Part shown: piece after piece, positions 1 through 33,870 of the stretch
Numbering within the stretch: position 1 is the first letter of the stretch
Layout of the letters: each line of letters starts with the position of its first letter
DNA from: Methanobacteriota archaeon
GTDB taxonomy: Archaea > Thermoplasmatota > Poseidoniia > Poseidoniales > Poseidoniaceae
DNA: 33,870 nt
Reading direction: 5' to 3'
Assembly: GCA_018662825.1 (NCBI GenBank)
Contig: JABJFI010000073.1
Span: 1 to 33,870, forward strand
The notes under the pieces: model-generated
What the model saw: only the letters and a program-made list of their open reading frames with translations
What the model was told of the DNA's origin: nothing
Databases searched by the model: none
Position numbers and translations under genes: made by a program

Positions 1-1497
1 CTCCTCAGCCTAAACCTAGCAGACCTGCCACCTTCTCAAGTTGAACGCTTAATCGAAACGATCGATGAAGATGGTGACGGACAAATTGACCTTGCTGAAC
101 TGCATGAAACAATTACCGGTGAAAAATACTTTGAAGACAGTAAAGATATTTCTAGTAAGGATTCCGAAGTTGAGGAATCAGAAGATGAGGGCGAAGAATC
201 TGATGAAGAATATGGCGATGAAGAGGAAGAATCTGATGATGAAGAATCCGATGAAGAAGAATCCGATGATGAAGAGGAAGAAGAATCAGACGATGAAGAA
301 GAAGACTCTGATGAAGAAGAATCCGACGAAGAAGAGGAAGAAGAATCCGATGATGAAGAGGAAGAAGAATCCGATGATGAACTCGAAGATATCGATGATA
401 TCATCGATGATATTGATGAAGAGTTAGATGAAGATGTTGAATCCAAATCAATTCTTCAACTTATTTCCGATGCAATGGATGAATCGGGCGACTCGCCAAA
501 CAAATTCTTTAATTCACTCGATAAGGATGGAAATGGTAACGTATCCGTTGAAGAATTCACATCGGCTATTGAAGGACTCATCGGCGAGGATGTATCTTCG
601 AAAGACATTGAATCGTTCCTCGTTAATACTGATGATGATGGCGATGGAGGCATCGATATTATTGAATTCGTTAGCGCACTAGAATCACTCGATGATGCTG
701 ATGATGCAGTCGATGATGATGCTAGGCTATCACCTAAAGTTGACAAGCCATTCCCTACTGATATGCAAAAGAAAATGATGGGCAAACAATGGAATGATGT
801 TGTTTGGCCACTTATCCATATGGTGATAGGGTTATTCATTGCCGCTTGGCTAATCAATGCAATGGGTGGAATTGGTCCATTAAGCGTAGATGGCACTGGC
901 GGTAACGTAGAACTTGAATCGAAAACCGGCCTAGGACTTCCGTCTCAAGGCCTGTATGATGGAGATATTTATCCTTGTGACCCAGAGATTCAAGTCGGAG
1001 ATTGCCGCAATTCATTGACTCCATTCTCTGGTGATTCTTCATCGATGCCTGCTGGTTTCTATTTCGATGGAATACTAATGATGTTACTCGGCGGTCTTGG
1101 ATTAACTGGTTCGTTAATTATGCACTTTATGATTGTCCCAGGCTGGCGAGCGCGTGCCAAGGCAATGAAGGAAGTCGAAGATGATACGGATGATGCACGC
1201 TCAGAAGATTCGGAGGATGATGACGATGAAACTGAGGATGACGAAGAATCAGATGATGAAGAAGACTCTGATGAAGAAGATGAAGAATCAGAAGATGAGG
1301 AAGAAGACTCTGACGAAGAAGAAGCTGGAGATGATGACGATATAGACATCGGCTCCCATATTGGCCTGACTTTTGATGACGAGGAAGTCTTTGGTGTAAT
1401 TGTCGAATTTGATGATGATGAAGAGACAGTCACCATAGAAGAAGACGGCACTGGGGACTTAGTAACTGGATATCAAGAAGACATGTTTTTGGAGTGA
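1..1497 (+). CDS. Acidic EF-hand membrane protein, 5'-truncated
   Basis: The frame is open from base 1, so the gene starts before the window; the first ATG at 475 is internal. Three canonical EF-hand calcium loops (DxDxDGxIxxxE type) are visible: nt 64-99 (DEDGDGQIDLAE), nt 520-555 (DKDGNGNVSVEE) and nt 631-666 (DDDGDGGIDIIE). Between the first two lies an Asp/Glu/Ser tract of about 80 residues. Two hydrophobic segments follow (about nt 800-870 and 1065-1140) with a Cys-containing loop between them, then a second acidic tract and a C-terminal segment (about nt 1348-1497) of alternating hydrophobic and acidic residues that may be a small beta domain. The likely role is a calcium-binding, membrane-anchored protein. 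No specific family is recognised. It ends 4 nt before the next gene, suggesting co-transcription. Confidence 0.85.
   Translation, partial: LLSLNLADLPPSQVERLIETIDEDGDGQIDLAELHETITGEKYFEDSKDISSKDSEVEESEDEGEESDEEYGDEEEESDDEESDEEESDDEEEEESDDEEEDSDEEESDEEEEEESDDEEEEESDDELEDIDDIIDDIDEELDEDVESKSILQLISDAMDESGDSPNKFFNSLDKDGNGNVSVEEFTSAIEGLIGEDVSSKDIESFLVNTDDDGDGGIDIIEFVSALESLDDADDAVDDDARLSPKVDKPFPTDMQKKMMGKQWNDVVWPLIHMVIGLFIAAWLINAMGGIGPLSVDGTGGNVELESKTGLGLPSQGLYDGDIYPCDPEIQVGDCRNSLTPFSGDSSSMPAGFYFDGILMMLLGGLGLTGSLIMHFMIVPGWRARAKAMKEVEDDTDDARSEDSEDDDDETEDDEESDDEEDSDEEDEESEDEEEDSDEEEAGDDDDIDIGSHIGLTFDDEEVFGVIVEFDDDEETVTIEEDGTGDLVTGYQEDMFLE
169..378 (+). repeat. Degenerate GAA/GAT codon repeat encoding acidic tract
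   Basis: Imperfect tandem units close to gaagaggaagaatccgatgat encode E/D/S runs inside the truncated EF-hand protein. A second, shorter tract with the same codon pattern occurs at about 1200-1330. Both are low-complexity coding DNA that may vary in length by slippage. Confidence 0.7.
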
Positions 1498-1501
1498 AAA
1501 C

Positions 1502-1867
1502 ATGACCTCCGAAGACTCTTTGGAGGCTTTGAAAGGTAAATCTTCTTGTCCTGTTTGTGGATGTATTGAACAGTCAGGAAGTGTGCGTTGTTCTGAATGC
1601 GGAACATTCCATTCTGGCATACACCTAGAAGAGCGTGAAGCGCCACCTCCGAATGTTACTAATGAACGTGAAGTCATTGACCCAACCGCCTATTCACTGT
1701 CTGATCAACACGCGATTCCTGAAGAAGATTTTGAGGAAATTGATGAAATCTCAACATGGGTTGGGGGTTCAACTGATTTCACTATGTCGGACGAGGACGA
1801 GAAGCCTTTGGCTAAAATCGAAATCGAGGATTTGAATTTGCCTGACCCCGAATCACTAAGTGATTGA
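1502..1867 (+). CDS. Small zinc-ribbon protein with acidic tail
   Basis: A 121-residue protein. The N-terminal part (residues about 14-35) carries CPVCGC and CSECG, a CxxC plus CxxC zinc-ribbon pattern, followed by an acidic, disordered-looking tail rich in Glu, Asp and Pro. No membrane segment or enzyme motif is visible. ATG 1502 lies 4 nt after the stop of the EF-hand membrane protein, and the upstream end TTTTTGGAGTGAAAAC supplies a GGAGTGA ribosome binding site overlapping that stop. The two are therefore probably translated from one mRNA. Function is unknown; an adaptor or regulator is possible but unsupported. Confidence 0.75.
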   Translation: MTSEDSLEALKGKSSCPVCGCIEQSGSVRCSECGTFHSGIHLEEREAPPPNVTNEREVIDPTAYSLSDQHAIPEEDFEEIDEISTWVGGSTDFTMSDEDEKPLAKIEIEDLNLPDPESLSD

Positions 1868-1956
1868 TTTACAGTTAGTTTATGTGTGAAGTGAGTTTAT
1901 ATTAATTGGCATTTGAATAATAATTGATGATAAATCATAAATATTGAACTTGTCAA

Positions 1957-2033
1957 TGGTGGGCTCGGAGAGAATTGAACTCTCGATCTTCGCCATGTCA
2001 AGGCGACGTCATAAACCCCTAGACCACGAGCCC
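1957..2033 (-). tRNA. tRNA-Val (anticodon GAC), 3' CCA encoded
   Basis: On the minus strand the sequence folds as a complete cloverleaf: acceptor GGGCTCG/CGAGCCC, a 3-bp D stem GTC/GAC with GG in the loop, anticodon stem TCGCC/GGCGA with loop TTGACAT (anticodon GAC), a 5-nt variable loop, and T stem GAGAG/CTCTC with loop TTCAATT. The discriminator A is at 1960 and CCA is encoded at 1957-1959. There is no intron. The identity follows directly from the anticodon. Confidence 0.95.
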
Positions 2034-2091
2034 CTAGGTATCTTGCCCACTGAAACGGTGTATTAAACCACATCGGTGTGAGTGGGTGGTA

Positions 2092-2244
2092 TTAACTGAC
2101 GATCTTGGAAATCTTGCCCGTACAACCAGGTTGCGAACATACTCCAGCCATTCGCGTTCTACCGTTCTTCATTTTAATGAGCTGACCATCCTTAATCGGC
2201 CCATAGGTTTTGCACTTCAGACAAAATCCCTCTACTACATCCAT
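2092..2244 (-). CDS. 50-aa zinc-ribbon protein (DUF5679-like)
   Basis: A 50-residue protein read on the minus strand, ATG at 2244 and TAA at 2092-2094. It starts MDVVEGFCLKCK, then has the central KMKNGRTRMAGVC, and ends with a second cysteine pair CSQPGC. The CxxC...KNGR...GxC layout matches the short archaeal and phage zinc-ribbon family called DUF5679 as I remember it. The second pair is C-x4-C rather than C-x2-C. It sits about 58 bp from the tRNA-Val gene in the same orientation. Function is unknown; the size and fold suggest nucleic-acid or ribosome-associated roles, which is inference. Confidence 0.75.
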   Translation of the reverse strand: MDVVEGFCLKCKTYGPIKDGQLIKMKNGRTRMAGVCSQPGCTGKISKIVS

Positions 2245-2512
2245 ATCAATCGTCTTTCGGACAGAGTAGTTTGACTTAGATTCTTCGGATTATTCACTTA
2301 CAAAACTCGAGAAGCCATTTTTTCGGGTTTTTCACTCTAAACCCCCCCTACTTTGCGTAGATTTTTCCACTTTATTGAAGGAGTTATTGCTGATGAGTGA
2401 AATAAACGCTGTACTGCGTAGCGTTTTTTGAATCTCTTAAACCCTAGCAATCGGCCATCTAAAGTCCAATGTCGTATAACATACATTATGCGACAACACG
2501 ATGTTTGGTATT
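2245..2512. other. Intergenic stretch without a gene; weak hairpin
   Basis: No convincing coding frame was found on either strand in these 268 bases. The only structure I see is AAACGCT (2404-2410) paired with AGCGTTT (2420-2426), loop of 9, followed by a T run on the plus strand to 2429. A C7 run lies near 2342-2348. The hairpin could mark transcript ends of the flanking minus-strand genes, but nothing decides this. Confidence 0.35.
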
Positions 2513-2857
2513 TTACTTGTTTTTAGAAATGGAAGCAAGATTCAGTGAATCAAGTTTCGATTCAAACATTCCGACTAGGGGTGGGCCGCCAAAAACCCCT
2601 TCCAACCCACCATCTTTAGAATCGAGTTTCTCAACGATCTGTTTTGAAATACGATTCCATGATTTTTTATCTTGGTAAACTGTATGAACCAAAAACAGTC
2701 CTTGACCATTGGTAGATTGTGCAATCCATGCGGCGAGACATCCAGCTTGGCGGCGTTTGAATTCTTGCCTAGCCTCGAGCATTCTCCTGAATCTAGCTTC
2801 TTTACCCGCTGCTCCAGAACATACGACAGTTTCAATCAAAACATTAATGATTTTCAT
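2513..2857 (-). CDS. Small protein, possibly dimeric alpha/beta-barrel (ABM-like)
   Basis: A 114-residue protein. ATG 2857 is chosen because AGGTGAT, the common ribosome-binding motif here, lies just upstream; an in-frame GTG five codons earlier would remove it. The pattern is an initial beta strand (KIINVLIETVV), a helix rich in Arg (RFRRMLEARQEFKRR), then GCLAAWIAQ and GLFLVHTVYQDKKSW. This order of strand, helix, 'GC' turn, strand and strand resembles antibiotic-biosynthesis-monooxygenase/dimeric alpha-beta-barrel proteins, but the resemblance is weak. It lies 60 nt downstream of hutI in the same direction. A TATA-like TTATAC around 2906 in the gap may give it its own promoter. Confidence 0.55.
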   Translation of the reverse strand: MKIINVLIETVVCSGAAGKEARFRRMLEARQEFKRRQAGCLAAWIAQSTNGQGLFLVHTVYQDKKSWNRISKQIVEKLDSKDGGLEGVFGGPPLVGMFESKLDSLNLASISKNK

Positions 2858-2917
2858 ATTATCACCTATCACATAATTCCTCTTTTAATTGCCTTCTGTA
2901 AAAGTATAACTGCTAAA

Positions 2918-4192
2918 TCAATGGTGGATGAGATTTCCTTCGAGACAAGTTGAAACGAAAGGAGAGTGAGATGGTTGCATGCACCAAGCCTCCCAATATT
3001 TTCCATCGATGACATTGAAATTAGCAATTGCTCCAACTTCCAACCTTCCATGTATTTTACCAGTAGCATGAGGGGTTGTTTCAGAAGGGTTACGTGTGGC
3101 GGCAATTAGCGCAGCAAGTGGATGTACCGAACACCTTTGGGTAAGAAGAGAACCCATAAATGGCATACTTATTGTTTTACAATTGGGATTGAAGTCGGTT
3201 GCTACACTCCATGTGAATTCATTCTCGATTGAATCATTAAAGTTCGGCCATTCAGCCCCCATGGCATAAGGAGTCCCAGGCAAAAAACCAGTATTGACTC
3301 CTGCCTCTTCCATCCTAATTCTTGAATCATGGTTTGTATAATGAGAATGATCGGCGGTTACAACATTTAGGTCAGCAGCTAAATCTCCACCTCCGCCATC
3401 TTTGAATTCATCGATATGCATTCGAATGTCAAGTCCTCCAGTCCGTGCGGATTTGAGTATGTCTTCTGAATGTTCGACTGTAAACCATCCTGGTTCACAA
3501 AACACATCAGCGGAACGCGCTAAGCCTTGCTCAAGAACTTTAGGTAACTGATCTGAAAGTATCTGTTCAACATAACCATTCACATCCATACCTGATGGCG
3601 AATCATGGGCTCCAAGCCAAGTTAAATCAAGTGAAGGCAGGTGTTCCATCGCCCTCAATTTCGATGCTATTTGTAGTAGCCTCAATTCAGAATCAGTTGT
3701 TAGACCATATCCACTTTTGGCTTCTAAGTGAGTTGTTCCAGAACGGAGAGCCGCCCTCATTCTTGTGTAGCCAAGTTTCAGCAAGTCTTCGTCGCTCGCC
3801 TGCGAAGTAGAGCGAACGGTGTCCTGAATCCCACCTCCTAATTTTGAGATTTCTTGGTAAGATTTACCTGAATGGCGCCACAAAACTTCGCGTGAACGGT
3901 CGCCAGCCCAGAGTAAATGTGTATGGCTATCAACAAGTCCAGGAATAACGGCATTACCGTTAAGTGATACGACTTTTGTTTCAGAATCCCCAACATCCTT
4001 TGTATTGGCATTACCATATTCCTCCATTAATTCATCCGAATCTGCAATGGTCTCAATCGTATTTCCTACAACAACTATACCTTTGCCAGGGGCTGAAACC
4101 AATGATTCGACATCCAAAAGTGAATGGCCATTCAATGAGCCTTTTCCAGCCAAATGCGCCATCGGACCAACGTCGAGGTATACGGTGCGCAT
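2918..4192 (-). CDS. hutI: Imidazolonepropionase
   Basis: Hydrolyses 4-imidazolone-5-propanoate to N-formimino-L-glutamate, the third step of histidine degradation. It belongs to the metal-dependent amidohydrolase family. Numbering from ATG 4192, the metal ligands expected in HutI are present: H90 and H92 (DSHTH), H259 (MHIDEF) and D333 (ATDFNPN). Family signatures SYQEISKLGGGI and EAKSGYGL are also clear. The length of 424 residues matches the family. The open frame continues 60 codons upstream into the divergent kae1 gene, but ATG 4192 avoids that overlap and fits a normal HutI N-terminus. No hutH or hutU is in the window, so the rest of the pathway must be elsewhere or absent. Confidence 0.9.
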   Translation of the reverse strand: MRTVYLDVGPMAHLAGKGSLNGHSLLDVESLVSAPGKGIVVVGNTIETIADSDELMEEYGNANTKDVGDSETKVVSLNGNAVIPGLVDSHTHLLWAGDRSREVLWRHSGKSYQEISKLGGGIQDTVRSTSQASDEDLLKLGYTRMRAALRSGTTHLEAKSGYGLTTDSELRLLQIASKLRAMEHLPSLDLTWLGAHDSPSGMDVNGYVEQILSDQLPKVLEQGLARSADVFCEPGWFTVEHSEDILKSARTGGLDIRMHIDEFKDGGGGDLAADLNVVTADHSHYTNHDSRIRMEEAGVNTGFLPGTPYAMGAEWPNFNDSIENEFTWSVATDFNPNCKTISMPFMGSLLTQRCSVHPLAALIAATRNPSETTPHATGKIHGRLEVGAIANFNVIDGKYWEAWCMQPSHSPFVSTCLEGNLIHH

Positions 4193-4241
4193 ATTGTGCG
4201 CTGTGGGCTGAGGGTTGAAGAACAATGGCTCTCTGGCATAG

Positions 4242-5264
4242 ATGATTGAGATGAGTGGTTGGACTCTTGGCATCGAATCAACAGCCCACACATTGTCGTT
4301 TGGGTTAGTCGATTCAAATGGCATTCCATATCCTGCATGTTCGGACACAGTTAGTCCAGACAAGGGCGGCATTCATCCTAGAGAAGCGGCCGACCACCAC
4401 AAGGATGTGGCCCCTTCTTTGTTCTCAACATTACTTGAAACGTATGACTTGTCACCAAATGATATCAGTGCAGTTTCTTTTTCCCAAGGCCCGGGTCTTG
4501 GCCCCTGTTTGCGAGTGGGAGCGGCCATTGCACGTGGGATTTCAAGTCGCCTCTCAGTACCTTTAATCGGAGTAAATCATTGTGTCGCACACATTGAGAT
4601 AGGTCGTCAACAATGTGGATGTAATGACCCTGTTTTACTATATGTTTCCGGCGGCAATACGCAAGTCATTGCACACCTCGAAGGTCGTTACAGGGTGCTT
4701 GGAGAAACATTGGACATTGGCATAGGCAATATGCTCGACAAGTTTGCTCGAACACAAGGAATTCCATTTCCTGGGGGCCCCGTGATTGAAAAGCTAGCAT
4801 TTGAGTGGCTAGAGTCTCAGGAGAACCCGTCGCTAGATGGTCTTGAATTACCATTTGCAGTTCGGGGAATGGACCTGGCTTTTTCAGGTGTGATGACTGC
4901 TGCTCAAAGACTCCTAGAAAACGGTGCTGATTTGGGAGCTGTATGTTGGTCATTGCAAGAACACGCGTTTTCTGCATGTGTAGAGGTTGCAGAACGTGCA
5001 CTTTCACATACCGGCAAAAAAGAATTACTTCTCGGGGGAGGGGTTGCATGTAACACAAGACTCCGAACAATGTGTGAACAGATGGCCGAAGAAAGAGAAT
5101 CTACTTCGCATGCTCCACCTCGCATGTATTGTATCGATAATGGGTCGATGATTGCGCTGTTAGGTAATATCGAAATGAAGCAAGGGCGTCAAACATCGTA
5201 TGATGAAAGTGCAGTTGACCAGTATCTGCGAACAGACCAAACTCAGGTGACATGGGCTGTATAG
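4242..5264 (+). CDS. kae1: Kae1/TsaD-family tRNA threonylcarbamoyladenosine synthase subunit
   Basis: Catalytic ASKHA-fold subunit of KEOPS, which transfers threonylcarbamoyl to A37 of ANN-decoding tRNAs. At 340 residues it has the usual Kae1 length and no fused Bud32 kinase. Visible motifs are GIHPREAADHH (residues 44-53), the metal-binding H113-x3-H117 in VNHCVAHIEIG, YVSGGNTQV (134-142), GETLDIGIGNMLDKFAR (154-170), GGGVACNTRLR (265-275) and the third metal ligand D299 in IDNGSMIA. ATG 4242 is used; ATG 4251 is also possible. It is divergent from hutI with only 49 bp between starts. No other KEOPS subunit is adjacent. Confidence 0.93.
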   Translation: MIEMSGWTLGIESTAHTLSFGLVDSNGIPYPACSDTVSPDKGGIHPREAADHHKDVAPSLFSTLLETYDLSPNDISAVSFSQGPGLGPCLRVGAAIARGISSRLSVPLIGVNHCVAHIEIGRQQCGCNDPVLLYVSGGNTQVIAHLEGRYRVLGETLDIGIGNMLDKFARTQGIPFPGGPVIEKLAFEWLESQENPSLDGLELPFAVRGMDLAFSGVMTAAQRLLENGADLGAVCWSLQEHAFSACVEVAERALSHTGKKELLLGGGVACNTRLRTMCEQMAEERESTSHAPPRMYCIDNGSMIALLGNIEMKQGRQTSYDESAVDQYLRTDQTQVTWAV

Positions 5265-5406
5265 TCCTTCATATCACGCTAATTGTTTTTAAGGAGTCAG
5301 TAGCGAGAAGTGTTTGGGGGAATAGAACATCAGCGGCGAGCGACGGAAAAAAGATGAGCCATTCAACCCTTTTGCCCGCGATGCGAGTGCGCAGCGCAAC
5401 AAGAGA
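5265..5406 (+). other. GC-richer leader upstream of the basic low-complexity gene
   Basis: These 142 bases hold a possible TATA-like TTTTTAAG near 5286 and then a GC-richer stretch (about 5330-5400). Frame 1 is open from the stop at 5323-5325 to ATG 5407 but contains no ATG, GTG or TTG. It could be an untranslated leader of roughly 90 nt or a coding extension with an unusual start. Confidence 0.3.
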
Positions 5407-6216
5407 ATGAGTGAACGCTCACAAAGTCAGCGTCGCAACTCACCACCTCCTCGTCCAGCACAACGCCCTCAACAAAACAATCAATCTGCACATGATGAAT
5501 TGGCTAAAAAACGTCAAGAAGCATTGAATAGATTGGGGACTCAAGATTCCTCAACAAAGGCAAATTCTCAGCCTAAAACTCAATCAGAAACCACTGCGGA
5601 ACCGACCTTTACTAATTCTGTTGAAAAACAAGAGAACGTTGCACCAAAAGTTTCCCGTGAAGACAGGATGGCTGAGTTGAGACGTAAATCCGAAGAATCA
5701 CGTAAAAATGCGAAAGCACAGCGTAATGATTCTCAGGGATTGGCGGCTGAGGTCAAAACTGTAGAATCCGAACCTGTTATTGAATTTGTTTCAGCGGAGC
5801 AAACATCGGCCCCTGATGCTGCAGTTGCTCTTGCAAAACCTGATAATTCGGTTCCAAAATCGAGAAACGATGTCTTCAAAACAATTCAGACTGAAGTTGC
5901 AAAACCATCTTCCGACCGACGGCGTAAAAGACGTCGTGGTGACAAGAAAGGTGGCGGTCGTCAAAAGCAAGAAAAGAAACTCAACCGTCAAAAATATCTC
6001 GAGTACAAGTATGCAGCTCGTGATCTTTTAGATAACGATTCTATTGCTGAGGAACATCGTTCCAATGTCCTCGGCCAAGTATGGGCTAAAGGTGAACGGA
6101 TTGGTGTGCTAGAAGCGCTCGAATTCATTGAACAAAAAGTGGAAGAAGAAATTCTACCACGTGAAGTCGCAGATAAACTAAGAGATTTAGTTTCTCGTAT
6201 GACAACCCGAAGGTGA
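5407..6216 (+). CDS. Basic low-complexity protein with conserved-looking C-terminal helical domain
   Basis: A 269-residue protein of unknown function. Residues 1-170 are low complexity, rich in Gln, Ser, Pro, Lys and Arg, and probably disordered. A strongly basic patch (SDRRRKRRRGDKKGGGRQ, near 170-187) follows. The last 80 residues, from KKLNRQKYLEYKYAARDLL, look like a compact helical domain with charged amphipathic helices. The basic patch suggests nucleic acid or ribosome contact, which is inference. Its stop codon TGA (6214-6216) forms part of the GGTGA ribosome binding site of the following FKBP gene, so the two are probably translationally coupled. Confidence 0.7.
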   Translation: MSERSQSQRRNSPPPRPAQRPQQNNQSAHDELAKKRQEALNRLGTQDSSTKANSQPKTQSETTAEPTFTNSVEKQENVAPKVSREDRMAELRRKSEESRKNAKAQRNDSQGLAAEVKTVESEPVIEFVSAEQTSAPDAAVALAKPDNSVPKSRNDVFKTIQTEVAKPSSDRRRKRRRGDKKGGGRQKQEKKLNRQKYLEYKYAARDLLDNDSIAEEHRSNVLGQVWAKGERIGVLEALEFIEQKVEEEILPREVADKLRDLVSRMTTRR

Positions 6217-6221
6217 AAAAT

Positions 6222-6728
6222 ATGACCGAATTAACAGTAAGCGCAGACATCGTAGCAAGTGTACATTATACCGGAACTCTACCTGAAAATGGTGAAGTTT
6301 TTGACAGCAGTGAAGGCAGAGAACCACTGTCGTTTTTGGTTGGACATAAGCAAATGATTCCAGGATTTGAAGAAGAAATAATGGGTTCAAAGGTTGGCGA
6401 AAAGAAGGAATTCACATTAACCTCTGAGCGAGCCTATGGTGACCGCGATGATGCAGCAGTCATGGAGATTCCACGTGCACAATTCGCTCAACTAGAAGCT
6501 GAAGCATCTTTGGAAGTTGGAATGCAACTTGTGGCTCAAATGCCACATGGCCCATCACCATTTACAATTACCGTACTGACTGATGATGCTGTTACTGCAG
6601 ACTTTAATCACGCATTGGCAGGAAAATCTCTTACTTTTGCTGTGGAAATCATTGAACTGCGAGAAGCAACAGATGATGAAAAGTCCCATGGACACGCCCA
6701 TGGCCCAGATGGTCACCATCATCATTGA
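6222..6728 (+). CDS. FKBP-type peptidyl-prolyl isomerase, SlyD-like
   Basis: Accelerates proline isomerisation during protein folding, probably in the cytoplasm since no signal peptide is seen. The 168-residue product has the FKBP start VHYTGTLPENGEVFDSS, the segment LSFLVGHKQMIPGFEE, and the SlyD-type insert-in-flap domain between AYGDRDD and FNHALAGKSLTFAVEIIEL. The C-terminus HGHAHGPDGHHHH is a His-rich metal-binding tail as in SlyD. ATG 6222 is preferred over in-frame GTG 6213 because AGGTGA precedes it at normal spacing. It overlaps or abuts methylmalonyl-CoA mutase downstream. Confidence 0.92.
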   Translation: MTELTVSADIVASVHYTGTLPENGEVFDSSEGREPLSFLVGHKQMIPGFEEEIMGSKVGEKKEFTLTSERAYGDRDDAAVMEIPRAQFAQLEAEASLEVGMQLVAQMPHGPSPFTITVLTDDAVTADFNHALAGKSLTFAVEIIELREATDDEKSHGHAHGPDGHHHH

Positions 6729-6769
6729 TACGTGCGAGTGTTGATGAAGCCCCTCTTCATGGAGGGTAC

Positions 6770-8371
6770 ATGGTCAGTCAGCGTAAGGATGACTGGAAAA
6801 CTCTTAGCGGTCTTGATTTAGATTTGCAGAGCACGAAGAATTCACTTGACGAATTGGGCGTAGATTTGAACGAAATTGGAGAGGCTGGTTCGCCGCCATA
6901 TACTAGAGGCGTCCATTCAACGATGTATCGTTCACGATTATGGACAATGCGTCAATATGCAGGCTTTTCGAGTGCAAAAGCGACGAATGAACGGTTTAAA
7001 CTATTACTCGAGCGTGGTCAAAAAGGGCTGTCTGTAGCATTTGACTTACCAACTCAACTAGGCCTTGATGCTGATGATGAAATGTCACTCGGTGAAGTTG
7101 GAAAGGTGGGAGTTTCTATATCGACAGTAGATGATATGCGCCAATTACTCGATGGCATCCCACTGGACAAAGTGAGTACTTCGATGACCATCAATGCTCC
7201 TGCCATGGTTTTGCTCGCAATGTACATCGCCGTAGCTGAAGAACAGGGAATTTCTTCTCAAAATATACTGGGCACAATTCAGAATGACATTCTAAAGGAA
7301 TACATTGCAAGGGGAACATACGTATTCCCTCCCGCACAAAGTATGAGACTTATTACAGATATTTTTGAATACTGTGCTGAAAATGTTCCCAAATGGAATA
7401 CAATTTCCATTTCGGGATATCACATCCGTGAAGCGGGTTCAACTGCTGTTCAAGAAGTTGCTTTCACCTTGGCTAATGCTCTGGCATATGTCGAGGCGGC
7501 TATTGAGAAAGGGCTCGAAATTGATTCCTTTGCTCCACGCCTTTCGTTTTTCTTCAACTGCCACAATGACTTTTTTGAAGAGGCGGCTAAATTTCGTGCA
7601 GCACGTTCCCTTTGGTATGAATTGATGAGTAGCCGCTATTCACCAGAAAATCCTAAATCATCGATGCTTAGGTTTCACACTCAGGTTGCTGGAGTTAGTT
7701 TGACAGCACAACAACCTCTCAATAACATCGCCCGCGTTACTATTCAGGCCTTAGCAGCCGTATGTGGGGGGACCCAAAGTTTGCATACCAATTCCTTTGA
7801 TGAAGCACTCGGATTACCAACAGAGAAGTCTGCAACTGTGGCTTTGAGAACTCAGCAGATTATTGCCGAAGAGAGTGGGGTTGCTGATGTAGTGGACCCA
7901 TTGGGTGGTTCGTATCATGTCGAATATTTGACAAAGAAAATTCATGATTTGGCTCTTGAACAAATATCAAAAATTGAAGCACTTGGTGGTTCAATGAAGG
8001 CTATTGAACAGGGATGGCAACAACGAGAAATTCATAACGCGGCCTACCAACATATGAATGATGTAGAGTCCGGTAAGAGAAAAATTGTCGGGGTAAATCA
8101 TGGTTTGATGGACGACGAAACGGAAACTGAAGTTCTCAAACTCGACCCTGCGGTTGGCAAGGAACAGTGTTTGCGATTAGAAGAATTGAGGGCTACTCGG
8201 GATGCTCAAACTGTAGCGTTATGCCTTGATGCAATACGTAGCGCTGCTCAATCTGAAGAAAATTTATTCCCACATGTTTTGCATGCTGTCAAGAATGACT
8301 GCACTCTTGGTGAAATCATTCAGGCGTTGAAAGATGTGTTTGGTACATGGATGGCACCAAGTGGTTTTTGA
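6770..8371 (+). CDS. mcmA1: Methylmalonyl-CoA mutase, large (catalytic) subunit
   Basis: Catalyses the adenosylcobalamin-dependent interconversion of (R)-methylmalonyl-CoA and succinyl-CoA. The 533 residues cover the substrate-binding TIM-barrel half only: RQYAGF (61-66), FDLPTQLG (91-98), then GTIQNDILKEY, SGYHIREAGSTA and VADVVDPLGGSYHVE. No B12-binding DxHxxG domain follows, so a separate small subunit must be encoded elsewhere, as is usual in archaea. ATG 6770 is chosen for the GGAGGGT ribosome binding site just upstream; an in-frame TTG at 6725 would overlap the FKBP stop and add 15 residues. The epimerase-like gene follows after 9 nt. Confidence 0.93.
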   Translation: MVSQRKDDWKTLSGLDLDLQSTKNSLDELGVDLNEIGEAGSPPYTRGVHSTMYRSRLWTMRQYAGFSSAKATNERFKLLLERGQKGLSVAFDLPTQLGLDADDEMSLGEVGKVGVSISTVDDMRQLLDGIPLDKVSTSMTINAPAMVLLAMYIAVAEEQGISSQNILGTIQNDILKEYIARGTYVFPPAQSMRLITDIFEYCAENVPKWNTISISGYHIREAGSTAVQEVAFTLANALAYVEAAIEKGLEIDSFAPRLSFFFNCHNDFFEEAAKFRAARSLWYELMSSRYSPENPKSSMLRFHTQVAGVSLTAQQPLNNIARVTIQALAAVCGGTQSLHTNSFDEALGLPTEKSATVALRTQQIIAEESGVADVVDPLGGSYHVEYLTKKIHDLALEQISKIEALGGSMKAIEQGWQQREIHNAAYQHMNDVESGKRKIVGVNHGLMDDETETEVLKLDPAVGKEQCLRLEELRATRDAQTVALCLDAIRSAAQSEENLFPHVLHAVKNDCTLGEIIQALKDVFGTWMAPSGF

Positions 8372-8380
8372 GGTGAGAAA

Positions 8381-8809
8381 ATGAAATTTGGACCAATACA
8401 TGTAGATCACATTGGAATTGCTGTAGATAATCTCGAAGATGGTAGTTCTTTTTGGCGACTCCTTGGATTAATAGAGCAAGAAAACGATGAGCATGTGGAA
8501 GACCAAGGTGTTACAACCAGGTTTTTTTCAACTAGCCAAAGTGATGAATTAGAACACCCTACACAAATTGAATTGCTCGAACCGTCTGGACCTGATACCC
8601 CAATTGGCAAATTTATTTCCAAGAGAGGTCCTGGAATCCAACAAATATGCTTTCGTGTTGGGGATTTGAACGGATTGATAGAGTATTTGATTCACAACGG
8701 TATCGTCATGATTGATACCACTCCTAGAAAGGGTTCAGGTGGAAAAATGATTGCCTTCGTCCATCCAAAATCAACTGGTGGAGTCCTTGTTGAACTTGCC
8801 CAAGCGTAA
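8381..8809 (+). CDS. mce: Methylmalonyl-CoA epimerase-like VOC protein, metal ligand changed
   Basis: A 142-residue vicinal-oxygen-chelate protein immediately after the mutase. Family features are VDHIGIAVDNL (H10 ligand), IELLEPSGPDTPIGKF (63-78), RGPGI (82-86) and VLVELAQ (E138 ligand). Epimerases normally have GxHH at the next position; here it is GIQQICF, so Q87 and Q88 replace both histidines (codons CAA CAA at 8639-8644). The second histidine is the usual metal ligand, so either Gln coordinates the metal or activity is altered. TGAGGTGA at 8369-8376 fuses the mutase stop with this gene's ribosome binding site. The context strongly supports propionate/methylmalonyl metabolism. Confidence 0.85.
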   Translation: MKFGPIHVDHIGIAVDNLEDGSSFWRLLGLIEQENDEHVEDQGVTTRFFSTSQSDELEHPTQIELLEPSGPDTPIGKFISKRGPGIQQICFRVGDLNGLIEYLIHNGIVMIDTTPRKGSGGKMIAFVHPKSTGGVLVELAQA

Positions 8810-8866
8810 GCAACTTCATGACGATGAGGGGTAAGCATCATAACATTCCAACTCTACAACAAATTG

Positions 8867-9172
8867 ATGCGAACCTGTGTAGATAACCTCATTGCTTTGC
8901 CCCATATTGATGGTCCAAGAATTCGTAATGAAGTTGAATTCTTAGCAAATCGATTAGAAGTCTTGAGACAACAACGACAGATTTCTAATGAAGCATACCT
9001 TGATGCAGGTGCTATTCAAGGTGCATTTGACATGATTGGCAACCTTGTTGAAATGGGAGTTTCACAACATGAAATATTTTCTCAAATAAAGCAACAATTA
9101 ACACGCGCATGTAACTTAGAAGTGAAGCACCCTGGCTTGAACCATGCAATTGAAACCGGTCGCTTAGCATGA
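8867..9172 (+). CDS. Small helical protein of unknown function
   Basis: About 101 residues, starting MRTCVDNLIALPHIDGPR at ATG 8867; a TTG directly before it is the alternative start. No clear ribosome binding site is visible. The sequence is mainly amphipathic helix, for example RNEVEFLANRLEVLRQQRQ, with two Cys residues and no recognisable motif. Its last codons overlap the first possible ATG of the ABC ATPase (ATGA at 9169-9172), so it belongs to the same transcript. I do not recognise the family. Confidence 0.65.
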   Translation: MRTCVDNLIALPHIDGPRIRNEVEFLANRLEVLRQQRQISNEAYLDAGAIQGAFDMIGNLVEMGVSQHEIFSQIKQQLTRACNLEVKHPGLNHAIETGRLA

Positions 9173-9180
9173 GGGATTTG

Positions 9181-10014
9181 ATGTCGAAATCGCTTCTTTC
9201 AATTCAGGAAGTGACAAAAAACTTCGCGGAAGTTGAAGCATTGCAGGGGATTAGTTTAGAAATTTATTCAGGAGAAATTGTAGGTCTGGTTGGAAGTAAT
9301 GGGGCCGGAAAAACAACTCTATTACGCCTCATGGCTGGAGTTTACAAGCCATCGAGTGGTTCTGTTAATTTGAGCAACGGCAAACCAGTTGCTAGTATGA
9401 GGCAAGAATTGGGCGTAGTTCCCGAATCCACAGGACTCTATTCTAGGCTTACTGCGTGGGAAAATATCCGATATCATAGCAGAATGCATGGTGTGCCGGA
9501 TTCAATTGCTTGGGCTCGAACAGAAAAATTCGCGGAACACCTAGATATGAAGGATAGTTTGAGTCGCCACACCAAGGGTTTTTCTCGCGGAATGAGGCAA
9601 AAGACGGCATTACTCCGTGCACTAGCACATGGACCCAATATTCTCTTGCTCGATGAGCCGACGGCAGGTCTCGACATTACCAGTGCTAGAACTGTCCGAG
9701 CATTGGTCCGACAATTACGTGATGAGGGAGGTACTGTGATATATTCAACACACCAATTGGCAGAAGCGCAACAAGTATGCGATAGAATAGTTATTATTCA
9801 CAATGGTGAGATTCGTGCTGATGGTTCGCCAACCAAACTCTTGCAAGATACCAATACTCAATCACTAGAAGATGCATATGTGTCACTAACCCTTGACCAA
9901 GCACGAACACGGCAAGAAGATAATGGCAAAGAAAGCGCATTCAGCGGTTGGTGGAGGCGGCTTTTCACGCCAAGGGCACCAGATACTACACTCGAGGTGA
10001 ATGAAGATGAGTGA
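9181..10014 (+). CDS. ABC transporter ATP-binding protein (NatA/CcmA-like)
   Basis: ATPase subunit that would power the downstream membrane permease. It has Walker A GSNGAGKTT, the ABC signature region FSRGMRQKTALLRAL, Walker B ILLLDEPTAGLD and the switch histidine in IYSTHQLAEA. The remaining C-terminal 60 residues are variable. ATG 9181 is preceded by GAGGG, while ATG 9169, four codons earlier, overlaps the previous stop and is equally in frame. The 3' end overlaps the permease gene by 8 nt. The substrate cannot be told; related systems export sodium, drugs or lipids. Confidence 0.9.
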   Translation: MSKSLLSIQEVTKNFAEVEALQGISLEIYSGEIVGLVGSNGAGKTTLLRLMAGVYKPSSGSVNLSNGKPVASMRQELGVVPESTGLYSRLTAWENIRYHSRMHGVPDSIAWARTEKFAEHLDMKDSLSRHTKGFSRGMRQKTALLRALAHGPNILLLDEPTAGLDITSARTVRALVRQLRDEGGTVIYSTHQLAEAQQVCDRIVIIHNGEIRADGSPTKLLQDTNTQSLEDAYVSLTLDQARTRQEDNGKESAFSGWWRRLFTPRAPDTTLEVNEDE

Positions 10015-11227
10015 CGGTAGTCTAAAGCGAGTTGGAGCAATCGCCAAAAAAGAAATTGTAGAATTTACAAGAGACTGGAGGACAATCATTGCAATTATTG
10101 TTATTCCTCTCCTAATGTTCCCCCTGCTGTTCATCATGTTTCCTGTGCTACTAGAATCTGAAGCTGCAGAACTCGATGCTCTTGAACTCTCGATCATCAT
10201 CCAGACCGATGCATTACCTGAAAATCTAGGTGAAAATATTTCTTTCAATGGCATTGATTTTTCGGTAGAATTACTACCTAATCTATCGAGTTTATCAGTC
10301 CCTGGTAATGACTTGGAACGCGTAAGAAATAGTTCTACTGATGCAGTTCTACGGCTACAAACTAACGAGGATGTATGGAGTTATGCAATTCTCCACCTCT
10401 CCACTTCCGAACGTTCGAATGAAGCAAGGAATCGTATTCTCAATGTACTTTCAGATTGGGAAGATTCTGAAGTTCGTGAGCGTATTGAACAAGGTGGAAT
10501 GGATGTAAATTCCACTCTCGACCCTCTACGTTGGGATGGGGAAATCTCCGATGCGGATGTGGCTACAAGTGGTGAACAATCAGGAATGATTCTATCTTTG
10601 TTCATACCTCTTGTATTGGCAATATGGACGTATTCAAGTGCGATTCAGCCATCGATTGATATGACCGCTGGTGAGCGGGAACGAGGTACATTAGAGGCAC
10701 TACTATGTCTCCCATGCACCCGTATGGAATTATTACTTGGCAAATGGCTCGCAGTTGCAACAATAACAGGAGTCGGGGTTTTATTACAGATATGCGGACT
10801 GTTATTCGCCATTGGATATCTTGCTTCATCGAGTTTCATTGGGGTCCCACAACTGTCAATGATTTCTATTGGTCTGATTGTTCTATCTATCATGCTCTTT
10901 GCCATAATGGTTGTTGCATTTGAATTGGCCTTAGCAATGCGTTCACACAGTGTTAAAGAAGCAGGTTCTATTCTAGCCCCTGCATTGATGCTGATATTGT
11001 TCCCAGCACTATTTACACAGGTTATCAACTTAGATGGAATCGAGGGTTTCTGGTTTGCGATTCCCGTAGTGAATATTCTGTTGGCATTACGTGAACTTCT
11101 TATGAACCGCGTTATTACTGAACATGTCCTAATCTGGGCGGTTTCGTCAGTGATTTATGCAAGTTTAGCAGCCTACTATGCTTCTCGACAGTTCAATCGA
11201 GAAGATATTGTAACCTCACTTTCTTGA
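10007..11227 (+). CDS. ABC-2 type transporter permease (NatB-like)
   Basis: Membrane partner of the preceding ATPase. The 406-residue product has a first membrane helix (IIAIIVIPLLMFPLLFIMF), a large extracytoplasmic region of about 150 residues, then five or six further helices in the second half. The motif ERERGTLEALLCLPCTRMEL before helix 3 is typical of ABC-2 and NatB-type permeases. ATG 10007 sits 6 nt after GAGGTGA (9994-10000); ATG 10001 is in frame but directly abuts that site. It converges on the aminotransferase gene with 1 bp between ends. Confidence 0.88.
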   Translation: MSDGSLKRVGAIAKKEIVEFTRDWRTIIAIIVIPLLMFPLLFIMFPVLLESEAAELDALELSIIIQTDALPENLGENISFNGIDFSVELLPNLSSLSVPGNDLERVRNSSTDAVLRLQTNEDVWSYAILHLSTSERSNEARNRILNVLSDWEDSEVRERIEQGGMDVNSTLDPLRWDGEISDADVATSGEQSGMILSLFIPLVLAIWTYSSAIQPSIDMTAGERERGTLEALLCLPCTRMELLLGKWLAVATITGVGVLLQICGLLFAIGYLASSSFIGVPQLSMISIGLIVLSIMLFAIMVVAFELALAMRSHSVKEAGSILAPALMLILFPALFTQVINLDGIEGFWFAIPVVNILLALRELLMNRVITEHVLIWAVSSVIYASLAAYYASRQFNREDIVTSLS

Positions 11228-11228
11228 A

Positions 11229-12722
11229 TTAAGAAAAGTGAATAAGTGCATTTCGAACAACCTCGATGATCAAATCAATCTCAGCAGAAGTAATTCCAAA
11301 ATGTGGAGTGAACCTCAAGGCATTTGAACCACCATGTATTACTCCAAGACCATGTTTACGGCACCATGTTTCAACTGCATCAAATCCAATAACAGGAAAT
11401 TTGTTTGGTTCCAACTCTGCACTCAGTAGCAGGCCTGTACCTTGAACTTGAGTAATCACTCCCGGCATTTCAATAGCGAGTTTCTCCAATTTGTCAACAA
11501 ATTCAATACCTCGAAGGCGTATGTTCTCGCGAAGTTCAGGGGTAATTTGGTCAAGTACTGTGCATGCAGTCTCCAAGGCTCGCGGATTTGTAGTCATGGT
11601 GTTTCCATAAATTCCTACTACATAGTGTTCCGATGCTCTTTGATTTAGACCAAGAACAGATAATGGATATTGACCTGCGTTTAGAGCTTTGGACCATGTC
11701 TCCAAATCGGGGCATTCTGCATCTTGGAAACCATCATAATCAATTATCGAAAGGCAACCTTGGCCACGAATACCGGCCTGAATGGAATCAACCAAAAGCA
11801 TCGAACCGTGTTCAAGAGTCAAACGCCGAGCAGCATCATAGAATTCTCGTTCAACACAGGAACCAGGGTTTCCTTCTCCTTGGACTGGCTCAATTGCCAT
11901 CAATTCGATAAAATATCCTTCATCGTCGGCTTTGGCAAAGGCCGCTTCAAGTGCATTTACGTCATTGGCAGGGACTAAAATTAAGTTATCTCGGTCTCTA
12001 AAAGTCGCAAGGTTTCGATCGTATGCAGGTTTACAGGAATGAGAAATTTGGGCTGGCCTGTCGGTTCTGCCATGAAATGCCTTTTCTATGGCCATGAGCT
12101 TGATTTCCTTTCCTTCATAACGACCTCCTGGGCCAGTTAATTTTCGCGCATTTACATCAGCAATACGCAGACTCACTGTGACGGATTCTGAACCACTATT
12201 CATGCAAATGAAACGAGTAAATGGGCAAGAGCCACGAGTATGTCCCAGTTCCTTCTGCAAACGACTTGCTAGGCGTTTATGGCTATATGACGGTGTCATG
12301 ACATTCGCCATCACCCAATTTTCAGACATGGAAGAGATTACTTTACTTGGGCCATGGCCGCTTCCAAGCATACCATATCCGCCATTGTCATGAAGGACTG
12401 CACCATGAGTGGTGATTATCCATGGGCCACGTGCAGCAAGAGCGACATAAGGATTGACTGTTGCCGGAGCATAAAAATTAATGAAATCAGATTGAAGTTT
12501 TTCCACCAATTCGGATTCTGGAAGTGACATCATAATCTCGCCAAATTCAAGTTCAAGGGTTTTACGCCGAGATATAGCTTCAGAAATAGCAGTTGCAAGG
12601 CTCGAATCGGAAGAGAGGAATTGTCGGATGACTTCATCTGGTAAACCAACCGTATCTCGATGTCCAGAGAGGTTTCGTATACTTTCAAGTTCGGCGAAAG
12701 CATCAGCAGCATGTTGAGGCAT
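11229..12722 (-). CDS. Class III PLP-dependent aminotransferase
   Basis: A roughly 497-residue fold-type I aminotransferase. Visible elements are NSGSESVTVSLRIAD (cofactor phosphate region), AFHGRTD, IEPVQGEG, the cofactor-ring aspartate in LLVDSIQAGIRG, and the Schiff-base lysine in WSKALNAGQYP. These fit the family of acetylornithine, 4-aminobutyrate and lysine epsilon-aminotransferases; the substrate cannot be assigned. The N-terminal about 90 residues precede the usual domain start and are helical. ATG 12722 is used; a TTG at 12740 would add six residues. It is divergent from the queuosine-type operon, and a TATA-like AATATATG (12781-12788) lies upstream. Confidence 0.85.
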   Translation of the reverse strand: MPQHAADAFAELESIRNLSGHRDTVGLPDEVIRQFLSSDSSLATAISEAISRRKTLELEFGEIMMSLPESELVEKLQSDFINFYAPATVNPYVALAARGPWIITTHGAVLHDNGGYGMLGSGHGPSKVISSMSENWVMANVMTPSYSHKRLASRLQKELGHTRGSCPFTRFICMNSGSESVTVSLRIADVNARKLTGPGGRYEGKEIKLMAIEKAFHGRTDRPAQISHSCKPAYDRNLATFRDRDNLILVPANDVNALEAAFAKADDEGYFIELMAIEPVQGEGNPGSCVEREFYDAARRLTLEHGSMLLVDSIQAGIRGQGCLSIIDYDGFQDAECPDLETWSKALNAGQYPLSVLGLNQRASEHYVVGIYGNTMTTNPRALETACTVLDQITPELRENIRLRGIEFVDKLEKLAIEMPGVITQVQGTGLLLSAELEPNKFPVIGFDAVETWCRKHGLGVIHGGSNALRFTPHFGITSAEIDLIIEVVRNALIHFS

Positions 12723-12780
12723 CAAATCAATGGCACTCAAGGGGTTCTTTGAACATTCGCTTCAGTTCTATTGAATTTTG

Positions 12781-12788
12781 CATATATT
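12781..12788 (-). promoter_or_regulatory. TATA-like element for the aminotransferase gene
   Basis: AATATATG on the minus strand, which predicts transcription starting near 12758 and a leader of about 35 nt to ATG 12722. It is 20 bp from the palindrome at 12808-12825, so a regulator bound there could affect both directions. Confidence 0.45.
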
Positions 12789-12807
12789 GAGGGCAAATTC
12801 AGAATTG

Positions 12808-12825
12808 GTAATACTCTAGTATTAC
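12808..12825. promoter_or_regulatory. Perfect 18-bp palindrome, candidate operator
   Basis: GTAATACT-CT-AGTATTAC has two perfect 8-bp arms around a 2-bp centre. It lies directly upstream of the TATA element of the ribbon-helix-helix/folE/que operon and between it and the divergent aminotransferase. Ribbon-helix-helix regulators bind such short palindromes as dimers of dimers, so autoregulation by the adjacent gene is a natural inference. Confidence 0.6.
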
Positions 12826-12835
12826 TCTGCGAATA

Positions 12836-12843
12836 TTTATATG
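12836..12843 (+). promoter_or_regulatory. TATA box of the RHH-folE-que operon
   Basis: TTTATATG, centred about 26 nt before ATG 12865. This is the standard archaeal TATA-to-start distance and implies a leaderless mRNA starting at or next to that ATG. Confidence 0.65.
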
Positions 12844-12864
12844 GAGTTGATTGAACGAACAATC

Positions 12865-13029
12865 ATGCCGAAAATATCTTTGGACATGCCAGCTGAACTA
12901 GTAGAAGACCTAAGGAAGCATGTTGGTGACCAACATAAATTTGTAAGTTTAGCAGATGCAGTGCGTACTGCCTGCCGTAAACTATTGGACCAACTGGATG
13001 AAATTGATGCAAGGCATGGGAGGCAGTGA
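12865..13029 (+). CDS. Ribbon-helix-helix (CopG-type) transcription regulator
   Basis: A 54-residue DNA-binding protein. MPKISLDMPAELVEDL is the N-terminal beta strand and first helix start of an RHH domain; SLADAVRTACRKLLDQL forms the second helix. The TATA box spacing selects ATG 12865; an in-frame ATG at 12841 would place the TATA box directly on the start codon and add eight residues before the strand. It is the first gene of an apparent five-gene operon and overlaps or abuts folE. The palindrome just upstream of the promoter is its likely target. It may sense a pterin, a deazaguanine or a metal, but the sequence does not say which. Confidence 0.82.
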   Translation: MPKISLDMPAELVEDLRKHVGDQHKFVSLADAVRTACRKLLDQLDEIDARHGRQ

Positions 13030-13034
13030 TTGAA

Positions 13035-13604
13035 ATGGTAACGCAACTAGAAGCAGAAAACGCAGTCAAAACTTTGCTTGAGTATCTTGAAGGAGATGCG
13101 CAAAGGGAGGGTTTGGAAAAGACACCGCAACGTGTAATAGAATCTTGGAATGAAATTTTCTCAGGATACTCATCAAACTCTGAAGAACTTCTTCAATCGA
13201 CGTTCAATGGAGAGGGTTATGATGGAATTGTTCTACTCAGAGATATTGAGTTTCATTCGACATGCGAACACCACCTGCAACCGTTCAGTGGCAGGGCGCA
13301 CATTGCATATATTCCAGTCGACAGAATAGTTGGAATCAGTAAATTAGCACGTATTGTTGATGCACATGCGCACCGATTGCAAAATCAAGAGCGCATAACC
13401 AAGGGTATTGCTGATGACCTTGAGAAGCATTTGAATCCACTTGGTGCTGCAGTAATTCTTGAAGCATCACACGGGTGCATGCGTTGTCGAGGCGTGCGCA
13501 AACAGAATTCTGTGATGACAACTTCAGCAATGCGTGGAGTGTTTTTCGATAAAGCAGAACCACGACAAGAATTGATGCAACTCATTCAATCAAGACCACT
13601 TTGA
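13035..13604 (+). CDS. folE: GTP cyclohydrolase I
   Basis: Converts GTP to 7,8-dihydroneopterin triphosphate, the entry step to preQ0 and pterins. The 189-residue product has the zinc ligands C77 and H80 in STCEHHLQPF and C148 in HGCMRCRG, and the typical segments VDRIVGISKLARIVDAHAHRLQNQERIT and RKQNSVMTTSAMRG split over residues 95-167. This is the canonical FolE1 type, not the archaeal MptA/FolE2 type. ATG 13035 follows GGGAGG at 13018-13023; GTG 13026 overlaps the regulator stop. Position at the head of queE, queC and queD indicates a role in deazaguanine synthesis. Confidence 0.93.
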   Translation: MVTQLEAENAVKTLLEYLEGDAQREGLEKTPQRVIESWNEIFSGYSSNSEELLQSTFNGEGYDGIVLLRDIEFHSTCEHHLQPFSGRAHIAYIPVDRIVGISKLARIVDAHAHRLQNQERITKGIADDLEKHLNPLGAAVILEASHGCMRCRGVRKQNSVMTTSAMRGVFFDKAEPRQELMQLIQSRPL

Positions 13605-13613
13605 GGTATTTTC

Positions 13614-14273
13614 ATGAATGAAGAATCATGTGAAATTTCGGGCCCCGAGCCTGTTGATTCTGCAACAGATTTAGGTGCGGTCTACAATATTGTAGAAATT
13701 TTCCATTCGGTTCAAGGCGAGGGTTTTCACGCAGGTATACCTCATGTATTCATTCGTTTCGGAAAATGTAATCTGCAATGTGAATGGTGTGATACTGATT
13801 TCGAAAAATTCGATGAAATGGCAGCCGTTGACATCCTCGGAGAAGTGATGAAATATCCAACTAAGAGAATCATTTTCACTGGTGGCGAGCCGATGTTAAA
13901 TGACTTATGGCCACTACATAGATTATTCAAATCAAGAGGGTATCAACTTTCATGTGAATCAAATGGAACCATCGAGATTCCTGAGGGGTTATTGGACTGG
14001 GTTTGTATCTCGCCTAAAGACCAAATGTATCCTCAAGTAAAAATTCGACAGCGAAGCGGAGACGAATTGAAATGTGTCTATGTGGGTCAAGAACTATCTC
14101 TATATGCGGACTTAATGGATGGGTTTACTCATCACTTTTTGCAGCCATGCTATATGGACGCGGAGAGCGTAGAATGGAATGGAAATAACTTCGCCTTGAC
14201 TGAAGCGATTGTCAAAACTTCTCCACCGTGGAGATTGAGTCTGCAAACGCATAAATGGATGGGTGTTGATTGA
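13614..14273 (+). CDS. queE: 7-carboxy-7-deazaguanine synthase
   Basis: Radical SAM enzyme that contracts 6-carboxytetrahydropterin to 7-carboxy-7-deazaguanine. The Fe-S cluster motif is C52-x3-C56-x2-C59 (CNLQCEWCD), and FHSVQGEGFHAG just before it is the standard QueE N-terminal signature. FTGGEPMLN and ESNGT follow as SAM-binding segments. The 219-residue length is normal. The folE stop and TGAGGT overlap its ribosome binding region, and its own stop overlaps ATG of queC by one base, showing a tightly coupled operon. QueE itself looks intact, which matters because the next protein is altered. Confidence 0.95.
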   Translation: MNEESCEISGPEPVDSATDLGAVYNIVEIFHSVQGEGFHAGIPHVFIRFGKCNLQCEWCDTDFEKFDEMAAVDILGEVMKYPTKRIIFTGGEPMLNDLWPLHRLFKSRGYQLSCESNGTIEIPEGLLDWVCISPKDQMYPQVKIRQRSGDELKCVYVGQELSLYADLMDGFTHHFLQPCYMDAESVEWNGNNFALTEAIVKTSPPWRLSLQTHKWMGVD

Positions 14274-15424
14274 TGAAGCGAGCAGTCATGGCACTCTCCG
14301 GTGGAATGGATTCTACCGCACTCTTGATGCGACTTTTAGATGCGGGATATACCGTCGATTGTCTATCATATAATTATGGGCAAAAGCACAGTATTGAACT
14401 TGAACGTGCAAAAGCGAACATACTATATTTGTTGGAAAACAACATCAAAATAGAGCATAAAATTATTGATTTGTCAAGTGCAATGGGCGTGTTTGAAAGT
14501 TCTTTGATCGAAGGCGGAGAAGATGTGCCAGAGGGTCACTATGAAGCCGAACAAATGAAATCAACAGTCGTGCCAAACCGTAATGCAATATTTGCATCTA
14601 TTTTGTATGGATATGCACTTTCTATTGCAACACGTGAATCAGTAAAGGTTGAAATCGCTCTCGGCGTTCATTCTGGTGACCACGAAATATATCCTGACTG
14701 CCGTCCTGAATTTTATCACGCCCTTGAACACGCTTTTGCAGTTGGTAATTGGGAGAGTGAAAATGTTTCATTTACATTACCCTATTTAGATGGTGATAAG
14801 GCAACTATTCTACAAGATGCTCAAAAAGCAATATCAAGTCTGAATCTTGATTTTGATACAATTTTCGCTAATACAAATACATCCTACAATCCCGATGAAC
14901 ATGGCCGTAGTTCGGGAAGAAGTGGCGCGGATATTGAGCGGATTCTGGCGTTCAATAGCCTAGGCATTGAAGACCCAGTAGAATACCAAACATCTTGGGA
15001 GGATGTGCTACAAAACGCACTGTCAATTGAGAGAAAATTCAATGATGACGACTATCGGAAACGGCTTTCAGAAGAACAATATTTTGTTACTCGCCAAAGT
15101 GGAACTGAACCTGCATTCACCGGAATATATTGCGATGAAAAAAGGAATGGGGAATATTTTTGCATCTGTTGCAATCACCTGTTGTTCACCTCATCCATGA
15201 AATTCGATTCAGGGTGTGGCTGGCCTTCATTCCATACCGAGCACCGAGATGCTGGCATAAGGCATATTGATGATGATAGCCATGGAATGCATCGGATTGA
15301 AGTGAGGTGTTCAAAATGTGATGCGCATTTAGGGCATATATTCGAAGACGGCCCCAAGGCATTTGGCGGCCAACGATATTGCATTAATTCCGCTGCATTA
15401 GAATTTGAGGAGAGAGAAATATGA
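14273..15424 (+). CDS. queC: QueC-like domain fused to methionine-R-sulfoxide reductase (MsrB)
   Basis: A 383-residue two-domain protein. Residues 1-240 are QueC-like, the ATP-dependent enzyme that makes preQ0 from 7-carboxy-7-deazaguanine: PP-loop SGGMDS (9-14), YNYGQKHS, VPNRNA and LGVHSGDHEIYPDCR. QueC normally ends with a zinc knuckle CxxxxCGKCxxC. Here the aligned residues are S204, S214, S217 and D220 (TSYN...HGRSSGRSGAD), so all four cysteines are gone while neighbouring residues are kept. Residues about 256-380 are MsrB: CICC (C297, C300) and CSKC (C346, C349) for zinc, recycling C315 in SGCGWPSF, and catalytic C370 in RYCINS. No stop or frameshift separates the domains. It overlaps queD by 4 nt. 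Confidence 0.9.
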   Translation: MKRAVMALSGGMDSTALLMRLLDAGYTVDCLSYNYGQKHSIELERAKANILYLLENNIKIEHKIIDLSSAMGVFESSLIEGGEDVPEGHYEAEQMKSTVVPNRNAIFASILYGYALSIATRESVKVEIALGVHSGDHEIYPDCRPEFYHALEHAFAVGNWESENVSFTLPYLDGDKATILQDAQKAISSLNLDFDTIFANTNTSYNPDEHGRSSGRSGADIERILAFNSLGIEDPVEYQTSWEDVLQNALSIERKFNDDDYRKRLSEEQYFVTRQSGTEPAFTGIYCDEKRNGEYFCICCNHLLFTSSMKFDSGCGWPSFHTEHRDAGIRHIDDDSHGMHRIEVRCSKCDAHLGHIFEDGPKAFGGQRYCINSAALEFEEREI

Positions 15425-15870
15425 CCACAAGAATACGACGATTTGTAGAAACTGATACTGGGCATCGAGTTCCTAATCACAAAAGTAAATGTAGACATAT
15501 GCATGGCCATCGCTACCGCTTTGAGGCTGAAATTGAAGGAGATACTGTACAAAAGCCCGGAGTCAGTGAGGAGGGAATGCTGATGGATTTTTCTGATGTT
15601 AGCACTATTCTTATGACTTATGTCCATGATATTATCGACCATGCTTTTGTTGTCTATGAAGGAGATGAAGAGGCAAGAAAGGCTTGTGAATTTATGGGTG
15701 AACAACATCGAACTGTTGTTGTACCTTTCATTCCAACAGCAGAAAATCTTGCTAAATGGGCATTTGAACAAGTCGAACCGCACATTGTTACAACCTATGG
15801 AAATAGATTGAAATTAATCGCCATGCATGTAAGGGAAACTCCGAAGAGTACTGCATCATGGATTCCATGA
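15421..15870 (+). CDS. queD: 6-carboxytetrahydropterin synthase (QueD/PTPS family)
   Basis: Converts dihydroneopterin triphosphate to 6-carboxytetrahydropterin. The 149-residue product has zinc ligands H15, H28 and H30 and catalytic C24 in the CxxxHGH pattern (KCRHMHGHRYRF), the active-site stretch MLMDFSDV, DHAFVV, and the substrate-binding glutamate region PTAENLAKW. It is the last gene of the operon and overlaps the QueC-MsrB stop by 4 nt (ATGA). With folE, queE and the QueC-like gene it completes the GTP-to-preQ0 gene set. Confidence 0.93.
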   Translation: MTTRIRRFVETDTGHRVPNHKSKCRHMHGHRYRFEAEIEGDTVQKPGVSEEGMLMDFSDVSTILMTYVHDIIDHAFVVYEGDEEARKACEFMGEQHRTVVVPFIPTAENLAKWAFEQVEPHIVTTYGNRLKLIAMHVRETPKSTASWIP

Positions 15871-16710
15871 TTACTCTTCTTCTACAGGCGTAATTTTACG
15901 GCGCCTCTGGCTCTTCCATTCACTATTGCCTGATACATACTGCAGAGCTGTAGTGGCATCAAGAATGCCCCCAATGAGGCGTGTTGCTTCATCTTCAGTT
16001 GGCATTGAACGCATTATTCCACGCCGCAAATTGTGAGAAAAACTTTCCCGTCTCTCATCATTTCCAGGTAAAGCCTGACCCATTTCTATAATGCCTTGGT
16101 GAAGTATTCCCTTCAATGTAGGATTGATACTACGTTCGAGCGGAACAATATCGGGCATTCCTGGGTCGTTTCCTTGACTGGATTGAACGATTGAACGATG
16201 TAATTCGTATACACAGGCATTCACTGCATGAGAAAGATTGGCAATCGGATACCCTTCCCATGTCGGTAATGTCACTAGAAAATCACAAAATCCGAGTGAT
16301 TCGGTAGACAGCCCCTTGCCCTCTTCACCAAATACAAGGGAAACAGAATCTGTGAAACCTTTCAATCGCTCAGTCATCTCCCAAGGGTACATGAAGTGAC
16401 GAAAGGTTGTCTTTGCACCAATCTCGCGTTTACCAGATGTGCCAATAGTAAGACTGCAATCTGCTGTTGCTTGTTCGAGTGATTCAAAAACCTCACACTT
16501 ATCGAGAATTCTTCCCGCATGTTTGGCCCGATTACGAGCTTCGATATCATCTGGTGAGCATGTTGGGGAAACAAGCCGCAAGGAGTCAAAACCATAATTC
16601 AGCATACTTCTACATACAGCCCCAAGGTTACCTGGGTGCGATGCCCCGACGAGTATGATGTGCAGATTGTATCCTCGATGCGGAAGTGGTACTCCTTGCC
16701 TATCTCCCAT
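15871..16710 (-). CDS. SPOUT-class RNA 2'-O-methyltransferase (TrmH/TrmJ-like)
   Basis: A 279-residue knotted methyltransferase. Motif 1 is SHPGNLGAVCRSMLNYGFD, motif 2 FGEEGKGLS and motif 3 LPTWEGYPIANLSHAV, which closest resembles TrmJ-type enzymes methylating tRNA position 32. The C-terminal 100 residues are helical with a basic end (SQRRRKIT). Three consecutive ATG codons at 16716, 16713 and 16710 follow GAGGAGG; the third gives the best spacing. It is last in the minus-strand ribosomal cluster and converges with queD with no gap. The exact tRNA or rRNA target is not shown by sequence. Confidence 0.88.
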   Translation of the reverse strand: MGDRQGVPLPHRGYNLHIILVGASHPGNLGAVCRSMLNYGFDSLRLVSPTCSPDDIEARNRAKHAGRILDKCEVFESLEQATADCSLTIGTSGKREIGAKTTFRHFMYPWEMTERLKGFTDSVSLVFGEEGKGLSTESLGFCDFLVTLPTWEGYPIANLSHAVNACVYELHRSIVQSSQGNDPGMPDIVPLERSINPTLKGILHQGIIEMGQALPGNDERRESFSHNLRRGIMRSMPTEDEATRLIGGILDATTALQYVSGNSEWKSQRRRKITPVEEE

Positions 16711-16712
16711 CA

Positions 16713-16946
16713 TCATTCCTCCTCACTTTCAGGTGAAACTAATTCTTCACATTCTAAAATCCAGCGAGGGTTACATGGTTGGTAAAGAAAAAAAAGGTGT
16801 CCACCTTCTTCACGGTCAACCATTACAAGTGAACGTTTTCGGATTCCAAATTTATTTCGGAGTTGAAGAATAAGTTCCTCAAGTATTTCTTTTGACTGGT
16901 GATGAACTGATACAGGGGTGCGGTCCCAATTGACACGCACAGGCAC
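16713..16946 (-). CDS. Conserved-looking 77-aa protein of unknown function
   Basis: Starts at GTG 16946 (GTG CCT GTG CGT), 7 nt after GAGGCGAT, in a frame closed by a stop just upstream. It begins MPVRVNWDRTPVSVHHQS, has a central helix and the strands SLVMVDREEGGHLFFLYQP, and ends in an acidic tail. No family is recognised. Its stop codon overlaps the first ATG of the methyltransferase and it sits 13 nt after eS17, so it is translated within the ribosomal operon. A ribosome- or RNA-linked role is inference from position only. Confidence 0.65.
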   Translation of the reverse strand: MPVRVNWDRTPVSVHHQSKEILEELILQLRNKFGIRKRSLVMVDREEGGHLFFLYQPCNPRWILECEELVSPESEEE

Positions 16947-16959
16947 TTCATCGCCTCAT

Positions 16960-17151
16960 TCAGTCTACTCGGCGCTGGCGGTATGTGGTGACATATCCAG
17001 CAATCCAGTTGCGGAGTTTCTTTGATTCAACATCTGTGAGTTCTTGGACCATCTTCTTGTTATGGTCAAAATCGTCAGTGAATTTCTCACCGTGATCTTC
17101 AACAAGATGGATTGCGCGGATTTTAATAAAACTTGGTCGGATATTTCCCAT
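16960..17151 (-). CDS. rps17e: Ribosomal protein eS17
   Basis: A 63-residue archaeal/eukaryotic small-subunit protein. The sequence [18 protein letters not shown], then [16 protein letters not shown], and [13 protein letters not shown] is characteristic of eS17. ATG 17151 lies about 8 nt after GAGGAGTGA; an in-frame GTG three codons upstream would overlap that site. It is directly downstream of eL31 in the same transcript. Confidence 0.95.
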
Positions 17152-17156
17152 ATGAT

Positions 17157-17432
17157 TCACTCCTCAAATAATTTGACTTCGATTGGAATATCTGGCTCAT
17201 CGTGTCGAGTAACTTGCAAGCGAATCTTGCGGGGTGGGTTCTCGATACCACGGGACCAGATATGTTCGTTGACACTTGGGTCAATCCAAACTTCTTCATC
17301 TTCGCGAACTTTCAAGTGATGAATCACATGTTCACGGATGATTTGGATTGCACGAGGTGCACGCTTGTAACGGGTAATTCCCCACGCTTTGCGTAGAGGG
17401 ACAGTCAATTCAGATTCATTTGCACGTACCAT
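17157..17432 (-). CDS. rpl31e: Ribosomal protein eL31
   Basis: A 91-residue large-subunit protein located near the peptide exit in archaeal and eukaryotic ribosomes. It has [19 protein letters not shown], then [20 protein letters not shown], both hallmarks of eL31. ATG 17432 is preceded by TGAGGTGA, where TGA is the stop of eL39. The last residues are acidic. Confidence 0.95.
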
Positions 17433-17442
17433 CTTAATCACC

Positions 17443-17598
17443 TCATCGTTGGAGCTTGCTTCGGCGCCAGTGGTGTCGCTTTGGGTGCGACACTGTGTTT
17501 CGGTCGGTCTTTAACATGACCCAAACGGGGACACGTCGGTTCTGCTTCCCCACTTTCATGAGGCGTATTTTCTTAGCTGCTGGTTTATTTCTTGACAT
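17443..17598 (-). CDS. rpl39e: Ribosomal protein eL39
   Basis: A very short, very basic protein of 51 residues: [31 protein letters not shown] and [13 protein letters not shown] match eL39 along its entire length. It lies in the exit tunnel of archaeal and eukaryotic ribosomes. ATG is at 17598 and TGA at 17443-17445. The TGA is fused to the GGTGA ribosome binding site of eL31, a sign of coupled translation. It is easily missed by length cut-offs. Confidence 0.95.
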
Positions 17599-17612
17599 GT
17601 TCGAGCACCTTC

Positions 17613-17972
17613 TCAGATTCTTCGGATGGACGCACTACGGCGGCTCTTCGATTGGGATAGGAGCAATTGTTTCAATTGCTCATCATTCATGATGGAGTTC
17701 ATCTTTCCTTCGTTATGAAGTTGAACGATTGTTTGTTTAATCATTTCAGCACGTTCTGGAGCTGCTAATGCAAGAGTTGTGAGCCGAGAACGGGCTTCTG
17801 GGGAAAGCAATTTTTTCATTGCTGCGTCGAGGTTCTGTGATGCTTGTTGCTCTTGTTGAGCTTTGATTTCAGCATCAACCTGTTGAGCAGCCTGTTGCTG
17901 AATCTGTTGTTGAAGAGCCAAGCGACGTTGTTCACGTAGTTGGTTCAACTCATTATCTTGAGCCGAAACCAT
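17613..17972 (-). CDS. PDCD5-family DNA-binding protein
   Basis: A 119-residue homologue of eukaryotic programmed cell death protein 5 (TFAR19), found in most archaea beside eS19. It opens [20 protein letters not shown], followed by a Gln-rich coiled-coil helix and the conserved core [24 protein letters not shown] 17972 follows GAGGTGACAAGT. The upstream open frame continues into eS19 but the ribosome binding site picks this start. It has three-helix bundle topology; its cellular role in archaea is not settled. Confidence 0.93.
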
Positions 17973-17995
17973 ACTTGTCACCTCATTCACGTCCT

Positions 17996-18490
17996 TCAGT
18001 ATTTCGAAAGCCCTGGATATTGTTCTTCTGCAAGAGGGCGGCACTCATGTGCTACACCATCGATCATCTTGTGGCCGGCTGCAGTGATTTGGCGTCCCTT
18101 GAATAATTGGAGTTGGTCTCCATTTTCATCTTCAACAACACGACCGGGGACTTTCTCGACAAGTCCTTTGTCCTCAAGTTGTTGAAGTGATGTTCGAATA
18201 ATATGTCGGGAAGCAACACCGGGAGTATTTGGGCCAGCACCGTTGTCTTTACGACCGCCAAATGCTTGAGCCAAATGAGTGACACCAATTGGGCCTTCTC
18301 GGGCAACCTTTCGAAGAATAGCAGCGGAGCGTAGGAACCACCAATTTGATTGGGATGGAGGGCGTTCACGATCGACACCAGTTTTTACAAATTCGGCCCA
18401 CTCTGGGGTGGAAACGCTTTGAGTTTCTTCGAGACGTGCAGCAAGAGCTGGGTTAAAGATTTCAGCGGGTATATCGTATAGAGTCGTCAT
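17996..18490 (-). CDS. rps19e: Ribosomal protein eS19
   Basis: A 164-residue small-subunit protein. TLYDIPAEIFNPALAARLEE and PPSQSNWWFLRSAAILRKV, then SRHIIRTSLQQLEDKGLVE and the ending GRQITAAGHKMIDGVA identify eS19. It is the first gene of the minus-strand cluster eS19, PDCD5, eL39, eL31, eS17, unknown, methyltransferase. A TATA-like CATATA (18527-18532) predicts a start of transcription near 18503 and a short leader. Confidence 0.95.
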   Translation of the reverse strand: MTTLYDIPAEIFNPALAARLEETQSVSTPEWAEFVKTGVDRERPPSQSNWWFLRSAAILRKVAREGPIGVTHLAQAFGGRKDNGAGPNTPGVASRHIIRTSLQQLEDKGLVEKVPGRVVEDENGDQLQLFKGRQITAAGHKMIDGVAHECRPLAEEQYPGLSKY

Positions 18491-18526
18491 GATAAGACAC
18501 CGAGCATTTTGCCGACCGAACTCCCC

Positions 18527-18532
18527 TATATG
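18527..18532 (-). promoter_or_regulatory. TATA element of the eS19 ribosomal cluster
   Basis: CATATA on the minus strand, about 39 nt before ATG 18490. The next six genes show tight spacing, so this promoter probably drives the whole cluster. Confidence 0.45.
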
Positions 18533-18637
18533 AAGAGAACGGGTAAAACAGTCCGCAGCATGAACGCCTATATCCTTCAGTTATGCGAAAAATGGCTGTG
18601 ACAAGGGTTCAAGAAAGAGAGGTTCGTGGCGGGGTTG

Positions 18638-19456
18638 ATGAAGAAGGCCCTAGCACAGAATCCGAATCTCTTAAGGACATTGTTGGGCTTGTCCGTCACC
18701 TTGATTCTCTTGCTATCGTATGCAGTCTATGGCGCCACAATATCGCCCTCATACTATCTTTATGACACAAATTCGCATGTAACTGAGCATGTCATTGACG
18801 ACCCGACACCTCTCTATCAAGAATCAACAAATACTACTACATGGGTTTGGGAAATTCCTGCAAACGGTTCAAATCTGACTTGGGTACACCTTACAGCACT
18901 CGACCTTTCTTCGGATTCAACTGTTAGATTAATCAATGCTGCGGGATTGTATAGCCATCGGCTTCTCGGCATCGAATCCGACCAAGCATTCAGTTGCGCA
19001 GTGCACTGTCAAAAAAATTCAACACATGAAGTTGAATCCCCTGAAGGAGATATAATTGTGATTCATGCACTCACTTCCTATGACCCAGCACGACGGAATA
19101 ATGGCACTGTATATGGCTCAGATATCATAGAGGCGACTTTGGAGGCTAAAGCATTGATTGAATATGAGCACATGCCGTCAATGTTAAGAGTTGAAATTAT
19201 CGAACAAGGTGAACGGCAAACGTCTCCCGAAATTATCATAGTTACTGTCAATGAAGAATTTAATTCAATTTCGGTGTTTTCAATTGATGCAGCGACTGAA
19301 TTTATGTGGGCACTTGCAGCTGTTGTAGGATGTTTCTCAATGGTTCTCATTCCATCCTTCACAGTATATTTTGCTGCAAATGCGCGAGAAAAGAAGGACC
19401 AAGTGAAATTGAAGGAATCCGAAGAGCAAGTGAAAGCATCTCTTGAAGAAGCATGA
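18638..19456 (+). CDS. Two-helix membrane protein with extracytoplasmic domain
   Basis: A 272-residue protein of unknown family. An N-terminal helix (LLGLSVTLILLLSYAVYG) leads to an exported domain of about 170 residues with NxT/NxS sites and two nearby cysteines (SCAVHC). A second helix (WALAAVVGCFSMVLIPSF) precedes a short charged cytoplasmic tail ending in a coiled-coil-like KLKESEEQVKASLEEA. ATG 18638 follows GGCGGGG; GTG 18626 after AGAGAGG is an alternative. A TATA-like CTATATCC at 18569-18576 lies upstream. The 3' end overlaps the open frame of the following surface protein but not its likely start. Confidence 0.7.
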   Translation: MKKALAQNPNLLRTLLGLSVTLILLLSYAVYGATISPSYYLYDTNSHVTEHVIDDPTPLYQESTNTTTWVWEIPANGSNLTWVHLTALDLSSDSTVRLINAAGLYSHRLLGIESDQAFSCAVHCQKNSTHEVESPEGDIIVIHALTSYDPARRNNGTVYGSDIIEATLEAKALIEYEHMPSMLRVEIIEQGERQTSPEIIIVTVNEEFNSISVFSIDAATEFMWALAAVVGCFSMVLIPSFTVYFAANAREKKDQVKLKESEEQVKASLEEA

Positions 19457-19480
19457 TTTTATCTTTCTCCCAATTGCCTC

Positions 19481-19489
19481 ATATATATT
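19481..19489 (+). promoter_or_regulatory. TATA element of the large surface protein gene
   Basis: ATATATATT, centred 21 nt before ATG 19506 and 30 nt before ATG 19515. It overlaps no gene except it lies just after the preceding stop. Confidence 0.45.
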
Positions 19490-19514
19490 GAAGACATGTG
19501 GTGCAATGAGCGCC

Positions 19515-22500
19515 ATGCAGAAGTTTGTAGGATATCTCCTTTTGTTTCTCTTGGTTGGAAGCAGTGTCCCGAATTTGCCTGTGGATGAGATAGCCGAATC
19601 ACCGGAGATGGCATCTTCTGGTCGTGCAACTGGCGTTGATGTTATTGTTACAGATGTGTCTTTCTCTTATACAACTGCAGGTGATGAAGAACAATATCGA
19701 ATGTTTTCATCAAATTATCCAGTGCCAGGATTCAACAGACCTGCGCTTCTATATGTCGTCGATGCTGTCGTTAATGTTCCAATACAAGTTGATGTAATGG
19801 TTGAAAACCTTGGAACTGCATCTTCAGGAACTATTGATGTCAACATCAAAGTGCTCCACAATGAATACATCCTTTTCGAAATGGTCAATGAAACAGTTCA
19901 GTTAGGTAGTTTGAATGGAGGCAATTCGAACTCTGTTTCAAAATCGTTTACTCCAACCTATGCTGGAAACCATACTCTTGCCATACGCGCAACATCGACC
20001 ATCGTCGATGATAATCCTCAAAACGATGAGAAAATTGGAAGCCTTACTGTTGCTAGCAGTTACTTCAATTGTGATAATTTAGCAGGTTGGAGTGCAGGAA
20101 CTCAATGGGGGTTAAGTAGTGATACTGCTCTATCTATGGGTACTAGTTGCCATATTGGAAATGGACAGTCTTCGAATTACAATAACAACCTTGCAACCTC
20201 TTTGGTTACACCTGTAATGGATATGTCTGACGTTGTATCAAATCCAACAAGAACGAATGGATTGAGTTTTTATTATACTGGGAGTACTGCATCGGGTGAT
20301 GTATTGAAAATTGAGGCTCTATCCTCAATGGGTGGCTGGTTTCAATTGGCAAGTATCAGTGCCTCCATAGACCAAAATTTCCTTGATGGGCAAGATTATC
20401 AAACGTTCTCGGTGAACAATGCGGGTGCAACTTCTCCACTCATTCCAACGCCGAATGAGTATTTTCACAGCCAAACACAATTCCGATTTTTGTTTGAATC
20501 AGATGCATCGGGAACAGATATTGGCTACTATTTTGATGACCTAGTATTCGTTTATGACCAGAAAGTGCGGCAAGATGAATATGCAATCTCTTCAAACGGA
20601 ATTTCGACAGTCGGTTCGGTCCCTGGACAATGGGGAACTGTCCGAGTCGAGGTTACAAATGATGGGAATATATCCGATTCAGTGATTCCACAAATTATTG
20701 GGTTGCCTCAATCATGGGATTCATATTTTGCTCATCCTAGTGGTGTTTCAATCAATACACAGTCGGGAGTACTTTTGGCACCTGGTGAGTCGAAATTTAT
20801 CGACATAAAAATTCAGCCTGACGAAAATGCGACCACTGGGCTTCACCAAATGACGTTTAAGGGCGTTTCCAGTCAATATGCGCAGGTAAATACGACTCTC
20901 CCAATGCAATTTCAAGTAGTCCCTGATAGAGAACCACATATTGTAAAACCCGAAGTATCACCATCTTGTCCGCCAGGTAGCACCTGTTACTTTTCAGTTG
21001 ATATCGAGAATTTAGGTGATGCAACCGATGTATTTGATTTAACAATCGATTCCTCAACACTACCACTAAACTGGAATGTATATTTGGCATGGACTCAAGA
21101 TTCAAGTGTTCTCGTTCGCACTGATTCGCCTACACAAGTTGATTTCACATTAACTATACCGGCTGATGCAATTCCGGATTCAATGTTCAGTTTTTCATTG
21201 ACTGCAGTGTCGCAAAATAATTCCATCCGAACACACACTGAGAGCATTGATGTATCTGCTTCAATGATAAGTGATGCAGGAATTGGAATTTCATCAAATC
21301 AGATGCAAAATGATTTGACAATTGATGCGGGAGAAACCCTTTCTATTGAATTCACAATTTGGAATAATGCCACTCGCCAAGATGTTTTTTCGGTTTCATT
21401 ACTTCACGACCCACCCGGTCAATGGATCATCGAACAACCCGGCCTTGATAATGCAGTAATTAATGGAGAATCTTTCACATCATTTACCATTGATGTCACA
21501 GCACCGACAACTGGGCAAGCTGGTGATGAGGCTCCATCTATTACACCTACCCTGATTTCGAAAAGAAGTGGAATGGAATTTCAAGGCGCTTCATTGGAAG
21601 GGATTGTAGTTAGTACTGTAAGTGACCTTGAGTTACGCCTACTCGAATATCCACAGAAACTATCGCCTGGTGTGGCATCCAAAGTTATTATGGAAATTGA
21701 GAACAACGGGAATGGCGAAGTTTCAGCCACTCTTTCCAGTGATACAATTCCAAATACATGGGATTGGTGGGTTCGTATCGATGATTTAAATCACACAGGA
21801 AGTATCACACTGTCGGCACCATATGATGATGAAGATATTGTAGAAATTGAAGTTTGGATATTGTTACCAAGTGCAGAACTAGCAGGTGAAATTCATACGA
21901 TTGATTTCTCAGTTTCCAATAGTGATGGACTTCTTGATTTGGACACAAGTGATAATTACATTTCATTTGATTCTATTACGGGTTCTGTTCGTAAACCAGC
22001 ACTATACGCAAACCAAAGTGAAACAACTGCCAGTGTTGGAGGTACTGCTTCGGTAAACATTACAGTTCAAAATATTGGCAATGCTGCCGATGAACATTTC
22101 TTTGTGATGGCATCCGTATCTACATCACCCCCGCATGATGGAATTATAGCATTCATGAGTATTGGAACATCAGGCGCATCTCGCCCACTGAATATTGCGA
22201 ACCCTTTCACTATGACTGCAGGACAAGAGATGTTGGTTGCCGTCGACATCATAATTCCGGACGATATACCATTGAACTCGCGAATAGTCGTGTCATTTCA
22301 AGTAATAGCGGGGGAAGATGCTGAATCAAGACCATATGAATTGAACCATGAAACACTCATTTTGATTGACAAGCAACGGGTGATGGATGCTGAAATGAGC
22401 CTTCAATCTGAACAAATATACACTACTGGAATTCCTGCGCCATTCTGGATAAATGTGACTTCTTCATCAACACAGGCCGAGGAATATCTTATTCATGTCG

Positions 22501-23090
22501 AACAGCCAGAACAATGGCAGACTGTGTGCCAAGGAATATTAGTCAATAATACTGGCCATTCATTGGAGCATGATGCAGGATATTTAACTCCAAAATACAC
22601 CGATATGATGTGTGAATTACATCGCCTTGGAGGCGATAGTGAAGGCCAAGTTACTGTGACAATAGAATCAATTGATGGCATGATGCAATGGTCTGATAGT
22701 CGAACATTCTCATTCAACATGGTTGAAGAGGATAGAGTTGCTATGAATTCCGAAATGATTGCAACATCCATTGCAGCCGTTCTATTTGTTGCTATAGTAC
22801 TTACATTACTCTTGCGAAAACGGAAAAATAGTTATGGAGATGAGGAGGAGGAAAAACAGTATGTTGAAACTCAAACACAACAAGCAGTTAGTGGACCTCC
22901 TGTATCGTCGAATGGCCCACCAGTGTCTCATCAAGTGGCCAATACTCCCGAAGCCATTCAAGCACCTCTTGCCGTGAATACTGTCGTTTCACCTTCCACG
23001 CCAGCATTACCCCCTGAAGGGTTACCAGCGGGATGGACTATGGAACAATGGCATCACTATGGGCAGCAATATCTCAATACGAAACAGTAA
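19515..23090 (+). CDS. Large secreted/anchored beta-sandwich surface protein
   Basis: About 1191 residues. A signal peptide (QKFVGYLLLFLLVGSSVPN) is followed by a CARDB-like domain, a jelly-roll/MAM-like domain with paired cysteines near CDNLAGW and SCHIGNG, and then a series of Ig-like repeats of the NEW3/CARDB type, seen in recurring phrases such as VENLGTASSG, VTNDGNISDS, IENLGDATDV and VQNIGNAADE. Near the C-terminus one membrane helix (MIATSIAAVLFVAIVLTLLL) and a basic stop-transfer precede a Pro/Gln-rich cytoplasmic tail ending LPAGWTMEQWHHYGQQYL. Start ATG 19506 or 19515 is not decided. It is probably a cell-surface adhesion, scaffold or S-layer-associated protein. Confidence 0.82.
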   Translation: MQKFVGYLLLFLLVGSSVPNLPVDEIAESPEMASSGRATGVDVIVTDVSFSYTTAGDEEQYRMFSSNYPVPGFNRPALLYVVDAVVNVPIQVDVMVENLGTASSGTIDVNIKVLHNEYILFEMVNETVQLGSLNGGNSNSVSKSFTPTYAGNHTLAIRATSTIVDDNPQNDEKIGSLTVASSYFNCDNLAGWSAGTQWGLSSDTALSMGTSCHIGNGQSSNYNNNLATSLVTPVMDMSDVVSNPTRTNGLSFYYTGSTASGDVLKIEALSSMGGWFQLASISASIDQNFLDGQDYQTFSVNNAGATSPLIPTPNEYFHSQTQFRFLFESDASGTDIGYYFDDLVFVYDQKVRQDEYAISSNGISTVGSVPGQWGTVRVEVTNDGNISDSVIPQIIGLPQSWDSYFAHPSGVSINTQSGVLLAPGESKFIDIKIQPDENATTGLHQMTFKGVSSQYAQVNTTLPMQFQVVPDREPHIVKPEVSPSCPPGSTCYFSVDIENLGDATDVFDLTIDSSTLPLNWNVYLAWTQDSSVLVRTDSPTQVDFTLTIPADAIPDSMFSFSLTAVSQNNSIRTHTESIDVSASMISDAGIGISSNQMQNDLTIDAGETLSIEFTIWNNATRQDVFSVSLLHDPPGQWIIEQPGLDNAVINGESFTSFTIDVTAPTTGQAGDEAPSITPTLISKRSGMEFQGASLEGIVVSTVSDLELRLLEYPQKLSPGVASKVIMEIENNGNGEVSATLSSDTIPNTWDWWVRIDDLNHTGSITLSAPYDDEDIVEIEVWILLPSAELAGEIHTIDFSVSNSDGLLDLDTSDNYISFDSITGSVRKPALYANQSETTASVGGTASVNITVQNIGNAADEHFFVMASVSTSPPHDGIIAFMSIGTSGASRPLNIANPFTMTAGQEMLVAVDIIIPDDIPLNSRIVVSFQVIAGEDAESRPYELNHETLILIDKQRVMDAEMSLQSEQIYTTGIPAPFWINVTSSSTQAEEYLIHVEQPEQWQTVCQGILVNNTGHSLEHDAGYLTPKYTDMMCELHRLGGDSEGQVTVTIESIDGMMQWSDSRTFSFNMVEEDRVAMNSEMIATSIAAVLFVAIVLTLLLRKRKNSYGDEEEEKQYVETQTQQAVSGPPVSSNGPPVSHQVANTPEAIQAPLAVNTVVSPSTPALPPEGLPAGWTMEQWHHYGQQYLNTKQ

Positions 23091-23115
23091 GGGACTCGGT
23101 TCAAGAGGCAAAAGC

Positions 23116-23295
23116 ATGGAATCTATGGCATACCCACCTGTTTGGTACTTACTTTGGTTGGTAATTGCCTTATGCGGAGTAGGAACATGGTTTCTGCGAA
23201 ATTTTACTGAACGTGTTGAAGCAACACGCCTTGTTGCTTTCTCCGGTGTTGCTTCGATGTTAGTCATGGTTGTTTGGACTTTTACACAATTTTGA
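23116..23295 (+). CDS. Small two-helix membrane protein
   Basis: A 59-residue protein starting MESMAYPPVWY at ATG 23116, after AGAGG at normal spacing. It has two hydrophobic segments (VWYLLWLVIALCGVGTWFL and LVAFSGVASMLVMVVWTF) joined by a charged loop RNFTERVEATR. It lies between the large surface protein and the PqqD-like gene, 25 nt after the former; its stop overlaps the latter's ribosome binding site (TGAGGTGA, 23293-23300). Function is unknown. Confidence 0.65.
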   Translation: MESMAYPPVWYLLWLVIALCGVGTWFLRNFTERVEATRLVAFSGVASMLVMVVWTFTQF

Positions 23296-23304
23296 GGTGA
23301 ACAT

Positions 23305-23859
23305 ATGGAACTTGCTGATGCTGATGAACACCAATATCATGGAACATTTCCCTGCCGATTGCCAGTCTGGTGGGCACGTGTTGGTGAGATAGGTCCACAT
23401 TCTGACCAAAACGGAATAACTGGGAAAAAAATTGTACTACGAATTGAAAAAAGGTTTACACGTTTTGAACGACTCCTAGCAAAATTATTGAGGGCACCAA
23501 AAGAAGTACGAAGGCCTCTTGATTCAATGAATAGCATGCTTTGGGAACTTGCAGATGGCACGAGAACTTTTCAAGATATTTGTGCGGCAATGGATGAAGT
23601 ATTCCACGAAGACATTGCACCTGTTGTCGTAAGGACAGCTGCTGGAATTGATGCACTTATCTCAAGGAATCTTATGACCTGTCTTGGGGAAACTTTTACG
23701 CAGAAATGGAATATTGGACCAGGCCAAATTCCACATCAGCAAAAACTTGGTGAAGTGGATGAGAAAATGGGCTACGATATTGAAGCAAGAACCAAGTTTG
23801 AGGCCAAATTTATCGAAGCAATAACTCTAGATCCTCAACAGGACGTCCAATCCGAGTAG
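23305..23859 (+). CDS. PqqD-like protein
   Basis: A 184-residue protein. Residues about 50-130 match the PqqD fold: RRPLDSMNSMLWELADGTRT, FQDICAAMDEVFHEDI and DALISRNLMTCL, the helix-turn and winged-helix pattern that binds leader peptides in RiPP pathways. The N-terminal 45 residues (HGTFPCRLPVWWARV) and C-terminal 50 are extra and unrecognised. No radical SAM partner or precursor peptide is evident nearby. Many archaea carry lone PqqD-like proteins with unknown roles, so function is open. The 3' end overlaps the convergent ArsC-like gene by 50 bp. Confidence 0.75.
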   Translation: MELADADEHQYHGTFPCRLPVWWARVGEIGPHSDQNGITGKKIVLRIEKRFTRFERLLAKLLRAPKEVRRPLDSMNSMLWELADGTRTFQDICAAMDEVFHEDIAPVVVRTAAGIDALISRNLMTCLGETFTQKWNIGPGQIPHQQKLGEVDEKMGYDIEARTKFEAKFIEAITLDPQQDVQSE

Positions 23860-24160
23860 ATGTTCCAACATCAAGCCAAGGACGTTCCATTAAATGTCCA
23901 TGTTCTGAAAGAAAGCGTGCAATTGATTCGATACTGTCGCGGTCGACTTCTGGTGACTCCAGTTCCTTGAAGGCCTTATCCTTCCAGCGAATGGCCGAAC
24001 CTATGTCTCCATCAAGACGAGATAGGAGAGAATGAAGAGTCTCATAATCGAGTGGCGAGACCAGATAAAGATGAATTTCAACATCCTGTGAAGACGATTC
24101 ACATAAGGTGGCGGCTTGTCGAGATTTTGAACAGCGAGGGTTATGATAGAGTACGGGCAT
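23810..24160 (-). CDS. ArsC/Spx-family thioredoxin-fold protein
   Basis: A 116-residue ArsC-family protein. The start MPVLYHNPRCSKSRQA places the catalytic cysteine at C10, and the C-terminal IGRPVEDLELLL carries the conserved Arg-Pro. Glutaredoxin-linked arsenate reductases and the YfgD type share this pattern, so arsenate reduction is likely but not certain. ATG 24160 is preferred over an upstream in-frame ATG because that would overlap the preceding gene. Its 3' end runs 50 bp into the PqqD-like gene on the other strand. Confidence 0.85.
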   Translation of the reverse strand: MPVLYHNPRCSKSRQAATLCESSSQDVEIHLYLVSPLDYETLHSLLSRLDGDIGSAIRWKDKAFKELESPEVDRDSIESIARFLSEHGHLMERPWLDVGTSTRIGRPVEDLELLLR

Positions 24161-24182
24161 AGAACTGCCTTGGATGTTTGAC

Positions 24183-24917
24183 TTAAAGCGGTTGCCAAAC
24201 CAAACGAAATCCGATTCCATCGCTGCGAAGATTCTCTAGAGCAGAACCCCTAGAAGAGCATCGTGTCGAATCAGATTCAGTGAACCAAGAGCCACCACGA
24301 TGCACCCGTCGTTGAGACGAACCTTTCATTGGTGTTTGATTTCCTTCATGTTTTTCGTAATTAGATACGAATGTATCTTCACACCATTCAGATACTTGTC
24401 CGTGAAGGTCAAAAAAGCCCCAGGGGTTAGGTTTTTTCTGACCAACCTCGCGAGTACTTGCACCTGAGTTTCCAGCATGCCATCCGTAATCATTGAGTTC
24501 GCTATCGCGGTTACCAAAAGCCCAACGAGTTAATGTGCCGGCACGAGCAAGATATTCCCATTCAGCTTCAGTTGGTAGTCGCCAAATTCCCTTGAAACCA
24601 AGATGTTCACTATCATGGTCACGTAGATTTAGAACGGAAAGAAATTCATGAACATCAAGCCACGAAACTTGTTCCACTGGACGTAGTCCTGCTGCCCAAC
24701 CATCTGAGAATGTAGAAGGATTGGTTGTCATCACAGATTGCCAATGTGCCTGTGTGACTGGCCTTTCACCGCAAAAAAATGGCTCGGATATTGTTACTTG
24801 GTGAGTGGGGAGTTCAGAGCGAGTTCCTTTTTCAGCACCCATCAGAAAAGTTCCTGGTTCAACCAAGAGGTATCGCCCTCCAAATTCATCATCAAAGAAT
24901 GGGCGGTTTTCTGCCAT
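24183..24917 (-). CDS. SUMF1/formylglycine-generating-enzyme family protein
   Basis: A 244-residue protein with the full C-lectin-like FGE-sulfatase fold: VEPGTFLMGAEKGTRSELP, ERPVTQAHWQSV, WRLPTEAEWEYLARAG, NPWGFFDLHGQVSEWCED, RRVHRGGSW and DGIGFRLV. Formylglycine-generating enzymes need a cysteine pair shortly after GGS; here only the later one is present (GGSWFTESDSTRC). True sulfatase-activating function is therefore doubtful and another SUMF1-domain activity is more likely. It lies 22 nt upstream of the ArsC-like gene and 5 nt downstream of the FMN-reductase gene, in one transcript. Confidence 0.85.
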   Translation of the reverse strand: MAENRPFFDDEFGGRYLLVEPGTFLMGAEKGTRSELPTHQVTISEPFFCGERPVTQAHWQSVMTTNPSTFSDGWAAGLRPVEQVSWLDVHEFLSVLNLRDHDSEHLGFKGIWRLPTEAEWEYLARAGTLTRWAFGNRDSELNDYGWHAGNSGASTREVGQKKPNPWGFFDLHGQVSEWCEDTFVSNYEKHEGNQTPMKGSSQRRVHRGGSWFTESDSTRCSSRGSALENLRSDGIGFRLVWQPL

Positions 24918-24922
24918 TCAAC

Positions 24923-25480
24923 TCACTCGTCTTGAGAAGCAAAGAGTGCGGATGTATTCATCACTGAATCAACCAATGAATGAAGGCGTTTTGAATTGTC
25001 CTCATCTACCAAATTTCCATCTTCATCAAAAGCATCTTTCACATGACCTATCGCTAATTGTTCAGGAACTGGCCAGGCATGGAGCCAGCGAAGCATAATT
25101 CGCATATGATTGAGAGTGTTCGAATTTTGCATTCCTCCAAGTGTGCACATAAGGCCGAAGGGTTTGCCTCCAATGTGCTTATCGTAAAGCCAGTCAAATG
25201 TGTTCTTCATCACTCCAGACATTGTTCCATGATATTCTGGTGAACAGACAAAATAAGCATCGCAGGATGACGCGAGGGTTTGAAATTCCTTGACATTTTC
25301 ATTTTCCCAGCATCCATCTTCGCCAACAAAGGGAAGGGGTTTTTCGGCACAATCCCAAAAAATGATTTCGGCTCCTTTAGATTCAGCATATGATAGTGCG
25401 AGATTAACCATCATGCCACTTTTTGAAGTTGGACGATATTCTCCAGAGAGACCGAGGATGCGTACAGGTGTCTGAGTCAT
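24923..25480 (-). CDS. NADPH-dependent FMN reductase family protein
   Basis: A 185-residue flavodoxin-fold flavoprotein. The phosphate-binding loop is LGLSGEYRPTSKSGMM, and VCSPEYHGTMSGVMKNTFDW is the signature around the flavin ring (SPEYNxxxxGxLKNxxDW type). The likely role is NAD(P)H-dependent quinone, azo or metal reduction. ATG 25480 is preceded by AAGTGAG. A TATA-like GTATATTC is 26-33 nt upstream. It heads the three-gene minus-strand unit with the SUMF1-like and ArsC-like genes, which may hint at a redox or metalloid function. Confidence 0.88.
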   Translation of the reverse strand: MTQTPVRILGLSGEYRPTSKSGMMVNLALSYAESKGAEIIFWDCAEKPLPFVGEDGCWENENVKEFQTLASSCDAYFVCSPEYHGTMSGVMKNTFDWLYDKHIGGKPFGLMCTLGGMQNSNTLNHMRIMLRWLHAWPVPEQLAIGHVKDAFDEDGNLVDEDNSKRLHSLVDSVMNTSALFASQDE

Positions 25481-25506
25481 GTTGCTCACTTCAGTCGGAG
25501 GTTTTT

Positions 25507-25515
25507 GAATATACT
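25507..25515 (-). promoter_or_regulatory. TATA element of the FMN-reductase unit
   Basis: AGTATATTC on the minus strand, centred about 31 nt before ATG 25480. It predicts a leader of only about 5 nt. Confidence 0.4.
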
Positions 25516-25585
25516 GCCAATTTTCGAAGTACATCGAGAAGCAATGCTTATGCCGGTCGCATAACCGCTATGGCTTGGTGACACG

Positions 25586-28063
25586 ATGAGCGGAACCGAT
25601 GAAAATTCCGAAAACCCCCTAGATTCGAATGCAGTATCAGATGCTGTGGCGGAATCCATGGCCGCAGCACTACGTTCAGCAGGTTTGGGAGACATGGTCG
25701 AACATGTTGAGGTTAATCAGATGGGGTATTCAGAAAATGTTCTCGAGCGCGTGATTCAACAACATTCAATTTCGGACAGAGATGGTTTTCTGGCTTTCGC
25801 CCATTCAATGGATGAAGATGAAAATAATTATTTGAAAGAAGGTGAACTTCAAAAGGCTGCAAAAATATGGAAGCAGGAAAAATCTGAGACTAAAACTGCA
25901 GTAGAACAACCAAATGGAGAAAATTCAATCGAATACCTCCTTCAACTTGGTGAGGAATGCTCGCGGAAAAATGATGCTAATGGTGCATTAACTGCGTTCA
26001 ATAAGGCGATAGCCCTAGATCCTTCATGCGATATGGCATGGTTTAATCGAGGGGTTTTACTCGAAGCAGAGCAGGATGCAAGAGGTGCACGTCAGGCCTT
26101 CCAAATATGTCTTGATATCAATCCAGAGAATGCTCCGGCTACTGCAAATATTGCGACTCTTTTAGAAAGAATTGGCGATGATGCTGCTGCTTATGAAATG
26201 GCTGTCAGAGCACTACATTTCTTCCCAGGTCACCCACTGTTGCTAGATGTGAAAATGCGGTGCGCAGAAAGTGGTGAAAATCTTCCTTTAGAATCGATGC
26301 CGATTCAATCACCTACTCAGACATATGACGAACGACAAGTCATGGAAGTAATGGAAGAAGTGGGTGTTACCGATAAAGATGCTATTCTCGCTGAAGCGGT
26401 TCACCACGACGATGACCAAAATCAGCACCTTGAATATCAGGAACTCAAATCGGCAGCCGAAGTTGTTGCAGCAACGCAAGAAATTCAGCAAGTCATTGAA
26501 CAAGTCGAAGAACCGGTGGTCCAAGAGCCTCCTGTAGTCATCGAAGAAGTTGAAGACAAGCCGATTAACTTGGATGATTTAGTAGAGCAAGCAACGTCAC
26601 TCATTCGTTCGGGCGAACCAAAGTCTGCATTAGAATTACTTAGCCCTCATCTCAAAACAATTGGGGCTGAGCATGCTGGCGCTTGGAGAATTGCAGGTGG
26701 AGCAATGGCTCGACTTGAACTCGATGACCACGCAATATCAGCACTGGAACATGCACAGTCAATTGACCCCAATCAAGGTACTGGTTGGTTCAATTTGGGC
26801 TCAATTCATCAGCGGAAGGGCGATAATTCAGTTGCAATTGAATGCTACTTAAAGGCCATGAATGTTCAAAACGATTACCTCAAAGCTGCGATTAAATGCA
26901 GTCAACTATGCAATCAAACAGGCGATATTGAAAACTATCTAAATTCCACTCGGACACTTCTACAAATCGAGCCAAACAATTCCGCACGTGATGAATTCAT
27001 TAGAATCCTCATCGAATTGGCTGAAGGGGAAGCAAATGTTTTGGAATCTGTTCAAGGTATTCCTCCAACACTCCCAGAAGGTCCACATTTGGCACAAGAA
27101 GCCCTTGAATACTTAGGCGAAGGTGAAACTGAATTCCATGCTCGTGCACACACTGCTGCTAAGAATGATGTTCAAGCAGTAACAATTTGGAAATCAATGA
27201 TAAAAAACGATGGTCAGAATTCCACAATTTGGAGAGGACTCGCTCGTTCTTTGGAATCCGCAGGTGATTTGGATACTGCCCAAAAGTGCCATAGAAAGGC
27301 TGACCAACTTAGCGGTGGGGTTGCAGTAGAAGAAGTCGCACCAGTTCCCATCGAACCAGCAACTACAGAGGCAGTTGAGGTAATTGAAGACCCGCATGAA
27401 ACACAGGCTGATTATTACATGAATGCTCTTGGATTGCAACCAGAACAAGTTCCTCAAACTACTATTGAATCATCAACTTCGCTATTAATTGATTCTGCAC
27501 AAGCTCTTGATGAACGCCCTGTGTTCGAGCAAACCCCAGAACAACAACAACCAATTCAAAGTTCATTTGATTTGACGGCGGCGGCGGCTCAAGCTCAACA
27601 ATTAGCTTCTTCCGCAATTGATACGGAAGTCGATTCAAGTTCAGTTTCAAACCAAGATGTGGCGTGGTACAATCAGGGAGTTGGTTTGATTGAAGACGGA
27701 AAATATAAAGAGGCACTCTCATGCTTTGACCGTGCACTACCTTCATTTTCTGGAGACGATGAAATGATTATTAGAATCCTCAATGGACGAGGAAACGCCT
27801 ATTACTATCTTGAAGAATATCCAAAATGCGTTGAATCTTATCATCAAGCAATGCTAATTCGACCTACCGAAGTTCGTGGAAAAACTCTCTACAACATGGG
27901 TAGTGCATATGCTGAAATGGAACGTTACCCCGATGCTATGAAATGTTTTGAACAGGCAATACCTAGAGGACTTGAAACTGAAGAGGTCAAGCGTGCTAAA
28001 GAACAAATACGAAGATGTGGAATTCTTTTGAAGGAAGTTGAACGTAAAAATAAACGTCGTTGA
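25586..28063 (+). CDS. TPR-repeat protein with two EF-hand-like modules
   Basis: A soluble 825-residue protein. TPR repeats are seen at about residues 110-215 (LGEECSRKNDANGALTAFNK), 340-460 (GTGWFNLGSIHQRKGDNSVA) and 690-800 (AWYNQGVGLIEDGKYKEALS). Two copies of a 42-residue module with an EF-hand-like loop precede TPR blocks: DEDENNYLKEGE (76-87) and DDDQNQHLEYQE (about 274-285); both lack the glycine at loop position 6. A Gln-rich linker lies near 640-680. ATG 25586 follows GGTGAC. It is probably a calcium-sensitive scaffold; the binding partner is unknown. Its 3' end overlaps the open frame of the next gene. Confidence 0.85.
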   Translation: MSGTDENSENPLDSNAVSDAVAESMAAALRSAGLGDMVEHVEVNQMGYSENVLERVIQQHSISDRDGFLAFAHSMDEDENNYLKEGELQKAAKIWKQEKSETKTAVEQPNGENSIEYLLQLGEECSRKNDANGALTAFNKAIALDPSCDMAWFNRGVLLEAEQDARGARQAFQICLDINPENAPATANIATLLERIGDDAAAYEMAVRALHFFPGHPLLLDVKMRCAESGENLPLESMPIQSPTQTYDERQVMEVMEEVGVTDKDAILAEAVHHDDDQNQHLEYQELKSAAEVVAATQEIQQVIEQVEEPVVQEPPVVIEEVEDKPINLDDLVEQATSLIRSGEPKSALELLSPHLKTIGAEHAGAWRIAGGAMARLELDDHAISALEHAQSIDPNQGTGWFNLGSIHQRKGDNSVAIECYLKAMNVQNDYLKAAIKCSQLCNQTGDIENYLNSTRTLLQIEPNNSARDEFIRILIELAEGEANVLESVQGIPPTLPEGPHLAQEALEYLGEGETEFHARAHTAAKNDVQAVTIWKSMIKNDGQNSTIWRGLARSLESAGDLDTAQKCHRKADQLSGGVAVEEVAPVPIEPATTEAVEVIEDPHETQADYYMNALGLQPEQVPQTTIESSTSLLIDSAQALDERPVFEQTPEQQQPIQSSFDLTAAAAQAQQLASSAIDTEVDSSSVSNQDVAWYNQGVGLIEDGKYKEALSCFDRALPSFSGDDEMIIRILNGRGNAYYYLEEYPKCVESYHQAMLIRPTEVRGKTLYNMGSAYAEMERYPDAMKCFEQAIPRGLETEEVKRAKEQIRRCGILLKEVERKNKRR

Positions 28064-28124
28064 AAGCCTTGAGAATCACGGTTTCAAAGAACAGGTTCAT
28101 AGAGAAGTGCTGTTTGGAATCAAC

Positions 28125-28505
28125 ATGGACTGCGGAACATGTGAAACTCCTGACTCAGTGCAAGTTGTGACCCCAGAAGTCGTTAATGTGAATTTGACTA
28201 TTTCTTCAAAGGCACAAGAAATGCTTGGTAATGCTTTCGGTGACGACCGCTCAATGGCTCTTTTAGTCGGCGTATTATCAGGTGGGTGCTCGGGCTATGT
28301 GTATGATTTGCAAATTGTTGAAAGTACCGACCAAAGCTGCCAAGAAGTAGTCATTGACGGATTTAAAGTACTGATTCCAAATGCTTCCAGCCATCTTCTT
28401 GATGGTATCGAAATAGATTACGTCGACCGGCTTATGGGTGGCGGGTTCAGAATCAATAATCCCAATGCTGAATCTTCTTGTGGTTGCGGCGAATCTTTCG
28501 CATGA
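28125..28505 (+). CDS. A-type Fe-S cluster carrier (IscA/ErpA/HesB family)
   Basis: Delivers Fe-S clusters to client proteins. The core has LVGVLSGGCSGYVYDLQ, EIDYVDRLMGGGFRINNPNA and the terminal SSCGCGESF, giving the three cluster-binding cysteines of the family. ATG 28125 is used, giving 126 residues with an unusual N-terminal CGTC pair (MDCGTCETPD). The frame is open upstream to a TTG at 28038 inside the TPR gene, but no good start signal is there. YgfZ follows directly, and these two families cooperate in 4Fe-4S assembly. Confidence 0.88.
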   Translation: MDCGTCETPDSVQVVTPEVVNVNLTISSKAQEMLGNAFGDDRSMALLVGVLSGGCSGYVYDLQIVESTDQSCQEVVIDGFKVLIPNASSHLLDGIEIDYVDRLMGGGFRINNPNAESSCGCGESFA

Positions 28506-28514
28506 GGCACCATC

Positions 28515-29225
28515 ATGCCTCGTGTGGCCTACGATGATTCGGCACTTACTGTGTGGCAAGGTTCAGATGCATTGAAGTTCATCGATGGTTTGTCATCAAA
28601 CAAAATGCTTGACATGGTTAAAGGAGAACTATGCCAAACGGTATTCACTTCGTCTCAGGCAAAAATAATTGATCTGGCTACTGTTTTCCATATGGGAGAT
28701 TTTCTCGCAGTACATTCTCATCGCTCTAAACTTACAGCATTATTAAATCATGTAACACCACGTATTCTCAATCAAGATGTGGCTATTCTCGATGTCACTT
28801 CTCGTAACCAATTTTGCATTGAATACGATTGTTCAAATTCGGTGGTAGGGCGTTTTGAATTAAAGGATGATATAACATATGGTTATGTTGCTGAGGGATT
28901 TTCTCTTCTCATTGCTTCGGTCGATGTGGAATGCACCTGTGTTGGTGGAATTATTGAATTTAATGAATGGAGAATAGAAAATCAAATCCCTTGGAATGGT
29001 TATGAAATTAGCGAAAAACAGCACCCTCTCTCAGCAGGTTTGGCCCATCTAGTTCATCCGAATAAGGGGTGTTACATTGGTCAAGAGATTCTTGCTCGAA
29101 TGATATCTCGGGGACGTCAGGGGAAAATATTGCTCCGCATTGAAAATGGTGATATTGATGACAAATTTGTCACGACACATGGAGAAAAATATTCTCTGGC
29201 AATCATACGCGATACGCGTCAATAA
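28515..29225 (+). CDS. ygfZ: YgfZ/IBA57-like folate-binding Fe-S assembly protein
   Basis: A 236-residue GcvT-like protein. The family signature KGCYIGQE is at residues 184-191 with the conserved cysteine C186, followed by ILARMISRGRQGK. YgfZ and IBA57 help maturation of certain 4Fe-4S enzymes such as radical SAM MiaB and lipoate synthase with A-type carriers. TGAGGC of the preceding stop region lies just upstream of ATG 28515. The product is shorter than bacterial YgfZ (about 325 residues), mostly lacking the C-terminal barrel. It overlaps convergent mdh by 7 bp. Confidence 0.85.
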   Translation: MPRVAYDDSALTVWQGSDALKFIDGLSSNKMLDMVKGELCQTVFTSSQAKIIDLATVFHMGDFLAVHSHRSKLTALLNHVTPRILNQDVAILDVTSRNQFCIEYDCSNSVVGRFELKDDITYGYVAEGFSLLIASVDVECTCVGGIIEFNEWRIENQIPWNGYEISEKQHPLSAGLAHLVHPNKGCYIGQEILARMISRGRQGKILLRIENGDIDDKFVTTHGEKYSLAIIRDTRQ

Positions 29226-30157
29226 CCGAGTAATTCTTTCAACTGAGATTTGTAAAAATTACCTGAGCCTTGAAGAGATTCAAGTTCACTTTCAGATAGT
29301 TCCAATTCAAGAATACGTTCGATTCCAGATGCTCCAAGAATAACAGGGACGCCGATATAAACGTCATCAAGACCATATTGACCGGATAAATATGCTGAGG
29401 CTGGAATCAAACGCTTGCGGTCATTCAGTATTGCTTCTGCCATCACAGCCGCTGCGGAACCAGGCGCGTAGAATGCAGAACCACGTTCGAGGAGTTTGAC
29501 TATTTCCCCACCACCAGATGCCGTGCGCTTGCAAATTGCATCGATGGTTTCAGCATCAAGCAAATGTGTAATGGAAATTCCCCCAACAGTAGTGAATCTT
29601 GGAAGAGGTACCATGGTGTCACCATGACCGCCCAATACCATCGCTTGTACATCCTCTTCGGAACATCCGACTGCTTGAGCAACGAAGTGTGTCATTCGAG
29701 CACTATCAAGAACTCCTGCTTGGCCACAAACACGGTTTGCAGGGAAACCTGTGACTTTTTGCATATGGTAGGTCATCAAATCGAGAGGATTTGTAACCAT
29801 CACAATAGTTGAATCAGGTGCGTGGTCACGGATACCTTCACCAACTTGCTTGACAATGCCTGCATTTTTGGCTATGAGGTCTTCTCGTGTCATGCCTGGT
29901 TGGCGGGGGAACCCAGATGTGACTACTACAACACTTGCACCAGCAATATCATTGTAATCAGAAGTCCCTGTTATGGAACCATCGTAATTGAGAACTTGTC
30001 CATTCTGCGACATGTCGAGAGCCTTTCCCTTTGCAAATCCCTCATAAATATCCAACAACACAATATCTGCTATCTTCATTTGTGCAAGAACAAACGCGCA
30101 TGTTGCACCTACATTTCCAGCTCCAATAACGGCGATTTTTCTTCGATGATTGCTCAT
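29219..30157 (-). CDS. mdh: Malate dehydrogenase (NAD-dependent, LDH-like type)
   Basis: Interconverts malate and oxaloacetate. The 312-residue enzyme has GAGNVG (12-17), the NAD-selective D36 (LLDIYEG), substrate arginines R85 and R91 in FPRQPGMTREDL, the third Arg in DSARMTHFV, and the catalytic histidine in GGHGDTMVP. The R at the 'QPGMTR' loop marks malate rather than lactate specificity. ATG 30157 follows GAGGATT at normal spacing. It is divergent from the transhydrogenase genes across a 197-bp gap, pairing NADH and NADPH metabolism in one locus. Confidence 0.95.
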   Translation of the reverse strand: MSNHRRKIAVIGAGNVGATCAFVLAQMKIADIVLLDIYEGFAKGKALDMSQNGQVLNYDGSITGTSDYNDIAGASVVVVTSGFPRQPGMTREDLIAKNAGIVKQVGEGIRDHAPDSTIVMVTNPLDLMTYHMQKVTGFPANRVCGQAGVLDSARMTHFVAQAVGCSEEDVQAMVLGGHGDTMVPLPRFTTVGGISITHLLDAETIDAICKRTASGGGEIVKLLERGSAFYAPGSAAAVMAEAILNDRKRLIPASAYLSGQYGLDDVYIGVPVILGASGIERILELELSESELESLQGSGNFYKSQLKELLGY

Positions 30158-30324
30158 AGTATAATCCTCAGTAATCTCCCCAATACTCGACCATCAATAA
30201 GTAACATGGTTGATTTCTTTCAATGATTTTTGCAAAAGTGGTTGGAATGCCGGAACTTGATATGACAACTTTGAAGCGTTTCATCTAAGAACCTCCTACC
30301 GGTGCCAAGAACATTCCCCAGTCG

Positions 30325-30332
30325 TTTTATGG
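30325..30332 (+). promoter_or_regulatory. TATA box of the pnt operon
   Basis: TTTTATGG centred 26-27 nt before ATG 30355, the geometry expected for a leaderless transcript. GAGGAAG at 30344-30350 would also suit ribosome binding if the start of transcription were earlier. Confidence 0.5.
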
Positions 30333-30354
30333 CACAGGGATACGAGGAAGTTGT

Positions 30355-31515
30355 ATGAAACTTGGAGTACCTATGGAACCTGCTGGCGAAACTAGAGTCG
30401 CTATTGCCCCTTCGAGCATGAAGAAATTACTGAAAGCAGGCTTTGAGGTTCTAATCGAAAAAGACGCTGGAAAATCTTCGAATAATTTGGATTCTGATTA
30501 TGAATCAGCAGGTGCAAAGATTGCTACTCGTGCGGAGGTACTTTCTTGTGAAACAATCATCTCAATTAGATTCCCTGGTATCGAAGGAATTTCTAAGGGG
30601 TCACGAGTCGCTTGTGTCGCAGACCCTTTTCGCAATCCGGAACATGTGAAATCTTGTATCGATGCTGGAATAACTCTTCTTTCAATGGACATGATTCCTC
30701 GCAGACTTTCCCGGGCTCAATCGATGGATGTTAATTCGAGCCAAGATAATCTTGCTGGATACAAGGCTGTGCTTCTTGGTGCTGCTCATGTGCCAAAAGG
30801 AATTCCAATGATGACCACTTCTGCGGGAACTGTTCGCCCAGCAAAAGTCGTGATTATGGGCAGTGGTGTGGCAGGTTTACAGGCAATTGCGACAGCAAAA
30901 CGCCTTGGAGCAGTTGTTTATGCATCTGATGTTCGAAAATCCGCTGCAGAACAAATCGAATCCGTTGGTGGACGATTTATTGAAGTCGATGGAATGGATG
31001 ACTTTGAGGATGAATCTGGTTATGCAAAACCATTGACGCCAGAATTTATTCAAAAGGTCAATGATACTGTGTGTGGAGTTGCCGCAGATGCCGACATTAT
31101 TGTCACTACTGCACGAATATTTGGGCGTCCCGCTCCAATAACTGTTCCTTCAAGCGCCATTCAAAAATTCAAACCAGGTGCTGTTGTTGTCGATATGAAT
31201 GCAGACGTAGGTGGAAATTGCGAAGATACGGTTGCTGGTGAAGTAATTACTACCGATAACGGTGTCATTATTGTGGGAACCTCAAATCTTCCCGGAACCA
31301 TTGCAACAACATCCAGTATGCTTTATTCAAACAACTTGACGACGTTCATCACTTCCCTTGTCAAAGATGGAGAAATAGTCATCAGTGAAGATGATGATAT
31401 CTTAGTCGGTGCACCAGAAGGTTCTGATTTCTATGTTACTGGAATGGGTGGAGTCCTTCTCTGTCACGATGGTGCTTTACATCCAAAACAAACTCGCCTA
31501 GGAGGTGTACTATAA
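30355..31515 (+). CDS. pntA: NAD(P) transhydrogenase subunit alpha, NAD-binding part
   Basis: Domain I of the proton-translocating transhydrogenase. The 386-residue protein starts MKLGVPMEPAGETRVAIAPS and has the NAD-binding loop IMGSGVAGLQAIATAKRLGA and the domain end DVGGNCEDTVAGE. It lacks membrane helices, as the split alpha subunit does in many bacteria. It overlaps the next gene by one base (or abuts it), and the three pnt genes run together. Confidence 0.95.
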   Translation: MKLGVPMEPAGETRVAIAPSSMKKLLKAGFEVLIEKDAGKSSNNLDSDYESAGAKIATRAEVLSCETIISIRFPGIEGISKGSRVACVADPFRNPEHVKSCIDAGITLLSMDMIPRRLSRAQSMDVNSSQDNLAGYKAVLLGAAHVPKGIPMMTTSAGTVRPAKVVIMGSGVAGLQAIATAKRLGAVVYASDVRKSAAEQIESVGGRFIEVDGMDDFEDESGYAKPLTPEFIQKVNDTVCGVAADADIIVTTARIFGRPAPITVPSSAIQKFKPGAVVVDMNADVGGNCEDTVAGEVITTDNGVIIVGTSNLPGTIATTSSMLYSNNLTTFITSLVKDGEIVISEDDDILVGAPEGSDFYVTGMGGVLLCHDGALHPKQTRLGGVL

Positions 31516-31829
31516 TGATGACTCCAGAACTATTAATCGGAAATATAACCCTGTTTATTTTAGCCATATTCCTCGGATTTGAATTAATTACAAAAGTCCC
31601 TGCAACATTGCATACTCCTCTAATGAGTGGGGCAAATGCAATTTCAGGCATCAGTATTATTGGTGCATTGATTGGAGCAAACGTTGCTTACGATGCCCAA
31701 CAAACCGTCGTATCAGGAATCCTTGCATTCGTTGCAGTCGTACTTGCAATGATCAACGTCGTCGGCGGATTTGCTGTAACAAATAGAATGTTAAACATGA
31801 TTGCTGGAAAGAAACGCCGAGGTGCTTGA
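31515..31829 (+). CDS. pntAB: NAD(P) transhydrogenase subunit alpha, membrane part
   Basis: A 104-residue protein with three or four helices and the family phrase TPLMSGANAISGISIIGAL, matching the small membrane subunit that sits between the NAD- and NADP-binding subunits. Two adjacent ATG codons (31515 and 31518) follow GGAGGTG; either may be used. A basic end (GKKRRGA) closes the protein. Confidence 0.93.
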   Translation: MMTPELLIGNITLFILAIFLGFELITKVPATLHTPLMSGANAISGISIIGALIGANVAYDAQQTVVSGILAFVAVVLAMINVVGGFAVTNRMLNMIAGKKRRGA

Positions 31830-31830
31830 A

Positions 31831-33249
31831 ATGGAGGATTGGGTTTCTATTGGATATTTATTTTCGGCAGCCTTGTTCATTTTTGGACTCAAAAAATTAG
31901 GCCATCCTCGCACGGCTCCATTTGGTAACCAACTCGGCGCATTGGGAATGCTTGTGGCTGTTGTCACTACAATTCTCAGCATGCAACTCGCAGGTGGTGC
32001 TGAATGGATACTCATCGGAGCTGGTTTAGTTATTGGTTCGCTTATCGGATATTGGCTGGCTGTCAAGGTTGAAATGACTGGAATGCCTGAATTGGTCGCC
32101 ATGTTCAATGGTTTTGGCGGTGCAGCATCTGCACTTGTTGCCCTGTCTGAAATTTGGAAATATCTAGAAAATGCTGATACTATCCCCACTGGTTTGGAAT
32201 TAACTGTTACAATGGTTGCTGCAGGACTTTCTGCCTTGGTAGGATGGATGACCCTAACCGGTTCGATGCTTGCAATGTACAAACTAAAAGGTGGAATTAG
32301 TGTCTTTGGAAAATGGATTAAAACACCTACATGGGGCCCAAGTTGGCTCAATGGTGTCAAAGTATTACTGATGTTATCAGTCGGCGTTTTGATTTACTTG
32401 AGTATTGGAGAGCCAACTAATACAGATTATATGTGGGGTATCATTGGTATTTCATGTATTCTTGGTATCGTCTTGGTTCTTCCAATTGGTGGGGCCGATA
32501 TGCCAGTTGTTGTATCACTTTTGAATTCCCTATCTGGAATTGCTGCTGCCTTCACCGGATTCATTATTGGCAATTCAGTACTCATTATTGCAGGTTCATT
32601 GGTTGGAGCTTCTGGATTGATTCTTACCTTCATCATGTGTAAGGCAATGAATAGAACACTCTTGGATGTCTTGTTCAAATCTTTTGGTGGCAGTGGAGAA
32701 AAGGCATCATTAACACGAACCAAGGTTGGTTCTGATGCTGATGAAGTTGCCATGATGATAGATGGTGCACAAAAAGTAATCATCGTCCCAGGTTATGGGA
32801 TGGCTGTGTCACAATGTCAACATCAAGTGAAGGAATTTGCGGATTTAATTACTGAAAAATTCGATACCGAAGTCAAGTATGCAATTCACCCAGTTGCTGG
32901 AAGAATGCCAGGTCACATGAATGTATTATTGGCTGAAGCAAATGTGCCGTATGAACAATTGATTGAAATGGACGAAATTAACGGTGAATTCCCAGATTGT
33001 GATGTTGCTGTAGTAATTGGAGCCAATGACACAACAAACCCCGCTGCTCGAAGTGGAGAGGGGCCTCTCGCTGGAATGCCAATCATTGATGCTGATATGG
33101 CACGCACGGTTGTGATCATTAAGCGTTCACTATCTGTTGGTTATGCTGGTGTTGACAATGATTTGTTTTACATGGACAAAACCATGATGTTATTCGGCGA
33201 TGGCAAGGCTATGATGTCACAATTGAACACTGCAATTAAAGAAATTTGA
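31831..33249 (+). CDS. pntB: NAD(P) transhydrogenase subunit beta
   Basis: The 472-residue beta subunit has about eight or nine membrane helices (residues 1-270), including NGFGGAASALVALSE and LPIGGADMPVVVSLLNSLSG, and a C-terminal NADP-binding domain with VIIVPGYGMAVSQCQ, HPVAGRMPGHMNVLLAEA and VIGANDTTNPAA. ATG 31831 follows GAGGTGCTTGAA, one base after the preceding stop. Together the three subunits use the proton gradient to drive NADPH formation from NADH. Confidence 0.95.
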   Translation: MEDWVSIGYLFSAALFIFGLKKLGHPRTAPFGNQLGALGMLVAVVTTILSMQLAGGAEWILIGAGLVIGSLIGYWLAVKVEMTGMPELVAMFNGFGGAASALVALSEIWKYLENADTIPTGLELTVTMVAAGLSALVGWMTLTGSMLAMYKLKGGISVFGKWIKTPTWGPSWLNGVKVLLMLSVGVLIYLSIGEPTNTDYMWGIIGISCILGIVLVLPIGGADMPVVVSLLNSLSGIAAAFTGFIIGNSVLIIAGSLVGASGLILTFIMCKAMNRTLLDVLFKSFGGSGEKASLTRTKVGSDADEVAMMIDGAQKVIIVPGYGMAVSQCQHQVKEFADLITEKFDTEVKYAIHPVAGRMPGHMNVLLAEANVPYEQLIEMDEINGEFPDCDVAVVIGANDTTNPAARSGEGPLAGMPIIDADMARTVVIIKRSLSVGYAGVDNDLFYMDKTMMLFGDGKAMMSQLNTAIKEI

Positions 33250-33270
33250 TTGGTATTCATGTTGCAATAT

Positions 33271-33291
33271 TCATGCCCCTAAGGGGCATGA
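33271..33291. terminator. Perfect inverted repeat after pntB
   Basis: TCATGCCCC-TAA-GGGGCATGA has 9-bp arms and a 3-nt loop. It begins 22 nt after the pntB stop and lies 53 bp before the next start. A transcription end or processing hairpin is likely; an operator for the following gene is the alternative. No long T run follows. Confidence 0.5.
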
Positions 33292-33343
33292 TGAAAAGGA
33301 ACGTTCAAAGGGCGGCCACAGGTGGAAAGGACTAGGTGCGACT

Positions 33344-33870
33344 ATGCTTTCACGCAACTCCCGAATGTTAGTCTTTGGATTGATGGCACTGCTTTTGATT
33401 GCTCCTGCTTTGGCAATGCCAGGAGGACCACCTTGGAAGAGTGGCGAAAATTTGGTTGTTGAGACTGGATGCAGTTGTCATGGCGATGGAGCACCTTCAA
33501 ACTCTGTGGTTGTTTCCATTTCAGGCGTTCCTCGTTCATACACCGTTGACCAATCATACAATTTCACAATCTCTCTTCAACACGCCTCCAATTCCGAAGG
33601 CGGATTTATGATTTGGGATTACAACATGGGCTCGTTGACTCCTGGTGATGGTTCACAGGCTGTTGCCGACGAAACAGGTGCATTATCACAGTCTGCAGTT
33701 GGGAACGATTGGGAAATCACATGGACAGCACCGAGTTCGGATATTGGAACAATTCCTTTCCAATTGGTTGGAAATGCTGTCAATGGCAATGGTAACTTCG
33801 ATGCTGGAGATACTTGGAATATTGTTTCATTCTCAATAAGTTCACCAGACACTACTACAAATGACAATGA
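33344..33870 (+). CDS. Secreted choice-of-anchor/Reeler-like protein, 3'-truncated
   Basis: The frame is open to the window end, giving at least 175 residues. A signal peptide (RMLVFGLMALLLIAPALAMP) is followed by TGCSCHGDG and a beta-rich domain: ISGVPRSYTVDQSYNFTISL, EGGFMIWDYNMGSL, and IPFQLVGNAVNGNGNFDAGD. This order of cysteine-histidine motif and beta sandwich fits the Reeler-like 'choice-of-anchor V' family as I know it. The motif is C-x-C-H, one residue short of a heme c site. ATG 33344 follows AGGTGCG. The C-terminal anchor is outside the window. Confidence 0.75.
   Translation, partial: MLSRNSRMLVFGLMALLLIAPALAMPGGPPWKSGENLVVETGCSCHGDGAPSNSVVVSISGVPRSYTVDQSYNFTISLQHASNSEGGFMIWDYNMGSLTPGDGSQAVADETGALSQSAVGNDWEITWTAPSSDIGTIPFQLVGNAVNGNGNFDAGDTWNIVSFSISSPDTTTNDN

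Follow-up and report, generated by a model that had tools for sequence, protein, structure and literature searches.

Bacterial preQ1 riboswitches exert feedback control on 7-deazaguanine operons. QueC, the enzyme of this pathway that converts a carboxylic acid into a nitrile, is a zinc protein, and the role of its zinc is unsettled. A study of the QueC family predicted that an altered signature abolishes preQ0 synthesis (PMC13329287). In addition, a 2018 review interpreted an archaeal "AANH-MSRB" fusion protein (UniProt A0A2D6JNB0) as ThiI-like, its adenylated substrate, X, being left unknown (PMC6211008).

The open reading frame list and the sequence of the window (a 33,870-nt stretch of DNA from an archaeon of the Poseidoniales) revealed five ORFs that form one compact operon: an RHH-like gene, folE, queE, a queC-msrB fusion and queD (Table 1). 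The tight packing of these genes, their identity as a complete GTP-to-preQ0 set and the fusion itself had been predicted from the sequence; all five ORFs were found, and FolE, QueE, QueC and QueD were identified by family profiles, although the matches of QueE to TIGR04508 (133 bits, cut-off of 240) and of QueD to TIGR03367 (81 bits, cut-off of 89) were under the cut-offs. The RHH-like gene starts at ATG 12865, as do its homologues; a 62-aa version from ATG 12841 was discarded because its start would fall within the TATA-like stretch and the homologues do not use it. The start of folE is either GTG 13026, overlapping the RHH-like gene by 4 nt, or the in-frame ATG 13035, leaving a gap of 5 nt; 9 nt separate folE from queE. 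The fusion gene starts at ATG 14273 (alternatively TTG 14270), sharing 1 nt with queE (TGATG), and is overlapped by queD by 4 nt. QueC (approximately residues 1-255) and SelR/MsrB (residues 266-380) lie in a single ORF in many genomes, which discards an assembly artefact as the source of the fusion. Gene set and order are conserved across Poseidoniales loci, and the RHH-like gene was present in 75 of 80 genome-contig loci, these 80 being the top-ranked among at least 540 relatives; the five loci lacking it had less than ~1.3 kb of DNA upstream of queC. Other loci of the order carry a virus-type QueD. A defence system was also discarded, since PADLOC, applied to seven proteins encoded in and next to the operon, returned nothing stronger than weak matches to QueC (48 bits) and viperin (32 bits).

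Table 1. Features of the Poseidoniales operon and its promoter region (positions within the window)
Feature	Position	Strand	Details
Operator-like array	12809..12836		boxes TAATAC 12809-12814, TATTAC 12820-12825, GAATAT 12831-12836; 11-nt period
TATA-like element	12836..12842	+	overlaps third box; centre ~26 nt before ATG 12865
RHH-like putative repressor, 54 aa	12865..13029	+	no family match; invariant Cys37
folE, GTP cyclohydrolase I	13026..13604	+	PF01227 227 bits; TIGR00063 above cut-off
queE, 7-carboxy-7-deazaguanine synthase, radical SAM	13614..14273	+	PF04055 above cut-off
queC-msrB fusion	14273..15424	+	QueC 142 bits and SelR in one ORF
Former QueC zinc loop, residues 204-224 (TSYNPDEHGRSSGRSGADIER)	14879..14941	+	four Cys replaced (alignments)
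MsrB domain, zinc-type	15065..15409	+	SelR 160 bits in the ORF; PF01641 164 bits in the genome search, sole match
queD, 6-carboxytetrahydropterin synthase, host type	15421..15870	+	PF01242 (PTPS) 92 bits, above cut-off

The queC assignment stood as to family and fusion, but the original prediction had overlooked the loss of the zinc cysteines. The C(x)8CxxCxxC motif was present in none of 118 distinct cellular QueCs of this type (at least 225 residues, near-complete starts, at most two X), all of which kept each of SGGxDS, YxQxHxxE, VPxRN and YPDC. In its place, a loop one residue longer than the canonical one carries SYxPDxxG[RKL]xxGxxGxDxER, conserved in 112/118. Tyr206, aligned to the essential Y189 of E. 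coli, was invariant in 29 aligned rows, and its SY.P context occurred in all the QueCs except one, which has CY. The model of QueC-MsrB (pLDDT 90.5) gave Foldseek matches to 3BL5, 2PG3 and 6SYM. As the zinc motif was absent throughout, we do not file this protein as a canonical QueC; it is a zinc-free homologue that probably works like QueC and would still convert 7-carboxy-7-deazaguanine (CDG) to preQ0. Replacement of the QueC zinc by that of MsrB was discarded, because operons without MsrB carry the same zinc-free QueC.

The destination of preQ0 had been left open in the original prediction. The genome encodes users of this molecule outside the operon: an arcTGT (431 bits) and a RaSEA (289 bits), both above the cut-off, and an ArcS match of 220 bits, under the cut-off of 440; arcTGT and ArcS were the only PF01702 matches, so that this family gave no candidate dpdA gene for DNA modification. 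Given these three genes, archaeosine in tRNA is by far the likeliest end use. Genomes for the MsrB, TGT, RaSEA and YhhQ searches were a non-random set of 80, hand-chosen by completeness plus all those known to lack queC. A YhhQ-type preQ0 transporter was found in none of 75 genomes of the order, so preQ0 must be made or enter another way. TGT was retained in all eight order genomes without a strong QueC, and RaSEA likewise persists in genomes without queC; therefore, archaeosine may be formed there without the preQ0 operon, through salvage, or queC may lie on missing contigs.

The closest relatives of this QueC among the matches listed were zinc-free QueCs of marine viruses. In two trees, both built from chosen subsets and the second without locus L275, the archaeal QueCs formed a clade (99/92 and 100/95) nested in a larger one (100/95 and 99/93) whose other members were viral and likewise zinc-free. 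QueCs from elsewhere in the phylum retained the cysteines in 10/10 cases fetched. The viral loci came from three sets: the 80 best among at least 579, the 80 best among at least 600, and all 57 of a third, part of which entered the second tree. When proteins of the same virus contigs were compared with those of the host (alignments covering at least 60% of the protein), identity was 47-65% for QueC, 31-51% for FolE, 27-36% for QueE and 21-30% for QueD. Against this pattern, four viral contigs showed 59-63% identity to the host QueE, but over only 27 residues. Taken together, these data make it most likely that an ancestor of the order acquired QueC from a virus. Outside the main clade, the distant viral QueCs of loci L323 and L324 also lack the zinc cysteines. 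Roseophage R5C QueC lost them independently; for its relative R26L, the available part of the description lists genes and mentions no preQ0 measurement.

Upstream of the operon, the predicted operator-like palindrome, GTAATACT-CT-AGTATTAC, is present at 12808-12825, within a conserved box array. Of 108 distinct upstream regions (at least 60 nt, few N), 91 had boxes of the form [TG]AWTA[CT] exactly 11 nt apart and 60 had three such boxes in a row, while 17 lacked the pair; mononucleotide shuffles, which preserve base content alone, gave the pair in 0.3% and the row of three in 0. Across this genome, an exact match to the two-box site was found a single time; only the exact site counts here, because with one mismatch the pattern was rarer than its backward control (12+8 vs 25+30). 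The spacing of archaeal TATA elements is the basis for the assignment of the TATA-like element, whose position suggests a leaderless transcript for the RHH-like gene; a sigma-70 promoter scan has little meaning for an archaeal host. The 54-aa protein, which we tentatively take to be of the RHH type from its sequence pattern, gave a modest model (pLDDT 76) with two helices after an extended start. Its gene had a single match in each genome where it was found and co-occurred with queC in 71 of 81 order genomes, two having queC without a detected RHH-like gene, none the reverse and eight neither, an association inflated by physical adjacency and kinship. These observations, together with the promoter boxes and the unique exact site, indicate that the protein is probably a dedicated autoregulator of the preQ0 operon. 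The prediction of a regulator heading the operon thus held, as a regulator-like gene in a conserved place with boxes at its own promoter and, judged from sequence, a candidate repressor.

The MsrB domain has catalytic Cys371, resolving Cys316 and zinc ligands Cys298/301/347/350, and was 54% identical to 6SYM in the Foldseek comparison. The original prediction saw redox repair as tied into the pathway. The fusion is real, but the functional tie is weak. A role of MsrB specific to preQ0 synthesis, such as repair of QueC or QueE methionines, with fusion for that reason, would be consistent with its location at queC in at least 52/56 genomes, with the at least 13 switches of the fused state on the QueC tree (partial QueCs left out, three loci given no state) and with the P-loop Met13 of QueC, invariant in 118/118. 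Nevertheless, we regard it as unlikely: the genome yielded no second MsrB, some genera have the whole operon without it, and MsrA and MsrB tend to be present or absent together (48 genomes with both, 8 and 8 with one, 11 with neither, of 75; p 0.0004, kinship ignored). General methionine repair is therefore the likelier role. It is even less probable that the zinc-free QueC is no preQ0 synthase, stopping at the amide ADG or, like Cap9, attaching CDG to a protein, with archaeosine made from imported preQ0. The exchange of the whole loop for a new conserved motif, the family study's prediction for altered signatures, and the persistence of TGT and RaSEA without queC favour such a loss. However, the other signature motifs and the essential tyrosine are kept, queC sits beside a complete pathway in an order with no YhhQ in the 75 genomes searched, and Cap9 and QatC themselves keep the four cysteines, their partner genes being absent from the PADLOC results for the seven proteins. 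Nor does zinc loss signal ADG production, as Campylobacter phage CP21, which belongs to a group reported to carry dADG, has the cysteines.

As for the direction of transfer, an alternative is that viruses obtained this type of QueC from Poseidoniales ancestors on the stem of the order or from an unseen cellular lineage. The cellular loci were the 80 top-ranked among at least 540 relatives, so that zinc-free cellular QueCs elsewhere could alter the transfer story, and the AU test gave only a borderline rejection (p 0.0504) of a single clade uniting every viral row, among them L184, the groups having been named after a first tree. On the other hand, a single clade of the zinc-free viral rows was rejected (p 0.0045), several viral lineages, including the cultured Flavobacterium phage immuto (L252), fall outside the clade of archaeal QueCs, and among the matches listed the closest relative that bears the zinc cysteines is also viral. 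Hence, we view this reverse route as somewhat doubtful and acquisition from a virus as the better account. Finally, the 54-aa protein might be antitoxin-like, or a global regulator located there by chance: it had no match in Pfam, NCBIfam, PHROG, PADLOC families or PDB sequences, and two of its four weak Foldseek matches (best E 4.4) were ParD antitoxin structures. This seems very improbable, as it holds the same position across the order as a single match per genome with the box array at its own promoter, its mean column identity is 82% (62% for QueC-MsrB), and no toxin gene was seen next to it at this locus.

We consider it rather probable that the locus is the dedicated preQ0 operon of the Poseidoniales (Marine Group II archaea), in which FolE, QueD, QueE and QueC would convert GTP to preQ0, to be used by arcTGT, ArcS and RaSEA, encoded elsewhere in the genome, for archaeosine in tRNA. 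In this model the RHH-like protein would bind the 11-nt-spaced boxes over the promoter and repress no operon but its own, a signal from the pathway or from redox state lifting the repression. MsrB would serve the cell as its general methionine-R-sulfoxide reductase, sharing a transcript with QueC and fused to it in many lineages. More tentatively, the order may have swapped the phylum's zinc QueC for a zinc-free one from DNA-modifying viruses to make archaeosine, with a minimal repressor sensing preQ0 supply or redox state through the array and with zinc dispensable for nitrile synthesis. A natural zinc-free clade with all other catalytic motifs makes the role of zinc directly testable. The data also suggest an exchange of a core tRNA-modification enzyme between these archaea and viruses, the latter apparently applying the same chemistry to their own DNA, and the box array is the first candidate case in which a protein would control preQ0 synthesis in archaea.

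Compared with canonical QueC (PF06508 cluster 1; 3BL5, 2PG3), the Poseidoniales enzyme shares the fold, the SGGxDS, YxQxHxxE, VPxRN and YPDC motifs, the zinc-loop tyrosine and the operon partners (PMC13329287), but differs in the missing cysteines, the longer loop and, in many cases, a C-terminal MsrB. GAT-QueC and Cap9/QatC are, as far as the available parts of the reports describe them, other remodelled or fused QueCs (PMC6884629, PMC13279940, PMC5485725); unlike the former, our protein has no amidotransferase domain, and unlike the latter, it has no partner protein genes and has lost the zinc cysteines. With the marine-virus QueCs (L174 and phage immuto) it shares both clade and cysteine loss. 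At least some of those viral loci carry full preQ0 sets plus DpdA-like or TGT-like genes; in contrast to the operon described here, no RHH-like gene or MsrB was seen among the loci listed. Cysteines 162, 334 and 389 of A0A2D6JNB0 correspond to our 144, 316 and 371 at a constant offset of 18 (compared by named cysteines alone), a spacing also present in 65/97 fused homologues; because the fusion here is a QueC, substrate X should be CDG, which gives the AANH-MSRB protein a concrete substrate. With respect to the preQ1 riboswitch, the feedback logic would be the same, carried out here by a candidate protein repressor and a DNA box array, possibly its protein counterpart.

Our analysis recovered what the original prediction had claimed for the source genome (1.96 Mb, archaeal, 123 contigs, the window being contig C82): a compact operon joining an RHH-like gene to the preQ0 set with a queC-msrB fusion, all five genes being present and tightly packed. 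Named relatives among the matches listed were nearly all Poseidoniales (Marine Group II) records, and a search of the family's 170 genomes detected the fused QueC-MsrB, or its QueC portion, in 148. Conservation of regulator and gene order in related genomes, proposed as a check, was borne out, as the RHH-like gene was present at 75 of the 80 best genome_contigs loci and the order was kept in both families of the order; the other five loci have less than about 1.3 kb of sequence upstream of queC. In one genome (G305) about 2.5 kb separate the RHH-like gene from queC, versus the usual distance of about 1.2 kb.

Operon, its flanking genes and cellular loci with a virus-type QueD
Feature	Position	Strand	Remark
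RHH-like gene, folE, queE, queC-msrB, queD	12808-15870		overlaps of 1-4 nt or spacing of 5-9 nt
TrmJ-like SpoU methylase	15871-16716	-	ends one base past queD
Class-III aminotransferase	11229-12740	-	other operon flank
Virus-type QueD at L064, L065, L118, L122, L124, L130, L139, L146, L169	operon queD position		64-70% identical to QueD of viral contig L174
Virus-type QueD at L033-L035, L055, L158 (five loci)			about 40-44% identical to L174

The end use of preQ0 had been left to a search for its users elsewhere in the genome, and such users were found: arcTGT (TIGR00432, 431 bits, cut-off 350), an ArcS homologue (NF040592, 220 bits, below the cut-off of 440) and RaSEA (TIGR01210, 289 bits, cut-off 212). 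TGT was detected in 77 and RaSEA in 75 of 80 chosen genomes. Because ArcS carries out the last archaeosine step in Euryarchaeota (PMC5485725), archaeosine is the product to expect from this preQ0. The bacterial-type FolE is itself unusual here, since the archaeal pathway is described as beginning with MptA (PMC5485725). Strong QueC was absent from 8 of 81 order genomes, all eight of which encode TGT (G129, G295, G298, G310, G063, G075, G135 and G403); possible explanations are preQ0 salvage by some importer and missing contigs. A search for the YhhQ-type preQ0 transporter family gave no match in 75 order genomes and a match in a single genome of Marine Group III.

The QueC of this operon departs from the canonical form. 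According to a 2026 family study, canonical QueC is recognized by SGGxDS, YxQxHxxE, VPxRN and YPDC, together with the zinc cysteines C(x)8CxxCxxC and a tyrosine of the zinc region that is essential (PMC13329287). All four motifs were retained in 118 of 118 distinct cellular QueCs and the tyrosine, in an SY.P context, in 117; the four cysteines were present in none, and in the alignment a substitute motif, SYxPDxxG[RKL]xxGxxGxDxER, matched 112. The AlphaFold2 model of QueC-MsrB (mean pLDDT 90.5) gave Foldseek matches to QueC (3BL5 and 2PG3) and MsrB (6SYM). Across the phylum genomes searched, the QueC model matched most genomes outside the order at 1e-61 or better, whereas its good matches inside the order range from about 1e-37 to 1e-43.

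The closest kin found for this zinc-free QueC are viral. Among the best 80 of at least 579 viral contigs, QueC was 47-65% identical to the window protein and 79 lacked the zinc cysteines, the exception being L184. The archaeal QueCs, two from Marine Group III among them, group as a single clade (99/92; 100/95 in a second tree) nested within a zinc-free, otherwise viral clade (100/95; 99/93), which includes the cultured Flavobacterium phage immuto; L184 branches just outside (100/100 in both trees). Zinc cysteines were present in two plasmid QueCs and in all ten QueCs fetched from other phylum members, nine of which entered the second tree, and these sequences fall outside the zinc-free clade in both trees. 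With groups named after a first tree, AU tests rejected the zinc-free viral rows as a single clade (p 0.0045) and were borderline for all viral rows including L184 (p 0.0504). QueC also lacks the zinc cysteines, outside the main clade, in Dinoroseobacter phage vB_DshS-R5C (L260:1992-2840) and the loci L323 and L324, where the losses are apparently independent.

Counting alignments that span at least 60% of the protein, host QueC (47-65% identity) is closer to its viral-contig counterparts than are FolE (31-51%), QueE (27-36%) and QueD (21-30%), and these identities point to a QueC that moved on its own, separately from the rest of the gene set. The viral contig L174, whose QueC is 64% identical, encodes FolE, QueE, QueC, QueD and a clamp-loader-like AAA gene; its DpdA match is sub-threshold (17 bits, cut-off 27). 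Two further L174 ORFs, which by motif we take to be DpdA-like, matched no Pfam family. Marine viruses frequently carry preQ0 genes (PMC9301287), which tested phages use for DNA modification (PMC6884629).

A second putative host-virus exchange, of QueD, is visible at 14 cellular loci, where a virus type replaces the host type; nine of these proteins are the ones closest to L174. The Marine Group III loci L055 (genome G313) and L158 (single-cell AG-343-J07) have a QueC inside the Poseidoniales clade, probably through transfer between archaeal groups; both also carry FolE, QueE and RHH-like genes, and in the QueC of L158 one cysteine has come back (TCY). In both QueC trees, sequences from the two Poseidoniales families intermingle (e.g. 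L050 with L054), which suggests that queC or the whole operon was exchanged within the order.

The 54-aa RHH-like protein is 65-100% identical to the window copy across aligned loci. In a search of 292 phylum genomes its gene turned up as a single copy in each of 71 of the 81 order genomes, in a Marine Group III genome that also has this operon and, as a marginal match, in one other. Strong QueC accompanied it in all 71, two order genomes had QueC only, none the RHH-like gene only and eight neither (Fisher 1.4e-9; adjacency and kinship inflate the association). Upstream boxes at an 11-nt period occurred as a pair in 91 and as three in 60 of 108 regions (0.3% and 0, respectively, in mononucleotide shuffles), and the exact two-box site is found once in the genome. 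As the third box of the window shares bases with a TATA-like stretch some 26 nt ahead of the ATG at 12865, the sequence suggests that the candidate regulator would repress by promoter occlusion, the transcript being leaderless. Every aligned sequence has Cys37 (28 of 28 in one alignment, 39 of 39 in another); a redox role for it would be speculation.

The MsrB domain retains its zinc, catalytic and resolving cysteines. MsrB was found in 59 of 80 genomes, one copy in each, and by script msrB and queC share a locus in 52 of 56 order genomes; msrB lies elsewhere in G342 and G004 (queC on C22, msrB on C11) and was not placeable relative to queC in G292 and G135. Among 143 loci, 93 have queC and msrB fused, 28 adjacent, 19 lack msrB and 3 are undecided, with at least 13 changes of the fused state and at least 7 of MsrB presence on the distinct-QueC tree. 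This recurrent fusion speaks for the proposed tie of MsrB to the preQ0 pathway; the co-occurrence with MsrA, which is located at other loci, favours general repair instead (of 75 order genomes, 48 have both, 8 each only one and 11 neither; Fisher 0.0004, kinship not corrected). The best reading is that MsrB is a general repair enzyme sharing the operon. Oxidative stress is described for Marine Group II archaea of surface water, in passages that do not mention Msr (PMC10783094), and this stress may be relevant to MsrB.

In summary, the operon serves an ordinary end, preQ0 for archaeosine, with an unusual set of parts: its QueC is zinc-free and of virus type, its minimal putative regulator comes with an array of boxes, and fusion to MsrB recurs. 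Listings from searches of open-licence papers showed nothing on zinc-free QueCs of Poseidoniales, on RHH control of preQ0 genes or on a fusion called QueC-MsrB. Because the repurposed QueC relatives QatC and Cap9 retain four cysteines (PMC13329287; for QatC also PMC13279940), whereas Poseidoniales QueC has none, the latter represents a different departure. A 2018 review describes an archaeal 'AANH-MSRB' with an undefined adenylated substrate X (PMC6211008); its three named cysteines, compared by position, match the window protein at a constant offset of 18, and the same spacing occurs in 65 of 97 measured fused homologues. If AANH-MSRB is the QueC-MsrB fusion, substrate X would be 7-carboxy-7-deazaguanine.
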